NCBI RefSeq assembly: GCF_009670965.2
Contig: NZ_CP073239.1
Span: 1,364,001 to 1,428,000, forward strand
From: Riemerella anatipestifer
GTDB taxonomy: Bacteria > Bacteroidota > Bacteroidia > Flavobacteriales > Weeksellaceae
Length of the DNA: 64,000 bases
Reading direction: 5' to 3'
A program made the translations under genes and the position numbers. Under the pieces are notes generated by a model that was not told the DNA's origin, made no database searches, and worked only from the letters and a program-made list of their open reading frames with translations. Below are positions 1-64,000 of this stretch, one piece after another (position 1 is the first letter of the stretch; each line of letters opens with the position of its first letter).

Positions 1-122
1 AAGACGCCATCAATCAAGAAAACTTATTTAACACTATGATGGAGGCGGTTAAATATTGTTCTTTAGGGCAAATCACCAATGCTCTTTTTGAGGTGGGTGG
101 TAAATATAGAAGGAATATGTAA
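1..122 (+). CDS. Methylmalonyl-CoA mutase family protein, 3' end only
   Basis: Partial: only the last 39 codons are in the window, in the frame ending at TAA 120-122. The tail reads ...SLGQITNALFEVGGKYRRNM, which resembles the C-terminus of the catalytic domain of B12-dependent methylmalonyl-CoA mutase family proteins (succinyl-CoA/methylmalonyl-CoA isomerisation). The family call rests on this short tail, so the exact substrate (methylmalonyl-, isobutyryl- or ethylmalonyl-CoA) cannot be told. The next gene starts 15 nt downstream, so the two may share a transcript. Confidence 0.65.
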   Translation, partial: DAINQENLFNTMMEAVKYCSLGQITNALFEVGGKYRRNM

Positions 123-137
123 TATTTTGTTAATCAA

Positions 138-791
138 ATGAATAAAATACTTATTGATAATACAGAGAAATTTGTAAAAGATAAATTAGAAGGAGCAGAG
201 GCGGGACACGATTGGTTTCATATAGAAAGAGTGTGGAAACTTTCTCAAAAAATTCTAAGTACCGAGAAAGAGGCTGATGAGGAAGTAGTAAATCTTGCGG
301 CTTTATTACACGATATAGCCGACCCTAAATTTCATAATGGAGACGAGGCTTTAGCACTCCAAATATCAAGAGATTTTTTAACTAAGGAAGGTGTTTCGAA
401 AGAAATCATTGATGAAGTTTTATTTATTATCAAACATCTTTCCTTTAAAAATAAAGAAAATCAACCAAAAGAATTACCTATAGAGTTTAAAATTGTGCAA
501 GATGCAGATAGACTAGATGCCATCGGAGCGATAGGTGTAGCAAGAGTATTCAACTTTGGTGGGTATAAAAATAATCCAATGTACAACCCTGAGATATTAC
601 CTCAAAAAATCTTTGATAAAGAGCAATATAAAAAATCAGAAGGAACTACAATTAACCATTTTTATGAAAAATTATTACTCCTAAAAGATTTAATGCAAAC
701 TACTGAAGGCAAAAGGATTGCAGAAAAAAGACATCAGTTTATGTTAAGTTTTTTAGAAACCTTCTATCGCGAGTGGAATTTATTGGAATAA
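138..791 (+). CDS. HD-domain metal-dependent phosphohydrolase
   Basis: 217 residues, cytoplasmic, no signal peptide. The HD superfamily pattern is visible: H28 in the segment GHDWFHIERV, the HD doublet H58-D59 in LLHDIAD, and the downstream aspartates in QDADRLDAIG (D122, D124). These are the usual metal ligands. Length and motif order match the YedJ-like group of small stand-alone HD phosphohydrolases, whose substrates are poorly defined (probably nucleotides or small phosphoesters). The ATG at 138 is only 15 nt after the preceding stop, so it is probably co-transcribed with the mutase gene. Family assignment is firm; the physiological substrate is unknown. Confidence 0.8.
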   Translation: MNKILIDNTEKFVKDKLEGAEAGHDWFHIERVWKLSQKILSTEKEADEEVVNLAALLHDIADPKFHNGDEALALQISRDFLTKEGVSKEIIDEVLFIIKHLSFKNKENQPKELPIEFKIVQDADRLDAIGAIGVARVFNFGGYKNNPMYNPEILPQKIFDKEQYKKSEGTTINHFYEKLLLLKDLMQTTEGKRIAEKRHQFMLSFLETFYREWNLLE

Positions 792-844
792 TTAAGAATT
801 CATATATTTGTGCCTGTTAAATATTTTTATTAAATGTTTGGTTG

Positions 845-1396
845 ATGGAAACACTGTCGTTTGTTCTTTTTATACTGTTATTGATTTCTCTGATAAGGAT
901 AAATAGGTTAAAGCTATACCGAAAAATAATTACTGTTGTGGGAGTGCTTTTTTTTGGATACTGGATTTTTACTAAAATTTATCCTAATCCTGTTGGAGGA
1001 AGTATTGCTATTCAGCTAGTTAATAAACACCCACAAACGCTGGATTTTTATAGTCTAGAGGTTTCGGATAAGGAGCATAATATTGTACATTTAGGAGATA
1101 TTCGTTCTGAGCATTATCGTGTATGTCATTTGGGAATGAAGGATACAGATGAGTTTTGGCTAGTTGCTTTTTCTGGGAAGAAGATGGTTTATTTTACCCA
1201 ACATATAGTAGGAAATAAAAATGAAGACCTTTATATTGAGGCTAATAACTATCTTAATCAGAGCGTTAAACTTTCCAGTATTGCAGAAAAGCAAATCAGG
1301 CTTTATAAGAGAGAAGGGCTAAGAGATGCAGTTTGGGTTACTTTCTGTTTTTTAATATTGTTCATAAATATTGTGTCTTGGGTAAAGAAAAAATAG
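845..1396 (+). CDS. Hypothetical small membrane protein
   Basis: 183 residues from the ATG at 845; the frame can be opened three bases earlier by a TTG, but the ATG is more likely. Three hydrophobic segments are seen: about residues 3-18, 27-43 (VVGVLFFGYWIF) and 160-178 (VTFCFLILFINIV). The stretch between the second and third is polar, so the protein probably has a central extracytoplasmic or cytoplasmic domain of about 115 residues held by membrane helices. I recognise no family and see no catalytic motif. It stands alone between the HD hydrolase and tRNA-Cys. Confidence 0.6.
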   Translation: METLSFVLFILLLISLIRINRLKLYRKIITVVGVLFFGYWIFTKIYPNPVGGSIAIQLVNKHPQTLDFYSLEVSDKEHNIVHLGDIRSEHYRVCHLGMKDTDEFWLVAFSGKKMVYFTQHIVGNKNEDLYIEANNYLNQSVKLSSIAEKQIRLYKREGLRDAVWVTFCFLILFINIVSWVKKK

Positions 1397-1418
1397 AAAA
1401 TATTTTCGGATAAATTTC

Positions 1419-1446
1419 TTGGTTATATAAAAAATGTCTATATTTG
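1419..1446 (+). promoter_or_regulatory. Promoter of tRNA-Cys
   Basis: A perfect Bacteroidota -7 box, TATATTTG (TAnnTTTG), lies at 1439-1446, with a TTG -33 element at 1419-1421, 17 nt upstream. The tRNA begins 13 nt after the -7 box, which fits initiation just ahead of the tRNA 5' end. Confidence 0.6.
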
Positions 1447-1459
1447 CACACCTAAAAAT

Positions 1460-1530
1460 GGTTCCGTGGCCGAGCGGCTAGGCAGAGGTCTGCAAAACCT
1501 TGTACAGCGGTTCGAATCCGCTCGGAACCT
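1460..1530 (+). tRNA. tRNA-Cys (GCA)
   Basis: 71 nt cloverleaf. Acceptor arm GGTTCCG (1460-1466) pairs with CGGAACC (1523-1529), followed by the discriminator base T at 1530. The D-arm GGCCGAGCGGC, the anticodon loop CTGCAAA with anticodon GCA, and the T-loop GGTTCGAATCC are all present. The short length is typical of bacterial tRNA-Cys. CCA is not encoded. Confidence 0.95.
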
Positions 1531-1537
1531 CAAGTTT

Positions 1538-1570
1538 AAAATCTCACAACATTGTTGTGAGATTTTTTTT
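1538..1570 (+). terminator. Terminator after tRNA-Cys
   Basis: A 12-bp perfect stem, AAATCTCACAAC (1538-1549 region) against GTTGTGAGATTT, with a 3-nt ATT loop, followed by a run of T to 1570. It ends the tRNA-Cys transcript. Confidence 0.85.
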
Positions 1571-1621
1571 GTTGGTTATATTCAATAAAAAGTTACATTT
1601 GTTGATATTAAGTTGGTAGTT

Positions 1622-2275
1622 ATGTTTTTAGATTTTTTTCTACCCAATAGATGTCTAAAGTGTAATCTTATTATTCCTTCTGAGGAAATTGTTTGCTGGG
1701 CATGTAAGTCTCATCTTAATTTTACTCATGATGATTTTGGAGGAAAGGCGGGATTTTATCAAAAAGTTATTCTTAAGTTTCCTGTAACTAAGGCTTTTAG
1801 TTTGATGAAGTATGAGAAAAAAGAGCTTTCTCAAGACATTATACATGCTTTAAAGTACCATTCTATGGAACGAGTGGGTAAGGTGCTAGCTCATTGGGTT
1901 TCTGAAAATATAGATTTATCTGGTCAAGGGATAGATATACTAACCAACATTCCACTTCATCCTAAAAAACAGAGAGAAAGAGGTTATAACCAGCTGCATT
2001 TGTTTACAAAAACATTATCTCAGTTACAGGGGATACCATACTCTCATTATCTTCTTAAAAGAAATTTCTATTCTAAGCCTCAAGCCTTAAAGCAAAAATT
2101 GGATAGAGAAAAGGTGCAAAATATATTTTCTGTAGATGAGAAAATGGAAGGTAAACACATCTTACTTATAGACGATGTATATACCACAGGAAATACAATG
2201 AGTAAAGCGGTTTGGGAGCTTTTAAAAGGAAATGGGAATCAGGTGAGTGTTTTGGTTTTAGCAATAGATAAGTAA
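1622..2275 (+). CDS. comF: ComF family phosphoribosyltransferase-like protein
   Basis: 217 residues from ATG 1622; a TTG nine bases earlier could also open the frame. The N-terminus carries a four-cysteine zinc-binding cluster (C11, C14, C25, C28, spaced CxxC...CxxC), followed by a PRTase domain with the PRPP loop LLIDDVYTTGNT near residues 184-195 and the upstream segment RERGYNQL. This architecture defines ComF/GntX, needed for DNA uptake during natural transformation in several bacteria. R. anatipestifer is known to be naturally competent, so the role fits. It is monocistronic here, followed by a 309-nt gap before nrdB. Confidence 0.88.
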   Translation: MFLDFFLPNRCLKCNLIIPSEEIVCWACKSHLNFTHDDFGGKAGFYQKVILKFPVTKAFSLMKYEKKELSQDIIHALKYHSMERVGKVLAHWVSENIDLSGQGIDILTNIPLHPKKQRERGYNQLHLFTKTLSQLQGIPYSHYLLKRNFYSKPQALKQKLDREKVQNIFSVDEKMEGKHILLIDDVYTTGNTMSKAVWELLKGNGNQVSVLVLAIDK

Positions 2276-2584
2276 ATAAGTGTTTAATTACATTTCCTTT
2301 TTGTATTGAGGTTTATATCTTTTGTTTAATTATAAAATGTTTATTGGTGCTTTTGCCCTTATTTATAGGATTATAGAGCATTGTGGAAAACTTATATAAT
2401 TAGAATCCAAAAGATTAAATAATCTCTTCATATTTCGTTTCATTTTTAGACTTTCATTTTCTATTTTTGTAAAAAGGACTTTAATAAGTCTTTTTGTAAT
2501 CAATTGATTGATTTTTAAGTTATTATATAACTCTCTTCTTTTTGGGAGAATAGCTAAGGATTAAAAAACTGAATAAATAATATT
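2276..2584. other. Intergenic region comF-nrdB with putative nrdB promoter
   Basis: 309 nt without a gene. A perfect -7 box TATTTTTG sits at 2462-2469 but no clear -33 TTTG at the right distance. Just after it an inverted repeat (about 2472-2497, AAAAAG...CTTTTT arms) and a second A/T-rich palindrome near 2517-2531 could structure the nrdB leader. I see no NrdR box that I would defend. Confidence 0.4.
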
Positions 2585-3559
2585 ATGGGGATTTTTGAGA
2601 AACGAATAAACTACAAACCTTTTGAGTATCCAGAAGTAATGCAGTACATAGAGGCGATTAATAAGTCTTTTTGGGTACATTCGGAGGTAGATTTTACAGC
2701 GGATATACAAGATTTTCATTCGCAACTCGAGCCTCATGAGAAAAACGCAGTTAAGAATGCTTTGTTAGCGATTGCTCAGATTGAGGTGTCTGTAAAAACC
2801 TTTTGGGGTAATCTTTATAATCATCTCCCTAAGCCTGAGTTTAACGGATTAGGAGCAACTTTTGCAGAGTGTGAGTTTAGACATTCAGAGGCTTACTCAA
2901 GATTGCTTGAAGTTTTAGGCTACAACAATGAGTTTCTTAATGTCATTGAAAATCCTGCTATTAGAAAAAGAATAGATTTTCTAACCGATGTACTTAAAAA
3001 CTCAAATTCTTCAACGCCTAAGGAGTATGTATCTTCTTTATTGTTGTTCAGTATTTTAATAGAAAATGTATCATTGTTTTCTCAGTTTGCCATTATTCTT
3101 TCCTTTACGAGGTTTAAAGGCTATATGAAAAATGTGTCTAACATTATTGCTTGGACTTCTGTAGATGAGCAAATTCATGCCAATGCGGGGATTTATATCA
3201 TCAATAAAATAAAGGAAGAACAGCCTGAGCTTCTTCAAGAGGAAGACATAGAGGCGATTTATAATATTGTTAGAACTTCGGTGGAGTTAGAGTCAGAAAT
3301 ATTGGATTGGATTTTTGAGATGGGAGATTTAGACCATTTGTCAAAAAAACAGCTTCTCAGTTTTATGAAATATCGTATAGATGATAGTTTGAAAAGAATC
3401 GGTATGGCTTCTATGTTTAATATTACAGAGGAAGAATATAAGCCAATGGTATGGTTTGAGGAAGAAGTTTTTGCTAATTCGTTAGACGATTTCTTTGCCA
3501 AAAGACCAGTAGATTACACAAAACACGATAAGAGTATTACCGCTAATGACTTGTTTTAG
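2585..3559 (+). CDS. nrdB: Class Ia ribonucleotide reductase, beta (radical) subunit
   Basis: 324 residues. It houses the diiron-tyrosyl radical that starts ribonucleotide reduction by the alpha subunit. The motif ECEFRHSEAY places metal ligands E97 and H100 and the radical tyrosine Y104 with the E-x2-H-x3-Y spacing of E. coli NrdB (E115/H118/Y122). The second half has the other ligand pair in SVDEQIHANAG. The position equivalent to E. coli D84 appears to be a glutamate (QIEVS, E67). There is no N-terminal ATP-cone, unlike some Bacteroidota NrdB proteins. It is followed 50 nt later by nrdA, forming an nrdBA operon, reversed in order from E. coli nrdAB. Confidence 0.95.
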   Translation: MGIFEKRINYKPFEYPEVMQYIEAINKSFWVHSEVDFTADIQDFHSQLEPHEKNAVKNALLAIAQIEVSVKTFWGNLYNHLPKPEFNGLGATFAECEFRHSEAYSRLLEVLGYNNEFLNVIENPAIRKRIDFLTDVLKNSNSSTPKEYVSSLLLFSILIENVSLFSQFAIILSFTRFKGYMKNVSNIIAWTSVDEQIHANAGIYIINKIKEEQPELLQEEDIEAIYNIVRTSVELESEILDWIFEMGDLDHLSKKQLLSFMKYRIDDSLKRIGMASMFNITEEEYKPMVWFEEEVFANSLDDFFAKRPVDYTKHDKSITANDLF

Positions 3560-3609
3560 AAAAGTTTTTAATCTAAAGCAAAATAAAATATAAACAAGAA
3601 AAAAACAAA

Positions 3610-5265
3610 ATGGAAGAACTACAAGATATATGGTGGTTAAATGAGGAGTCTGAACAAATGCTCAATAGAGGTTATCTTCTGAAAGGAGAGACGGTGCATG
3701 GAGCTATTAAAAGGATTACTACGGCCGCTGCTAGAAGACTTTATAAACCAGAGTTACAACCAGCCTTCGAAGAGATGATTGTGAAAGGTTGGATTAGCTT
3801 TTCGTCTCCTGTATGGGCGAATATGGGAACGCAGAGAGGTCTTCCGATTTCTTGTTTCAATGTTCATATTCCAGATAGTATTGAGGGGATTACCCACAAA
3901 ATGGGGGAAGTTATCATGCAAACCAAAATAGGTGGTGGTACTTCTGGTTATTTTGGGGAACTTCGTCATAGAGGGACAGCAGTTACAGATAACGGTAAAT
4001 CGTCTGGGGCAGTTTCTTTTATGAAGTTGTTTGATACAGCTATGGATGTGGTTTCTCAAGGAGGGGTAAGAAGAGGGGCTTTTGCGGCTTATCTAGATAT
4101 AGACCACGGAGATATAGAGGAATTTTTAACGATAAAAGACATCGGTAGTCCTATTCAAAACCTATTTACGGGCGTTTGCGTGCCAGATTACTGGATGCAA
4201 GATATGATAGATGGGGACATTGATAAGAGGAAGATTTGGGCTAAAGTTTTAGAAAGCAGACAGCAGAAAGGGTTGCCATATATTTTCTTCACCGATAATG
4301 TCAACAGAAATAAACCTCAAGTTTATAAAGATAAAGGGTTGTTGGTTAATGCGAGTAACCTTTGTTCAGAAATTATGTTGCCATCTACTCAGGAGGAGTC
4401 ATTTATATGTTGTCTTTCTTCTATGAATTTGGAACTTTATGATGAGTGGAAGGATACTAATGCGGTTAAGTTGGCAATTTATTTCTTAGATGCAGTATTG
4501 TCTGAATTTATAGAAAAAACAGAGGGCAACTATTATCTACAAGGAGCTAGAAATTTTGCGATGAAACACAGGGCTTTGGGGCTGGGTGTTTTAGGATATC
4601 ATTCGTATTTGCAAAAAAATATGATTCCTTTTGAAAGTTTTGAAGCTACTCAATTCAATGCTAGAGCATTCAAACATATCAAAGAACAAGCGGAAGCAGC
4701 TTCTAAAGAATTGGCTAATATTTATGGTGAACCAGAATTGCTTAAAGGTTACGGTATGAGGAATACTACGCTGATGGCAATTGCACCTACCACTTCTAGT
4801 TCGGCTATTTTAGGGCAAACTTCTCCAGGGATAGAGCCTTTTGCATCAAATTATTATAAGGCAGGTTTGGCTAAAGGTAACTTTATGAGAAAAAATAAAT
4901 ACCTTAAAAAACTATTAGAAGAGAAAGGTTTAGAAAACGAGGAAACATGGAGAAATATTATGCTTAACCATGGTTCTGTACAACATTTAGATGGTCTTAC
5001 GGAAGAGGAAAAAGCTGTTTTCAAGACTTTCAAAGAAATTTCTCCTATGGAAATCATTAGCCAAGCAGCTCAAAGACAGCAGTATATAGACCAAGCTCAA
5101 TCTTTGAACTTGCAAATTCCATCTACAATGCCTGTAAAAGATGTTAACTTCTTGATGATAGAAGCATGGAAAAAAGGTGTTAAAACACTTTACTATCAGA
5201 GAAGTTCGTCTGTATCCAAAGAATTGATGGTAAACTTTGTAACTTGTTCTAGTTGTGAAGCATAG
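3610..5265 (+). CDS. nrdA: Class Ia ribonucleotide reductase, alpha (catalytic) subunit
   Basis: 551 residues, about 200 shorter than E. coli NrdA. The N-terminus starts almost directly at the catalytic core, so the ATP-cone overall-activity domain is missing. Visible catalytic residues are C82 in PISCFNV (redox cysteine), N250-x-C252-x-E254 in ASNLCSEI (radical/active site), the partner cysteine in FICCLSS (C267/C268), the tyrosine pair in TLYYQR, and the C-terminal CSSC pair (C546, C549) that receives electrons from thioredoxin or glutaredoxin. Operon partner of nrdB. The short form is usual for flavobacteria as I remember them. Confidence 0.95.
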   Translation: MEELQDIWWLNEESEQMLNRGYLLKGETVHGAIKRITTAAARRLYKPELQPAFEEMIVKGWISFSSPVWANMGTQRGLPISCFNVHIPDSIEGITHKMGEVIMQTKIGGGTSGYFGELRHRGTAVTDNGKSSGAVSFMKLFDTAMDVVSQGGVRRGAFAAYLDIDHGDIEEFLTIKDIGSPIQNLFTGVCVPDYWMQDMIDGDIDKRKIWAKVLESRQQKGLPYIFFTDNVNRNKPQVYKDKGLLVNASNLCSEIMLPSTQEESFICCLSSMNLELYDEWKDTNAVKLAIYFLDAVLSEFIEKTEGNYYLQGARNFAMKHRALGLGVLGYHSYLQKNMIPFESFEATQFNARAFKHIKEQAEAASKELANIYGEPELLKGYGMRNTTLMAIAPTTSSSAILGQTSPGIEPFASNYYKAGLAKGNFMRKNKYLKKLLEEKGLENEETWRNIMLNHGSVQHLDGLTEEEKAVFKTFKEISPMEIISQAAQRQQYIDQAQSLNLQIPSTMPVKDVNFLMIEAWKKGVKTLYYQRSSSVSKELMVNFVTCSSCEA

Positions 5266-5302
5266 ATAAATATAGAGTGTAATAATTAAAGTTGAGGAAG
5301 AT

Positions 5303-5333
5303 AAAACCGTAGTCTTAGGGCTATGGTTTTTCT
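5303..5333 (+). terminator. Terminator after nrdBA
   Basis: Stem AAAACCGTAG (5303-5312) pairs with CTATGGTTTT (5321-5330) with one G-T wobble and an 8-nt loop, followed by a T-rich run. It lies 38 nt after the nrdA stop. Confidence 0.7.
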
Positions 5334-5375
5334 TTTTATTGAAGGTTTTATATATTTGTTCAAAGTATCAATAAT

Positions 5376-6458
5376 ATGTGGAGAATTATATTTATTGCCC
5401 TGATTTTATTTTTTGAAAGTTTTTTAGCTCAAAATTTAGAGGAACAGGCGGATAGCATTATGGCAAAATACAACATTCCCGAAATGGCGTTCGCTGTTGT
5501 AACGAAAGATACTATATTGGTGCAAAAAGTAAGGGGGCATCACAGAATTACTGAAAAGAAAGGAAAACCCAACGCTTCCTTTGAAGATTTATTTCATTTA
5601 GGTTCCAATACTAAAGCCATTACAGGGTTTATTTCTGCATATTTGGTGGAACAAGGTAAAATAAAATGGAAAACCAAGTTTTTTGATTTATTTCCAAAAC
5701 TTAAAAAGAGTTCAAATCTTAAGTATCATAGCATAACTTTAGAAGATTTATTATGCCATAGAGCTAATGTTCAGCCTTTTACTAGTGGAGAGGAGTATAG
5801 TAAACTTCCTAAATTTAAAGGAACTAAGCAACAGAAAAGAACTAAATTCGGAGAATATGTTTTAACGCTTTCTCCGATAGAAAATAAAAATACTTACAAT
5901 TACTCAAACGCGGGATATAGCATTGCGGCAATGATGCTTGAAAAAGTTTCGGGAAAGTCTTGGGAACAACTGATAGAAGAAGTGTTAAAAACAAAATTAG
6001 AGATAGACTTTCGGTTGGGTTGGCCTAGTAGAAGTGCCCAAAATCAACCTTTAGGACATTGGCTAGAAGATGGAAAACAAGTTGAAGTTTTACCAAATGT
6101 TAATTATGATTTGAGTTTAGCAGAACCAGCGGGAGACTTAAGTATGAATATTTACAATTATTCCAAGTTTATACAATTAAATATACAGGGGCTTTCTGGG
6201 GAAAGAAATATTTTGACTCCTGAAACTTATCAATACTTACATACTTCCAAAAAAGACTATTCTATAGGTTGGAGTAATTATCAAGATAAAACTCAAGAAA
6301 CTTCAGAGCATTCAGGTTCAGATGGCACGTTTTTTTCCTATGCTCAAATTGATAGAAAAAAGCATTTAGGTTATATTATATTGGTAAATAGCGGAACAGC
6401 GGAGGCACGAAAAGGTGTTTTTGAAATGTTAGACCTTTTAAAAAGGAAGTATAAATAG
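5376..6458 (+). CDS. Secreted serine hydrolase (class C beta-lactamase/DD-peptidase-like fold)
   Basis: 360 residues with an N-terminal signal peptide (residues 1-18, hydrophobic, ending FLAQ). The three active-site motifs of the beta-lactamase-related serine hydrolases are seen: S77-x-x-K80 in HLGSNTKAIT, Y176-S-N178 in NYSNAGY, and an HSG triad near residue 315 in SEHSGSDGT, which replaces KTG. Such proteins act in the periplasm as peptidases, esterases or peptidoglycan hydrolases; true beta-lactamase activity cannot be inferred. It is a single gene after the nrdBA terminator, 30 nt ahead of the DUF72 gene, and may be co-transcribed with it. Confidence 0.8.
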   Translation: MWRIIFIALILFFESFLAQNLEEQADSIMAKYNIPEMAFAVVTKDTILVQKVRGHHRITEKKGKPNASFEDLFHLGSNTKAITGFISAYLVEQGKIKWKTKFFDLFPKLKKSSNLKYHSITLEDLLCHRANVQPFTSGEEYSKLPKFKGTKQQKRTKFGEYVLTLSPIENKNTYNYSNAGYSIAAMMLEKVSGKSWEQLIEEVLKTKLEIDFRLGWPSRSAQNQPLGHWLEDGKQVEVLPNVNYDLSLAEPAGDLSMNIYNYSKFIQLNIQGLSGERNILTPETYQYLHTSKKDYSIGWSNYQDKTQETSEHSGSDGTFFSYAQIDRKKHLGYIILVNSGTAEARKGVFEMLDLLKRKYK

Positions 6459-6488
6459 AGAAAAAAAGTAATTGACTAAAACTTAAAA

Positions 6489-7379
6489 ATGAAATTCGGA
6501 AAAGTATTAGACCCATCGGTAGTAGATTTTACATTGCCTAGTTCACATCCAGATACTCTAAGGATATTGGGAGGGAAGCCTGTTCAAAAGCTAAATATTT
6601 CAGTAGGTTGTGCCAAGTGGAATAAAGCAGAGCTGAAAGGCTTTTATCCAAAAGGGACTAAAGATGAACTGTCTTATTATTCTACTCAATTTAACTCTAT
6701 TGAACTTAACGCGACCTTTTATAGTTTACCTTCCGCTGAGCAGGTTGCTGTATGGAGAGATAAAACACCCGCAGGGTTCAAGTTTTTTCCAAAAATCACA
6801 AATACCATATCTCATTACCGAAGGCTAATCAATATCAATGATGTGGTAACGCAATACGCTACTTCAATTTTAAACTTTAATGAAAAACTTGGAATGGTGT
6901 TTTTGCAACTCCATGATAATTTTCAACCTAAAAACTTTGACCGTTTAGAGAGGTTTGTATTAGATTGGCCTTGTGAAATTCCTTTAGCCATAGAACTAAG
7001 AAACGAAAAATGGTTTTCTGATGAAACAGTATTTCAAGAAACTTGTAATCTTTTTGAAAGTAGAAATATTACTAATATTATAGTGGATACGGCGGGAAGG
7101 AGAGATATGTTGCATCAAAGACTTACCACGTCCACAGCATTTATTCGTTATGTAGGAGCAAATACAGATAGCGATTATACAAGATTAGAAGATTGGGTAC
7201 AACTCATTAAATATTGGAAGGAACAAGGTTTACAAAACCTATATTTTTTTGTACATCAAAATTTAGAGGAAGCCTCTCCGCTTCTTTCCGCTCATTTTAT
7301 CCAAAAACTTAATGAAACTTTAGGGGAGGACTTACAAATCCCTAGAATGGCTATTCCTACAACACCAACCTTATTTTAA
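6489..7379 (+). CDS. DUF72 domain-containing protein
   Basis: 296 residues, cytoplasmic. The segments SVGCAKWNKAELKGFYPKGT near residue 38, FNSIELNATFYSLPS, GFKFFPKI, ELRNEKWF and FVHQN follow the conserved order of the DUF72 (YecE-like) family, which has a TIM-barrel fold and no settled function. Length is slightly above the usual 240-260 residues because of about 35 extra N-terminal residues. It starts 30 nt after the serine hydrolase and is the last gene before the rRNA operon. Confidence 0.85.
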   Translation: MKFGKVLDPSVVDFTLPSSHPDTLRILGGKPVQKLNISVGCAKWNKAELKGFYPKGTKDELSYYSTQFNSIELNATFYSLPSAEQVAVWRDKTPAGFKFFPKITNTISHYRRLININDVVTQYATSILNFNEKLGMVFLQLHDNFQPKNFDRLERFVLDWPCEIPLAIELRNEKWFSDETVFQETCNLFESRNITNIIVDTAGRRDMLHQRLTTSTAFIRYVGANTDSDYTRLEDWVQLIKYWKEQGLQNLYFFVHQNLEEASPLLSAHFIQKLNETLGEDLQIPRMAIPTTPTLF

Positions 7380-7501
7380 TAAAATAAGCCTAATAAAAAT
7401 GTAGGTAGTATTATATATTACTATATGTTATAATTTCTAAAATTTTTTCAATTTGTATATCAGATAATTATATATGATAGATAAAAAAAGTGTATAAAAC
7501 A

Positions 7502-7534
7502 TTTGGAGTTAATTCCGAAGAATATGTATTTTTG
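7502..7534 (+). promoter_or_regulatory. rRNA operon promoter P1
   Basis: A -33 element TTTG at 7502-7505 and a perfect -7 box TATTTTTG at 7527-7534, separated by 21 nt, match the Bacteroidota sigma-A consensus. It is the upstream of two tandem promoters ahead of 16S. Confidence 0.75.
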
Positions 7535-7673
7535 CAGCCTCGATACGAGAGAGTAGGAGTAGATTGATTAGATTAAATACTTAGTAGTAATAAGCCTTAA
7601 GAATAAGGAGGAGTGTTGCGAGAGGTGTTTAGCGGTGTTGAGAAAAAATATTTAAAAATTTTTTCAAAAAACA

Positions 7674-7705
7674 TTTGGTCAATTAAAAAAAACTTTTTAC
7701 TTTTG
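7674..7705 (+). promoter_or_regulatory. rRNA operon promoter P2
   Basis: TTTG at 7674-7677 and TACTTTTG at 7698-7705 are separated by 20 nt. Together with P1, 170 nt upstream, this gives tandem promoters typical of an rRNA operon. Transcription would start near 7712, about 130 nt before mature 16S. Confidence 0.8.
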
Positions 7706-7839
7706 CACTCGCAAATCGGAACTGAGGTAATCAGTGAGGGATTTAGCGAGAAGAATAGAGAACATTGAAAGATACTATAACAACCAAGTAAGGAAAAAAC
7801 CAAAGCGTAACAAAACTTTGAGTGAGACAGGAAAAATAT

Positions 7840-9356
<1,517 letters not shown>

Positions 9357-9477
9357 TAGAGACTCATTTGGAGTATAAACAAAAATAAGAAAGCTTACTT
9401 AAAGTAGCTTTGGTTTTTTTACTGGTTGGTATATAAAGAAATAACCCCTAAGATTAGTATCAGGGATAAGAAAGAGA

Positions 9478-9551
9478 TTAGAAACTAGAAGTTGGAAGTT
9501 AGAAATAAGGATGAGAATCTAAATTCTAACAATCTAAACTCTGACATCTAA
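9478..9551. repeat. A/T-rich inverted repeat in 16S-tRNA-Ile spacer
   Basis: Left-hand words AGAAGTTGGAAGTTAGAA are answered on the right by TTCTAAC and GACATCTAAG-type words, giving a long imperfect hairpin. The same word family recurs at 9641-9717, 12780-12880, 21727-21832 and 42193-42290. Confidence 0.5.
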
Positions 9552-9554
9552 GAC

Positions 9555-9628
9555 AGTCTCGTAGCTCAGCTGGTTAGAGCGCTACACTGATAATGTAGAG
9601 GTCGGCAGTTCGAGCCTGCCCGAGACTA
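9555..9628 (+). tRNA. tRNA-Ile (GAT)
   Basis: 74 nt. Acceptor AGTCTCG (9555-9561) pairs with CGAGACT (9621-9627). The anticodon loop CTGATAA carries GAT, and the T-arm GGCAGTTCGAGCCTGCC is intact. It is the usual first tRNA of the rRNA spacer. CCA is not encoded. Confidence 0.95.
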
Positions 9629-9640
9629 CTAATTAATAGA

Positions 9641-9717
9641 GGTTGGATACTAGAAGTTAGAATTTAGAAGAAGTTGAATGTCTAAAATCTAACATCTGAA
9701 ATCTAACATCTACACTA
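9641..9717. repeat. A/T-rich inverted repeat between tRNA-Ile and tRNA-Ala
   Basis: TAGAAGTTAGAATTTAGA on the left faces AAAATCTAACATCT on the right, forming an imperfect hairpin of the same family as the other spacer repeats. It may help rRNA/tRNA processing or may simply be a dispersed intergenic repeat. Confidence 0.5.
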
Positions 9718-9720
9718 ATG

Positions 9721-9794
9721 GGGGAATTAGCTCAGCTGGCTAGAGCGCCTGCCTTGCACGCAGGAGGTCAAGGGTTCGACTCCCTTATTCTCCA
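9721..9794 (+). tRNA. tRNA-Ala (TGC)
   Basis: 74 nt. Acceptor GGGGAAT (9721-9727) pairs with ATTCTCC (9787-9793) with one wobble. D-arm GCTCAGCTGGCTAGAGC, anticodon TGC in the loop CTTGCAC, and T-loop GGTTCGACTCC are present. Second tRNA of the rRNA spacer. CCA is not encoded. Confidence 0.95.
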
Positions 9795-9955
9795 CTAGGG
9801 TTAGATATTTAATTTAAAAGTGACAGATGGAGCCAAACACAACATCAGTTCATTAAATATTTAGCGAGCGTAAAGCACATTGACATTAACGGTAAAAGAC
9901 ATCACAAAGAGAAAACCGAGCACTTATAAGTGCTTGAGTAACCAAAAATATTAGG

Positions 9956-12703
<2,748 letters not shown>

Positions 12704-12779
12704 CCTAATGGGTTATGTTAAAGAAGCCTTATAAGTGCGAGCAAGGTTTTGTCTTTGTGATGAAAATTACCGATAAAAT

Positions 12780-12880
12780 AGACGTTAGATTAAAGATATT
12801 GGACGTTAGTATAATAGAAATGGTTACAACAACCGTTTTCAAACTCTAAGTTCTAATATCGAACCTCTAATCTCTTATAA
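12780..12880. repeat. A/T-rich inverted repeat between 23S and 5S
   Basis: Left words GACGTTAGATTAAAGATATT match, in reverse complement, TCTAATATCGAACCTCTAATC on the right. Same repeat family as in the tRNA spacers and in the two surface-protein leaders. Confidence 0.45.
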
Positions 12881-12887
12881 AGACCTT

Positions 12888-12995
<108 letters not shown>

Positions 12996-13005
12996 TTTAT
13001 TTTTG

Positions 13006-13040
13006 AAAAGCCTCTAGCAATACTGCTAGAGGCTTTTTTT
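13006..13040 (+). terminator. Terminator of the rRNA operon
   Basis: A 10-bp perfect GC-containing stem, GCCTCTAGCA (13010-13019) with TGCTAGAGGC (13024-13033), a 4-nt loop, flanking A/T pairs and seven T. It is the strongest terminator in this stretch and directly follows 5S. Confidence 0.92.
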
Positions 13041-13096
13041 GTTGGAGTGTTGTGATAGGTAATGTTGCGTGAGGGCGAAGGGCATTGTTGGAGCTC

Positions 13097-13138
13097 ATCT
13101 TACAAAGGTGTAAGGGATAGGTGTGGGCTTTGTAAGAT
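13097..13138. repeat. Perfect 11-bp inverted repeat downstream of rrn
   Basis: ATCTTACAAAG (13097-13107) and CTTTGTAAGAT (13128-13138) flank a 20-nt loop, inside a 160-nt stretch that encodes nothing I recognise and is richer in G+C than its surroundings. It resembles a REP-like intergenic element, but no second copy is present in the window. Confidence 0.4.
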
Positions 13139-13195
13139 AGCGACTGCCCGTAGACCGACCCTTGCTAGGGCTTTAGAATTGGCAAAGGGACACGC

Positions 13196-13232
13196 CAAAA
13201 AAAACTCACTCCACAGAATAATGGAGCGAGTT
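13196..13232 (-). terminator. Terminator of the TonB-dependent receptor gene
   Basis: On the minus strand, arms AACTCGCTCCA and TGGAGTGAGTT (plus positions 13203-13213 and 13222-13232) form an 11-bp stem with one G-T wobble, followed by eight T. It lies 26 nt past the stop codon of the receptor gene. Confidence 0.85.
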
Positions 13233-13257
13233 GTAATTGTTAGCGGATTATGTAATC

Positions 13258-15375
13258 TTACTGAAATTTAATGTTCATTCCGAACATAAAATTAGTACCC
13301 GCTTGTGGGAAGAAGTAGGCATCTGGTGCCCAAACATAACCATTGTTAGCGTATTTCCTATTAAATAAGTTATTTACGAGTAAGCTAAAATCTATATTGG
13401 TTCTGTTGAGTTTTAAGTTATATTTTACATTTACATCAGCTAAGTAATAATCAGATAAACTATAATTTATGTTTTGTGTATTATCTAGATATTGTTTCCC
13501 TATATATTGTTGAGTAAGTCCTACTAAAAACTGTGGACTAAGTTGGTAATTTAAACCGATATTTCCTATAATATTTGGAGAGAATGAAATATCTGTGTCT
13601 TTTAAAACTACTTTTTCTCCTTTTTCGTTTTGTGAGTCTAGTTCTTTAATTTTATTTCTACTGATGGTTGCATTGGCGGTTAAGTGGAGCTGTTCTGTAA
13701 TTCGAGTGGAAGTGCCTATTTCTAGACCTAAACGATAGCTGTTCTTTACATTTTGTGGAATAAATGCACCTACATCATTGATGAGCCCCGAAAGTACCAA
13801 CTGGTTTTTATAAAGCATATAATAAGCATTGGTGGTGAGGGAAAAACTACCCCATTGTTTTTCTATACCAAATTCCCAGTCATTGAGGCGTTCTGATACA
13901 GTTTGAGGATTATTTACAAGTGCTGCTCTGTTTGGCTCTCTATTAGCAACGGCATAGGAAAGAAATACTTTTCCTTTCGGAATACGATAGTTGATTCCTG
14001 CTTTTGGATTGAAGAATAACCAGTTTTTATTAAAGTTTAACCCATCTTCTTTCCCTGTGAGGATTTTGGTATCATATTCAATATTTCTTAGTTGCAAATC
14101 TCCAAATATCTCCCACTGATTGAGTTTAAAAATGGCTTTAGCAAATCCTGAAACTTCGTTTTTCAAGGAACGATTGCGGTAATATTCGTGTTCGTGTATA
14201 TTGGTAAATTGTACGCCTGTAACATTACCAAAGTGCCAACCGTAGTATTGATTTCCTACCAACCCGAAGTTTAAGTCTAGGTTATCTAATGAACCGTAAA
14301 GATTAGATACAATACCATAAAAATCGTTATCTAGCCATTTTTTTCTGATGAAATCGGTTCGGCTGATTTCATTGCCGTTGATGGAAATGTTAGGAAGGTT
14401 ATACCTAGAGAATTTATTGTCTTGTCTATAATTTTCGTAATAGCCTGCTCCTTTAGTGTAGTGGAGTGTGGTTTCTAAATTCCAATTAGAATTAAGTTTC
14501 TGTTGCCAAAGTAATTGATAGTGGTTTTGCTGGTAGTTGTCGGTTTCATTGTCATAGTATCCAACTATTTGACTCCAATCTTTACTATATATAGCTCCAG
14601 ATGGGTTATATCTTCGGTTTTCTTGCATCGTCTTCGCATTGATGCCGTTCCATGCATGATAAGTTTGTTCTTTTCCACCAAACATCTTAAGCCTTAATCT
14701 AGTTTTTCCTTCTTCAAAAAGAGCAGTGAAATTATAAGAGTTTAAATCTGAAAATGCTCGGTCTATGTAACCGTCCGAATGTATCATGGTGTATCTCCCC
14801 ATAACGGAAAGCCTATTATTCCAAAATTTACCAGAGCCTATTTCCGCTGAATATTTGTAGGTGTTGAATGAACCATAACTGTTGTCTGAACGAAGATAAA
14901 AATGTTCTTCTGGCTCTCTTGAAATGATATTAACACTAGCTCCAAATGCCGCCGCACCATTAGAAGAAGTTCCCACTCCTCTTTGTATCACAATTTGTGA
15001 AGCAGAGCTGGTAAGGTCTGGAACATTAACGAAAAAAGTTCCTTGAGATTCAGAATCGTTGTATGGGACGCCGTTCATCATCACATTTACAGAAGTGCCT
15101 GCCGTACCTCTAATTCTAAAACCTGTATAGCCTACACCATTACCTGCATCGGAGGTAGAAACTACGGACATTTGATTCTTCAGTAAAATAGGTAAATCTT
15201 GTCCCAAGTTTTTAGCACCTAATTCTTTTTCTACATTGATGATGTCTTTGGAGATAGGAAGCCTTTTGGTAAAAGTTACTTCTGCCACTTCTGTGGTCTT
15301 TGTGGAGTCTTTTGGGGTTTGTTGTGCCCCAACTACGGAACTTGCGAAAAGTCCATAAAAAACAAATCCTTTCAT
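13258..15375 (-). CDS. TonB-dependent outer membrane receptor, predicted thiamin/TPP transporter
   Basis: 705 residues. A signal peptide (MKGFVFYGLFASSVVGAQ) is followed by a short TonB-box region, a plug domain (about residues 40-155, with GFRIRGTAGTSVNVMMNGVP and FGASVNIIS), and a 22-strand-type barrel that ends in an aromatic residue (NIKFQ has penultimate F). No carboxypeptidase-like N-domain is present, so it is not a SusC. The substrate is inferred from regulation: a TPP riboswitch lies in its leader at 15463-15530. Thiamin-regulated TonB receptors are known in Bacteroidota. It is monocistronic, with its own terminator. Other iron or cobalamin substrates would not explain this riboswitch. 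Confidence 0.85.
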   Translation of the reverse strand: MKGFVFYGLFASSVVGAQQTPKDSTKTTEVAEVTFTKRLPISKDIINVEKELGAKNLGQDLPILLKNQMSVVSTSDAGNGVGYTGFRIRGTAGTSVNVMMNGVPYNDSESQGTFFVNVPDLTSSASQIVIQRGVGTSSNGAAAFGASVNIISREPEEHFYLRSDNSYGSFNTYKYSAEIGSGKFWNNRLSVMGRYTMIHSDGYIDRAFSDLNSYNFTALFEEGKTRLRLKMFGGKEQTYHAWNGINAKTMQENRRYNPSGAIYSKDWSQIVGYYDNETDNYQQNHYQLLWQQKLNSNWNLETTLHYTKGAGYYENYRQDNKFSRYNLPNISINGNEISRTDFIRKKWLDNDFYGIVSNLYGSLDNLDLNFGLVGNQYYGWHFGNVTGVQFTNIHEHEYYRNRSLKNEVSGFAKAIFKLNQWEIFGDLQLRNIEYDTKILTGKEDGLNFNKNWLFFNPKAGINYRIPKGKVFLSYAVANREPNRAALVNNPQTVSERLNDWEFGIEKQWGSFSLTTNAYYMLYKNQLVLSGLINDVGAFIPQNVKNSYRLGLEIGTSTRITEQLHLTANATISRNKIKELDSQNEKGEKVVLKDTDISFSPNIIGNIGLNYQLSPQFLVGLTQQYIGKQYLDNTQNINYSLSDYYLADVNVKYNLKLNRTNIDFSLLVNNLFNRKYANNGYVWAPDAYFFPQAGTNFMFGMNIKFQ

Positions 15376-15411
15376 TCTTAATTAAATTTTTTGAGGTTAA
15401 AATTTAGTTGG

Positions 15412-15457
15412 AATAAAAGGGGTTATATAATTATACAGTACTCCCAAATCGTGGGAG
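15412..15457 (-). promoter_or_regulatory. Expression platform downstream of the TPP aptamer
   Basis: On the minus strand a perfect hairpin CTCCCA/TGGGAG (plus 15441-15457) follows the aptamer. Then comes AACCCCTTTTATT (plus 15412-15424), which is almost an exact complement of the aptamer's own 5' strand ATAAAGGGGT. That allows two exclusive folds: aptamer P2 formed, or its 5' strand captured by the downstream segment. No T-run terminator is evident, so control may act at translation initiation. Confidence 0.5.
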
Positions 15458-15462
15458 AAATT

Positions 15463-15530
15463 TCCCTAAACAGCATTACCTGTTCTAGGTTCATTGGGTA
15501 TAATCTCAGCCTATTACAGCACCCCTTTAT
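15463..15530 (-). ncRNA. TPP (THI element) riboswitch
   Basis: Read on the minus strand, the conserved blocks occur in order: AAGGGGTGC, GGCTGAGATTATACCC, TGAACCT, AGGTAATGCTGTTTAGGGAA. These match the thiamin pyrophosphate aptamer consensus (GGGGUGC, CUGAGA, ACCC, GAACCUGA, UAAUGC, GUAGGGA). It sits about 90 nt upstream of the receptor start and reads in the same direction, so it regulates that gene. Confidence 0.93.
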
Positions 15531-15578
15531 TTTCGGTTGCGAATATAAGCAAAAAAATATAAACTATTAGATACATAA

Positions 15579-15610
15579 TAAAAATCCTCTTAGTGGTATG
15601 CTAAGAGGAT
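15579..15610 (-). terminator. Terminator of asnS-rpoN
   Basis: Stem ATCCTCTTAG (15584-15593) with CTAAGAGGAT (15601-15610), 7-nt loop. On the minus strand it is followed by TTTTT. It lies 14 nt past the rpoN stop. Confidence 0.8.
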
Positions 15611-15623
15611 GATTGTATGTGGT

Positions 15624-17093
15624 TTATAATTCTTTCCTTAACCTTGCAACAGGGATATTTAGCTGGTCTCTGTATTTGGCTATGGTTCTTCTAGCAATGT
15701 TGTAGCCTTTGTCTTTAAGAATTTTAACCAAGGCATCATCAGTATAAGGTTTTCTTTTGTTCTCGTTATCTACCACTTCTTGTAAGAAAGTTTTAATTTC
15801 CTTGGTAGAAACTTCCTCGCCATCTTCGTTGGTTAAGCTGTCAGAAAATAAATCTTTAAGTAGTACAATACCGTTTGGCGTATCTGCATATTTACTCTTG
15901 ACTACTCTAGAAATGGTAGAAATGTCAAATCCTGTAATGTCTGCAACATCTTTTAAAATCATTGGTTTTAAGGATTTGTCATCACCCGTTAAGAAATACT
16001 CGTGCTGTAGTTTTACAATCGCAGAAATGGTTTGCATTAAAGTATTTTGCCTTTGGTTGATGGCATCTATGTACCACTTAGCCGCATCTAATTTTTGTTT
16101 AATGAATAGCGCCGCTTGCTTGTGGTCTTTAGACTCTTTATCGTGGGAGTAAGTATCCAAAATATCACGATACTCACTAGAAACCCTTAGTTGTGGTGCA
16201 TTTTTGCTATTGAGTAGGGGCGTTACCTTATTATCTTTAACCTGAATAGTAAAATCAGGGATAATCTCTTGGTTGATGGTAATGGTTTGCGTATCAAAGT
16301 TACCCCCCAAACGAGGCGAAAGATTACTTATTTCGTCTAAAGCCTCTTTTAACTCTTCCTCTGAGCAGTCTAACCTTTGCATTATTTTCTTGTAATGCTT
16401 ATTGGTGAGTGCTTCAAACTGGGTTTTAAGAATTTCCTCTGCGAGTTCTGTGTTTTTGTTAGGTGCGGTTTGCAGTTTAGAACGGATTTGTAATAGCAAA
16501 CATTCCTGTAAATCTCTAGCACCTACTCCTGGAGGGTCAAGTTTTTGTACTCTGTTAAGGAGGATTTCTTCTACTCTTTCTTCCGTGGTATAGATTCCTT
16601 GAGAGAAGGCTAAGTCATCTACAATAGCTTTAAGCTCTCTACGAATGTATCCATCATTATCTAAGTTCCCAATAAGGTATTCAGCGATTACCAACTCTTC
16701 TCCAGAGATGTGTCTTAGCCTAATTTGTTCTATCAGATAGTCATAGATGGTTTGTCCCTCGGTAAGTACACTTTGTTGGTCAAACTCTTCATCATCAGGA
16801 GAGTAGTTGCTAGACGCTGTTTTGTAAGACGGTTCATCGTCAAACAAGTATTCATTTACATCAAAATCTGTTTCTATGCTGTCAGAATCCTCATCGTTCA
16901 GTTTGTCTAACTCTGAGTATTCTTCACCATAATCGGCTTCTTCTTCTACCTTTTCCAAGGCAGGGTTTTCCTCTAGCTCTCTTTCTAACTCTTCTTCAAA
17001 ATCAAGAGTGTGCAGCTGTATCAGTTTCATCAGCTGTATTTGTTGAGGAGCGAGTTTCTGCCCTAGTTTGAGTTGTAAATTTTGCTTTAGCAT
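15624..17093 (-). CDS. rpoN: RNA polymerase sigma-54 factor
   Basis: 489 residues. Region I is glutamine/leucine rich (MLKQNLQLKLGQKLAPQQIQ...), which binds enhancer-binding activators. An acidic region II follows (residues about 45-100, many D/E). Then come the core-binding domain and the DNA-binding domain, ending with the RpoN box ARRTIAKYRDQLNIP, which contacts the -24 element. It begins 2 nt after asnS stops, so the two form an operon and rpoN is probably made constitutively with a housekeeping tRNA synthetase. Confidence 0.97.
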   Translation of the reverse strand: MLKQNLQLKLGQKLAPQQIQLMKLIQLHTLDFEEELERELEENPALEKVEEEADYGEEYSELDKLNDEDSDSIETDFDVNEYLFDDEPSYKTASSNYSPDDEEFDQQSVLTEGQTIYDYLIEQIRLRHISGEELVIAEYLIGNLDNDGYIRRELKAIVDDLAFSQGIYTTEERVEEILLNRVQKLDPPGVGARDLQECLLLQIRSKLQTAPNKNTELAEEILKTQFEALTNKHYKKIMQRLDCSEEELKEALDEISNLSPRLGGNFDTQTITINQEIIPDFTIQVKDNKVTPLLNSKNAPQLRVSSEYRDILDTYSHDKESKDHKQAALFIKQKLDAAKWYIDAINQRQNTLMQTISAIVKLQHEYFLTGDDKSLKPMILKDVADITGFDISTISRVVKSKYADTPNGIVLLKDLFSDSLTNEDGEEVSTKEIKTFLQEVVDNENKRKPYTDDALVKILKDKGYNIARRTIAKYRDQLNIPVARLRKEL

Positions 17094-17095
17094 GA

Positions 17096-18544
17096 TTAAA
17101 ATTCAGCGTTTTTAGGTGTTCTAGGGAATGGGATTACATCACGAATGTTCGTCATTCCAGTTACAAATAGCACCAATCTTTCTAGTCCTAAACCAAACCC
17201 AGCGTGAGGTACAGAACCGAATTTTCTAGTATCTAGGTACCACCATAATTCGTGTTCATCTACATTCATATCTGCCATTTTTTGCTTTAGAACCTCTAGA
17301 CGCTCTTCTCTCTGTGAACCTCCAATGATTTCTCCAATACCAGGGAAAAGCACGTCCATTGCCGCCACTGTTTTTTGGTCTTCGTTAAGACGCATATAAA
17401 AGGCTTTGATTTCTTTAGGATAATCAAATAAAACTACAGGACATTCAAAATGTTTCTCTACGAGATAACGCTCGTGCTCCGACTGGAGGTCTGCTCCCCA
17501 TTTTTCCACAGGGAACTGGAACTTCCCTTTCTTATTTTCTTTAGAGTTGAGTAGTATTTCTATCGCTTCTGTATAGCTTACACGCTTAAAGCGTTTTTTC
17601 ACTACATTTTCTAGCTTTTCTATCAGACCTTCTTTTGCTCTATCCTTTTCAGGTTTTTGTTTTTGCTCTTCAGCAAAGCGTTTGTCTAGTAGCTCTAAAT
17701 CATCTTTACAATGGTCTAGTACATACTGGATAACATATTTTAAGAAAGATTCTGCTAAATCTATGTTGTCTTCTAAATTATTGAAAGCCACTTCAGGCTC
17801 TACCATCCAGAATTCGGCTAAGTGTCTTGTGGTGTTAGAGTTTTCTGCACGGAATGTAGGTCCAAAGGTATAGACTCTCCCAAGCCCCATTGCTGCGGTC
17901 TCGGCTTCTAGCTGTCCAGATACCGTAAGATTCGTTTTCTTACCAAAGAAATCTTGTGTATAATCTACCTCTCCGTCTTCGTTTTTAGGAACCTTATTAA
18001 GGTCAAAGTTGCTCACACCGAACATTTCTCCAGCACCTTCGGCATCAGCTCCCGTAATGATAGGCGTATTGATGTAGAAAAACTGGTTTTGGTTAAAGAA
18101 CTGGTGAATGGCAAAACTCACGGCACTTCTCACACGGAACACCGCACCAAAAAGATTAGTTCTGAAACGAAGATGTGCCTGTTCTCTCAGCTTTTCTAGA
18201 GTGTGTCTTTTAGGCTGAAGTATGGTAGATTGTAATTCTTCGGATAGGTTTTCTCCTAATAGTTCTATTTTTTTAGCAATAATCTCTACCGACTGCCCAG
18301 CCCCTTGGCTTTCTACCACTTCGCCTGTTACTTTTAGCGATGAAGCGGTGTGGATATTTTTAATAATCTCATCATCAAACTTCTCAAAATCTACTACGAT
18401 TTGGAGGTTGTTAAGTGTAGAACCGTCGTTAAGTGCAATAAACCTGTTTGAACGGAATGCTCTTACCCAACCTTCTATGGTGATGTCGTGATGAAGAATA
18501 GTTTTATAGTTTGATAAAATATCTTTTATAGTCTGTTTTTCCAT
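17096..18544 (-). CDS. asnS: Asparaginyl-tRNA synthetase
   Basis: 482 residues. An N-terminal OB-fold anticodon-binding domain (about residues 15-110, [20 protein letters not shown]) is followed by a class II catalytic core. Motif 2 is [21 protein letters not shown] and motif 3 is [10 protein letters not shown], with the C-terminal [10 protein letters not shown] signature of AsnRS. It charges tRNA-Asn with asparagine in the cytoplasm. A -7 box TATCTTTG on the minus strand (plus 18567-18574) lies 22 nt ahead of the ATG, giving a leader of about 15 nt. First gene of the asnS-rpoN operon. Confidence 0.97.
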
Positions 18545-18652
18545 TGTATAATATGCTGTTTAGGTGCAAAGATAAAAAAAAGGTTTCATTCTAGGAGGGT
18601 TTAAAAATGACAAATCTCCATTTAGAAAATTAGGATAATACTTTCATAATAA

Positions 18653-18684
18653 AAAGCCTTCCCTTGTCTTGTGGGGAAGGCTTT
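18653..18684 (-). terminator. Terminator of the hmgA-CoA-transferase operon
   Basis: Perfect 11-bp stem AAAGCCTTCCC (18653-18663) with GGGAAGGCTTT (18674-18684). On the minus strand it is followed by TTATTATG-type T-rich sequence. It lies 24 nt past the CoA-transferase stop. Confidence 0.8.
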
Positions 18685-18707
18685 GGTATCGTTTTTAACG
18701 GAGTTTA

Positions 18708-19988
18708 TTACAACTCTACTTTGAATCTTTCAAATGCTGCTTTATCTAGCATTTCTCTATCATCAGGGTGAGCTATTTCTATAAGTGCTTTGGCTCTTTC
18801 TCTAAGGCTCTTTCCGTAAAGATATGCTGTACCGTATTCTGTAATCACATAGTGGATATGCCCTCTTGTAGTTACCACACCAGCCCCTGGTTTTAGTAGA
18901 GGAACAATTCTCGGAACACCTTTTTTAGTACGAGAAGAAATAGCGATGATAGGCTTACCACCTTCACTTAGAGCCGCTCCTCTCATAAAGTCCATCTGTC
19001 CACCAATACCACTGAATTGGTAAGTCCCAATAGAGTCGGCACAAACTTGCCCTGTTAAATCTACCTCTATGGCAGAGTTAATCGCCGTCATTTTTTGGTT
19101 CTTCATAATTTCGATAGGGTGGTTTACCTTTAATACATCTAAGAACGCAATAGACGGATTGTCATTGATGAAATCATACAATCTTTTAGTACCGAAACAG
19201 AAACTTGTAATGGTGCGGTTCTCGTGAGCTCCTTTGTATTTGTTATTGATGACATCATTCTTAATTAAATCTATCACCCCATCACTCAACATTTCTGTAT
19301 GTATCCCTAAATCTTTATGATTGGTAAGGCACTGTAATACCGCATCTGGGATAGTACCTATCCCCATTTGTAGGGTAGATCTGTCGTCTATAAGCTCGGC
19401 AACATTCTTTCCTATTTGGCGTTCTACATCGGTTACTTTAGAGCCATAGTCTATGGTTAAAAGCTCCTCTTCGTGCCAAATCATTTTGTCTATCCTTTGT
19501 ACATGTATCATACCATCTCCGTGGGTTCTTGGCATTTTAGGGTTTACCACTGCAATAATGCTCTTGGCACTATCTATGGCACTTCTAGCCACATCTATAG
19601 AAGTCCCTAAAGTACAGTAGCCGTGCACATCAGGAGGCGATACCGTAACGATAGCCACATCTAGCGGAAGTACCTTATTTTTGAACAACAACGGAATTTC
19701 ACTCAAGAACACAGGAACGAAATCTCCTCTCCCGCAATTTACCGCTTCTCTTACTGGCGTAGATACGAATAAAGACTTAATGTAGAAGCTGTCTTTGTAC
19801 TGTGGCTTTGCAATTTCCATATTCCCTTGTTGGGTGATGGAAACCACCTCTACATTTCTAAGCCTATCGGCTTGTCTTGCCATTTCATCTATAAGAACAT
19901 TGGGGGTACAGGCACTACCGTGCAAAAATACACGGTCGCCACTTTTAACGATAGATATAGCCTCTTCGGCTGATACATAATGATGCAT
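18708..19988 (-). CDS. Acetyl-CoA hydrolase/CoA-transferase family protein
   Basis: 426 residues, class I CoA-transferase fold in two halves. Seen: the N-terminal GSACTPNVLIDEM segment, the catalytic-glutamate region HTEMLSDGVIDLI near residue 225, and the GIGGQMDFMRGA glycine motif of the C-terminal half near residue 325. Such enzymes move CoA between acetate, succinate, butyrate or 4-hydroxybutyrate. The length and motif set fit the 4-hydroxybutyrate/acetate CoA-transferase group. It starts 27 nt after hmgA, so it is in one transcript with a tyrosine-catabolism gene; use of the acetoacetate or acetate formed there is an inference. Confidence 0.85.
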   Translation of the reverse strand: MHHYVSAEEAISIVKSGDRVFLHGSACTPNVLIDEMARQADRLRNVEVVSITQQGNMEIAKPQYKDSFYIKSLFVSTPVREAVNCGRGDFVPVFLSEIPLLFKNKVLPLDVAIVTVSPPDVHGYCTLGTSIDVARSAIDSAKSIIAVVNPKMPRTHGDGMIHVQRIDKMIWHEEELLTIDYGSKVTDVERQIGKNVAELIDDRSTLQMGIGTIPDAVLQCLTNHKDLGIHTEMLSDGVIDLIKNDVINNKYKGAHENRTITSFCFGTKRLYDFINDNPSIAFLDVLKVNHPIEIMKNQKMTAINSAIEVDLTGQVCADSIGTYQFSGIGGQMDFMRGAALSEGGKPIIAISSRTKKGVPRIVPLLKPGAGVVTTRGHIHYVITEYGTAYLYGKSLRERAKALIEIAHPDDREMLDKAAFERFKVEL

Positions 19989-20015
19989 TGTATATTATAT
20001 TTTTTAGTTTAAACT

Positions 20016-21179
20016 TTAGTTATTTTCATCTTCTAGCCAGCTAGTTTTGTAGCTGGTGTCTTCTACTTTAATAGCTTCCTCTGTAATCTTAAGCGGACGG
20101 AATGGGTCCACCATTACAGCGTACTCTTCGGTGGATTTTTTACCGATACTTCGTTCCATAGCTCCAGGGTGAGGCCCGTGCACTATACCACCTGGGTGTA
20201 GAGTGAAATCCATTAAATCAATATGGTTTCTACTCATAAAGTCGCCTTCGGTGTAGAAGAGTACCTCATCGCTATCGATGTTAGAGTGGTTGTAAGGAGC
20301 AGGTATGGCGTCTGGGTGGTAGTCGTAAAGCCTTGCCACAAAAGAGCAAACCACAAAGTTATGTCCTTCAAAGTTTTGGTGTACTGGTGGCGGCTGGTGG
20401 ATACGCCCTGTGATAGGTTCAAAGTTTTTGATGTTGAACTTATACGGATAAAAATAGCCGTCCCAACCTACCACATCAAACGGGTGTGTGGCATAGATAA
20501 AATCGGTAATGTGATTTTCTTTCTTTACTTTAATAAGGAAGTCTCCTTTCTCATCTATAGGCGGTACAAAAGTAGGGGCTATGATGTCTCTCTCGCAGAA
20601 CGGCGAATGTTCCAGCAACTGCCCAAACTCATTACGGTAGCGTTTAGGCGTATAGATAGGAGAGTGGCTTTCTAAAAAGAAGAGTACCGTGTCTTCTGTT
20701 TCGAAAGAGATTTGGTAAATCGTCCCTCTAGGGATAATAAGGTAGTCGCCTACGGAAAAATCTAAATTCCCTACAAAGGTTTTAAGCACCCCTTTACCTT
20801 GATGCACAAACAACAGCTCGTCGCACTCTGCATTTTTGTAGAAATAGTCCATCGACTGTTGGGGCTTGGTAAGTCCCATTTTAAGATCGTTATTAAGGAG
20901 TAATACCTTTCTACTGTCTAGGAAATCTTTTTCGGGAGTTACATTCATACCCTTAAACATTCTAGGGGCAATGTTTTTCTCTACCGCTATTTTGGGTGTT
21001 ACATCTTTAGGGGCTCCTATAGATTTAATTTGAGTGGGTCTGTGGATATGGTATAATAAAGAAGCTATCCCATGAAACCCTTCTGTACCAAAAAGCTGTT
21101 CGTAATAAAACTGCCCTTCCTTAGATTTAAAAACGGTGTGTCTTTTTTGTGGAATGTCTCCTAGCTTGATGTATCTCAT
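20016..21179 (-). CDS. hmgA: Homogentisate 1,2-dioxygenase
   Basis: 387 residues, cupin-fold, non-haem Fe(II) enzyme that opens the ring of homogentisate to maleylacetoacetate in tyrosine/phenylalanine degradation. Family segments seen: GRIHQPPPVHQNFEGHNFVVCSF, YNHSNIDSDEVLFYTEGDF (probable His/Glu metal ligands) and LHPGGIVHGPHPGAMERSIG (third His). It is shorter than the about 430-450-residue proteobacterial and human enzymes, as expected for the Bacteroidota branch. A minus-strand -7 box TATTTTTG (plus 21204-21211) lies 25 nt upstream of the ATG. It leads an operon with the CoA-transferase. Confidence 0.92.
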   Translation of the reverse strand: MRYIKLGDIPQKRHTVFKSKEGQFYYEQLFGTEGFHGIASLLYHIHRPTQIKSIGAPKDVTPKIAVEKNIAPRMFKGMNVTPEKDFLDSRKVLLLNNDLKMGLTKPQQSMDYFYKNAECDELLFVHQGKGVLKTFVGNLDFSVGDYLIIPRGTIYQISFETEDTVLFFLESHSPIYTPKRYRNEFGQLLEHSPFCERDIIAPTFVPPIDEKGDFLIKVKKENHITDFIYATHPFDVVGWDGYFYPYKFNIKNFEPITGRIHQPPPVHQNFEGHNFVVCSFVARLYDYHPDAIPAPYNHSNIDSDEVLFYTEGDFMSRNHIDLMDFTLHPGGIVHGPHPGAMERSIGKKSTEEYAVMVDPFRPLKITEEAIKVEDTSYKTSWLEDENN

Positions 21180-21296
21180 TTCTACTATTTTCAGAATTTA
21201 CTCCAAAAATACGCAAAATTAGTGAAACCAAATGCGTTTTTAGGTGGTAAAATCAGAAGATAATACTTAAGCTAAGACCAAAAACTTTTGTAAAAA

Positions 21297-21328
21297 TTTG
21301 CACACTTCTGCAAAAGGTTATAAGTTTG
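21297..21328 (+). promoter_or_regulatory. Promoter of surface-protein locus A
   Basis: TTTG at 21297-21300 and the -7 box TAAGTTTG at 21321-21328 are 20 nt apart. Copy B keeps the same elements (TTG 41769-41771, TAAGTTTG 41792-41799, also 20 nt). Transcription would start near 21335, giving a leader of about 540 nt before the surface-protein ATG. Confidence 0.7.
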
Positions 21329-21415
21329 CCCTAGTTTTATGACACGCTATATCAGTAATATACAAATAAGTGTAAAAAAGTACTCTAATTATTTGGTAGT
21401 TTCAGATAATTGTGT

Positions 21416-21452
<37 letters not shown>

Positions 21453-21526
21453 TAGTTTCGTGGGTATGCGTTCGATTATTTAGTAAATTCTTCAGATTTT
21501 TATCGTTAAACCAAAATATCGTTCCA

Positions 21527-21727
21527 CCAACTTTTGTTGGGGGCTTTTTGCGTTTACACCATTCTAAATTTAGCTTTCATCAATACTTACTAAAAGCACT
21601 ATTGTTTTATCTCATAACATGGTCGTTCTTGTTGGGTGCTTTTAGTGTTCAGAGGGAGCATTCTGCTCTTTCTGTTTTAGCCTTCCTCCTCGTTTTGTGT
21701 GTGTTGAGAGGGGGGAGGCGTTTTTTT
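21527..21727 (+). promoter_or_regulatory. Structured leader A with terminator-like hairpins
   Basis: Three hairpins follow the CA tract: CCAAC-TTTT-GTTGG then GGGCTTTTT (21527-21547); GAGCA-TTC-TGCTC (near 21657-21669); and an imperfect GCCTTCCTCCTC / GAGAGGGGGGAGGC stem (21680-21719) followed by seven T. Copy B preserves all three with wobble or compensating changes. This suggests transcription attenuation between the promoter and the gene. A frame opened by TTG at 21410 runs through the tract as alternating His-Thr codons to 21769. Confidence 0.5.
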
Positions 21728-21832
21728 AGGTTAGAGGTGAGATATGAGAGTTTAGAACTTAGTACTTAGTACAGCCTCTCAACCCTTAAACCGAACCTTC
21801 AACCTCTAATATCCAATATCTAACCTCTATAA
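21727..21832 (+). repeat. A/T-rich inverted repeat before surface gene A
   Basis: AGAGGTGAGATAT on the left pairs with ATATCTAACCTCT on the right, one mismatch, closing a loop of about 75 nt. It belongs to the same word family as the repeats in the rRNA spacers. Confidence 0.5.
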
Positions 21833-21873
21833 TCTTAAACAATTAAATATCAACAATTCTAAAATTAAATATT

Positions 21874-23514
21874 ATGAAAACAAAAACAACCAAACTAAGT
21901 GTACTCGCTTTTTTAGGCTTAAGCCTAGCAGTTTATGGGCAAGATTACAGTGGTAAAGTAGGAATTAATACCGATAAACCTAATGCCACTATGGAAATTA
22001 AGGGAAAATCTACCAACACTACTGATACTCTGGAGGGACTGATTATTCCTAATGTAAGTAAGAATAAGGCTTTACAAATGGGAAATAATAGCAGTATTAA
22101 AGAATCTACCCTTATCTATGTAAACAATTTAAGCGATTATACCACCACACCAGTAGATGCTAAAGTAGCAGACATTACTGAAAATGGTTATTATTTTTGG
22201 AATGGTACTAAGTGGCTAAAAAGTGTAGGAAGTACTATTGGAAATGAGTGGACTTATATAGGAAATGGAAACTATACAAGTCCATCAGGTCATGATATAC
22301 AAGAAGAAGCTGTTGCTTTAACTCGTTCGTTACCCCAAAAAACAATTATTGCGTATTCACATAAAACAGCCCTTAATACCTTTGGAGGAAAAGTAAAAGC
22401 AACAGAATATAATAAAGATAAGGAAGTTATCTCTTTTTCTGAACTTACTAGTGATGGTGGCTTAGAGTTATATAGAGGAAATAAAACATGGGCACCTGAA
22501 ATATTTGGGTATGTTGATTTTAAAGATGCTCTAGAAAGTGATTCAAACATTCGTATTATAGCTTCTAAATCCGATGGTGATTACCTTTTTTCTATTCGAA
22601 ACTCTCCTTCGGGCATAACAACTTTACCTGACTCAAAACTTCCAATTCTTATTAATCTAACAAAAGGAACTCTAGGGATTAATAAGTCAAATCCCAAGGC
22701 TACTCTAGATATTAACGGTAATACTGATAATACTAGTAATAAAGTAGAGGGACTTTTGATTCCAAGAGTGGATAAAGAAAAAGCCCTAAAAATGGCTGGG
22801 AATACCTCTATTGAAGAATCTACGATGATTTATATAAACAGCTTAAATTTAACAAGTCCTGCAGATGCAAGTGTAGCAGACATTACTGAAAATGGTTTCT
22901 ATTTTTGGAATGGTGCTAAGTGGGTAAAAAGTGCGACTTCCTATAAGGGTTCTGCATCTGTAGTTCTTAATGGCTCCTCTTTTGAAAGAGCGGCACTTAC
23001 TGGTGATATAACTTCTACACAAAATAGTAATAGCGTTACAGTAAACCGAATCCAAGGTAAGCCTGTAGCAACAACTACACCTACTTCAGGTCAAGTACTC
23101 AAGTGGGATGGTACTATATGGGCTCCCTCTAATACTTTAGATATTAATTCAAATGGGGGAAAAGATTATGTGTGTTCTATTTCTAATGTTGGTCAACAAA
23201 TAATTTTCTCTCAGGGTAACGCAATTTGTATAGACCGTTTACATGCTCCTTTTGATTCAACAATTACTTATGTTTGGATGTATCAAGGTATTGCACATTC
23301 TTCTTCAACCAGTGGTGGAGATTCTTATATAAATGGCTATGTACAGGGAGGTACAACGGGTCTTTTTAACATGGGTAAAACTATTAGTCCTAGTGGGGCA
23401 ACATGGGGAATGGGTGGTGGTGAACCAGCTATGCCTGTGATTAAGGTTACAGATTATTTAGGAAAAGTTTATAAAGTACTATTAGGGTTTTCAGCTGTTG
23501 TGATAAAACCTTAA
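21874..23514 (+). CDS. Secreted repeat-containing surface protein, copy A
   Basis: 546 residues. A signal peptide (residues 1-22, ending AVYGQ) is followed by two copies of a module of about 88 residues: one near residues 29-117 and one near 266-353. Each begins VGIN/LGIN...PxATxxI, continues with EGL(I/L)IP and ends DITENGYYFWNGxKW. The motif 'GINxxxPxATLDI' is common in Bacteroidota adhesin-like and tail-fibre-like proteins. The C-terminal 150 residues (Gly/Ser rich) match nothing I recognise. There is no lipobox and no clear type IX sorting domain. The length and C-terminus differ from copy B. It is followed 29 nt later by the DUF4469 gene. Function unknown; surface exposure and phase variation are inferred from the leader. 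Confidence 0.7.
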   Translation: MKTKTTKLSVLAFLGLSLAVYGQDYSGKVGINTDKPNATMEIKGKSTNTTDTLEGLIIPNVSKNKALQMGNNSSIKESTLIYVNNLSDYTTTPVDAKVADITENGYYFWNGTKWLKSVGSTIGNEWTYIGNGNYTSPSGHDIQEEAVALTRSLPQKTIIAYSHKTALNTFGGKVKATEYNKDKEVISFSELTSDGGLELYRGNKTWAPEIFGYVDFKDALESDSNIRIIASKSDGDYLFSIRNSPSGITTLPDSKLPILINLTKGTLGINKSNPKATLDINGNTDNTSNKVEGLLIPRVDKEKALKMAGNTSIEESTMIYINSLNLTSPADASVADITENGFYFWNGAKWVKSATSYKGSASVVLNGSSFERAALTGDITSTQNSNSVTVNRIQGKPVATTTPTSGQVLKWDGTIWAPSNTLDINSNGGKDYVCSISNVGQQIIFSQGNAICIDRLHAPFDSTITYVWMYQGIAHSSSTSGGDSYINGYVQGGTTGLFNMGKTISPSGATWGMGGGEPAMPVIKVTDYLGKVYKVLLGFSAVVIKP

Positions 23515-23543
23515 CATTTAATCATCTAAAAAATACAAACATT

Positions 23544-24263
23544 ATGAATACTTTAAAAGCGTGGTTGCGTCCCAATCTATTGACCAAAGATGACCCTAAC
23601 GATTTTGTAGCCGTGCCACTTCTAGGTGGTAGCCTTGGCATTACAGAAATCATAGAAGCCCTTAAAAAAGAGGGTATGGAGATAAAAACGGAAACCGCAG
23701 TAGATATTATCACTCGTTTTAACCGCAAAGCCTCAGAGTTGGTACTCAATGGGTATAGCGTAAATACTGGACTGGTGTATATGCGTCCTGCGATTAAGGG
23801 CGTATTCTACGACAAGACTTGGGATAAGGAGAAACACTCCGTTTATGTCAATGTAAACCAAGGCACCGACCTAAGAAAAGCCGCCAACGATACCAAAGTA
23901 GAAATACTAGGTGAGCAGTCCAGCCCAATGAGCGTGTTCAGCATCACCGACAAAGCCACAGGCAAAGCAGACGGCACCCTAACCAAAGGTAAAAACGCCG
24001 AAATCAAAGGCACTTACATTAAAATAGACGGCAATGACCCTAAAAATGGCATCGTCTTCAAAAACTTAGACAACCAAAACGAGGTAAAGCTCTCAGCAGA
24101 GCATATTGTCCTTAATGAGCCGTCAAGGTTGCTTATCCTTGTGCCTTCGGATTTGGAGGCGGGTAACTACGAGCTAAGCATCACCACGCAAAGCAGTAAA
24201 GGCACCACCTTACTGAAAGAACCTCGCACCGAAACACTAAGCACACCTATTACTATTGTGTAG
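23544..24263 (+). CDS. DUF4469-type protein with HU-like and Ig-like domains, copy A
   Basis: 239 residues, no signal peptide. The N-terminal half (about 1-120) matches the HU/IHF-like DNA-binding-fold domain found in Bacteroidota proteins (EIIEALKKEGMEIKTETAVDIITRFNRKASELVLNGYSV), and the C-terminal half (about 130-239) is the Ig-like DUF4469 domain (PSDLEAGNYELSITTQSS). I know no experimental role. It is 29 nt downstream of the surface-protein gene and ends in a strong hairpin at 24289-24322. It differs from copy B at about 22 positions, only two of them in the first 137 residues. Confidence 0.8.
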   Translation: MNTLKAWLRPNLLTKDDPNDFVAVPLLGGSLGITEIIEALKKEGMEIKTETAVDIITRFNRKASELVLNGYSVNTGLVYMRPAIKGVFYDKTWDKEKHSVYVNVNQGTDLRKAANDTKVEILGEQSSPMSVFSITDKATGKADGTLTKGKNAEIKGTYIKIDGNDPKNGIVFKNLDNQNEVKLSAEHIVLNEPSRLLILVPSDLEAGNYELSITTQSSKGTTLLKEPRTETLSTPITIV

Positions 24264-24288
24264 TGTGTTTTTGGCACTTCTAAATAAA

Positions 24289-24326
24289 GACCGCCCTTCC
24301 TTATCACTAAGGAAGGGTGGTCGCTT
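24289..24326 (+). terminator. Terminator of surface locus A
   Basis: A 14-bp stem, GACCGCCCTTCCTT (24289-24302) with AAGGAAGGGTGGTC (24309-24322), one wobble, 6-nt loop, followed by GCTTTA. It lies 25 nt after the DUF4469 stop. Confidence 0.75.
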
Positions 24327-24360
24327 TATAAGAGGAAGCTACTTCACTGCCTAAGGCGAA

Positions 24361-24404
24361 GGCTCTTCTCTCGGTAAGGAGAAGAGCCTTCCCTCGTACG
24401 AGGG
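24361..24404. repeat. Palindrome cluster after surface locus A
   Basis: Two further perfect hairpins: GGCTCTTCTC/GAGAAGAGCC (24361-24370, 24379-24388) and CCCTCG-TA-CGAGGG (24391-24404). A similar but unrelated-in-sequence cluster of nested palindromes follows copy B at 45351-45478. Confidence 0.6.
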
Positions 24405-24466
24405 AACCGACTTCGTCTGTATTAAGGAAGTGAGGTGTTTTTCTGTAATAGAATAAATAGAAAGCA

Positions 24467-24505
24467 AAAATCCCTGCTCTGTACCATACAGAGCAGGGAT
24501 TTTTT
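24467..24505. terminator. Terminator at the distal end of the CRISPR array (bidirectional)
   Basis: A 16-bp perfect stem, AAAATCCCTGCTCTGT (24467-24482) with ACAGAGCAGGGATTTT (24488-24503), 5-nt loop, A and T runs on both sides. It lies 12 nt beyond the last repeat in the direction of array transcription (minus), so it should end the pre-crRNA, and can also stop plus-strand readthrough. Confidence 0.85.
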
Positions 24506-24516
24506 TATGCCCTTAT

Positions 24517-27500
24517 GTTGTGAATACTCTTCAAATATTACGCATTCACGAACTCCGCTGAAAGCAACGACAAAGCCGTGAGCTAAACTGAGAGCAGTCC
24601 CAACAACAATATAATTATAAAAGACTGTTGAAATGTTGTGAATACCCTTCAAATGTTACGCATTCACGAACTCTGCTGAAAATACAACAAAGCTGTGAGC
24701 TAAACTGAGAGCAGTCCCAACTTCGGCATCTTTCAAAATAGGCTGGAATGTGTTGTGAATACCCTTCAAATGCTGTGCATTCACAAACTCCACTGAAAAC
24801 ACAACAAAGCTGTGAGCTAAAATGAGAGCAGTCCCAACTGACGCCAATTTCAGCGAATACATGGTTTTGTTGTGAATACCCTTCAGAATGGGAGCAGTCC
24901 CAACTTCAGTGCCTCTTCTGGCTTTTGAGCCATTGTTGTGAATACCCTTCAGAATGGGAGCAGTCCCAACATAACCATGGGACTAGAAAAAGAAATCTGG
25001 GTTGTGAATACCCTTCAGAATGAGAGTAGTCCCAACGCTACATCATTTCCTGAAAGGTCTTCTCTTGTTGTGAATACCCTTCAGAATGAGAGTAGTCCCA
25101 ACAAAAGAGCGAATGAAATGGGCAGAAGAACAGTTGTGAATACCCTTCAGAATGAGAGTAGTCCCAACCTTTCTTACTAATTGATGCTACTTTAGATAGT
25201 TGTGAATACCCTTCAAATGTTACGCATTCACGAACTCCGCTGAAAACACAACAAAGCTGTGAGCAAAATGAGAGCAGTCCCAACCAAGGGTTTTCGGTAA
25301 TGCATGGGTTTCAGGTTGTGAGTACCCTTCAAATGTTATGCATTCACGAACTCTGCTGAAAACGACAACGAAGCTGTGAGCTAAACTGAGAGCAGTCCCA
25401 ACGAAAATAACAGAAATGTTCAAGGCACTTTCGTTGTGAATATCCTTCAAATGCTATGCATTCACGAACTCCGCTGAAAACAACAACAAAGCTGTGAGCT
25501 AAACTGAGAGCAGTCCCAACTTTAGAGCCTCCGCAGAAAACCAAAAGGTAGTTGTGAATACCCTTCAAATGTTAAGCATTCACGAACTCTGCTGAAAACT
25601 ACAACAAAGTTGTGAGCTAAACTGAGAGCAGTCCCAACATAACCATGGGACTAGAAAAAGAAATCTGGGTTGTTAATACCCTTCAAATGTTATGCATTCA
25701 CGAACTCTGCTGAAAACAACAACGAAGCCGTGAGTAAACTGAGAGCAGTCCCAACAGAATATCAAAACAATTAAAAGAAAAGTTAGTTGTGAACACCCTT
25801 CAAAATGAGAGCAGTCCCAACAAGTGTTTACATTTCAATTTAAAGTTCACTGTTGTGAATACCCTTCAAAAGTTACGCATTCACGAACTCCGCTGAAAAC
25901 ACAACGAAGCTGTGAGCTAAACTGAGAGCAGTCCCAACATAACCATGGGACTAGAAAAAGAAATCTGGGTTGTTAATACCCTTCAAATGCTATGCATTCA
26001 CGAACTCCGCTGAAAACAACAACGAAGCGTGAGCTAAAATGAGAGCAGTCCCAACTCTGTATTTCGTATTTCAAGCTGTGAAATAGTTGTGAATACCCTT
26101 CAAATGTTACGCATTCACGAACTCCGCTGAAACTACAATAAAGTCGTGAGTAAACTGAGAGCAGTCCCAACCAATATAACATTAGCTACTTAAACCACGA
26201 TGTTGTTAATACCCTTCAAAGTGAGAGCAGTCCCAACACGGCAATCATTGGTGCCGTGAAAGCAATTGTTGTGAATACCCTTCAAAATGAGAGCCGTCCC
26301 AACTTCTATGAGTTACCGAATGGCTGACGAAATGTTGTGAATACCCTTCAAAATGAGAGCCGTCCCAACAGAAAGTAGAAAAGGGTTTATTAGAAATTGG
26401 TTGTGAATACCCTTCAAAAGCTATGCATTCACGAACTCCGCTGAAAATACAACAAAGCTGTGAGCTAAACTGAGAGCAGTCCCAACCTAACCATAAAAGA
26501 CACCAAAGAATGGAAGGTTGTGAATACCCTTCAAATGTTATGCATTCACGAACTCCATTGAAAATACAACAAAGTTGTGAGTAAAATGAGAGCAGTCCCA
26601 ACTTACGAAAATAGCCCCTGAGTTTAAGTACGGTTGTGAATACCCTTCAAATGTCATGCATTCACGAACTCCATTGAAAACGACAACAAAGCTGTGAGCT
26701 AAACTGAGAGCAGTCCCAACTAATAGATGTAGAGTTTAAGTATAAAGAGAGTTGTTAATACCCTTCAAATGCTATGCATTCACGAACTCCGCTGAAAGCA
26801 ACAACAAAGCCGTGAGTAAACTGAGAGCAGTCCCAACCAGACAAATCAAAGATTTGCAAGCGAAACAGTTGTGAATACCCTTCAAATGCTTAAGCATTCA
26901 CGAACTCCATTGAAACTACAATAAAGCTGTGAGCTAAAATGAGAGCAGTCCCAACTTACGAAAATAGCCCCTGAGTTTAAGTACGGTTGTGAATACCCTT
27001 CAAATGTTACGCATTCACGAACTCCGCTGAAAACACAACAAAGCTGTGAGCTAAAATGAGAGCAGTCCCAACGAAAAGGAGTTTCTCCTTATGGTAGTCA
27101 TAGTTGTGAATACCCTTCAAATGTTAAGCATTCACGAACTCCATTGAAAATACAACAAAGCTGTGAGCTAAAATGAGAGCAGTCCCAACTATTGGTGCAA
27201 CATATTTTATTATAGATTAGTTGTGAATACCCTTCAAAATGAGAGCAGTCCCAACTTCTCTTTCATAGAAAAATGGAAATCTGTTGTTGTGAATACCCTT
27301 CAAAATGAGAGCAGTCCCAACTTATGAAATTTTTTAAAAAATTGTTTTCTAGTTGTGAATACCCTTCAAAATGAGAGCAGTCCCAACGCTATTCTATGCA
27401 AAAAGCTATACCAACTAGTTGTGAATACCCTTCAAATGTTACGCATTCACGAACTCCATTGAAAATACAATAAAGCTGTGAGCTAAAATGAGAGCAGTCC

Positions 27501-27564
27501 CAACTTATCATTAGATGCAAACAAATACCAGTTAGTTGTGAATACCCTTCAAATGCTGTGCATT
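24517..27564 (-). CRISPR. Type VI-B CRISPR array, 31 spacers, mixed 36-nt and 86-88-nt repeats
   Basis: 31 complete repeats plus one truncated repeat, and 31 spacers, every one exactly 30 nt. On the plus strand the short repeat is GTTGTGAATACCCTTCAAA + ATGAGAGCAGTCCCAAC (36 nt). Twelve are short: starts 24869, 24935, 25001, 25067, 25133, 25786, 26202, 26268, 26334, 27220, 27286, 27352. Nineteen are long (86-88 nt), the same two halves with about 51 nt inserted between them: starts 24517, 24635, 24752, 25199, 25315, 25433, 25551, 25669, 25852, 25969, 26086, 26400, 26517, 26633, 26751, 26868, 26986, 27103, 27418. The cas-proximal repeat at 27535-27564 keeps only 30 nt. The crRNA strand is minus, since the Cas13b repeat as I remember it starts GTTGGGACTGCTCTCA, giving the order cas13b-csx28-array in one direction. 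Spacers at 24971, 25639 and 25939 are identical, as are those at 26603 and 26956, so 28 are distinct. Confidence 0.97.
27535..27564 (-). repeat. Truncated long repeat at the cas-proximal end
   Basis: Only the 19-nt outer half and the first 11 nt of the long insert (TGCTGTGCATT) remain; at 27565 the sequence turns into ATCGTTATGATAAGG. In crRNA orientation this is the first repeat, lacking its 5' part. It is usually the far end of an array that decays. Confidence 0.8.
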
Positions 27565-27633
27565 ATCGTTATGATAAGGTATTGTCTTTTTTTGGTGCTT
27601 GTTTTATCTCGGTGTTTCAAAGAACGCTTTTCT

Positions 27634-28170
27634 TTACAACGCTTTTAAATCGCGTTGTTCTATTTTTAGGCATTGCCTAATGCTTTGGCTCAACTTCTGA
27701 TGCAGCTCCTTCATTCTGGTAGCTACCTCTTCGTTTTTTAGTCGGAACTCCGCCTCGGTGCTGTTTTGCTCTGCAAGTAGGAGCTTATAAACGATACTAC
27801 GGTACTCAAAAAACTTTTTGGTGACTTCTTCAGATAAGAAGAGCCCACAGCCCTCCCCATAAAATAGCTCTGGGAGTTCCCTTAGAAAGGCTTGGGCATT
27901 GGCTCGGTTAATATAATGAATTTTATGCTTTTGCCCTTTGGGAACTTCCCATTTTAAGAGGTTTTTGGGGTTGTCTTGGTCGGTCATATACGCCAGCAGA
28001 CGGTACATCTGCTTATGGGCATGGAGTATGTCCTCGTACTTTTGGCGTTCAATGTTGCCCTTAAGCTCTTGCCTAATCTTACGGGACAACACAATGGTAG
28101 ATACAATGGCAGACACAATGACGGCAATGGTAGGGGTTACTATTTTTAAAACTTCTAATATCCAATACAT
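27634..28170 (-). CDS. csx28: Csx28, membrane-anchored accessory protein of type VI-B2
   Basis: 178 residues. One transmembrane helix near residues 5-28 (IVTPTIAVIVSAIVSTIVL) is followed by a charged helical cytoplasmic domain. A single RxxxxH motif, R152-MKEL-H157, is what is expected of the divergent HEPN-like domain described for Csx28. Length, topology and position right beside cas13b fit Csx28 rather than the multi-helix Csx27 of VI-B1. In the characterised Prevotella system Csx28 forms a membrane pore that strengthens Cas13b defence. It starts 6 nt after the cas13b stop and precedes the array by about 70 nt, all in one direction. Assignment is by context and topology, not by alignment. 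Confidence 0.82.
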   Translation of the reverse strand: MYWILEVLKIVTPTIAVIVSAIVSTIVLSRKIRQELKGNIERQKYEDILHAHKQMYRLLAYMTDQDNPKNLLKWEVPKGQKHKIHYINRANAQAFLRELPELFYGEGCGLFLSEEVTKKFFEYRSIVYKLLLAEQNSTEAEFRLKNEEVATRMKELHQKLSQSIRQCLKIEQRDLKAL

Positions 28171-28176
28171 ACTATT

Positions 28177-31100
28177 CTAAATTTGAGATTTAACAATTTC
28201 GCAATATTCACGCAAGACTCTTAGCAACGCTTCGGCAATGCCTAAGCCGTCTTTTTCTTCGGTGGTTGGCTGGGCAACCGTAAAGAGCGGAATAGGAGCG
28301 TGGAGGGCTTCCTTGTAAAAAGGGTATTGGTTATGACAGAAGGCATTGCGTACCGAGGCGATAAAGGCGATATGCTCGTCCGTAACCTTGGAGGAAGTAG
28401 CATACTCTTTCTTCCATTCTTCTAACAATATTCGGAACTTATTCTCTAAACTGGAGAGGCTGGTATGTTTCTTCAGTAGTTTCTCTTCCAAGTCTAAGGT
28501 TTCTTTAAAGGCATCTACCCTTAGCGATTGGTAAATCTCCAACTCCCGTCTTAGTCTGAGCTGACTAATCGGGTGCTTTTGGGTGTCGTTCTCCTCTTTG
28601 ATAAAACTAAACAAACCGTTAAGACGGCGGTCTTTTACCAAGGCTTTAAAGTTCCCCATTTTAAGGGCTTTGGTCTGCTCTTCTCGGATATAGACGGTTC
28701 TTATCGGTGTTTCTTGGTATTGTACTTCCCCCAATGCAGTGGCAGGATAGACTTTTACAGGCAATACCATAGGCAAGGTTTGGTTCAGCGGATTGAGCTT
28801 GGCGTCTGCTTCCTGAACATTGACCTCCAAGTTCTTTAGTTTGAGCTGGTGGTCGTTCAGTTTCAGTTCTTTAAAGTGATTTTTTGTCAGCTCTAAGGTC
28901 ATCAGCCAAAGCATAATATCTTGGTTTCTGTAGAGCCTAAGTTTCTTCTCCAAATGTTGCCAGCGTTTGTAGAGGAGGTAGTCTTTCCATCGGTCAGAGG
29001 TATGCAACTCCAGCCTCTGCGACTCCGTAGGGCTTTGGGGTTTGTTCTGCTGCCAATATTCGTAGTGGTCTTTCTTCGGTAGCGGCGATGCCTTGGCTTC
29101 TAACTTGTACGGAAGGTCGTAAAAACTCTGGTGGTCGTCTTGGTACTTTTCCTTAAAGTACAGCGTAATGGCTCTGGAGATAAAGCCCACTCTGCCGTGT
29201 TTTTTAATCTCCTTTCTAATAGGTTTGGATAGCGTGAGGTCTTCCGAAAGGGTCTCTCTAATCGCTTCGGTAAACAGTCCTCTTGGCAGGCTAATGCCCC
29301 CTTGTTCCCAACCTTTAACCAGATTTTTTCTATTCTCTTTCGGTATTTTAAGAAGTAGACAGTACTGGTATGGTTCCCAAGGTTGGTTTTTGATAGCTTC
29401 TAAGAATTTTTCTCTTTGTTCCAGATACTGTTGGTAAAAGTCCACCAAATTTCTGCACGCTTTCCAATTGAATTTATTTAGGAACGGATGCGGGTTGGTA
29501 TTTCCGATGAGGTTGGTTTGTTTAAAGTAGCCTTCTAATCGGTTCTTTTCGCCTCCGTACAAGGCTAATGCTCTTTGGATAAGCTGAAATTCTGTGCTGT
29601 TGGCTTTACTGCTCTCTATAGGTTGATTTTGAACATCGTAAGCCACAGGCTGAAATCGCATAAAGTCTTTCACCAGCCAATCAGCCAATACGCCTGTCTT
29701 GATGAGCTTTTCTCGTCTCTTTCCGAGCTTTGGAGAGCTTTTTAGTTTGGTGTTGAGGCGATGGGAGAGCAGCTTAGTTTCGGCTATTAGTTTTTCTATT
29801 TTGATTTTGGCTTTTTCCGAAAGGTCGGGTTGTTTGTTTTGTAGTAAGCCCAACATTTGTTTTGGAAAGGCTCCTAAAGGAAGGCGACCTTGGTTGGCTT
29901 TTTCTAAATCTTCAATCGTGTTGATGCGTTCTTCTTCAAAGTCTTTGTAAATCCTTTGGATATGTCTAACGGTTTCCTTCAACAAGTCTTCCGATTTACC
30001 AGTTAAATGCTGGTAGAACATCAGCGGTAATAATTCGTGGACACTGATAAAAGCATGAGCCACAAAATCGGAATTATAGGGATATTTGGCTATGCGGTTG
30101 GCACCGTCTTTTACCTCCAACGAAGGGTACAACTCTTTAGAAGTTCTTAAGCGGAAGCCGATTTTGTTATCGGTAATATGGTAGTGCGGAGTGGTTTTAC
30201 TAATAAATGGTTGATTGGAAGTCTCTTTATAGTCGAGGTCTTTGGTGAGAGCCTTCCACTCTTGGGGACGGTTTATCTCTGTGAAATCTTGTAGCCTACC
30301 GAAGCTCAATAGGGTTCGGGTCAGGTGGCGTTTCTCTTGTTCATCGCCTATTTTCTTGTCGTAAATACAGTAATGGTAAGTGCCTAAATCCACTTGAAAC
30401 CTTATGGACTTAAAAGACTCATTGAGGTCTAAATAGCGTAGAGCAAAATAAGGAAAACGGTCTTGATGCCTGATCAAGGTATCTTTAAAAGGGTTTTGTT
30501 CTTCCTCAATTTCGTCCAAAAAGCCATCAGCTTCTACCTGAAAATGTTTTTTATTCTCTTCGGAGAGTTTTTCATAGAGCAGTTTAGGGCAACGGCTCAG
30601 TTCAGAAAGCATATCCAAGAGCATTTGGTTATGGTCGTATCGGCTCTCTAACCTTAGTTTAGGAAGGAGTATGCGGCTTCTGCAAAACACTTCGGTGGTC
30701 ATTTTTTCGCTTTGTTTATGACTGGATTTAAAACCACTGACTTTTTTCAGCATCCAGTAGGCATCGCGTTTGTCCAAAAATAGATTAGTGAAAAACAATA
30801 GCCCTGATTCTGTAAAAAAGCCGTCTTTTTCGAAGCGGTAGCGGTTGAAGTCAGGGTTGTCTTGCTTGTTCTTACCTTTTCTGTTTAGATGGGCAAAGTC
30901 CCGAGTGAGGTTGACGGTAAAGTGGACTTTGTAGTCCTCTTTTACCATTCGTAAAGAAGCGTCAAAGGCTTTGTAAAGATGTTTAAAAATATCTTTTTCT
31001 GCATCGAGTTTTTTGTGGCTGTGGTGGCTGTAGTAGTTCCTAAGATTGCGGAGTTGCTTTACAAGGGTTTTCAATGCCTTAATCAATTCGCTTGGATTAA

Positions 31101-31464
31101 GAGCCTCGGTTTGAGATTGGGCTTCATTTTCTTTCTCTTTCTGCTGCTCTTTTTGGTGCCCCTTCTTTTTTCCCTCTTTTTTAGGAGGGTGGTAGCACAT
31201 TGCCGTCAGGAACGGGAAGTGTTTTAGGATAAGTTCCGTTAGTTGGCTCTTCTTGAGTAAATCGTGGTCGTTGTTGAGTATATTATTCCATGTCCCACAG
31301 ACAACATCTGCGATTTTGTCATCATTTGAAGGGGTCTTAAGCCCCAACTGTTCGTTGATATGGCAGATGGTGATAAAAGCATTATGCCTCGCAATGTTAA
31401 GGAAAGCTCCCCAAAAGAACTTGTGTTTCAGTGTGTAAACATTCGGTAGTAAAGGTTTTTCCAT
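28177..31464 (-). CDS. cas13b: Cas13b, RNA-guided RNA nuclease of type VI-B CRISPR
   Basis: 1095 residues. Two HEPN RNase motifs lie at the protein ends as in all Cas13b: R142-NYYS-H147 (LRNLRNYYSHHSH) and R1039-NAFC-H1044 (SVRNAFCHNQYPFY). A Lys/Glu-rich low-complexity insert near residues 95-120 sits in HEPN1. The middle carries the helical and lid regions that process pre-crRNA. The sequence matches, as I remember it, the R. anatipestifer Cas13b, with scattered substitutions. It binds crRNAs with the spacer 5' and the repeat 3', cleaves matching RNA, and then cuts bystander RNA. It is the first gene of the minus-strand cas13b-csx28-array unit; no cas1, cas2 or tracrRNA is nearby. Confidence 0.97.
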   Translation of the reverse strand: MEKPLLPNVYTLKHKFFWGAFLNIARHNAFITICHINEQLGLKTPSNDDKIADVVCGTWNNILNNDHDLLKKSQLTELILKHFPFLTAMCYHPPKKEGKKKGHQKEQQKEKENEAQSQTEALNPSELIKALKTLVKQLRNLRNYYSHHSHKKLDAEKDIFKHLYKAFDASLRMVKEDYKVHFTVNLTRDFAHLNRKGKNKQDNPDFNRYRFEKDGFFTESGLLFFTNLFLDKRDAYWMLKKVSGFKSSHKQSEKMTTEVFCRSRILLPKLRLESRYDHNQMLLDMLSELSRCPKLLYEKLSEENKKHFQVEADGFLDEIEEEQNPFKDTLIRHQDRFPYFALRYLDLNESFKSIRFQVDLGTYHYCIYDKKIGDEQEKRHLTRTLLSFGRLQDFTEINRPQEWKALTKDLDYKETSNQPFISKTTPHYHITDNKIGFRLRTSKELYPSLEVKDGANRIAKYPYNSDFVAHAFISVHELLPLMFYQHLTGKSEDLLKETVRHIQRIYKDFEEERINTIEDLEKANQGRLPLGAFPKQMLGLLQNKQPDLSEKAKIKIEKLIAETKLLSHRLNTKLKSSPKLGKRREKLIKTGVLADWLVKDFMRFQPVAYDVQNQPIESSKANSTEFQLIQRALALYGGEKNRLEGYFKQTNLIGNTNPHPFLNKFNWKACRNLVDFYQQYLEQREKFLEAIKNQPWEPYQYCLLLKIPKENRKNLVKGWEQGGISLPRGLFTEAIRETLSEDLTLSKPIRKEIKKHGRVGFISRAITLYFKEKYQDDHQSFYDLPYKLEAKASPLPKKDHYEYWQQNKPQSPTESQRLELHTSDRWKDYLLYKRWQHLEKKLRLYRNQDIMLWLMTLELTKNHFKELKLNDHQLKLKNLEVNVQEADAKLNPLNQTLPMVLPVKVYPATALGEVQYQETPIRTVYIREEQTKALKMGNFKALVKDRRLNGLFSFIKEENDTQKHPISQLRLRRELEIYQSLRVDAFKETLDLEEKLLKKHTSLSSLENKFRILLEEWKKEYATSSKVTDEHIAFIASVRNAFCHNQYPFYKEALHAPIPLFTVAQPTTEEKDGLGIAEALLRVLREYCEIVKSQI

Positions 31465-31543
31465 AGTTATCTATTTAGTTGCCTAAAGTTAATTATTTTT
31501 TTTCAAAACTTCTATTGTGGTTAATATATCTCATCGCCAAAAC

Positions 31544-31577
31544 AAAAAAGCACAAAACGAAAGTTCTGTGCTTTTAT
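31544..31577 (-). terminator. Terminator between glk and cas13b
   Basis: Stem AAAAGCACA (31546-31554) with TGTGCTTTT (31567-31575), extended by AAC/GTT pairs. On the minus strand it is followed by TTTTTTG. It separates glk transcription from cas13b. Confidence 0.75.
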
Positions 31578-31597
31578 ATTACTTGATGTTATCTATT

Positions 31598-32647
31598 CTA
31601 GTGTTTTCCAAAAGCACCGTAGTAAGCCGCTCCTGTAAGAATGGCGTTCTCATTCTTTAGAAGATAGATAGGGGTACTTTTTAAGATGTTTTCCATTTTG
31701 TCGCTAATCACAAAAGTTTGGTAGAAACTTGGCATTTTGAGTAGTGCCTCTATCTTTACTGCAAGGCTTCCTGCCAAAATAAGTCCTCCTGTTGCCTTTA
31801 GTTTTAGAACGAGGTTACTCGCTTCTCTTGCAATGAAATCAACATACGCCTCTACGGTTAAAGCACAAGCTCTGTTTTCGCCGTTGAGTGCCGCATCAAT
31901 GATGACCTCGTGGCGTTCTCCTTTTTCTAGTTTTTGTGTAAGCCATTCTGGTTCTTCTTGGCGTCTCATATCTCTTACAAAACGGTACACATTGAATAAT
32001 CCCTCATGAGATAACACCGACTCCCAACTTACGATGCCGTGTATTGCTTTTAAAAAACGGTAAAGTTCTAGCTCGTCTTCTGCTCTAGGAGAAAATTCGG
32101 AGTGTCCACCTTCGGTTGCAAAAGGGCGTAAACATTCTCCATCCCAAAACATACCTGCTTCACCTAAACCTCTCCCTGGAGCTAAAATAGCCACATTACC
32201 TTTAGTAGTGCTGCTGTTTTTGTGCAGAGTGCAGAAGTCTTTATCTTCCGTACCTTTAAGCCCATAGGCCATTGCTTCTAAGTCGTTGATAAGGGTAATG
32301 TGTTCTACCTCGGTTCTACTTCTAATGAGTTCTATATCTAAATCAAAAGGAAGGTTTTCGGTAGTGCATTTGCCATTTAAAACAGGACCCGGCACTGCTA
32401 TAGAAACTCTAGAGGGTTTGCTTAAGCTATGCTCTTCTAAGAAAAGGTTTAGAATATCACTAAAAAGCCCAAAATCTTGAGTGTTGTATTCTTTTTTGTC
32501 TTTTAATTCTAATTTTCCGTTCTCAGAAACATAGTAGCCTAGGGTAGTGCTTTTCTGTTTTACATCAGCAGCAACGAGGCTTATGCTTTGGTTTTCAGTT
32601 GATTTTTCTCCAGGTAAATGGAGTGGAAATTTATTTTGAAAAGGCAT
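31598..32647 (-). CDS. glk: Glucokinase-family sugar kinase with altered phosphate-binding motif
   Basis: 349 residues from the start at 32647 (MPFQNKFPLHLPGE). An in-frame ATG nine codons earlier lies inside the minus-strand -7 box TATCTTTG (plus 32672-32679), so it is probably not used. Glk family segments are clear: INDLEAMAYGL, LAPGRGLGEAGM, ATEGGHSEFSP (sugar/catalytic region) and GGLILAGSLAVKI. However, the N-terminal DVGGTKT phosphate-1 loop is replaced by DVKQKST. That loop contacts ATP phosphates in working glucokinases, so activity is doubtful. Divergent from alaS. Confidence 0.82.
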   Translation of the reverse strand: MPFQNKFPLHLPGEKSTENQSISLVAADVKQKSTTLGYYVSENGKLELKDKKEYNTQDFGLFSDILNLFLEEHSLSKPSRVSIAVPGPVLNGKCTTENLPFDLDIELIRSRTEVEHITLINDLEAMAYGLKGTEDKDFCTLHKNSSTTKGNVAILAPGRGLGEAGMFWDGECLRPFATEGGHSEFSPRAEDELELYRFLKAIHGIVSWESVLSHEGLFNVYRFVRDMRRQEEPEWLTQKLEKGERHEVIIDAALNGENRACALTVEAYVDFIAREASNLVLKLKATGGLILAGSLAVKIEALLKMPSFYQTFVISDKMENILKSTPIYLLKNENAILTGAAYYGAFGKH

Positions 32648-32772
32648 ATCAAATATTTTTAAGTGAGGTTTCAAAGATAACAGAATATTTTGTTTTATGA
32701 AAATAAAAGTAAGAGGGCTAATTTTCAGTATTGTAAGTTGGGTTGATAGTACTGTTTTATATGATTTTTGTG

Positions 32773-32780
32773 TAAATTTG
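32773..32780 (+). promoter_or_regulatory. -7 box of alaS
   Basis: TAAATTTG, a perfect TAnnTTTG box, ends 30 nt before the alaS ATG. No TTTG is found at the usual distance upstream, so the -33 element is weak. Confidence 0.5.
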
Positions 32781-32810
32781 CCACCAATTGTAATTTAGAT
32801 AGTATATATA

Positions 32811-35414
32811 ATGACTTCACAGCAGATAAGACAGGCTTTTTTAGATTTTTTTAAAAGTAAAGAACACCTTATAGTGCCTTCCGCACCAATAGTATTGAAA
32901 GACGACCCTACACTGATGTTTTCTAATTCAGGAATGACACAGTTTAAGGATTATTTTTTAGGTTACAAAACACCTAAAGCTCCTAGAATTGCAGATACAC
33001 AGAAATGTTTGCGTGTGTCTGGGAAACATAACGACTTAGACGATGTAGGGAGAGATACCTACCACCACACAATGTTCGAAATGCTAGGTAACTGGTCTTT
33101 TGGAAACTACTTTAAAAAGGAGGCGATTGCTTTTGCGTGGGAGCTACTTACGGAGGTTTATAAAATCCCAAAGGAAAACTTATATGTTACCATTTTTGAA
33201 GGTGATGCTACCGAAAATCTAGAGCGAGACCAAGAGGCATACAATTGTTGGAAGTCTTACATTGCTGAAGATAGAATTCTTAACGGAAATAAAAAGGATA
33301 ACTTCTGGGAAATGGGCGAATCTGGACCTTGTGGACCTTGCTCGGAAATTCATATTGATTTAAGAAGTGAGGAGGAAAAGTCCAAAGTTTCAGGTAAAGA
33401 TTTGGTAAACCAAGACCATCCGCAGGTTATAGAAGTGTGGAATCTTGTATTTATGGAGTTTAACCGCAAAGCTGATGGTAGCTTAGAGAAACTTCCTGCT
33501 CAACATGTGGATACAGGTATGGGCTTTGAAAGGTTGTGTATGGCATTACAAGGTAAAACTTCTAACTATGATACTGATGTCTTCACACCTTTGATTGCTA
33601 AAGTAGAGCAACTTTCTCAAAAAAAGTACGAAGGCTTATTAGATAATGAGAAAGATATTGCAATAAGAGTGGTAGTGGACCATATCCGAGCGGTATCTTT
33701 TGCTATTGCTGACGGTCAGTTGCCGTCTAACACGGGGGCAGGTTATGTTATCAGAAGAATTTTACGCCGTGCTATTTCTTACTCGTACCGTTTCTTAGAT
33801 ATGAAAGAGGCGTTCTTGTACGAACTCGTAGCGGTGCTTAAAAATCAGATGGGAGCATTTTTCCCAGAGATAGAAAAGCAAGAGAAATTGGTTACAGAAG
33901 TGATTAAAGAGGAGGAAAACTCATTCCTTAAAACCATAGAACACGGCTTAGTAAGGTTAGAGAATATTATTCAAGAAACGCTTAAAAAAGGTGAAAAAAC
34001 ATTACCTGGAGCAGAAGTTTTTGAGTTGTATGATACTTATGGTTTCCCTGCAGATTTGTCTAGAATTATAGCGGAGGAAAAAGGACTTACCGTGGACGAA
34101 AAGGGCTTTGATGAGGAAATGGAGAAACAAAAGCAGCGTTCTAAAAAGTCTTCGGCTCAGAAAGTGTACGATTGGGTTACTTTAAAAGATGAAACGGAGT
34201 CTTTTGTAGGTTATGACCAATTAGAACATAAAGTGTTCATCACGAAATACCGAAAATTAGAAAATAAAGATGGTGTATTCTACCAAGTAGTGTTTAACCA
34301 AACCCCTTTCTATGCAGAAGGTGGGGGACAAGTAGGAGATAAAGGTTATATAGAAAGCGAGGAAGGTCAGTTTGAAGTATTAGATACTAAAAAGGAGAAT
34401 AACCTTAATATTTCCCTTATTAAAGATTTGCCACAAGCTCCAGAGAAAGAGTTTACAGCGGTTGTGGATAGCAGGTTGCGTAGAAATACACAAGCTAACC
34501 ACTCTGCCACACACCTTTTACACGAGGCTCTAAGAGAGGTTTTGGGTACTCATGTGGAGCAGAAAGGTTCTTTCGTGGGAGCAGATTATTTAAGATTTGA
34601 TTTTTCTCACTTTAGTAAAATGTCCGATGAGGAAATAGCTTTGGTAGAAGAAAAAGTAAACGCTAAAATTAAAGAGAATATTAGCTTACAAGAGTACAGA
34701 AATATCCCAATACAGGAAGCTCTAGATAAAGGAGCAATGGCTCTTTTTGGAGAAAAGTATGGGGATAATGTCAGAATGATTCAGTTCGGAAGTTCTAAAG
34801 AGTTGTGTGGTGGTACTCACGCTAAATCTACAAGCGAGATAGGTTTGTTCAAAATTGTTTCCGAAAGCTCTACTGCGGCAGGTATTCGTAGGATAGAGGC
34901 TATCTCTTCTGAAAAAGCAAATGCTTATTTTAAAGAGTTAGAGGAGCAAATGGCTCAACTTTCTCTTGTATTAAAAACTAAAGATGTTCAGAAATCAGTA
35001 GAGAAGTTGTTGGAGGAAAATCAGAAGTTGAAATCAGAATTAGAAACTATTAAAAAAGAGTTAGCTAAAAATGAAACGGCAGATTGGAAAAATCAGTTTG
35101 TTTCCAAGGAAGGTAAAAATCTATTAGTGAAAATGACTTCGCTAGATGCAGCATCGGTTAAAGATATTGTATTTCAGCTTAAAAAAGAAGTGTCTACTTC
35201 GGTAATAGTTATCCTTTCCGATGCTAATGATAAGCCAATGATAAGTGTAGGTGTTTCTGACGATTTAGGCGATAGCTATAATGCTGGAGCTATAGTGAAA
35301 GAGTTGGCTAAAGAGATACAAGGTGGTGGCGGTGGTAACCCAGGATTTGCCACAGCAGGTGGTAAAAACCTAGAAGGTTTACCAAAGGCTTACGAAAAAG
35401 CTCAATGTTTATAA
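32811..35414 (+). CDS. alaS: Alanyl-tRNA synthetase
   Basis: 867 residues, full length. Class II catalytic core (about 1-250, with [15 protein letters not shown] and the motif around [13 protein letters not shown]), tRNA-recognition helices, and the editing domain with its zinc ligands HSATH (near residue 564) and CGGTH (near 667). The C-Ala domain ends [14 protein letters not shown]. It charges tRNA-Ala and clears mischarged Ser/Gly. Single gene with its own terminator. Confidence 0.97.
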
Positions 35415-35420
35415 AAAACT

Positions 35421-35453
35421 AAAAGGATTGTTCTCTAAGAACAATCCTTTTTT
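35421..35453 (+). terminator. Terminator of alaS
   Basis: 12-bp perfect stem AAAGGATTGTTC (35422-35433) with GAACAATCCTTT (35439-35450), 5-nt loop, T run. It starts 7 nt after the alaS stop. Confidence 0.9.
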
Positions 35454-35465
35454 AATTATAGGTCT

Positions 35466-35498
35466 AAAAAAACAGCTAAAACTAATTAGCTGTTTTTT
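35466..35498 (-). terminator. Terminator of the SurA-like gene
   Basis: 13-bp stem AAAAAACAGCTAA (35467-35479) with TTAGCTGTTTTTT (35486-35498). On the minus strand it is followed by T. It lies 8 nt past the stop of the isomerase gene, back to back with the alaS terminator. Confidence 0.85.
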
Positions 35499-35505
35499 GT
35501 GTTTC

Positions 35506-36873
35506 TTATTTGGTAAGAGCCTGTTTGTTCCAATCTACATCAAATTGGCAAGATTTGTAACGCCCATCAATAGATATGAAAGTATCTGGTAGTTTTTCAA
35601 CAATCCATTTCTCCATTACCTTGCCCTTTTTTTGTTCTAGAGCATAATTTTTTATTCTTTCATAGTCTGTAGCTATATCAAGTGTATGGGCTGGAATCTC
35701 TTCTAAAACTTTGATAATGCTTACCACTTTTTTATCTCTATTGGCTACATCTTCAAATGCATCTGTAATATCTCCTACCTTTAGACCCACAATCTGATAG
35801 CTGTAAGTAGCAGGTAAGTCAAGTTTTTCCAATCTGTCAGAACCTCCAGGTGTAGAGATAACACCTGCATTAAATTTGGTAGCCTTATCATCAGAGTATT
35901 TGTAAGCTGCTTCTTTAAAGGTAAGTTTACCTTCTTCTATTTGTTTTTTGATATCGTTGAGTTCTTTTTTGGCAGTTGCTATTTCTTCAGCGTTAGGTTC
36001 TGCTTTTAGTAGTATATGTCTGGCATCGTAGAATTTACCACTTTTCTTAACAAGCTGTATAAGGTGATACCCAAACTCAGACTCTATAGGTTTAGAAAGT
36101 TCGCCTTCCTGTAAATTGAGAGCAGCAGCTTCAAAAGCTTTTACCATAGCTCCCTTTGCGATGTTTTTGTATAGTCCTCCAGTAGCAACAGACCCAGGGT
36201 CTTCGGAATATATCCTTGCCATTTTTTCAAAACTTTCACCGCCTTCTATGTCTTTCTTGATTTGGTTAAGTTTGTCAATTAATTTTTGCTGATGCTCCTT
36301 TGTTAATTTAGGATAAAGGGTAATCTTTGCTAACGAAATTTCGTCTTTCACCATAGGAAGTTGTCCCTTATAGGTATTGTAGAAATCGGTAACTTCGTTT
36401 GGTGTGATGTTAACACCGTTAGTAATTCTTTGATATTTCGCTTGTCCGTAATATTGGTCAGTATCAATTTGCTCTATTGCAGACTTCATCTCAAATGAAT
36501 TTCTGAATTTGTAAGCAGCTAGAAGCTCCTTTTCTGACGGGAATTGTGCTAAAAGCTCGTTATACTTGGCTTCTGCCTGTTGCTTAATAGCTTCAGAGTG
36601 ATTTTCTATTAAGGTGTCTTTCTTTGCTTCGTAGATGAGTAGCTTATTGCTTAATACTTTTTCCAAGAACTCACATCTATTAGCTGTTTGTGCCCCTTGC
36701 TGACGAGCGTAATTCTCTTGCTGTTCTATATCTGATTCTAAAACTATTTCGTTGCCTACTACTGCGGCTATCCCGTCCACTAAATCCCCAGGTTTAAGCT
36801 GTGCATGAGCGTTAAACGAAAGTAATGTGATAAAAAAACTCAGTAGGAAGGTAATTTTATGTTTATAGTTCAT
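35506..36873 (-). CDS. Periplasmic peptidyl-prolyl isomerase, SurA-like (two parvulin domains)
   Basis: 455 residues. The signal peptide (residues 1-24, LLSFFITLLSFNAHA) is followed by a helical chaperone N-domain (VVGNEIVLESDIEQQ), a first parvulin domain near residues 175-275 (ISLAKITLYP...SEDPGSVATGG...SEFGYHLIQL), and a second near 280-380 (ARHILLK...YKYSDDKATKFNAG). This is the SurA/PrsA-type chaperone for outer-membrane protein folding. A minus-strand -7 box TATTTTTG (plus 36901-36908) lies about 28 nt upstream of the ATG. I avoid the strict name surA because Bacteroidota carry several such paralogues. Confidence 0.88.
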   Translation of the reverse strand: MNYKHKITFLLSFFITLLSFNAHAQLKPGDLVDGIAAVVGNEIVLESDIEQQENYARQQGAQTANRCEFLEKVLSNKLLIYEAKKDTLIENHSEAIKQQAEAKYNELLAQFPSEKELLAAYKFRNSFEMKSAIEQIDTDQYYGQAKYQRITNGVNITPNEVTDFYNTYKGQLPMVKDEISLAKITLYPKLTKEHQQKLIDKLNQIKKDIEGGESFEKMARIYSEDPGSVATGGLYKNIAKGAMVKAFEAAALNLQEGELSKPIESEFGYHLIQLVKKSGKFYDARHILLKAEPNAEEIATAKKELNDIKKQIEEGKLTFKEAAYKYSDDKATKFNAGVISTPGGSDRLEKLDLPATYSYQIVGLKVGDITDAFEDVANRDKKVVSIIKVLEEIPAHTLDIATDYERIKNYALEQKKGKVMEKWIVEKLPDTFISIDGRYKSCQFDVDWNKQALTK

Positions 36874-36969
36874 ATTTAATTAAATTTAAAACCTAAGTTG
36901 CAAAAATAGAATTATTAAACAATAACTCTTAATATTTTATTATAATTATTTCTTAAAATTTGTAGCTGT

Positions 36970-37890
36970 TTAAAGTTTTACTTCAAAGGCAGTTAACCTT
37001 TTAAATTCTTGTATTCTTTCTTTAAGCATAGTTTCTGATATATTGGCAAGTCTTTCTGTACCGAATTTTTCTACCGTAAAAGAAGCAATAGCAGAGCCCA
37101 TCATTAGAGCGGTTTTCATATTTTCAAAGCTGTAATCTTGGGTTTTAGCAAGGTGGGCTGCAAAACCTCCCGCAAAAGAGTCTCCCGCACCTGTAGGGTC
37201 AAACACATCTTCTAAAGGTAAAGCAGGAATTGCAAAGATTTGGTTTTTATCAAAGAGTAAAGCTCCGTGCTCTCCTTTTTTAATGATGACAAATTGAGGT
37301 CCCATCTTTCGGATTTTCTGAGCGGCTTTTACTAAAGAATATTCTCCAGAAAGTTGTCTAGCCTCTTCGTCGTTAATGCAAATGATGTCTATTTTAGAAA
37401 TAATGTCTAATAACAAATCCCAAGTATGCTTCATCCAAAAGTTCATAGTGTCCAGGATAACGAGCTTGGGGCGTTTTTTCATTTTGTTAAGAACTGACAT
37501 TTGTACCGCAGGGTGTAAATTCCCTAATAGTAATACCTCTGCTTCTTGAGCTTTTTCTGGGATTTTGGGGTCAAAGTTTTCGAGAACATTCAGCTCTGTG
37601 GATACGGTATCTCTAACATTTAAGTCACTGTGGTATTTCCCTGACCAAAAGAAGGTTTTTCCGTTAGGGATAATTTCTATTCCATCAATATTGATGTTTT
37701 TACGCAGCATCATATCTAATTCTTCTTGAGGGAAATCTCCTCCTACCACAGAAACCAGCCCTACACTAGCTTCCATTACAGAAGCGGCTAATCCTATATA
37801 AGTGGCAGCACCACCTAGTGTTTTGTCGGTTTTTCCAAAAGGGGTTTCTATGGCATCAAAAGCAACAGTTCCTACAGCTAAAAGTTTCAT
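36970..37890 (-). CDS. PfkB family carbohydrate/nucleoside kinase
   Basis: 306 residues, ribokinase fold. The N-terminal GGAATYIGLAAS segment and the C-terminal PfkB signature DPTGAGDSFAGGFAAHLA (catalytic Asp in GAGD, anion hole) are clear. The family phosphorylates sugars, sugar phosphates or nucleosides; the substrate is not evident from sequence. It starts 25 nt after gldD stops and probably shares its transcript. Confidence 0.88.
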   Translation of the reverse strand: MKLLAVGTVAFDAIETPFGKTDKTLGGAATYIGLAASVMEASVGLVSVVGGDFPQEELDMMLRKNINIDGIEIIPNGKTFFWSGKYHSDLNVRDTVSTELNVLENFDPKIPEKAQEAEVLLLGNLHPAVQMSVLNKMKKRPKLVILDTMNFWMKHTWDLLLDIISKIDIICINDEEARQLSGEYSLVKAAQKIRKMGPQFVIIKKGEHGALLFDKNQIFAIPALPLEDVFDPTGAGDSFAGGFAAHLAKTQDYSFENMKTALMMGSAIASFTVEKFGTERLANISETMLKERIQEFKRLTAFEVKL

Positions 37891-37915
37891 TGTTTTTCTG
37901 TTTGAATTTTTATAA

Positions 37916-38479
37916 TTATTTCTTCCACTGGAAGGTTTCTATCAAGTGGAGTATATCTGTTTTTATGTATTCTACCGCAGGGGCAAGAGAATCTGGTTTG
38001 GGGCGAGAGTTAAAATATAAATTCCCTGTTATAAAATGGTGAGTGCTATCTGTGATAAAAAACTGAATGTTAGATGCAGACTCGCCCTTTAGTTCATAAA
38101 AGTTGCCAAATACTCTTTTTTCAGGATAGCTAAAAGATTTGGTTTCTATGGCACTGGCTTTTATGGTGTGTTCGTAAACCATTTTTTCAGCTTCCTTTAC
38201 GTGTAGTTGAAAGTCGTTTCTTATAGGGAAGTAGGTTAAAAACACATTAGCTTTCATTTTAGGATAGCTGAGGTTAAACCAACATTCTCTCTGTTTAGCA
38301 GGTGTTACTTTAGCAAAATCCGAGAACTCAAAAGTATAACTACAAGTATTGTTAAAGGGTTGATAATGTGCTTTAGGATACTCTAAGCGGAGTTCTCCTT
38401 TAGGTTTGGGTAAGGTTTCGCCTTTACATCCGATGAGAGTAAAGACCAAGATAATGGAAAGTGTGATAACTTTAAACAT
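37916..38479 (-). CDS. gldD: Gliding motility lipoprotein GldD
   Basis: 187 residues from the ATG at 38479 (MFKVITLSI); an upstream in-frame ATG at 38506 would place nine extra residues ahead of the signal peptide, so it is less likely. The lipobox FTLIGC puts the lipid-bearing cysteine near residue 18. The segments PKPKGELRLEYPKAHYQPF, CWFNLSYPKMKA and FYELKGESASNIQFFITDS match GldD of flavobacteria. GldD is an outer-membrane/periplasmic lipoprotein required for gliding and linked to type IX secretion. A minus-strand -7 box TATTTTTG (plus 38484-38491) lies only 5 nt before the ATG, so the message may be nearly leaderless. Confidence 0.9.
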   Translation of the reverse strand: MFKVITLSIILVFTLIGCKGETLPKPKGELRLEYPKAHYQPFNNTCSYTFEFSDFAKVTPAKQRECWFNLSYPKMKANVFLTYFPIRNDFQLHVKEAEKMVYEHTIKASAIETKSFSYPEKRVFGNFYELKGESASNIQFFITDSTHHFITGNLYFNSRPKPDSLAPAVEYIKTDILHLIETFQWKK

Positions 38480-38523
38480 TGTGCAAAAATAAAAAATACT
38501 TACCAATTAAGGTGGTAAAAATG

Positions 38524-39645
38524 CTATTTGTTGAAAGTTTTATCAATGTAGTTTTCTAAAGGTTTCGGAAACGATTTTTGTTGCGAACTTTCATAATCCA
38601 CAAAATTGAAATTATGGTCGTGAGCAAGTTGTTCCAATAGTTCAATATTGGGTACACTAACGGCAATAAATTCTATTTCTAAATTTTTGTGTGTGAGTTT
38701 GTGTTTAACGGTATTATGATTGGAGATGTATTCTTCTAAATGTTTAGGTAAAAATTCTGGAAAATCATAAAGATTTTTCCAAATAGAAGAGCGGTCGCGT
38801 TTCTTTACTACAAAAAAATCATTGTGGTGGATAAAGTAGTATTTTAGTTTTATGTCTTCGGTTTTTACCTTCTTTATTTTAACAGGGAATTTATCTATTG
38901 TCCCCGTATTAGAAGCGATACAATCTTTACTTAAAGGACAAAGCTCACACGAAGGCTGTTTAGGTTTGCAAATGCCAGAGCCTAAGTCCATAATTGCTTG
39001 GTTGAAATCCCCAGGGTTATCTTTAGGAATGAGGTCTTTGGTAAGTTCCGAAAAATAATCAAACGCATTAGATTTTGAAATGTCAAAATCATCAGCGAAA
39101 AATCTAGAGAAGACACGGTAAAAATTACCATCTATGGCAGGGTAGGGCAACTGGTATGATATACTGCAAATGGCAGCGGCGGTGTATTTTCCTATACCTT
39201 TTAGTTTTAGAATGTCTTGGTATTCGGTAGGGAATTTTCCTCCAAAATCTTGCATAATTTGCCTAGCAGCATATTGTAGATTGATGGCTCTAGAGTAGTA
39301 GCCTAAGCCTTTCCAGTAGAGAAGTACTTCGTCTGTATCGGCTTCTGCTAAAGATTTTACATCAGGAAATCTGGCTACAAAATTAAGGTAATGCTGAAGC
39401 CCTTGCTGTACTTGGGTTTGTTGTAAAATAATCTCACAAATCCATATATTATAAGGGTTTGTAGTAGCTCTCCAAGGTAGGTCTCTAGCGTTTTGTTTGT
39501 ACCATTGGAGTATTCTAAAGCCAATGTTTAGAAAATCAGGGTTTTGTTTGTTTGTTTTCAAAAATAAGTTATATATTTGCACACCAAAAATAAAAACAAA
39601 AAAGGAAATGACAAAAGCAGAATTGGTAAATACCATATCGAACAA
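38524..39645 (-). CDS. mutY: Adenine DNA glycosylase MutY (start uncertain)
   Basis: Up to 373 residues. Excises A opposite 8-oxoG. Seen: LPWRATTNPYNIWICEIILQQTQV with the catalytic glutamate, the helix-hairpin-helix LKGIGKYTAAAI with Asp downstream (PAIDGNFYRV), and the iron-sulphur ligands C-x6-C-x2-C-x5-C (CKPKQPSCELCPLSKDC). A NUDIX-like C-terminal domain recognises 8-oxoG. The first conserved residues begin only at about residue 40. The ATG at 39645 overlaps hup by 38 nt and lies upstream of a minus-strand -7 box (39559-39566), so the true start is probably a non-ATG codon near 39535-39560. Confidence 0.92.
   Translation of the reverse strand: MFDMVFTNSAFVISFFVFIFGVQIYNLFLKTNKQNPDFLNIGFRILQWYKQNARDLPWRATTNPYNIWICEIILQQTQVQQGLQHYLNFVARFPDVKSLAEADTDEVLLYWKGLGYYSRAINLQYAARQIMQDFGGKFPTEYQDILKLKGIGKYTAAAICSISYQLPYPAIDGNFYRVFSRFFADDFDISKSNAFDYFSELTKDLIPKDNPGDFNQAIMDLGSGICKPKQPSCELCPLSKDCIASNTGTIDKFPVKIKKVKTEDIKLKYYFIHHNDFFVVKKRDRSSIWKNLYDFPEFLPKHLEEYISNHNTVKHKLTHKNLEIEFIAVSVPNIELLEQLAHDHNFNFVDYESSQQKSFPKPLENYIDKTFNK
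39547..39588. promoter_or_regulatory. Overlapping divergent promoters of hup and mutY
   Basis: Plus strand: TTTG (39547-39550 or 39551-39554) and TATATTTG (39572-39579), spaced 21 or 17 nt, 29 nt before the hup ATG. Minus strand: TTTG (plus 39585-39588) and TATTTTTG (plus 39559-39566), spaced 18 nt. The two cannot be occupied at once, so hup and mutY transcription may compete. Confidence 0.7.
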
Positions 39646-39901
39646 GTTGGGTATTGAGAAGAATGATACGCAGAAAGTAATAGAGGCTTTTATGCAGGAG
39701 ATAAGAGGTTCTCTTTATGAAGGTAATAATGTTTACTTAAGAGGTTTTGGATCTTTCATTATTAAGACTCGTGCTGCTAAAACAGGAAGAAATATCTCTA
39801 AAAATACAGCTATAGAAATTCCTGCACATAACATTCCAGCGTTTAAACCATCTAAATCTTTTGCAGAAAGAGTAAAAACTAAAGTTCCAGTAAAGGATTA
39901 A
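39608..39901 (+). CDS. hup: HU family DNA-binding protein
   Basis: 97 residues from ATG 39608; longer readings of the frame run back through the promoter and mutY. Classic HU/IHF: N-terminal helices MTKAELVNTISNKLG, the beta-arm start GNNVYLRGFGSF, and RNISKNTAIEIPAHNIPAFKPSKSF with the proline-containing DNA-intercalating arm. It binds and bends DNA as a nucleoid protein. Divergent from mutY; followed by a 30-codon gene and rng. Confidence 0.95.
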   Translation: MTKAELVNTISNKLGIEKNDTQKVIEAFMQEIRGSLYEGNNVYLRGFGSFIIKTRAAKTGRNISKNTAIEIPAHNIPAFKPSKSFAERVKTKVPVKD

Positions 39902-39935
39902 TTCAATTTATTTATTAACATAAAAAATATAAACT

Positions 39936-40028
39936 ATGCCTAGCGGAAAGAAAAGAAAAAGACACAAGGTAGCAACTCACAAGAGAAAGAAGAGAAGAAG
40001 ACAAAACAGACACAAGAAGAAGAAATAA
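39936..40028 (+). CDS. Very small Lys/Arg/His-rich conserved protein
   Basis: 30 residues, MPSGKKRKRHKVATHKRKKR and ten more, ending RHKKKK; about 20 of 30 residues are Lys, Arg or His. As I remember, an almost identical tiny protein sits between an HU gene and rng across Bacteroidota. Its extreme basicity suggests an RNA-binding, probably ribosome-associated protein; it may be the Bacteroidota-specific ribosomal protein bL38, but I cannot confirm that. It starts 34 nt after hup and is followed by a strong terminator, so it is probably co-transcribed with hup. Confidence 0.75.
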   Translation: MPSGKKRKRHKVATHKRKKRRRQNRHKKKK

Positions 40029-40051
40029 GTCATAATCTCTTATTAAATATA

Positions 40052-40097
40052 ATATAGTTGATGTTTTATCAAGGTAAAATACATCAACTATATTTTT
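40052..40097 (+). terminator. Terminator after the 30-codon basic protein gene
   Basis: 12-bp stem ATATAGTTGATG (40052-40063) with CATCAACTATAT (40082-40093), inner TTTTA/TAAAA pairing, then T run. It separates hup and the small gene from rng. Confidence 0.85.
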
Positions 40098-40123
40098 GTT
40101 TAACTATCTAAGATAATTTTAGA

Positions 40124-41683
40124 ATGAAAAAAGAACTGCTAATATCTAACGAAGGCGGTGCTTCTAAGATTGCATTGATAGAAGACGGACGCTTATTTGA
40201 GCTACACGAACAAGAACAAGAGAGTGATTTTGTTGTAGGAGATATTTTCCTCGGAAAGATTAAAAAGCTAGCACCTAACCTTAATGCCGCTTTTGTAAAT
40301 ATAGGCTATGATAAAGATGCCTTTTTGCATTATCAGGACTTAGGACCGCAGTATCTTACCTATCGTAAATTTCTCAACGAGACTTTATTTAAACGGAAAA
40401 ACGACTCAAGTCTAAAGAATTTCCCTATAGAAAAAGCGTTGGATAAAAACGGTATGGTAGATAGCGTTTTGGCTAAGGACGATGTAGTTTTGCTACAAGT
40501 AACCAAAGAGCCTATCTCTACCAAGGGAGCTAGAATTTCTACCCAAGTTTCTCTTACGGGGCGTTTTTTAGTATTGATACCATTTGACCAAAAAGTTTCG
40601 GTATCAAAGAAAATTAAAGACTCGGCGGAGAGAGAACGCCTAAGAACGCTTATAGAAAGCATCAAACCAGAAGGTTTCGGTGTAATTATAAGAACCGTAG
40701 CGGAGGGTAAAAAAGTAGCTGAGCTTCATAATGATATGAACCAGTTGGTTCAGAAGTGGGAGACTTGCTTTAAGAACATACAACGAGGCAAAGTACCTTC
40801 TAAAATCCTAAGCGAGGAAGAAAAAGCGTCTGCTATCCTAAGGGATAATTTTAATGCAGATTTTGTAAGCATCATCTGTGATGATGAGGATATGGTGCAA
40901 GAAATGAAAAATTACCTAGAGGTAATTGCACCAGAGAGAAAAAATATAGTGGAGTTTTATGACCATCATATCCCACTATTAGAATACTATAATGTAGAAA
41001 AACAGCTTAAGCAGAGTTTTGGTAAGCATGTTAATATTCCTAGCTCCAAAGGAGCCTATTTGGTTATAGAACATACAGAAGCACTACATGTAATAGATGT
41101 AAATTCTGGAAACAATATAACCGCAGGAAGCCAAGCCAATAAAGAGCATGCCTTTAATGTAAACAGAATGGCAGCTACAGAGATTGCGAGACAGCTAAGG
41201 CTTAGAGATATGGGAGGCATTATAGTAGTAGATTTCATAGATATGAGAGATGCCGAGCATCGTAGAGAGCTTTACGAGCATCTTAAAAATGAAATGAAAC
41301 GAGATAAGGCAAGACATAAGATTTTGCCACCTAGTAAATTTGGGTTGATACAAATTACAAGGCAAAGGGTTCGTTCTGAAACGGTGATAGAAACCAAGGA
41401 AGAAAACCCAAATAAAGACGGTGAAATTTTAGCACCAGTAGTCATTGTAGAGAAAATGACGGAAGTCCTAAAAGGACTTATGCAAAAAGAAAAAGGAAGG
41501 CTTTATCTGCACACCCATCCGTTTGTGGAGGCTTACCTTACCAAAGGTCTTATGAGTATACAGACCAAATGGTACTTAAAGTACAAAAAGTGGGTAACTA
41601 TTATCCCGAGAGACTCTTTCAAATATTTAGAATATAGGGTTTACAATAGCCAAAAACAAGAGTTAGCGAGTTTCTCAAATTAA
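40124..41683 (+). CDS. rng: Ribonuclease G/E family endoribonuclease
   Basis: 519 residues. An S1 domain near residues 35-130 (GDIFLGKIKKLAPNLNAAFVNIGYDKDAFLH) is followed by the 5'-sensor and DNase I-like catalytic domain with the metal-binding aspartates in HVIDVNSGN (near 325) and VVDFIDM (near 370). It cleaves single-stranded A/U-rich RNA during rRNA and mRNA processing. The zinc-link motif CPxCxG of proteobacterial RNase E/G is absent: after QITRQRVR comes SETVIETKEENP. This may be normal for flavobacteria, but it means the dimer interface differs. Followed by a terminator. Confidence 0.93.
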   Translation: MKKELLISNEGGASKIALIEDGRLFELHEQEQESDFVVGDIFLGKIKKLAPNLNAAFVNIGYDKDAFLHYQDLGPQYLTYRKFLNETLFKRKNDSSLKNFPIEKALDKNGMVDSVLAKDDVVLLQVTKEPISTKGARISTQVSLTGRFLVLIPFDQKVSVSKKIKDSAERERLRTLIESIKPEGFGVIIRTVAEGKKVAELHNDMNQLVQKWETCFKNIQRGKVPSKILSEEEKASAILRDNFNADFVSIICDDEDMVQEMKNYLEVIAPERKNIVEFYDHHIPLLEYYNVEKQLKQSFGKHVNIPSSKGAYLVIEHTEALHVIDVNSGNNITAGSQANKEHAFNVNRMAATEIARQLRLRDMGGIIVVDFIDMRDAEHRRELYEHLKNEMKRDKARHKILPPSKFGLIQITRQRVRSETVIETKEENPNKDGEILAPVVIVEKMTEVLKGLMQKEKGRLYLHTHPFVEAYLTKGLMSIQTKWYLKYKKWVTIIPRDSFKYLEYRVYNSQKQELASFSN

Positions 41684-41690
41684 AAAATAC

Positions 41691-41724
41691 AATCACCTTC
41701 TCCAGCACGAGAGGGTGATTTTTG
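41691..41724 (+). terminator. Terminator of rng
   Basis: Stem AATCACCTTCTC (41691-41702) with GAGAGGGTGATT (41709-41720), one wobble, 6-nt loop, then T run. It lies 7 nt after the rng stop. Confidence 0.85.
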
Positions 41725-41768
41725 TTTCTCTTATTTTGAGAAAAAATAAGAGAATTGACTCTAAAAAC

Positions 41769-41799
41769 TTGCATACTTGCTTAAAAGGTTATAAGTTTG
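41769..41799 (+). promoter_or_regulatory. Promoter of surface-protein locus B
   Basis: TTG at 41769-41771 and TAAGTTTG at 41792-41799, 20 nt apart, at the same position relative to the CA tract as in copy A. Start of transcription near 41806; leader about 520 nt. Confidence 0.65.
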
Positions 41800-41888
41800 C
41801 TTCATATTTATGCGATACACTATCAGTGACATACAAAAAAGTGAAAAAAACTTACACAAAAATTTGGTACTTTCAAATAATTGTGTAA

Positions 41889-41915
41889 ACACACACACAC
41901 ACACACACACACACA
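41889..41915 (+). repeat. (CA)13 microsatellite in leader B
   Basis: A(CA)13, 27 nt, with the same flanks as copy A. The difference from copy A is exactly three units (6 nt), so any frame running through it is kept. Confidence 0.85.
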
Positions 41916-41991
41916 GATAGTTTCGTGTATATGCGTTCTATTATCCAGAAAATTCTTTAGACTTTTATCGTTAATCATAAATAGAGTTCCG

Positions 41992-42192
41992 TCAACTTTG
42001 GTTGGGGGCTTTTCGTGTTTATCTAGTGTTAATTTTAGCCTTCATCAATATTTACTAAAAGCACCATTGTTTTGTCTAATAACATGGTCGTTCTTGTTAG
42101 GTGCTTTTAGTGTTCAGGGGGAGCATTTTGCTCTTTCTGTTTTAGCCTTTCCTCTCGTTTTGTGTGTGTTTAGAGGGGAAAGGCGTTTTTTT
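41992..42192 (+). promoter_or_regulatory. Structured leader B with terminator-like hairpins
   Basis: Counterparts of leader A: a TCAAC/GTTGG stem (T-G wobble replacing C-G) followed by GGGGCTTTT (41992-42013), GAGCA-TTT-TGCTC near 42121, and GCCTTTCCTCT paired with AGAGGGGAAAGGC (42145-42184, two-base bulge) followed by seven T. Arm changes between the copies (TCC to TTT against GGA to AAA) keep pairing, which supports a functional RNA structure. Confidence 0.5.
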
Positions 42193-42290
42193 AGGTTAGA
42201 ACTTAGAGGTGAGATATTAGAGCTCAGTATAGTCTCATCAACCCTTAAGTCCAACCTCCAACCTCTAAAATCCAATATCTATAACCTTAA
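42193..42290 (+). repeat. A/T-rich inverted repeat before surface gene B
   Basis: TTAGAGGTGAGATATTAGAG on the left faces CTCTAAAATCCAATATCT on the right. Same family as the hairpins at 21727-21832 and in the rRNA spacers. Confidence 0.45.
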
Positions 42291-42325
42291 ATAATTAAAT
42301 ATTAACAATTTTAAAATTAAATGTA

Positions 42326-44509
42326 ATGAAAGCAACAACTACAAGATTGATGAGTGTACTTGCCTTTTTGGTGCTAAGTTTAGCAACCTACGGGCAAGAT
42401 TACAGTGGCAAGGTTGGTATAAATACCAGTCAACCTAATGCTACTTTGGATATTAAAAGCAAGTCTGCTAATTCTAGTAATACTTTGGAGGGTTTGGTAA
42501 TCCCTAATGTAAGCAAGGATAAAGCCTACCAAATGACTACTAATACTAAAACTCCTCTTAAAGAATCTACTTTAATTTATGTAGATAACCTTTCTGATTA
42601 CTCTGGAGCAGATGCTACGGTAGGCGATATCATGGAGAAAGGTTACTACTTTTGGAATGGCACTAAGTGGGTAAGAAGTGCGAGTAGCGTAGGAAATGAG
42701 TGGACTTATGCAGGGAGAAAGAATTCTATTGGTTCAACAACGGGGTATGAACATCAAACAGATTCTATTGCTTTAACCCGCTCTATGCCTGCAAATACAG
42801 TTTTGGCTTATAATGATTTGAATAAGACTTTAGGTGTTAATAGTGGAGTTTTAGGGGTGTCTAGTTACAATCCTAATAAAGAGCTTCGTTCTTATACTGA
42901 AGTAACAGGTGATGGTGGGTTGGTGTTGTATAGAGGAGATAAAGCAAACTCTAATGCGGTGATGGGATATGTAGATTATAAATATGATGGAGCTGGTTAT
43001 AAAATAAGAACAATGGGGTTAGATTATAGAAATGCTACTTCAAACCCAGATGGGATTACGGGGGCTTATCAAATACTATCTAATTACAGAGATACCTCAG
43101 GAAATGCAATAAGTGGAGGTAACTTTTCCCTTACCTTATCTAATGTCGCCAATACATTTGGAAATTCAAATGCCACTGTAAGGACTGATAAAAACGGGTA
43201 TTATTTTAATCCAAAAGGAATTGTAAAGTCCGATGAAGTTTCAAATACGGTTTATAGTGAAACCTTTGTTAGAACAGGTATGGATAATTTAGGTAATGCT
43301 TCAAAAATAAGATGGTCTATAAATAAATTTATGCCTGGAGCTAATTGGGATGTTACCACAGAGCGTCTCCAAAGAACAGTAGATGTTTCGCCTATGGGAT
43401 TTATAGATTTTGGTATTTCGGGAGATACGCCAAATGCTGCTGGAGGACGTGATGGTTTAGGCTTTGGTTATGGGAAGAATGTATTTGCTGTAATTAGAGA
43501 AAATGGGAATTTAGGAGTGGGAACTTTAGATCCTTCTACTAAAATAGAAGCTGTAGGAGCTATACAATCAAAAAGTAGTGGAAGTCACTCAAGTACTGCT
43601 ATTAATCCGGGCTCTCTTGAGATTTTTAGAGACCCTAATTCTACAGCTATTTCTTCACCAAATACAATGGGGTACTTAGATTTTAAAAGAGAGACTTCTG
43701 TTGATGCTCATGCAAGGATTGCAGCGTATGTAGATACTCGAGATAGAAAAATAATTTCATTCTCAAAATCTGACACAGGAAATATGGTACCTGGTGAGGT
43801 TGCTACACCATTTTATTTTGACTTAACAGAAGGGAAATTGGGTATCGGTATATCTGCACCGTCAGAAAAATTAGAAGTTGTAGGTAATGTAATGGCAACT
43901 GGAGAAGTGAGAAGTACAGCTGCTAATGGTTTTAGAATAGCGTATAACAACAAGGGGGTTATCTTTAGAAACGATGGAGATAAGTTCTTACTAATGACTT
44001 CTGCTGACCAAAACGGATTAGGAACATTATCTACCGATAGACCTCTAGTATATGAGTTTACAAGCAAAAACCTTTTATTGCAAAGAGATGGAACCGATGG
44101 TAATGTAGGTATTGGGGTTCTTGCTCCTACCGAAAAACTAGAAGTGGCAGGCAAAGTAAAGGCTAACACTTTTATTGCTACACAAACAGGATCTGTTTTC
44201 CCAGACTATGTGTTCCAAAAGTATTACACAGGTACTTCTAGCCTAAAGTCAGACTATAGCTTTAAAACCCTAAGTCAAGTAGAAGATTTTGTAAAAACTA
44301 ATGGGCATTTACCAGGGTATCAGTCTGCAGAAGCTATCAAAAAGCAAGGTTATATAGACCTTATGGCAACTCAACTCACTAATGTGGAGAAGATAGAAGA
44401 ACTTTATCTACACAGCATAGAGCAAGATAAGGCTCTAAAAGCTAAAGATGCCAAAATAGCAGAATTAGAAGCTCGTTTACAGAAGCTAGAAGCTTTATTA
44501 GTAAAATAA
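42326..44509 (+). CDS. Secreted surface protein with C-terminal coiled coil, copy B
   Basis: 727 residues. The signal peptide (ending LATYGQ near residue 24) and the first module (KVGIN...PNATLDI...EGLVIPNVSKDKAY...YYFWNGTKWVRS) match copy A closely. Further 'LGVGTLDPSTKIEAVG', 'LGIGISAPSEKLEVVG' and 'VGIGVLAPTEKLEVAG' repeats follow near residues 400, 510 and 600, as in phage tail-fibre-like and adhesin-like proteins. The last 110 residues (YVFQKYYTG...VEDFVKTNGHLPGYQSAEA...) resemble the conserved C-terminal tail of such Bacteroidota proteins and end in a Lys/Glu/Leu coiled coil. Probably a trimeric surface protein; the role is unknown. Confidence 0.72.
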   Translation: MKATTTRLMSVLAFLVLSLATYGQDYSGKVGINTSQPNATLDIKSKSANSSNTLEGLVIPNVSKDKAYQMTTNTKTPLKESTLIYVDNLSDYSGADATVGDIMEKGYYFWNGTKWVRSASSVGNEWTYAGRKNSIGSTTGYEHQTDSIALTRSMPANTVLAYNDLNKTLGVNSGVLGVSSYNPNKELRSYTEVTGDGGLVLYRGDKANSNAVMGYVDYKYDGAGYKIRTMGLDYRNATSNPDGITGAYQILSNYRDTSGNAISGGNFSLTLSNVANTFGNSNATVRTDKNGYYFNPKGIVKSDEVSNTVYSETFVRTGMDNLGNASKIRWSINKFMPGANWDVTTERLQRTVDVSPMGFIDFGISGDTPNAAGGRDGLGFGYGKNVFAVIRENGNLGVGTLDPSTKIEAVGAIQSKSSGSHSSTAINPGSLEIFRDPNSTAISSPNTMGYLDFKRETSVDAHARIAAYVDTRDRKIISFSKSDTGNMVPGEVATPFYFDLTEGKLGIGISAPSEKLEVVGNVMATGEVRSTAANGFRIAYNNKGVIFRNDGDKFLLMTSADQNGLGTLSTDRPLVYEFTSKNLLLQRDGTDGNVGIGVLAPTEKLEVAGKVKANTFIATQTGSVFPDYVFQKYYTGTSSLKSDYSFKTLSQVEDFVKTNGHLPGYQSAEAIKKQGYIDLMATQLTNVEKIEELYLHSIEQDKALKAKDAKIAELEARLQKLEALLVK

Positions 44510-44520
44510 TTTAATCTTTT

Positions 44521-44555
44521 CCCCATTGTGATAGGTGTCGCAATGGGGCTTTTTT
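44521..44555 (+). terminator. Terminator between surface gene B and its DUF4469 gene
   Basis: Perfect 8-bp stem CCCCATTG (44521-44528) with CAATGGGG (44541-44548), then CTTTTTT. Copy A has no such terminator between its two genes, so here the DUF4469 gene may rely on readthrough or on a separate promoter. Confidence 0.82.
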
Positions 44556-44609
44556 ATACTTCACAAAGTATTATAAACATCTAACACTAACATCAAAAAT
44601 TTATACATT

Positions 44610-45329
44610 ATGAACACTTTAAAAGCGTGGTTGCGTCCCAACCTATTAACGAAAGATGACCCTAACGATTTTGTAGCCGTGCCACTTCTAGGTGGTAGCC
44701 TTGGCATTACAGAAATTATAGATGCTCTAAAAAAAGAGGGTATGGAGATACAGACTGAAACGGCGGTAGATATTATCACTCGTTTTAACCGCAAAGCCTC
44801 GGAGTTGGTACTCAACGGCTATAGCGTAAATACGGGGCTAGTGTATATGCGTCCTGCGATTAAGGGTGTATTTTACGATAAGACTTGGGATAAAGAGAAA
44901 CACTCCGTTTATGTGAATGTGAACCAAGGCACCGACCTAAGAAAAGCCGCCAATGATACCAAAGTAGAAATCCTAGGCGAGCAGTCTAGCCCAATGAGCG
45001 TGTTCAGCATCACTGATAAAGTTACTGGTAAAGCAGACGGCACCCTTACCAAAGGCAAAAATGCTGAAATCAAAGGTACTTACATTAAAATAGATGGCGA
45101 TAATCCTAAAAACGGCATCGTCTTCAAAAACTTAGATACTCAAAATGAAATCAAGTTGGCTAAAGATAATATCGTAATCAACGAGCCGTCAAGAGTGCTT
45201 ATTCTTGTGCCTTCAGATTTGGAGGCAGGGAACTATGAACTCAGCATTACCACACAAAGCAGCACGGGTTCTGTCTTACTAAAAGAACCAAGAACGGAGC
45301 GACTACCCAATCCTGTGGTTATTGCCTAG
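44610..45329 (+). CDS. DUF4469-type protein with HU-like and Ig-like domains, copy B
   Basis: 239 residues, same length and domains as copy A at 23544. Residues 1-137 differ at two positions only (38 and 48). Residues 138-239 differ at about 20, clustered at 163-195 and in the last 21 residues. That mosaic suggests recent gene conversion of the 5' part or diversifying selection on the Ig-like part. No signal peptide. Function unknown; DNA binding by the HU-like half is conceivable, but the positive arm typical of HU is not obvious. Confidence 0.8.
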   Translation: MNTLKAWLRPNLLTKDDPNDFVAVPLLGGSLGITEIIDALKKEGMEIQTETAVDIITRFNRKASELVLNGYSVNTGLVYMRPAIKGVFYDKTWDKEKHSVYVNVNQGTDLRKAANDTKVEILGEQSSPMSVFSITDKVTGKADGTLTKGKNAEIKGTYIKIDGDNPKNGIVFKNLDTQNEIKLAKDNIVINEPSRVLILVPSDLEAGNYELSITTQSSTGSVLLKEPRTERLPNPVVIA

Positions 45330-45350
45330 TAAAGTATTTTAATAAAACTA

Positions 45351-45478
45351 AGGCTACTCATTTAACGGGTAGCCTATTTTATTACCTCTTACCGAGTGCT
45401 ACGGAACAGAGTCTCCGCACTTACCGTAACGGAGTGTCTGTCCTTAGGCTAACGGATAGCCTGTTACGGTAAGGACAG
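45351..45478. repeat. Terminator and nested palindromes after surface locus B
   Basis: AGGCTACTC/GGGTAGCCT (45351-45375) followed by ATTTTATT is a likely terminator. Further on, TTACCGTAAC (45421-45430) can pair with GTTACGGTAA (45463-45472), while CTGTCCTTA (45438-45446) can pair with TAAGGACAG (45470-45478); the two overlap and exclude each other. The whole gap 45330-45600 holds no gene. Confidence 0.55.
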
Positions 45479-45600
45479 TCTCTCTGTTGAAAATGGCTCA
45501 TATCTTAATAACTAAACCTATTTATAGGGCAATAGTTTTGGTTAATTCCTAAGGGATTACGCCCGTTTTTTGCCAAAAAAAGTATAACTTTGCCTCCATA

Positions 45601-46281
45601 ATGAATATAGCAAGTTGTATTTTAGAGGCTCTTAAAACTCATGGCAGTGTAGCTGTGCCTCACTTTGGTGTTTTTTCTTTAAAGTACTCTGGTGCAGTTA
45701 TCAGTAACGAGGACGGTCATATACTGCCTCCTGCTAAGCAGATTGTACTAGAAAAGAACTACCTTTTAAAAGAGAATAGTTTCGTCAATTTTGTGGCTCA
45801 AATTAAAGGCATCAGTTCCCAAACGGCTGACTTTGAGATAAAAACACAAACAGACTATTGGAAGAAAAAAATAGAAGCAGGAGAATCTTTTGAGGTAGAA
45901 GCTCTAGGGGCATTTAATTCAGACACTCAAGGGTTTTCTTTTGTAGGGCAACGGATTTATTTAGATTCGCCTGATGTCTATGGGCTAGAGGCAATCAATC
46001 TTTCTGAAATGAGTTCCCAAAAAGAAACTCAACCTTCTCAACCTAAGAAATCTAATGCTTGGAAAGTGGTACTTTGGTTACTCATTTTTATTATTCCAGC
46101 AGGGATATTGGGGTATTTGAATTTCTATCACCCTGAAATTTTATTTGGTGTGAAAAGTTTTGAAAAAGATAAAACTCAAAAGACCACTCCATCTCAGCCT
46201 GTAAAAACAACTAAGACTAATGATACTTTGGTAATAGATAGTTTAAAGCAAGACTCTTTACCAGCTAACAATTTAAAATAA
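45601..46281 (+). CDS. HU-like (CCDC81-type) domain membrane protein
   Basis: 226 residues. The N-terminal 140 residues look like the paired prokaryotic HU-like domains found in Bacteroidota cell-surface/division proteins (LEALKTHGSVAVPHFGVFSL, and KKKIEAGESFEVEALGAFNS). A single transmembrane helix spans about residues 158-177 (VVLWLLIFIIPAGILGYLNF), followed by a Lys/Thr/Ser-rich tail. Relatives often end in a SPOR peptidoglycan-binding domain; none is present here, so this is a shorter form. The next gene begins 1 nt after its stop, so they form an operon. Confidence 0.7.
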   Translation: MNIASCILEALKTHGSVAVPHFGVFSLKYSGAVISNEDGHILPPAKQIVLEKNYLLKENSFVNFVAQIKGISSQTADFEIKTQTDYWKKKIEAGESFEVEALGAFNSDTQGFSFVGQRIYLDSPDVYGLEAINLSEMSSQKETQPSQPKKSNAWKVVLWLLIFIIPAGILGYLNFYHPEILFGVKSFEKDKTQKTTPSQPVKTTKTNDTLVIDSLKQDSLPANNLK

Positions 46282-46282
46282 T

Positions 46283-46792
46283 ATGACAAAAAAAACGCCT
46301 AAAGATAGCCTTACGGTAATGACTAATATTGTACTCCCAAACGAAACCAATCATTTGGGAAATTTGTTTGGGGGAGAGCTTCTCTCTAAAATGGATAGAT
46401 GTGCTTCTATATCAGCCTCTAGACATTGCGGAAGGAGGGTAGTAACGGCTTCGGTAAACCATGTTTCCTTTAATCACCCTATTCCAGAAGGAGGTGTGGT
46501 GGTTTTGGAGTCCAAAGTAACCCGTGCATTTTCTACCTCTATGGAGGTTTATGTAGATGTATGGATGGACGACCCTATTACACAGAAAAAAGTGCATACC
46601 AACGAAGGAATATACACCTTTGTAGCGGTAGATGCGTTCAACAAGCCTGTGCCTATCCCAGAGTTAGAACCAGAAACGGATATAGAAAAAGAACGCTATA
46701 TGGCAGCTCTTAGAAGAAAAGAACTTTCCCTTATCCTGTCTGGAAGAATGAAGGCTCAAGATTCTGTGGAGCTAAAAAAACTATTCATTTAA
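46283..46792 (+). CDS. Acyl-CoA thioesterase, hotdog fold
   Basis: 169 residues. The YciA/BFIT-type hotdog signature is clear: LPNETNHLGNLFGGELLSKMDRCASI with the active-site Asn/Asp-containing helix, then VNHVSFNHPIPEGG and VYVDVWMDDP. Hydrolyses acyl-CoA to free acid and CoA in the cytoplasm; chain-length preference unknown. It starts 1 nt after the HU-like gene and ends 6 nt before the dehydrogenase gene, in a tight four-gene operon with the lipoprotein that follows. Confidence 0.88.
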   Translation: MTKKTPKDSLTVMTNIVLPNETNHLGNLFGGELLSKMDRCASISASRHCGRRVVTASVNHVSFNHPIPEGGVVVLESKVTRAFSTSMEVYVDVWMDDPITQKKVHTNEGIYTFVAVDAFNKPVPIPELEPETDIEKERYMAALRRKELSLILSGRMKAQDSVELKKLFI

Positions 46793-46798
46793 TCATTT

Positions 46799-47731
46799 AT
46801 GAAGGTTTTACAACTAGATAAAAATCACCCTCTTATTACGGAGCAGCTCACAGCTAATGGATTTACAATAGATGAAGATACCACTTCTTCTTACGAAGGA
46901 ATTTTAGATAAAATAGAACCTTACGAGGGTGTGATTATTAGGAGTAGAATTCCGCTAGATGCTCGTTTTTTAACTCAAGCTAAAAATCTAAAATGGATTG
47001 CTAGAGTAGGGGCAGGAATGGAAAATATAGATACCGAAAAGGCAGAAGAATTGGGGATTTGTCTTTTTAATTCTCCAGAAGGTAACCGAGATGCGGTGGC
47101 AGAACACAGTTTAGGCTGTCTTTTAGTACTGATGAACCGTTTGTTTATTTCATCGGAAGAGGTCAAAAAAGGTATTTGGAAGCGTGAGGAAAACCGAGGG
47201 GAGGAAATTAAAGATAAGACGGTAGGCATCATAGGGTATGGCAATATGGGAAAAGCCTTAGCTCAAAGACTATCAGGTTTTGGGTGTGAGGTGATATTTC
47301 ATGATATTAAAACTAACCTATCAGATCAATACGCCCAACAAGTTCCGTTAGAAGTATTACAAGAGAAAGCGGATATTCTAAGCCTGCATTTACCTTTGGC
47401 AGAGGATACCATAGGCTGGCTTAATGCTGATTCTATCCAAAAAATGAAGAAAAATTTTTATCTCATCAATACAGCTAGAGGGAAGAATGTGGTAACTGCA
47501 GATGTGGTTTCGGCACTTAAAAGCGGTAAGATAAAAGGGGCTTGTCTAGATGTTTTGGAATACGAAAAAAGCTCTTTTGAAAACTTAGAAATTCAGAATG
47601 AAGATTTAGCTTTTCTTTTAAACTCGGATAAAGTGATTGTTACACCTCATATTGCAGGTTGGACGCACGAAAGCAAGATAAAATTAGCCCAAGTGATTGT
47701 AGATAAGATTTTAGCAAAGTTTAAAAAATAA
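46799..47731 (+). CDS. D-2-hydroxyacid dehydrogenase (phosphoglycerate dehydrogenase-like)
   Basis: 310 residues. Rossmann NAD-binding motif GIIGYGNMGKALAQRL near residue 143; catalytic Arg in NTARGKNV near 225, Glu in ACLDVLEYE, and His in TPHIAGWTHES near 285. It lacks the ACT domain of full SerA, as in many Bacteroidota enzymes. It may serve serine synthesis (3-phosphoglycerate oxidation) or reduce another 2-keto acid; sequence alone cannot decide. Third gene of the operon. Confidence 0.87.
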   Translation: MKVLQLDKNHPLITEQLTANGFTIDEDTTSSYEGILDKIEPYEGVIIRSRIPLDARFLTQAKNLKWIARVGAGMENIDTEKAEELGICLFNSPEGNRDAVAEHSLGCLLVLMNRLFISSEEVKKGIWKREENRGEEIKDKTVGIIGYGNMGKALAQRLSGFGCEVIFHDIKTNLSDQYAQQVPLEVLQEKADILSLHLPLAEDTIGWLNADSIQKMKKNFYLINTARGKNVVTADVVSALKSGKIKGACLDVLEYEKSSFENLEIQNEDLAFLLNSDKVIVTPHIAGWTHESKIKLAQVIVDKILAKFKK

Positions 47732-47743
47732 TAGATTAAAAGT

Positions 47744-48991
47744 ATGAAATGGTGGTGGATTATAGCGTTCGGATTGCTAACATTTTCTTGTTCTAAAAAA
47801 CAAGAAAGTAATGATGAGGTTAAAACTAATTTGCCTCATTTTTCTAAGGTAGATGCTGAGGATATTTTTACAAAGGAGGATAATTCGGTAGCTAATGAGG
47901 ATTCTCTAAAACACCTTTTGCAAGAATACTATCAAAACACTTGGGTAGGAGGTGATTTAAGTGGAGGAATCTTAATCGCTAAAGGCGATAATATTATTTT
48001 TGAACAATACAGGGGCTATGGCAGAGAAAACCAACAGATGCCCATCAATCAAAATACGCCTTTACACATTGCTTCTATTTCTAAGACGATGACGGCAATG
48101 GCGATTATGAAGCTGATAGAAGCAAAAAAAATAAAACTAGACCAAGATATTACCACTTTTTTTCCAAAGTTTCCGTATGCTAATATCAGAGTTATAGATT
48201 TACTTAGCCATAGAAGTGGACTTCCAAAGTATGAACATTTTATTGAAACTTTGGAGCCTAAACCTAAAGAGTTATCACAGTCTTTTTTAACCAATCAAGA
48301 TGTTCTAAATCTACTTATTAGATATAGACCAGAACTAGCTAGACCTACTGGTACAGGGTTTATGTACTGTAATACCAACTACGCTCTACTAGCTCTCATT
48401 ATAGAGAAGGTGACCCAAAAAGATTACCCTACTGCAATGAAGGAAATGCTTTTTGCACCTCTTGAAATGAAGCATACCTTTGTATTTCAGCAAAAGGATA
48501 TTGCCACGGCGGCACAATCGTTCTATTATAAAAATAACAAACTGTATCCTCTTAATAATTTAGACCTTATCTACGGAGATAAAAACATTTATACCACTCC
48601 TAGAGATTTATTAAAGTTTTCACAAGCGATGTTCTCTAAAGAGTTTTTACCTTCGGATTTAAAAGAGAAGATATTCACGCCTTATAGTAATGAGAAAAAA
48701 GGGATTAACAACTACGGCTTAGGGTTTAGAATGAAAATTTTTGATAATAATAAAAAACTGACTTATCACAATGGTTGGTGGCACGGTTCTAACTCTGTAT
48801 TTGTACATCTTTTAGATTCTAAGGTAAGTATTATTGCGATAGGTAATAAATTTTCTAGGAGAGTCTATTCAGCGGTTGCGTTATCTGGTTTGTTTGATGA
48901 TTTCCCGTTGGAAACAGAAATTCTAAAAAAGGAGATGATGCCAAATGCATCTAATGCTCTTCCTTCATCTTCAAGTGATTCATTACAATAA
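47744..48991 (+). CDS. Lipoprotein serine hydrolase (beta-lactamase-related)
   Basis: 415 residues. Lipobox LTFSC puts the lipidated cysteine at residue 16. Active-site motifs: S111-I-S-K114 in HIASISKTM, a Y-x-N-type motif in YCNTNYALL near residue 205, and HNGWWHG near 345 in place of KTG. Probably a periplasm-facing peptidase or esterase on peptidoglycan-related or other small substrates. Starts 12 nt after the dehydrogenase and closes the operon. It is a second member of this family in the window, only distantly like the one at 5376. Confidence 0.82.
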   Translation: MKWWWIIAFGLLTFSCSKKQESNDEVKTNLPHFSKVDAEDIFTKEDNSVANEDSLKHLLQEYYQNTWVGGDLSGGILIAKGDNIIFEQYRGYGRENQQMPINQNTPLHIASISKTMTAMAIMKLIEAKKIKLDQDITTFFPKFPYANIRVIDLLSHRSGLPKYEHFIETLEPKPKELSQSFLTNQDVLNLLIRYRPELARPTGTGFMYCNTNYALLALIIEKVTQKDYPTAMKEMLFAPLEMKHTFVFQQKDIATAAQSFYYKNNKLYPLNNLDLIYGDKNIYTTPRDLLKFSQAMFSKEFLPSDLKEKIFTPYSNEKKGINNYGLGFRMKIFDNNKKLTYHNGWWHGSNSVFVHLLDSKVSIIAIGNKFSRRVYSAVALSGLFDDFPLETEILKKEMMPNASNALPSSSSDSLQ

Positions 48992-49015
48992 TAAATAGTG
49001 ATCTAATAATAAACC

Positions 49016-49047
49016 AAAAAGACCAGTTCGTTAGAACTGGTCTTTTA
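49016..49047. terminator. Bidirectional terminator between the lipoprotein gene and sucC
   Basis: Perfect 8-bp stem GACCAGTT (49021-49028) with AACTGGTC (49035-49042), A run before and T run after. It serves the converging plus-strand operon and minus-strand sucC. Confidence 0.88.
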
Positions 49048-49073
49048 TATTTTAAAAGTATTCTCTTTTTTAA

Positions 49074-50264
49074 TTAAGCTAATACTTCTTTTACTTTGTT
49101 TGCTGCTTCTTCTAGAGTAATTGCAGAATGTACTGGTAAACCAGACTCATCAATTAATCTCTTAGCTTCTTCAGCATTAGTTCCTTGTAATCTTACGATA
49201 AGAGGTACAGGAAGTTCTCCGAAGCTCTTGTAAGCATCTACTACACCTTGTGCCACTCTATCACATCTTACAATACCACCAAAGATGTTGATAAGAATTG
49301 CTTTTACATTAGGGTCTTTAAGGATAATACCAAATGCCTTTTCTACTCTTTCAGCATCTGCAGTACCACCTACATCTAGGAAGTTAGCAGGGTTACCTCC
49401 AGAAAGTTTAATGATATCCATAGTAGCCATTGCCAAACCAGCACCGTTTACCATACAACCTACATTACCATCTAGCTTAACGAAGTTTAATCCAGCTTCA
49501 CCAGCTTCAACTTCTGTAGGGTCTTCCTCTCTTTTGTCTCTTAATTCAGCTAAATCTTTATGACGGAAAAGTGCATTATTATCTAAAGTTACTTTAGCAT
49601 CTACTGCAGCGATTTTGTTATCTGAAGTTTTAAGAACAGGGTTGATTTCAAATAAAGAAGCATCAATTCCTACATAAGCATTGTAAAGAGCTGTAATGAA
49701 TTTTACAAAATCTTTAAACGCTTCTCCTTCTAAACCTAGATTAAATGCAATTTTTCTAGCTTGGAAAGGTTGTAATCCTAAAGCAGGATCTACCTCTTCG
49801 TTATGGATAAGGTGCGGAGTTTCTTCTGCCACTTGCTCTATATCCATACCACCTTCTGTAGAATATACAATCATATTCTTTCCTTTAGCTCTATCTAAAA
49901 GTACAGAAACATAGTATTCTTTTGGTTCAGAATCTCCAGGATAATACATATCTTCTGCGATAAGCACAGAGTGTACTTTTTTACCTTCAGCAGAAGTTTG
50001 AGGCGTTACTAACTGCATTCCGATGATGTTTCTTGCGTTTTCTTCTAACTTTTCCATGTTAGGAGAAAACTTAACACCTCCACCTTTACCTCTACCACCT
50101 GCGTGTACCTGAGCTTTTACTACCCACGCTTTAGTTCCTGTTTCTGCAGAAAGCTGTTCTGCTGCTTTTTTTGCTTCCTCTACGGTGCTAGCTACTATAC
50201 CTCTTTGTACTCTAACGCCGTATTTCGCTAAAATCTCTTTTGATTGATACTCGTGAAGATTCAT
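49074..50264 (-). CDS. sucC: Succinyl-CoA ligase (ADP-forming), beta subunit
   Basis: 396 residues. ATP-grasp N-domain ([37 protein letters not shown]) and a CoA-ligase C-domain ([45 protein letters not shown]). Works in the TCA cycle with SucD to interconvert succinyl-CoA and succinate with ATP formation. SucD is not adjacent here. A minus-strand -7 box TAAATTTG (plus 50308-50315) lies 44 nt upstream of the ATG. Confidence 0.97.
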
Positions 50265-50349
50265 AAATATATTTTTGTATTAAATTTTACGATTTTATAA
50301 ACAGTTACAAATTTAAAGAAAATCTTTGGAAGATAGAAATCTTTTTTGT

Positions 50350-50739
50350 TTACCCTACTTTAGCCCTTGCTACTAACATAATGAGCATTGTCCAACTGAT
50401 AATCATACACAACCCTCCTAATGGGGTAATGGGACCCAAAAACCTTAAGCTAATACCCCAAGCTTCTTGAAAAGCTAAGAAATAGATGCTTACAGAGAAT
50501 AAAAAAGTCCCTACTATCATTAGCAATGATGTCCATTTTTCTAATCCATTATCGAATTTTAGAAAAAAACCAATTACTAAAAGAAATAGAGCAGAGTACA
50601 TTTGATACTTTACTCCTGTTTCAAAACTTGCCAATTTTTCTATGCTTAAAATCTTTTTAAAGGCATGAGCTCCAAAAGCTCCTAAAATCACAGACATTAG
50701 CCCATAGATACCGCCTATAATGAGTGTAAATGTTTTCAT
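50350..50739 (-). CDS. DUF423 inner-membrane protein
   Basis: 129 residues with four hydrophobic helices (about 3-20, 42-60, 68-87, 95-122). The segment LGAFGAHAFKK near residue 20 and the closing GGLCMIISW match the DUF423 (YgdD) family. Function unknown. It starts 8 nt after the HMG-CoA reductase gene stops, so it is co-transcribed with it. Confidence 0.85.
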   Translation of the reverse strand: MKTFTLIIGGIYGLMSVILGAFGAHAFKKILSIEKLASFETGVKYQMYSALFLLVIGFFLKFDNGLEKWTSLLMIVGTFLFSVSIYFLAFQEAWGISLRFLGPITPLGGLCMIISWTMLIMLVARAKVG

Positions 50740-50746
50740 ACTTTTC

Positions 50747-52075
50747 TTATTTTCCTCTTAGCTTATTGAGTTCTGTGATTACTTCGTGGTGGCTTACCGT
50801 CTTATCTTTAAAATAGTTTACAAAGTATGATTTTTCTTCCTCAGTTGCTCCAAACTGATTAAGAATATTAAACAAATGCATTTTCATGTGTCCTTTTTGA
50901 ATTCCTGTAGTTACCAACGAGCGAAGAGCGGCGAAGTTCTGAGCTAGCCCAGATACAGCCAAAATACTCATGAGTTCTTGAGCAGAAGGTTTGCCTAATA
51001 ACGCTAATGAGAATTTAACCAGTGGGTGAAGATTTGTAAGACCTCCCACAACGCCTACTGAAATAGGCAAATCTATCCAAAACCTAAATATTCCGTTATC
51101 GGTAGTACAATGGGTAAGTGAACTATATTTCCCGTTACGTGCAGCATAGGCGTGAGCACAAGCTTCCGTAGCTCTAAAATCGTTTCCTGTAGCTATAACT
51201 ACCGCATCTACACCGTTCATAATCCCTTTGTTGTGAGTGGTTGCTCTGTACGGCTCTATTTCAGCGATAGCAACGGCTTGTTTAAATTTCCATGCAAATT
51301 CTTCGGGAGAAATACCGCTATCATCTTTCAAATCTTCTATCTTACAAGAAACTTCCGCTCTAACAATACAGTCAGGCGTAAAGTTAGATAAGATATTCAT
51401 TACCACTTGAAGAGATTGTTTTTCGTCCTCCGTGAAATCAGCAGAAAGGTTAATTTCCTCTTTAAGCGTTTTACCAAATTGCTCTAAACAAGAATTGATA
51501 AAGTTAGCTCCCATAGAGTCTTTAGTATCAAAACTAGCTTTAAGCTGGTAATAATCATTCATTTCTGAAGTCTTATCCACTAACTCTATGTCTAAAATAC
51601 CACCACCTCTATTTCTCATATTTTTGGTGATGTCTTGTGTTGCTTCAAATAGTTTTTGTCTAAGATTAAAGTTGAAAAAATGTCTAATCTTATGAGATTC
51701 TGCTTTTAGTATAAAATGAGTATGTCCCAGTTTTTTAGTATCAATAATGGTAGTTTTAAAGCCCCCTTTATTAAGCCAAAACTTAGCTGCTTTGGAAGCC
51801 GCCGCCACCACCGAACTCTCTTCTACCGCCATAGGAAGTGCTAATAACTTTCCGTCTATTAAAAAATTTGGAGCAATACCATAAGGCATATAAAAGTTAG
51901 AAATGGTATTCTCTGAGAACTCATCATGAAGTTTTTGTAAATCTTGATTGTCATTCCAATATTGTTGAAGTATTTTGATGTATTCTTCATTGCCTTCCAA
52001 ATACTCATTAACAATCCATTCTATTTTATTTAGCTTATTTAATTTAGAAAATCCTTCTACTGGCTGATGATTCAT
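50747..52075 (-). CDS. Hydroxymethylglutaryl-CoA reductase, class II-like
   Basis: 442 residues from the ATG at 52075 (MNHQPVEGFSKL); a longer in-frame reading to 52126 adds 17 residues without family similarity. Motifs: AVEESSVVAAASKAAKFW (ENVIG-like Glu), DSMGANFINSC, GNDFRATEACAHAYAA and GGLTNLHPLVK, with an active-site His near the C-terminus (SVSHHEV-like). Reduces HMG-CoA to mevalonate in the mevalonate route to isoprenoids, the route many flavobacteria use. Class II by length and lack of a membrane anchor. DUF423 follows in the operon. Confidence 0.92.
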   Translation of the reverse strand: MNHQPVEGFSKLNKLNKIEWIVNEYLEGNEEYIKILQQYWNDNQDLQKLHDEFSENTISNFYMPYGIAPNFLIDGKLLALPMAVEESSVVAAASKAAKFWLNKGGFKTTIIDTKKLGHTHFILKAESHKIRHFFNFNLRQKLFEATQDITKNMRNRGGGILDIELVDKTSEMNDYYQLKASFDTKDSMGANFINSCLEQFGKTLKEEINLSADFTEDEKQSLQVVMNILSNFTPDCIVRAEVSCKIEDLKDDSGISPEEFAWKFKQAVAIAEIEPYRATTHNKGIMNGVDAVVIATGNDFRATEACAHAYAARNGKYSSLTHCTTDNGIFRFWIDLPISVGVVGGLTNLHPLVKFSLALLGKPSAQELMSILAVSGLAQNFAALRSLVTTGIQKGHMKMHLFNILNQFGATEEEKSYFVNYFKDKTVSHHEVITELNKLRGK

Positions 52076-52202
52076 AGCTCTTAATTTTGAGGTATCAAAG
52101 ATACAACTTGATATTATAAACACCAAAGAAGAAAATAATAATAAAAAATAAATCTGAAAACCAATATTTTAAATATGTATCAATGAATTTTTGTATATTT
52201 TT

Positions 52203-52233
52203 TTTGCATGAAATGAAAAAAGTTGTAAATTTG
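52203..52233 (+). promoter_or_regulatory. Promoter of tRNA-Gln
   Basis: TTTG at 52203-52206 and TAAATTTG at 52226-52233, exactly 19 nt apart, are the consensus spacing and sequence. The tRNA starts 25 nt downstream. Confidence 0.8.
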
Positions 52234-52257
52234 CACCACTAAAAAACAACACACCTA

Positions 52258-52331
52258 TAGACCCATGGTGTAATTGGCAACACAGCAGATTTTGGTTCTG
52301 TTATTCGGGGTTCGAGTCCCTGTGGGTCTAC
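52258..52331 (+). tRNA. tRNA-Gln (TTG)
   Basis: 74 nt. Acceptor TAGACCC (52258-52264) pairs with GGGTCTA (52324-52330). D-arm TGGTGTAATTGGCAACACA, anticodon TTG in GATTTTGGTTC, T-loop GGTTCGAGTCC. The T-A first pair is typical of tRNA-Gln. CCA is not encoded. Confidence 0.93.
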
Positions 52332-52344
52332 AGATTTATAGTGA

Positions 52345-52376
52345 GCGACTGGTTATACATAACCAGTCGCTTTTTT
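52345..52376 (+). terminator. Terminator of tRNA-Gln
   Basis: Stem GCGACTGGTT (52345-52354) with AACCAGTCGC (52361-52370), 6-nt loop, six T. It lies 13 nt after the tRNA. Confidence 0.9.
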
Positions 52377-52505
52377 ATTTCATCAATATTTTTTTGAGTT
52401 CTTTTTACTTGTTGTAGTAATATGATTTTTGTCTGTTTTTGGTATCTGTTTGTGAGAAAATCATTCTAAAAAGTATATAAAAAGCTAAATTTGCTTTCTT
52501 TTTTA

Positions 52506-55097
52506 ATGAAAATAGAATATTGGTTTATGAATTTAAAGATTTTAGGTTGTTCTGCGTGGTTGTTTTTGTATCCAAATATAGCTTTTGCTCAAAGCAAAGT
52601 CTCGTCAAAAGATTCTGTGAAAACAGAGAAAGAAGATTCTAAAAAAAATGAGAGCTTTGAGTCTTACGAAAAGTTATTGAAAGGAGCAGAAACCAAACAA
52701 GGGCTACTCAAAATACATAGAGTAAAGGATAAGATTTATTTTGAAATTCCTAACGAAGTGCTAGGGAAAGACCTACTCATCGTAAATAAAATATCGTCTG
52801 TACCCGCTCCCATCAATAATGCTGGGATTAACAAGGGGATGAACTATGAGAATAAAATCATCAGATTTTATAAAGACACTACCAATAAAAAGGTGTGGGT
52901 AAAAACTTTTGACCCGCAAATTACCGTTAATCCACAAGATAATATTTCGGCTTCGGTAAAGGATAATTACGGAGAGTCTATAGTGGAAGGTTTTGAAATT
53001 AAAACTCTAGGAAAAGACTCCACAGCGGTAATTCAGGTAAATAATGTCTTTGACGGAAACGCCAAAAGTTTTAACAATCTGTTTGATAATATCGGTATGG
53101 GGGGAAGCGTAAGAACCAAAGATTCTTACATAGACGAGGTAAAGGCTTTTCCTAATAATGTGGTGGTAAAGTCTTATTTCAGTACCCAAATTTCAGAGGG
53201 GAAAACTTCTGCCGAAAAAGCCGATTTAACGGTGGGGACTACCACTAATATTGTGCTATTGCCAGAGCCTATGGTAGGGCGTTTTTCGGACGATAGGGTA
53301 GGGTATTTTACGACGCCTAAGATGTACTTTACAGATAGTCAGCAAAAGGTAGAACAGAGAGAACTCATTACTAGATGGCGATTAGAACCTAAAGCGGAAG
53401 ACGAAGTAAGATACCTTAGAGGAGAATTGGTAGAGCCTAAAAAACCGATTGTTTATTATATAGACCCAGCTACACCGAAACAATGGCAACAAGCCATTAT
53501 AGATGGAGTACACGATTGGAATAAAGCATTTGAAAAGGCAGGGTTCAAAAATGTAATTTCAGCGAAGTTGCCAGACCCTAACGATAAAGAGTTTGATGTA
53601 GATGATGTCCGCTACTCTGTAATCACTTATGCAGCCTCTTCTATGGCGAATGCTATGGGGCCATCGGTAGTGGACCCTAGAACGGGGGAAATCTTGGAGT
53701 CTGATATTATATGGTGGCACAATGTGATGACCTTGCTCCAATCTTGGATGAGAGTTCAAACAGGAATTATAGACCCACAGGTGAGAGGAAATAAATTCCC
53801 AGACGATAAAATGGCGAATGCCATTCGGTTCGTGTCCTCTCACGAGGTAGGGCATACCTTCGGGCTTAAACATAATATGGGGTCTTCGTTTGCGTTCCCA
53901 GTAGAGTCTTTGCGTTCGCCTGAATTTACGGAGAAAATGGGTGGTACAGCTCCTTCTATTATGGACTATGCTAGATTTAACTATGTAGCACAAGAAGGTG
54001 ATGGCGTGAAACAAATCACTCCAAAAATAGGAGTTTATGATGAGTTTGCCATTAACTGGGGTTACCGTTGGACGGGTAAAAAGACGCCTCAAGAAGAATT
54101 GCCAATCACGCAAAAATGGATAGAGAAACATCAAGGAGACCCACTCTACTTCTACGGAGCACAGCAAGAGGAGACGGTAGATCCTCGCTCGCAAGCAGAA
54201 GATTTGGGCGATAATGCGATGAAAGCAGGGGAGTATGGCATCATCAATCTAAAGAAAACGCTACCAAACCTTATAGAATGGAGTACCAAAAATGGAGAAA
54301 ACTACAACGAAGCGAAGTCTTTTTACAACCAAGTGATTAACCAATGGTATGTTTATAACAATCATGTGTTGGCTAACATTGGAGGGATTTATCTTAATCC
54401 TACCGTTAAGGGCGACCAGCAGAGTTCTTATATACCTGTGCCGTACGAAACACAAAAAGAGGCTTTGGCGTTTATAAAAAAACACATACTAACTTTGCCA
54501 GAATGGTTATTTTTATCTCCATTGAACCAAAAAATCCGTCCAGCCAAAAATACACCTAAAGGACTGGTGGATCAGTCGCCGTACAATGTATTTAGAGAGA
54601 AACAAGCCGCTATTTTGTACGGGCTTATGAATGATAATAAACTCCTAAGAATATTAGAATTTGAGTTTCTTAATCATCAAAAAGTAATGACGGTAGCTGA
54701 ATTGTTCAACGATTTAAGAGAATTTATTTTTAGTAAATCAATTAAAAAACAGCCTTTGAACATCGCTGAGAGAATGACGCAAAAAAACTACATAGATGCT
54801 CTCATTATAGATACGCAGAGAATGTACGAGAAAACGGAAAAGGGCATCTTTAGCCCAATGCCAATGATGTGCGATTATGCTTGTAGTCATACTCATTTGG
54901 ATAAAGTAGGCGAACAACATCTAGAATTTTATTTTGATGGAATGAAGCGATTGTCGGAAGTGGGTTCAGCCAAGAGAGCGGAGCTGATAAAGGTACGAGC
55001 AATCATCTCAAAAGCAATGAACAAAGCCGATAACGATACGCAAAGTCATTATCAAGATATGATGGTAAGATTAAATAAAGCATTGGGTAATAACTGA
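52506..55097 (+). CDS. Zinc-dependent metalloprotease (metzincin-type, DUF5117/DUF4953 family)
   Basis: 863 residues from ATG 52506; ATG 52527 is also possible. A TTG at 52491 lies inside the -7 box TAAATTTG (52486-52493), so it is not a start. Signal peptide ends near FAQ. The metzincin zinc motif HExxHxxxxxH is HEVGHTFGLKH at about residue 446, with a Met-turn candidate SIMDYARFN about 40 residues later. The N-terminal half carries the conserved SVPAPINNAG and TKTFDPQ-like segments of the Bacteroidota DUF5117 family. Exported protease, first gene of a unit with a SusC/SusD pair starting 21 nt downstream. Confidence 0.9.
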   Translation: MKIEYWFMNLKILGCSAWLFLYPNIAFAQSKVSSKDSVKTEKEDSKKNESFESYEKLLKGAETKQGLLKIHRVKDKIYFEIPNEVLGKDLLIVNKISSVPAPINNAGINKGMNYENKIIRFYKDTTNKKVWVKTFDPQITVNPQDNISASVKDNYGESIVEGFEIKTLGKDSTAVIQVNNVFDGNAKSFNNLFDNIGMGGSVRTKDSYIDEVKAFPNNVVVKSYFSTQISEGKTSAEKADLTVGTTTNIVLLPEPMVGRFSDDRVGYFTTPKMYFTDSQQKVEQRELITRWRLEPKAEDEVRYLRGELVEPKKPIVYYIDPATPKQWQQAIIDGVHDWNKAFEKAGFKNVISAKLPDPNDKEFDVDDVRYSVITYAASSMANAMGPSVVDPRTGEILESDIIWWHNVMTLLQSWMRVQTGIIDPQVRGNKFPDDKMANAIRFVSSHEVGHTFGLKHNMGSSFAFPVESLRSPEFTEKMGGTAPSIMDYARFNYVAQEGDGVKQITPKIGVYDEFAINWGYRWTGKKTPQEELPITQKWIEKHQGDPLYFYGAQQEETVDPRSQAEDLGDNAMKAGEYGIINLKKTLPNLIEWSTKNGENYNEAKSFYNQVINQWYVYNNHVLANIGGIYLNPTVKGDQQSSYIPVPYETQKEALAFIKKHILTLPEWLFLSPLNQKIRPAKNTPKGLVDQSPYNVFREKQAAILYGLMNDNKLLRILEFEFLNHQKVMTVAELFNDLREFIFSKSIKKQPLNIAERMTQKNYIDALIIDTQRMYEKTEKGIFSPMPMMCDYACSHTHLDKVGEQHLEFYFDGMKRLSEVGSAKRAELIKVRAIISKAMNKADNDTQSHYQDMMVRLNKALGNN

Positions 55098-55118
55098 AAT
55101 TGATAAAAAACAAGAGAT

Positions 55119-58100
55119 ATGAAAACGAAATTACTATTAACTCTTTTGCCAGGGGTATTCTTCGCACAGAATACCATAACCGATACGGTTCAAAACAAAG
55201 AGAGAAAGATAGAAGAAGTGGTTTTAACGGGTTTTCAGAAGATTGAAAAAAGTAAACTGACTTCTTCTGTAGGTGTGGTAAAAATGAAGTCTATTGAACA
55301 AAAAGCCACCGCCTCTGTGGATCAAATGCTACAAGGTAAAGTAGCAGGGGTAATGATTACACCAGCCTCTGGAACACCTGGGCAGATAGCTCCTGTGCGT
55401 GTGAGAGGTACGGCATCGCTTTCGGGTTCTACAGACCCACTTTGGGTGGTGGACGGAATGCCCCTAGAAGGAAACCAAGCTCCCGCCTACAATGTGGGAC
55501 AAGACATAAATGAGCTTAAAAATTATTCTATCGCAGGGTTCAACCCAGAAGATATAGAAGATATCACAGTGCTTAAAGATGCGTCAGCAACCGCTATTTA
55601 TGGTGCTAGGGCAGCCAATGGGGTTATTTTGGTAACTACTAAAAGTGGTAAAAAAGGAAGAATGAGCATCAATTTTTCATCAAATACTTTTGTGAGCTTA
55701 AGACCAGATTTCTCTAGACTTAATCTGATGAATGCCTCTCAAAAAGTAGATATGGAATTGATGATGGCGGAAAGAGCCGACCTAGACAATTATAGAAAAG
55801 ATAATGGAGCGGTGTCTAGAATTTTAACGGCTAATAACGACTGGGTGTCTTTTAGAAATGGAGGCTTCTCGGCACTTAGTCCTCTTTCGCAAAAGCAAAT
55901 CAATGAGCTTAGAAATACCAATACCAATTGGGGCAATTTGCTTTATAGAAATGTGGTTAATCAGCAACAAGCCGTGAGTATCACAGGTGGTTTAGATAAT
56001 TACAGCTACTATGCTTCTTTTGGATATTACGACGAAAAATCTACCGTGATAGGTTCAGGATTTAATAGATTTAACCTTACCCTAAAAAATAATTATAAAG
56101 TAAACGATAAACTTAATTTAGGCTTATCTATATTCGGAACTTCCACTAAACAGACTTCGTTTTTGTCGGATTCGGGGAGCTACACTACACCTACTTATTA
56201 CTCCAGAACCGCTAATCCTTACTTAGCCCCTAGAGATGCTAACGGAAATTATATCTACGACCGAGATATAAACTATGTGGAAAGCTTTTCGGGTAATGAT
56301 ACCAGAATTCCGTACAACTATATAGAGGAAAGAGAGAATACCAGATATTCATTAGCGAATAAATCGTTAAGAACTATTTTAGATGTTAATTATAAAATCA
56401 TTAAAGGTTTAGAATACCGCTCTCAATTCGGATTATTGATAGGTACAGGCGAAACTGAACGCTACGCTTCGGCAGAAACTTACCTTATGAGAAGACGAAT
56501 AGCAGAAAGTATCCAGTCGTCTACCAATACTTCGTTTTTACCGAATGGAGATTATTTCCAAAGAACCAACTCTAATGATTTTGAATATAATTTCAGAAAT
56601 ATACTAGAATACAGCCCTAGATTTGGCAATCACGATTTGAATGTATTGGCAGGGTCTGAAATCAGAAGAACCAGATACTACGATATGATGAGCCAAATGT
56701 ATGGCTACAATCCAAGGACTAAAACATCGGTTCCTGTAAATTTACCAGATAGCCAAGCTACTTCGCCAATCTATATTCCTAATAGAGATACCGAAGTAGA
56801 AAACTCTTTTGCCTCTTTCTTTGGGACTTTATCATACACTTATGCTAAAAAATATACTTTCTTTGGTAGTGTGAGATATGACGGGACTAACTTCTTTGGT
56901 GCAGAAACCAACAAGAGATGGAACCCTATCTGGGCAGCTTCGGTGGCGTGGAATGTTAAGAATGAAAACTTCCTAAAAGACAACGCTACCATTAGTATGT
57001 TTAAGCTAAGAGGGTCGTATGGTCTTCAAGGAAATATTGATAGAGGTACTTCGCCTTATTTCAGAGGTACTTATGGTAACACTAGAATTTTAAATACTGC
57101 GGAAACTACCATAGTACACGATGGAGCTCCAAACCCACTTTTAAGATGGGAAAGAACAGCCACTAAAGATGTGGGATTAGACTTTGGATTATGGAACAAC
57201 CGAGTTAATTTCACTTTAGATTTATACGAGAGAAAGGGGACTGATATTATGGGAGTTAAAGAACTTCCGTTAGAAACAGGTTTTTCTTTGTCTAATGTCA
57301 ATTGGGCAAGTCTAACGAATAGAGGTTTTGAATTTTCACTCATAACTAATAACATCAATACCGATAAATTCAAATGGACAACTACCTTCAATATTTCCGC
57401 GAATAGAAGTAATATTGATGAAGTAAATGATGGTAGATATACTTTCTTACCTTCGGGGAAAGGCTATCCTGTAAATGCAGTTTTCGGTATTAAAACGGCA
57501 GGTCTTGATGCTAATGGACTTCCGTTATTCTATGATAAGAGCGGAAATGTAGTGTCTGCTGTGGACTTCTACAAAATATCAGACCCTTGGGGAATAGGCT
57601 ATGTGGCGAGTGAGTATTCTCAAGACCAAATGAAAAATTGGTTTAGTTATCTAGGAGATAGAGACCCTAAATACTTTGGAGGGATTACCAATACTTTCAA
57701 TATAGGTAATTGGGATTTGAATATTGCGGCATCTTTCAACATCAAACAAACGGTATTGGGTAGAGCTCCGTACAACTTTACGGCTATAGATAGAGGGCTT
57801 AATGCTTCTGCGGATATTCTAAATGCTTGGACGCCTAACAACACTTCATCTACTTTGCCAAGAATTATTGGGGCGGATACTGTGCCAGGGCAAGAGGTGG
57901 TTTATGGTTGGTTTGCTAATTGGGACCCAACAAATTCTTACAACTATTTTGATTTATGGGCTAAAGAGATGAGCTTCATCAGAATCAATAATATAAGATT
58001 AGGGTACAACCTACCAGCGGACTTATTGAAAAGTGCAGGGATAAAATCTATGAGATTATCTTTGGAAGGAAGAAATTTATTGGTCTTCAGTAATGGACAC

Positions 58101-58190
58101 AAAAACTTCTTTGACCCAGAAACCTACGGTAACATCTATGCACAACCTATACAGAAAGCCCTCGTGTTTGGTCTTAATGTAGGGTTTTAA
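55119..58190 (+). CDS. SusC/RagA family TonB-linked outer membrane transporter
   Basis: 1023 residues. A short signal peptide (LLLTLLPGVFFAQ) leads straight to the plug: EEVVLTGFQ is the TonB-box-like start, and QMLQGKVAGVMITPASGTPG, VRVRGTASLSGSTDPLWVVDG and VLKDASATAIYGARAANGVILVTTK are the SusC-type plug signatures. The usual carboxypeptidase-like N-terminal extension is absent or very short. The barrel follows to the C-terminal aromatic (LNVGF). It imports an oligomer presented by the SusD lipoprotein encoded 24 nt downstream. The protease ahead of it suggests peptides as cargo (inference). Confidence 0.94.
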   Translation: MKTKLLLTLLPGVFFAQNTITDTVQNKERKIEEVVLTGFQKIEKSKLTSSVGVVKMKSIEQKATASVDQMLQGKVAGVMITPASGTPGQIAPVRVRGTASLSGSTDPLWVVDGMPLEGNQAPAYNVGQDINELKNYSIAGFNPEDIEDITVLKDASATAIYGARAANGVILVTTKSGKKGRMSINFSSNTFVSLRPDFSRLNLMNASQKVDMELMMAERADLDNYRKDNGAVSRILTANNDWVSFRNGGFSALSPLSQKQINELRNTNTNWGNLLYRNVVNQQQAVSITGGLDNYSYYASFGYYDEKSTVIGSGFNRFNLTLKNNYKVNDKLNLGLSIFGTSTKQTSFLSDSGSYTTPTYYSRTANPYLAPRDANGNYIYDRDINYVESFSGNDTRIPYNYIEERENTRYSLANKSLRTILDVNYKIIKGLEYRSQFGLLIGTGETERYASAETYLMRRRIAESIQSSTNTSFLPNGDYFQRTNSNDFEYNFRNILEYSPRFGNHDLNVLAGSEIRRTRYYDMMSQMYGYNPRTKTSVPVNLPDSQATSPIYIPNRDTEVENSFASFFGTLSYTYAKKYTFFGSVRYDGTNFFGAETNKRWNPIWAASVAWNVKNENFLKDNATISMFKLRGSYGLQGNIDRGTSPYFRGTYGNTRILNTAETTIVHDGAPNPLLRWERTATKDVGLDFGLWNNRVNFTLDLYERKGTDIMGVKELPLETGFSLSNVNWASLTNRGFEFSLITNNINTDKFKWTTTFNISANRSNIDEVNDGRYTFLPSGKGYPVNAVFGIKTAGLDANGLPLFYDKSGNVVSAVDFYKISDPWGIGYVASEYSQDQMKNWFSYLGDRDPKYFGGITNTFNIGNWDLNIAASFNIKQTVLGRAPYNFTAIDRGLNASADILNAWTPNNTSSTLPRIIGADTVPGQEVVYGWFANWDPTNSYNYFDLWAKEMSFIRINNIRLGYNLPADLLKSAGIKSMRLSLEGRNLLVFSNGHKNFFDPETYGNIYAQPIQKALVFGLNVGF

Positions 58191-58214
58191 TTTAACTTAA
58201 TAATTTAATAAAAA

Positions 58215-59531
58215 ATGAAATCAACAATAAAAACTTTATTCATCGCAACCTCACTATCTTTGGGTGTGGTTTCTTGCGAAAGATATTTAGATATAGTACC
58301 TACGGGGAAAGTAGTACCACAGACGGAGGAAGATTTTAGAGCTTTGCTTACGAGAGCGTATCAAATTTACCCTCAACACAAGGCATTACTCAATCTTAAA
58401 TCTGATGAGGTAAAGGCAGCCAACTCTTCCGAATATTTAAAAGCGATATTCACTTGGGGAGAAGCGAATGCGACGCCAGGTTCTACCGAAGTGCCTTACG
58501 CATCTTTATACGAAACTATTTTCTACACCAATTATATTATAGAAAATGCTTATAAATATGTTGGTAAAAATGAAAATACCAACCAAATATTAGGAGAGGC
58601 TTATGCTTTAAGAGCTTATGTTTACTTTGAACTCATTGGGATTTATGCTCCAGCTTATAACGGAAGCAATGGTTCTACATTAGCCGTTCCTTTGGTAACG
58701 GAAGTTAATTTGGAAGGCAGTTTTCCTAAAGCTACTTTAGATGCGGTTTATAATCAAATATTTTCGGATATAGCCACTGCGGAACAGCTACTAAATCAAG
58801 ACAAGTTTTCTGCTGGGCTTAATTACAGATTCACAACTACGGCTTTACACGCATTTAAAGCTAGAGTGTATCAGTACAGAAAAGATTGGGCTAATGCTTT
58901 AAAGGAAGCAAACCAAGCACTGGCTTTGAATTCTAACTTGGAGGATTTTAATAATTTCAGCGTTTTACCTAGCGGTTATACTTCTACGGAATCTATTATG
59001 AATCTTGATTTGCCAGTAGTGCCGAGTACCTACTCTTTCTCCAGAGCGAGTGATGAGCATATTGCTTTATTTGATAAAACTAATGACCTTCGTTTTTCTA
59101 AGTATTTTAAACAAAACGGAAGCAATTGGCAAACTTTAAAATATAATGCAGGTTCTAGTGCGTATAAATGCACATTCCGTGTGGCAGAAGTTCTTTTGAT
59201 AAAGGCAGAAGCACAGGCGATGCTAGGTAAAGTATCCGAGTCTAAAGCAACGCTTACTTCATTAGCCGAAAAAAGGTACAACGCTGTGGGGTTGGCTAAT
59301 TTTAAAAACAAAATAAACGGTTTGTCTGATACCGATTATTACACGGAATTACTTAATGAAAGAGCGAGAGAGCTTTCGTTTGAAGGTTTGCGTTGGCAAG
59401 ATTTAAGACGAACCAATCAACCTGAAATTACACATATTTTTGGTGGCGAAACCTTTAAATTAGAGCAAGGCGATGCGAGATATACCGTTCCTTTCCCTAA
59501 GGAAGCAAGGCTGAAGAACCCAGAATTGTAA
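58215..59531 (+). CDS. RagB/SusD family substrate-binding lipoprotein
   Basis: 438 residues. Lipobox GVVSC puts the lipidated Cys near residue 21, followed by ERYLDIVPTGKVVPQTEEDF, the usual SusD N-terminus. TPR-like helices (YALRAYVYFELIGIYAPAY) and the C-terminal ELLNERARELSFEGLRWQDLRR signature are present. Forms the lid of the SusC transporter at the outer membrane surface. Shorter than the 500-600 residues of glycan-binding SusD proteins, as seen in peptide-type units. Last gene of the operon. Confidence 0.94.
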   Translation: MKSTIKTLFIATSLSLGVVSCERYLDIVPTGKVVPQTEEDFRALLTRAYQIYPQHKALLNLKSDEVKAANSSEYLKAIFTWGEANATPGSTEVPYASLYETIFYTNYIIENAYKYVGKNENTNQILGEAYALRAYVYFELIGIYAPAYNGSNGSTLAVPLVTEVNLEGSFPKATLDAVYNQIFSDIATAEQLLNQDKFSAGLNYRFTTTALHAFKARVYQYRKDWANALKEANQALALNSNLEDFNNFSVLPSGYTSTESIMNLDLPVVPSTYSFSRASDEHIALFDKTNDLRFSKYFKQNGSNWQTLKYNAGSSAYKCTFRVAEVLLIKAEAQAMLGKVSESKATLTSLAEKRYNAVGLANFKNKINGLSDTDYYTELLNERARELSFEGLRWQDLRRTNQPEITHIFGGETFKLEQGDARYTVPFPKEARLKNPEL

Positions 59532-59553
59532 TGTCGTAGCAAAAATCAAAAAT

Positions 59554-59590
59554 AAAACAGGTCGTCCGAAAAGATGACCTGTTTTTTTTA
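59554..59590 (+). terminator. Terminator of the protease-SusCD operon
   Basis: Stem AACAGGTCGTC (59556-59566) with GATGACCTGTT (59573-59583), one wobble, then T run. It lies 22 nt after the SusD stop. Confidence 0.82.
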
Positions 59591-59605
59591 CTTTAGTAAT
59601 GCTTT

Positions 59606-59908
59606 TTACAAGGTTGCTCTATTTTCTCCTTTTACAATCGTGTTTTTCCTAGTTGCATTTCTGTTTTCCTCTGTTACATTTCTATTTTCTCCTTTTACAA
59701 TCGTATTTTTCCTAGTTGCATTTCTGTTTTCCTCTGTTACATTTCTATTTTCTCCTTTTGCAATCGTATTTTTCCTAGTTGCATTTCTGTTTTCCTCTAT
59801 TACATTTCTATCTTCTCCTATTACAATCGTACTTTTTATGGTTGGAGTTCTATTTCCATACACTTTTAAATCAAATAGTGATGTTGTTTTTAGTAATTTA
59901 ATTAGCAC
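59606..59908 (-). CDS. Possible small heptad-repeat protein downstream of the pseudouridine synthase gene
   Basis: 100 residues if started at GTG 59908, which overlaps the end of the pseudouridine synthase gene by 11 nt, allowing translational coupling. Residues about 33-96 are nine copies of a 7-residue unit in three types, such as RNVTEEN, RNATRKN and TIVKGEN. They come from a 21-bp DNA repeat grouped into 63-bp blocks, a multiple of three, so copy-number change keeps the frame. The protein would be very hydrophilic and Asn/Arg/Glu rich. The opposite strand is also open, so coding is not proven. Confidence 0.3.
   Translation of the reverse strand: MLIKLLKTTSLFDLKVYGNRTPTIKSTIVIGEDRNVIEENRNATRKNTIAKGENRNVTEENRNATRKNTIVKGENRNVTEENRNATRKNTIVKGENRATL
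59621..59851. repeat. 21-bp/63-bp tandem repeat
   Basis: Eleven 21-bp units arranged as 3.7 copies of a 63-bp higher-order repeat: the block beginning ATTTTCTCCTTTTACAATCG recurs at 59621, 59684 and 59747, and in diverged form at 59810. The first three 63-bp blocks are almost identical, the last is degenerate. It lies between the converging SusD and pseudouridine synthase genes. Confidence 0.92.
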
Positions 59909-60962
59909 TTAAGTAATTTCTCCATTTCTCTACCGCCTGTTGCATATCTTGTGGCATTGGGCTTTCAAAATACATTTCTTTTTTTGTGGTAGGGTGGGTA
60001 AAACCTAAGGTATGAGCGTGTAAGGCGTGTCTAGGCAAAACTTCAAACACATTTTTTACAAACTGTTTGTATTTTGGTAGGTTAATCCCTCTCAAAATTT
60101 GATGTCCCTCGTAGCGTTCATCATTGAATAAAGTATGCCCAATATGTCTGAAATGAGCCCTTATTTGGTGGGTTCTGCCTGTTTCTAGTTTGCATTCCAC
60201 CCAAGTCATATATCTAAAGCGTTCTAAAACTTTGTAGTGGGTAACGGCGTGTTTTCCTAGACTGCCGTCTTCATAAACTGCCATTTGCATTCTGTTCTTT
60301 AAATCACGACCGATGTGTCCCTTAATAGTGCCAGTGTCTTCCGCTAAATTGCCCCATACAAACGCCCAGTAAAGCCTTTTGGTAGTCCTCTCAAAGAATT
60401 GTTTGGCGAGAAAACTCATCGCATACTCATTTTTAGCAATTACTAAAAGTCCAGAAGTGTCTTTATCAATACGATGAACTAAACCTACACGGTCTAAATC
60501 GGTTTTGAGACCGTTTTTCTCAAAGTGATAGGCTAAGGCATTTACCAATGTGCCGTCCCAATTTCCGAAACCAGGGTGTACTACCATTCCTGCCTCTTTA
60601 TCTACCACTAATAAATCATCATCTTCGTAAACAATGTTGATAGGAATGTCTTGAGGTACAATTACATTTTCTCTAGGAGGATGGGTAAGGAGTACCGAGA
60701 CTTTATCACCAGGTTTTACTCTATAATTTTGCTTTACAGGAGTACCATTTACAACTACATTCCCTGCTCTACAAGTTTGAGAGATTTTGTTTCTTGATGA
60801 ATTTTGTCTAAATATGAGTAAATATTTATCAATCCTTAAAGGCTCTTGGTTCTTATCTACTACTAAGTTGAGATGTTCGTAGAGTTCTTCGGTCTCATCT
60901 ATATCTTGTTGAGGCTTTTGTAGATGTTCTTCTTCAAAATCTGTATAGTCTTCCATTATCAT
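59898..60962 (-). CDS. rluD: RluD-family 23S rRNA pseudouridine synthase
   Basis: 354 residues. An acidic N-terminal stretch is followed by an S4 RNA-binding domain (about 35-95, RIDKYLLIFRQNSSRNKIS...GNVVVNGTPV) and the catalytic domain with the RluA-family motif GLVHRIDKDTSGLLVIAK (catalytic Asp). VECKLETGRTHQIRAH and LPRHALHAHTLGF follow. It modifies uridines of 23S rRNA. The start could also be the ATG two codons later. A hairpin at 60973-60999 separates it from the PASTA gene upstream. Confidence 0.92.
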   Translation of the reverse strand: MIMEDYTDFEEEHLQKPQQDIDETEELYEHLNLVVDKNQEPLRIDKYLLIFRQNSSRNKISQTCRAGNVVVNGTPVKQNYRVKPGDKVSVLLTHPPRENVIVPQDIPINIVYEDDDLLVVDKEAGMVVHPGFGNWDGTLVNALAYHFEKNGLKTDLDRVGLVHRIDKDTSGLLVIAKNEYAMSFLAKQFFERTTKRLYWAFVWGNLAEDTGTIKGHIGRDLKNRMQMAVYEDGSLGKHAVTHYKVLERFRYMTWVECKLETGRTHQIRAHFRHIGHTLFNDERYEGHQILRGINLPKYKQFVKNVFEVLPRHALHAHTLGFTHPTTKKEMYFESPMPQDMQQAVEKWRNYLSAN

Positions 60963-60972
60963 ATCATAAACG

Positions 60973-60999
60973 AAGGCTTTAGCATATTGCCAAAGCCTT
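60973..60999 (-). terminator. Hairpin between the PASTA gene and the pseudouridine synthase gene
   Basis: Stem AAGGCTTTAGC / GCCAAAGCCTT with AAGGCTTT (60973-60980) and AAAGCCTT (60992-60999). The T-run on the minus strand is weak, so it may only attenuate readthrough. Confidence 0.5.
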
Positions 61000-61018
61000 T
61001 TGTGTTTTTATTGTAAAG

Positions 61019-62053
61019 TTATTCTATTACTACTTTTTTAACCTTTGGTTTCTCCTCTACCGGTTTTGGAGTAGGTTTAGGCTCTGGCTTTTTTTGTTCC
61101 GTTGGTTTTGGTTTAGCCGTTTCAGGTTTTGGAGTAGGTTTTACTTCTGTTTTTACCTCGGGTTTTGGTTTGGGCTGAGGAGTGGGCTCTGGTCTTACAG
61201 GCTCAGGTTCATAGGTTATGTCTTCCCCAAAATCAGGTGTGGTTACGGGAGCTATCCTTACTCTATACATTTGGTCTAAAGCGTTGATTTTACCTTGCAT
61301 TTCAGCTAAAGTTTTCTTACTTGCCCAAATATCTATTTGCATACCTTGGTCTCTAAGGCTTCCCGGTGCAGGGTCTTGGTAATAGACAATATCGCTGTCG
61401 TCGCTTTTTCCGTCTTCATATTCTGCTAATCCTAGAGTAAAATAATTTTGCTCTATAATCATTTTAGCTTGTTTTACCGTCATTCCCACTACATTAGGTA
61501 CAGCGATGTTTCTTCTAGGTCCACTACCAATGATTAAGTCAATCGTAGAAAATCTAGGTAATAAAGTACCTGGAGCTAGGGTAGTACCGTTGTATCTCAT
61601 TCCTATAACAGCATCTGGCTGAATGCTAGGTTCGTAGATGGTATCTCCAACTTTTAGTCCGATTCTTTCTAGTTGGGTAAATACTGTGTTTTTGTATCGA
61701 TTAAGAACATCAGGTACAGTTACTTTAGCCCAAGTTCTAGGGTTTACTCTTAGACGAATGGCTCTACTTTCCTTCACTCTAGAACCTGGAGAAGGGTAGA
61801 TTTGTAATACTTGAAAAGATTTGTATTTTGGGTCGTATTTTCCGCTGTCTATTTCGTATTCAAGTCCTGCATCATCTAGTGCTTTTATGGCTTCGTGCAT
61901 ACTCATATTTACGACATTGGGTACAGGGATTTCTTTACCGTGATTGGTGTGTAGTTCTAGCCAACGGAAGGTAAGCCATACTAACCCTACCAACACGCCT
62001 ATTGCTGCAACAGCATTAAGACCTACTTTCCAATGGAAAAGTGATTTAAACAT
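61019..62053 (-). CDS. Membrane-anchored PASTA-domain protein
   Basis: 344 residues from ATG 62053 (MFKSLFHWKV). One transmembrane helix (about residues 12-32, VAAIGVLVGLVWLTF) is followed by three PASTA domains (starts near EIPVPNVVNMSMHEAIKAL, VTVPDVLNRYKNTVF and IAVPNVVGMTVKQAKMI) and a 75-residue Pro/Lys/Glu-rich tail. PASTA domains bind peptidoglycan stems in PknB and PBP2x; here there is no kinase or transpeptidase domain. Likely a cell-wall-associated protein of the periplasm; the exact role is unknown. Upstream of the pseudouridine synthase gene on the same strand. Confidence 0.87.
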   Translation of the reverse strand: MFKSLFHWKVGLNAVAAIGVLVGLVWLTFRWLELHTNHGKEIPVPNVVNMSMHEAIKALDDAGLEYEIDSGKYDPKYKSFQVLQIYPSPGSRVKESRAIRLRVNPRTWAKVTVPDVLNRYKNTVFTQLERIGLKVGDTIYEPSIQPDAVIGMRYNGTTLAPGTLLPRFSTIDLIIGSGPRRNIAVPNVVGMTVKQAKMIIEQNYFTLGLAEYEDGKSDDSDIVYYQDPAPGSLRDQGMQIDIWASKKTLAEMQGKINALDQMYRVRIAPVTTPDFGEDITYEPEPVRPEPTPQPKPKPEVKTEVKPTPKPETAKPKPTEQKKPEPKPTPKPVEEKPKVKKVVIE

Positions 62054-62161
62054 AATTCTATAATTAAAACTTTTGAGCAAAGATAATATTTTCTCATCAA
62101 CAACGGCTAAAAAACAAGGTTATTTTCGTGGTTGAGTTATGCTTATACTTAGGTTTAGAGG

Positions 62162-64000
62162 TTAGATGTAAACAATCTCTGTCCCTAGTACATTAAAGTC
62201 TAATTGCTCCAAAGCTGTTTTGTATGCTAATATTTGGTTTTGATGTTTATCGTTAGGAGCTCCTGTTTTAAAATCTAAAATGTAATGGCCGCCGTTTTTC
62301 TTTACCACTCTATCTGGGCGAAAAATCTTTCCGTCTAGCATAAAATCTCTTTCGTTGTAAACTTCTTCAATATCTTCAAAATAAAAGGAATAGGAGTGAT
62401 GCTCCACTACCGAAAGAATGGTTTTTTCTATCTCCGCTTTTTCTTGTTCGGTTATAATGCCGTCTATCAGATAGCTGGATAGAACGGGCGTAATGTCTTT
62501 TTTAGTCTTGATTTTGGACAAAATTTCGTGAGTGAAAATCCCTGTACGCACCTTTTCGTTTCGTTCTTGATAGGTTTTAGAAGGTGTTGCGATTTGGATA
62601 TTGCTAGAAATACAAGTGTTAGATGTAATTTCTACACTTTGTTTATTGATTTCGGTTGATTTTTTCTTGTGGGTTTGTTTTTGATAAGAATTATTTTCCT
62701 CTGGATAAAGGTCAAACTGATGCTCGGTAGCGTTAAATTGCTGTACAAAATCTAATATTTCTAGCTTATTTTCTCCTGACTGACTAGGCTTTTGGAGATA
62801 CAAGAAAAGTTGCTCTACAGGTCTGGTCGTGGCAACATATTGCACACAATAGCGATCAATTTTATTTTTATAGGTGTTTTCGTCTGAAAATGATTTCAAA
62901 GTATCGTCATACACCAAAAGTTCCTTTTTGAACTGACTAAGATTAACCGATTTTAAATTTTCTAAATCTACCGATAGCCAATCATTAAAAGAACTATCTT
63001 TATGGCTGTTTTTCATTGGGAGAAATACCACAGGATACTCTAAGCCTTTGGTAGCGTGTATGGTCATCATTTTGATGGCATCTATATTTTCGGAGGATTG
63101 TATGGATTTTTCCGAGGCTTCTTCGTCCCAATATTTAATAAAATCTTTTAAAGTTTTTCCTGGATTTTGGGTAAAGGCATAGACTTCCTCTAAGAAGTTT
63201 AGTATGAAATCGGTCTCTTGTTGAGGTATAGCAAATTGTTTTACCAAATATTCTATTCTGTTATAAAGATTGAGATGTAGGTAGTGCTGATGATTAAGTT
63301 CAATGCCGTATCGGTTGTTTAATTCTTCTAAAATCGCATCGGAAGTTTTAAGTTCCAGAAGGCTTGTAATTTCTTCAGAGAACAAATTTATGTTAATTCT
63401 CCCTAAACTATTGAGGTGATACAAAGCTCTCATAAGGCTGTCGTAATTAGAAGTATCGCTCTCCCATTTAAGGTATTCTATGGTTGCCAAAAGGGTTTTG
63501 GATAAATCTAAACTTAAGCCTTTTTCAGAAATGGTTTTGATGTAGGTTTCGGTATTTTTATAATTGACTTTTAGTAGTCCTAGTCTTTGAGATAGTTGTT
63601 TTATTTCTCCTTTTGTTCGGCACATAATACAAATGTCCGAAAATTGGAAGCCGTTGTTTAGGCAAGTTTTAATATCTTCAAACATTTGGTTGGCTACCTC
63701 GTCAAAGAAAACTTCATCTTTTCGGTCGTATTCTACTAGATTTACTCTTACTCGCCCTAGTAGACCTTCTCTTTTAGCTATTTGTTGCCCTTGTTCTGTA
63801 AAAAGGTGTCTGTGTTCTTCCTGTTCCAAATCTTTTGCCATAAAGGCATAAAGTTCATTATTAAAACGAACAATATTTTGGGCACTTCTCCAGTTATTTT
63901 CAAGATTTTCAAGGTTGATGTTTACACCCGTCGCTTCTTTACCATTGATGATGTCTAGCATCTGCTCTGCATCACCACCTCTAAATCTGTAGATACTTTG
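62162..64000 (-). CDS. UvrD/RecB-like helicase-nuclease (AddA-type), 5' part missing
   Basis: 613 residues visible; the gene continues beyond the window end, and the frame is open through base 64000. The visible part begins at helicase motif III (QSIYRFRGGDAEQML), continues with the UvrD motifs V/VI (MMTIHATKGLEYPVVFLP, YVATTRPVEQLFLYL), and ends with a PD-(D/E)XK nuclease domain (RPDRVVKKNGGHYILDFKTG, Asp and Lys of the active site, then QILAYKTAL). This is the architecture of AddA/RecB double-strand-break repair enzymes. The partner AddB would be expected next to the missing 5' end. Confidence 0.88.
   Translation of the reverse strand, partial: QSIYRFRGGDAEQMLDIINGKEATGVNINLENLENNWRSAQNIVRFNNELYAFMAKDLEQEEHRHLFTEQGQQIAKREGLLGRVRVNLVEYDRKDEVFFDEVANQMFEDIKTCLNNGFQFSDICIMCRTKGEIKQLSQRLGLLKVNYKNTETYIKTISEKGLSLDLSKTLLATIEYLKWESDTSNYDSLMRALYHLNSLGRININLFSEEITSLLELKTSDAILEELNNRYGIELNHQHYLHLNLYNRIEYLVKQFAIPQQETDFILNFLEEVYAFTQNPGKTLKDFIKYWDEEASEKSIQSSENIDAIKMMTIHATKGLEYPVVFLPMKNSHKDSSFNDWLSVDLENLKSVNLSQFKKELLVYDDTLKSFSDENTYKNKIDRYCVQYVATTRPVEQLFLYLQKPSQSGENKLEILDFVQQFNATEHQFDLYPEENNSYQKQTHKKKSTEINKQSVEITSNTCISSNIQIATPSKTYQERNEKVRTGIFTHEILSKIKTKKDITPVLSSYLIDGIITEQEKAEIEKTILSVVEHHSYSFYFEDIEEVYNERDFMLDGKIFRPDRVVKKNGGHYILDFKTGAPNDKHQNQILAYKTALEQLDFNVLGTEIVYI

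Follow-up and report, generated by a model that had tools for sequence, protein, structure and literature searches.

Long repeats of a type VI-B2 CRISPR array in Riemerella anatipestifer probably carry a mobile mini-element in the repeat hairpin loop

Organization of the type VI-B2 locus

The window, that is, the whole 64,000-nucleotide stretch of Riemerella anatipestifer DNA analyzed here, contains a type VI-B2 CRISPR-Cas locus with Cas13b and Csx28. The cas13b gene (28177..31464, minus strand; 1095 aa) matched the profile NF038190 with 868 bits (cut-off 150), and two R-x4-H HEPN motifs were found by eye in its translation. The adjoining csx28 gene (27634..28170, minus strand; 178 aa) matched NF040556 with 262.5 bits (cut-off 50) and was also called Csx28 by PADLOC. 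In the Cas13b phylogeny, Riemerella fell into a 10-row clade with Prevotella, Hoylesella, Segatella and Porphyromonas rows, supported at 100/100, which we take to be VI-B2. The nearest named relative was R. anatipestifer CCUG25054, whose Cas13b is 96% identical, in agreement with the species assumed in an earlier note on this DNA.

The CRISPR array (24517..27564), presumably transcribed from the minus strand, consists of 31 full repeats, 31 spacers of exactly 30 nt each, and a half repeat at the leader end. Twelve repeats have the 36 nt expected of type VI-B2, and the other 19 are 36-nt repeats with an insert, measuring 87 nt (ten), 88 nt (six) or 86 nt (three). Read along the plus strand, three long repeats (24517..24604, 88 nt, degenerate and at the leader-distal end; 24635..24721 and 24752..24838, 87 nt each) are followed by a block of five short repeats sharing the loop variant CAGAAT (24869..25168; 24869-24904, 24935-24970, 25001-25036, 25067-25102 and 25133-25168). 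Then come five long repeats (25199..25284, 86 nt; 25315..25402, 25433..25520 and 25551..25638, 88 nt each; 25669..25755, 87 nt), a lone short repeat (25786..25821), three long repeats (25852..25938 and 25969..26055, 87 nt each; 26086..26171, 86 nt) and three short ones (26202..26369; 26202-26237, 26268-26303 and 26334-26369). Seven long repeats (26400..26486, 87 nt; 26517..26602, 86 nt; 26633..26720, 88 nt; 26751..26837, 87 nt; 26868..26955, 88 nt; 26986..27072 and 27103..27189, 87 nt each), three short repeats (27220..27387; 27220-27255, 27286-27321 and 27352-27387) and one leader-proximal full long repeat (27418..27504, 87 nt) complete the array, all on the minus strand. These two classes, their numbers, lengths, spacers and block order agree in full with what the earlier note had described. 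A changed A run, read from the comparison of repeats, is present in six of the 12 short repeats.

The insert occupies a single site, CTTCA/AAATGAGAGC, in the loop of the hairpin formed on the minus (crRNA) strand. The earlier note placed the same fixed loop site at CTTCAAA/ATGAGAGC, which is equivalent because of the A run. Within each long repeat, the insert extends from about repeat start +17 to repeat end -19 in plus-strand coordinates, for example at 27003-27053 in the repeat 26986..27072. A G+C-rich inverted repeat with a T run (24466..24506), which resembles a terminator and was read directly from the sequence, adjoins the leader-distal end. At the other end, a 32nd unit (27535-27564) comprises the initial 30 nt of a long repeat and is fused to leader sequence (27535..27586 for the two together, minus strand); AAUACC of the leader pairs with the GGUAUU in this half repeat. 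The three further Riemerella arrays that were fetched (L019, L020 and L026) also have this fused end.

One spacer, CCAGATTT..., is found in both repeat classes: the copy at 24971..25000 is followed by a short repeat, and the copies at 25639..25668 and 25939..25968 are each followed by a long repeat (all minus strand). Two of the 31 spacer units, one per repeat class, matched phages. Unit 13 (26304..26333, minus strand), belonging to the short repeat 26268-26303, matched the endolysin gene in Riemerella phages, and unit 11 (26487..26516, minus strand), belonging to the long repeat 26400-26486, had an exact match in all six Riemerella phages fetched. Inspected by eye against the gene tables, the guides are antisense to phage genes or to a transcript through them. 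The matches are flanked by A on the 5' side and by GAA/ATA or CAG/TAG/AAG on the 3' side; both units agree with the flanks used here to define VI-B2 targets (5' non-C, 3' NAN/NNA).

The insert outside CRISPR arrays

Sequence comparison identified the insert of about 51 nt as a member of a family of elements of about 50 nt that are dispersed in genomes of Flavobacteriales. A strict two-ended pattern matched 15 of 296 genomes in a family-level set, 12 of which had copies outside CRISPR, and six of 246 in an order-level set, five with copies outside CRISPR; the two sets overlap in that G002 and G005 are in both, and the reversed-pattern control gave 0 in each. With a one-ended pattern, 15 of 99 relatives matched (three in arrays and two probably by chance), against 1/99 for the reversed control. 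A model of the whole repeat (R2) recovered only array copies in the 99 relatives.

Filled and empty sites occur in copies of one transposase gene in genome G035, a piece of which matches PF00872: one copy of the gene (L114) is filled and two (L122 and L125) are empty, the base beside the site being A in the filled copy and T in the empty ones. Open frames reappeared when the flanks were joined, in this transposase as well as in G020, where the frame has 590 codons. Dispersed copies and the CRISPR repeat have the same border geometry, A/AATGC...TA/AAAT (slashes mark the borders). The dispersed copies are sparse, with one or two per genome, and lie at unrelated sites as judged by inspection of their flanks; several represent one site inherited within a genus, leaving about nine distinct sites in the family-level set. 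Most of those inspected by eye showed no obvious hairpin at the site. The copies have putative TIRs (TCAC/GTGA) of 4-7 nt, and most have AAAT or AAAC at both borders as a candidate TSD, but inside A runs. No autonomous partner with the same ends was seen among the matches. Because copies are few, the TIR and TSD are short and A-rich, and no partner was seen, we call the element mobile on account of its empty sites and not of a mechanism.

The search for dispersed copies in G001, G053 and G067 yielded no intact one, but only a degenerate copy (L115). A further model (R3) found no match among 16 genomes from other hosts of Cas13b, a set containing no positive control, and plasmids yielded no match to the insert at an E-value of 0.01. 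Rfam assigned no family to the insert in the window (gathering threshold) or in five loci with dispersed copies (E up to 1).

Predicted structure of the insert in the crRNA

On the crRNA strand, the copies captured by arrays are predicted to form two hairpins that make up a self-contained domain; their mean minimum free energies are -16.5, -13.9 and -11.2, compared with -8.0 for dispersed copies. Because the captured insert folds as a self-contained domain, the canonical repeat stem is preserved. In the window, the pairing probability of this stem was 0.858 with native inserts and 0.674 with shuffled ones, with 382 of 1140 shuffles performing as well as the native insert. In a cross-genus alignment, itself fitted to the model structure and giving two weak measures out of five, 96.6% of cells were paired versus 92.8 in shuffles (0/500) and 60 cells carried double changes versus 12.2 (0/500); the weaker measures were double-change pairs (7 versus 4.7; 21/500) and further pair types (107/500). 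Cells of the insert stems were paired in 98.0% of cases in the crRNA sense and in 77.6% in the antisense. Within Riemerella alone, pairing was not above that of shuffles.

Other roles for the insert were also considered. A promoter was dropped, since no conserved -7/-33 pattern was visible by eye in the alignments, and a short CDS after a GGAG...RTG motif was rejected because of immediate stops in the Riemerella variants inspected. Allowing up to three mismatches, the conserved 15-nt core matched no other transcript outside the arrays in the window, L019 or L020.

Such a domain could also mean that selection keeps long and short repeats for different crRNA tasks, such as regulation, Csx28 dependence or nuclease tuning, with the insert functional from the start. 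Both classes occur together in all seven long-carrying arrays parsed, and phage-matching spacers with acceptable flanks are found in both, as this explanation would have it. The compensatory changes across genera on the crRNA strand also agree with it, but a requirement for an unobstructed stem can account for this conserved structure. Homologous elements exist outside arrays, one of them in a transposase gene, in many VI-B arrays no long class was seen, and an identical spacer is served by both classes; we consider a purpose-built pair of repeat classes unlikely.

Entry of the element into arrays

In three genera, Riemerella, Bergeyella and Flavobacterium, VI-B arrays carry the element at the same loop site, and the phylogeny of element copies suggests that these arrays captured it separately. 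This tree is weak, being built from 57 columns and including 15 of the 66 distinct array copies. The array copies did not form one group, and there were three label changes, at least two of them on starred branches, which need not all be entries into arrays. Array copies of Riemerella joined dispersed copies of G002, G035 and G067 (support 91, on an unstarred branch), and those of Bergeyella were placed with G047/G075. The CTAAAA end of these Riemerella copies is also found outside the genus, in G077 and G310, and is absent from five of the 19 long repeats in the window.

The 36-nt repeats of Riemerella and of the Bergeyella zoohelcum VI-B1 array are alike at 33 of 36 positions, leaving room for shared array ancestry. 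The Riemerella VI-B2 effector might then have adopted a VI-B1-type array of Flavobacteriales that already held the insert, which would have entered only once or twice. Likeness to the six VI-B2-clade arrays with a consensus is lower (23-27/36), and the seven arrays of the Prevotella/Porphyromonas group and its kin, with which the Cas13b tree places Riemerella, show no long class. However, the separate placement of Riemerella and Bergeyella copies in the element tree speaks against such an exchange, and the repeat likeness may instead follow from shared II-C adaptation machinery (Cas1 is present in G053 and G067, but not in G001). We judge an array exchange to be improbable.

Repeat copying and the order of blocks

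The earlier note proposed that the blocks record whether a long or a short repeat was copied at acquisition. Repeats of the same class are indeed clustered, forming nine runs in the window versus 15.7 expected (p 0.0086) and 43 versus 72.4 over seven arrays pooled, a value reached in 0/20000 shuffles; four of the seven (L020, L026, L065 and L071) lacked significance when taken singly. The proposal holds for the short repeats, which are locally clonal: adjacent ones differ at 0.62 sites versus 2.05 overall (0/3000 permutations). It fails for the long repeats. No two of the 19 in the window are the same, and neighbors differ at 7.71 sites versus 7.60 for any two (p 0.61); likeness between neighbors was also absent in L019, L020, L026, L065 and B. 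zoohelcum. Since all long repeats are distinct within their own array, none of the 35 adjacent long-long pairs in four Riemerella arrays was identical, and linkage among long repeats was near zero beyond 3 nt. The long blocks thus do not record the repeat copied at acquisition, and for long repeats that reading could survive only if inserts diverged very rapidly once copied; with the leader-end repeat also truncated, we regard it as very improbable for the array as a whole. Least probable of all is that the insert originated in the repeat itself and its dispersed matches are chance hits: the element is short and A+T-rich, and two one-ended matches without the right end (G018 and G326) do look like chance, but the two-ended controls gave no match in the partly overlapping sets, and both filled and empty sites exist.

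A tendency of long repeats to be older, that is, leader-distal, had a pooled p of 0.0043, but L020 pointed the other way and neither the window nor L026 showed anything, and this candidate was rejected. Protection of short repeats from insertion by mutation of the target site, in view of the changed A run in six of the 12, is suggestive only. In the L068 array, one spacing of 113 was observed.

Origin of the long repeats

Taken together, we consider it probable that the long repeats are 36-nt VI-B repeats holding a mobile mini-element of about 51 nt in the A-rich hairpin loop. VI-B arrays may have acquired the element on more than one occasion, after which it would have been structurally tamed. 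Cas13b would cut the pre-crRNA at repeat ends as usual, giving crRNAs of 66 nt and 116-118 nt, both of which would load via the common stem. New spacers would arrive with short repeats, which are copied faithfully, and element copies would multiply in the array through recombination or re-insertion and not by repeat duplication at acquisition. More tentatively, the element may be specialized for CRISPR, colonizing the loop repeatedly, spreading from repeat to repeat after acquisition and being reshaped in each lineage into an insulated crRNA domain. If so, it would be a domesticated parasite of immune memory itself, perhaps tuning Cas13b now.

Short and long direct repeats in type VI-B CRISPR-Cas were reportedly described by Smargon et al. 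in 2017; reports of long VI-B crRNAs date from then on, and we know of no account of their origin or function. The element in the repeat loop probably accounts for the long guide RNAs of Cas13b systems, which are little understood, giving their intervening region an origin, and its identity as a dispersed mini-element suggests parallel entry into the same loop. It also makes it testable whether Cas13b tolerates any insulated loop domain, whether repeats can change after acquisition and whether long crRNAs behave differently. With one guide present in both repeat classes, the array contains its own test, and it points to the repeat loop as a natural site for extra domains in Cas13b guides.

Comparison with known systems

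IS1397 is an element that inserts into the loops of REP sequences, which are repeat hairpins. The insert described here likewise has a fixed place in a repeated palindrome, but carries no transposase. The insert resembles MITE-like elements, as defined in PMC3718332, in being short and without a notable open frame, with a putative inverted repeat (TCAC...GTGA), an A-rich border at both ends and filled and empty sites. It differs in its length of only about 50 nt, its few copies per genome and the lack of a visible autonomous partner, and it is palindromic at one end only.

In Flavobacterium columnare, VI-B arrays depend on II-C Cas1/Cas2, with adaptation in trans, and a repeat-length ruler problem has been raised for this VI-B/II-C adaptation (PMC8092290). 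The F. columnare array examined here (L066) has a single repeat class, unlike that of the window. An R. anatipestifer VI-B array acquired no spacers in a study to which that paper refers (PMC6008519).

Type VI-B systems with short and long repeats are also close counterparts. According to the review PMC8209922, these likewise have Cas13b and 36-nt repeats, some split by an intervening region, and VI-B loci produce short 66-nt and long 118-nt crRNAs. The two crRNA classes predicted by the earlier note, which would be 66 and 116-118 nt long here, have counterparts already reported. Its description of long repeats elsewhere as occasional underrated them, as 14 of 28 repeats in B. zoohelcum are long. 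An earlier identification of the intervening region as a dispersed element was not found in the literature searched, and what is new beside the reported crRNA lengths is the identity of the insert of about 51 nt, which the earlier note had not recognized as a dispersed element. The array of the window is set apart from the described VI-B systems by its majority of long repeats (19/31), its VI-B2-clade effector, the uniqueness of every long repeat and an intervening region identified as a dispersed element.

Organization of the array and its spacers

In the CRISPR array at 24517-27564 of the window, 12 full repeats measure 36 nt and the other 19 measure 86-88 nt, and all 31 spacers are exactly 30 nt. 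An earlier note had described long and short repeats alternating in blocks, and parsing of the array bore out that order. Beside the array, csx28 (27634-28170) and cas13b (28177-31464) are encoded on the minus strand; in the nearest named relative, R. anatipestifer CCUG25054, Cas13b is 96% identical. Repeat orientation is known for VI-B arrays, and because it concurs with the gene strand and with a terminator-like hairpin beyond 24517, we took the minus strand as the crRNA strand.

A half long repeat (27535-27564) continues into the leader. It is nearly alike at the leader end of the window array (27535-27586) and of three other Riemerella arrays (L019, L020 and L026), and AAUACC of the leader is the partner strand for its stem. 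Together they mimic a long repeat; the mimic may serve processing of the first crRNA and may also block ordinary acquisition at the leader end. Elsewhere in the window, a repeat scan found a short direct-repeat region with a period of about 63 (59618-59830).

The spacer of unit 11, which precedes a long repeat, matched all six fetched Riemerella phages exactly (six picked out of 20 records). That of unit 13, which precedes a short repeat, matched the endolysin gene: three of these phages contain it exactly, two with one mismatch, and the sixth gave no match. Judged by eye from gene tables, both guides are antisense to phage genes or to the transcript through them, and the flanks of both targets agree with the VI-B requirement. 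One guide is present in both repeat classes. Given this common guide and the phage matches in each class, long- and short-repeat units both look like real immune memory. In two different strains, the spacers of L019 unit 6 and L026 unit 1 share 19 identical bases when offset by 11, and they were probably acquired separately from one target region.

Long repeats in other arrays

Long repeats account for 19 of the 31 full repeats in the window array and for 8/23, 17/26 and 4/9 in the three other Riemerella arrays. They also make up 14/28 in Bergeyella zoohelcum ATCC 43767, 6/19 in Flavobacterium sp. J27 and 1/11 in F. covae, and a Flavobacteriaceae MAG (L064) has one at the distal end. A spacing survey of 42 Cas13b loci found an array in 37 and none in L042, L047, L050, L060 and L061. 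In this survey, no spacing class near 117 appeared in Prevotella-type, Porphyromonas, Chryseobacterium or B. cardium arrays, which gave only a spacing of about 66 and, wherever the counted word escaped detection, its multiples; L068 showed a single spacing of 113. In L026 (9041-14336; genome G001), cas13b is split into two parts by about 2 kb of sequence that holds further open frames, and the locus has a small array of nine full repeats. The cas13b of F. covae AL-02-36 (L071, 7716-10687) is seen as several separate open frames.

Dispersed copies and proposed captures

The insert also occurs outside CRISPR arrays. When 395 order genomes were searched with a covariance model, two gave matches: G001, in its array, and G002, within a transposase gene. 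The latter is a Riemerella genome that lacks a Cas13b match. A one-end pattern was found in 15 of 99 relatives (reversed control, 1/99); two of these matches, in G018 and G326, have no second end and look fortuitous. The two-ended pattern, which was not designed to detect B. zoohelcum or J27 copies, was found in 15 of 296 family genomes, 12 of them outside arrays, and in 6 of 246 order genomes, five with copies outside arrays, with reversed controls of 0 in both sets, which share G002 and G005. In G001, G053 and G067 it matched only within the CRISPR array. No autonomous partner was found among the element matches.

Flanks were inspected in 11 of the 12 family genomes with non-array copies (all but G096). 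One site is common to G057, G071, G081 and probably also G011, and further sites are shared by G047 and G075 and by G002, G035 and G077. In G035, one transposase gene, a piece of which matches the Mutator family (PF00872), is both empty (L122, L125) and filled (L114), and the base adjoining the site is A in the filled copy and T in the empty one. Removing the element gives back open frames in this transposase and in a 590-codon frame of G020. The borders in CRISPR repeats are those of the dispersed copies: CTTCA/AAATGAG in the short form and CTTCA/AATGC...CTA/AAATGAG in the long, with AAAC in place of AAAT at both borders in L133. G002, G035 and G077 (L145, L114 and L160), from two genera, carry the element at the same place in a Mutator/IS256-type transposase gene, which suggests that it may also move as part of an insertion sequence.

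In a quick-method tree built on 57 columns from 28 elements (13 dispersed copies and 15 of the 66 distinct array copies), the array label has to change three times, at least twice on starred branches. Riemerella array copies group with the dispersed copies of G002, G035 and G067 on an unstarred branch of support 91. Those of Bergeyella fall close to G047 and G075, and those of Flavobacterium are separate. If the dispersed state is older, this topology means that arrays captured the element separately, each time at the same place in the loop; some of the label changes could instead be escapes from arrays. The CTAAAA end is found in many Riemerella array copies and in G002 and G035, but also in G077 and G310. 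The Cas13b tree (35 rows, without the disrupted cas13b of G001 and of F. covae) likewise separates the hosts, with three changes: Riemerella falls within the VI-B2 clade, and the other clade holds Bergeyella, L064 and J27. The Riemerella 36-nt repeat is nearest to that of the B. zoohelcum VI-B1 array (33/36) and agrees at only 23-27/36 with those of six arrays whose effectors belong to the Riemerella clade, L037 and B. cardium having given no repeat consensus; with the repeat so placed, arrays may have been exchanged at an earlier time, in addition to the proposed separate captures.

Structure of the long repeat

The predicted crRNA-strand fold of the long repeat retains the canonical stem and has one long and one short hairpin in addition. 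Stem variants in Riemerella mostly preserve pairing, and in 47 distinct Riemerella repeats 98.0% of insert-stem cells are paired in the crRNA sense versus 77.6% in the opposite sense; within Riemerella alone, pairing is not above the shuffle control (98.7% vs 98.7). Across genera (64 distinct sequences, in an alignment fitted to the structure model, with an E-value cut that dropped two of six J27 repeats), pairing is 96.6% versus 92.8% in shuffles and double-change cells number 60 versus 12.2 (each 0/500), with 38-50% paired in slid controls. Two further cross-genus measures are weak (double-change pairs, 21/500; pair types, 107/500).

In the window, the stem pairs with a mean probability of 0.858 in native long repeats, against 0.674 when the inserts are shuffled, with 382 of 1140 shuffles reaching the native level. 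Six other arrays show the same direction, with a small gap in B. zoohelcum (0.973 vs 0.916). In the crRNA sense, array copies have mean folds of -16.5 (47 Riemerella), -13.9 (11 Bergeyella) and -11.2 kcal/mol (7 Flavobacterium). The 14 dispersed copies average -8.0 kcal/mol and are less stable than array copies (Mann-Whitney p 3e-8, a value resting on only about three independent captures). We read the greater stability of array copies as selection under which the insert would spare the stem that Cas13b recognises.

Copying and variation of the repeats

Local clonality is seen among the short repeats of the window, L019 and B. zoohelcum; in the window, neighbours differ at 0.62 sites versus 2.05 over all pairs (0/3000 permutations). 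The same test gave p 0.02 in L020, 0.07 in L026 and 0.37 in J27, and F. covae was uninformative. No two long repeats are identical within any Riemerella array (19/19, 8/8, 17/17 and 4/4 distinct) or in J27 (6/6), and B. zoohelcum has 11 distinct among 14 because of tandem duplication: in units 12-15 of its array (L027), two spacer-repeat units are duplicated with identical long repeats. Neighbouring long repeats are not more similar than other pairs, either in the window (7.71 vs 7.60, p 0.61) or in the other arrays (p 0.41 to 1.0).

Nucleotide diversity (pi) is 0.129 in the insert, 0.026 in the long-repeat flanks and 0.05 in short repeats. The four-gamete test is violated by 40 of 66 site pairs in the window. 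Linkage across the 48 long repeats of Riemerella averages r2 0.16 at distances of 1-3 nt and is close to zero at greater distances (0.03 beyond 10 nt). These patterns speak for inserts being shuffled among themselves, or for a few tolerated sites changing recurrently.

Comparison with known systems

In the accessible part of the open-licence literature, we found no report on the origin of the long repeat. A review (PMC8209922) describes VI-B crRNAs of two lengths, one of 66 nt and one of 118 nt.
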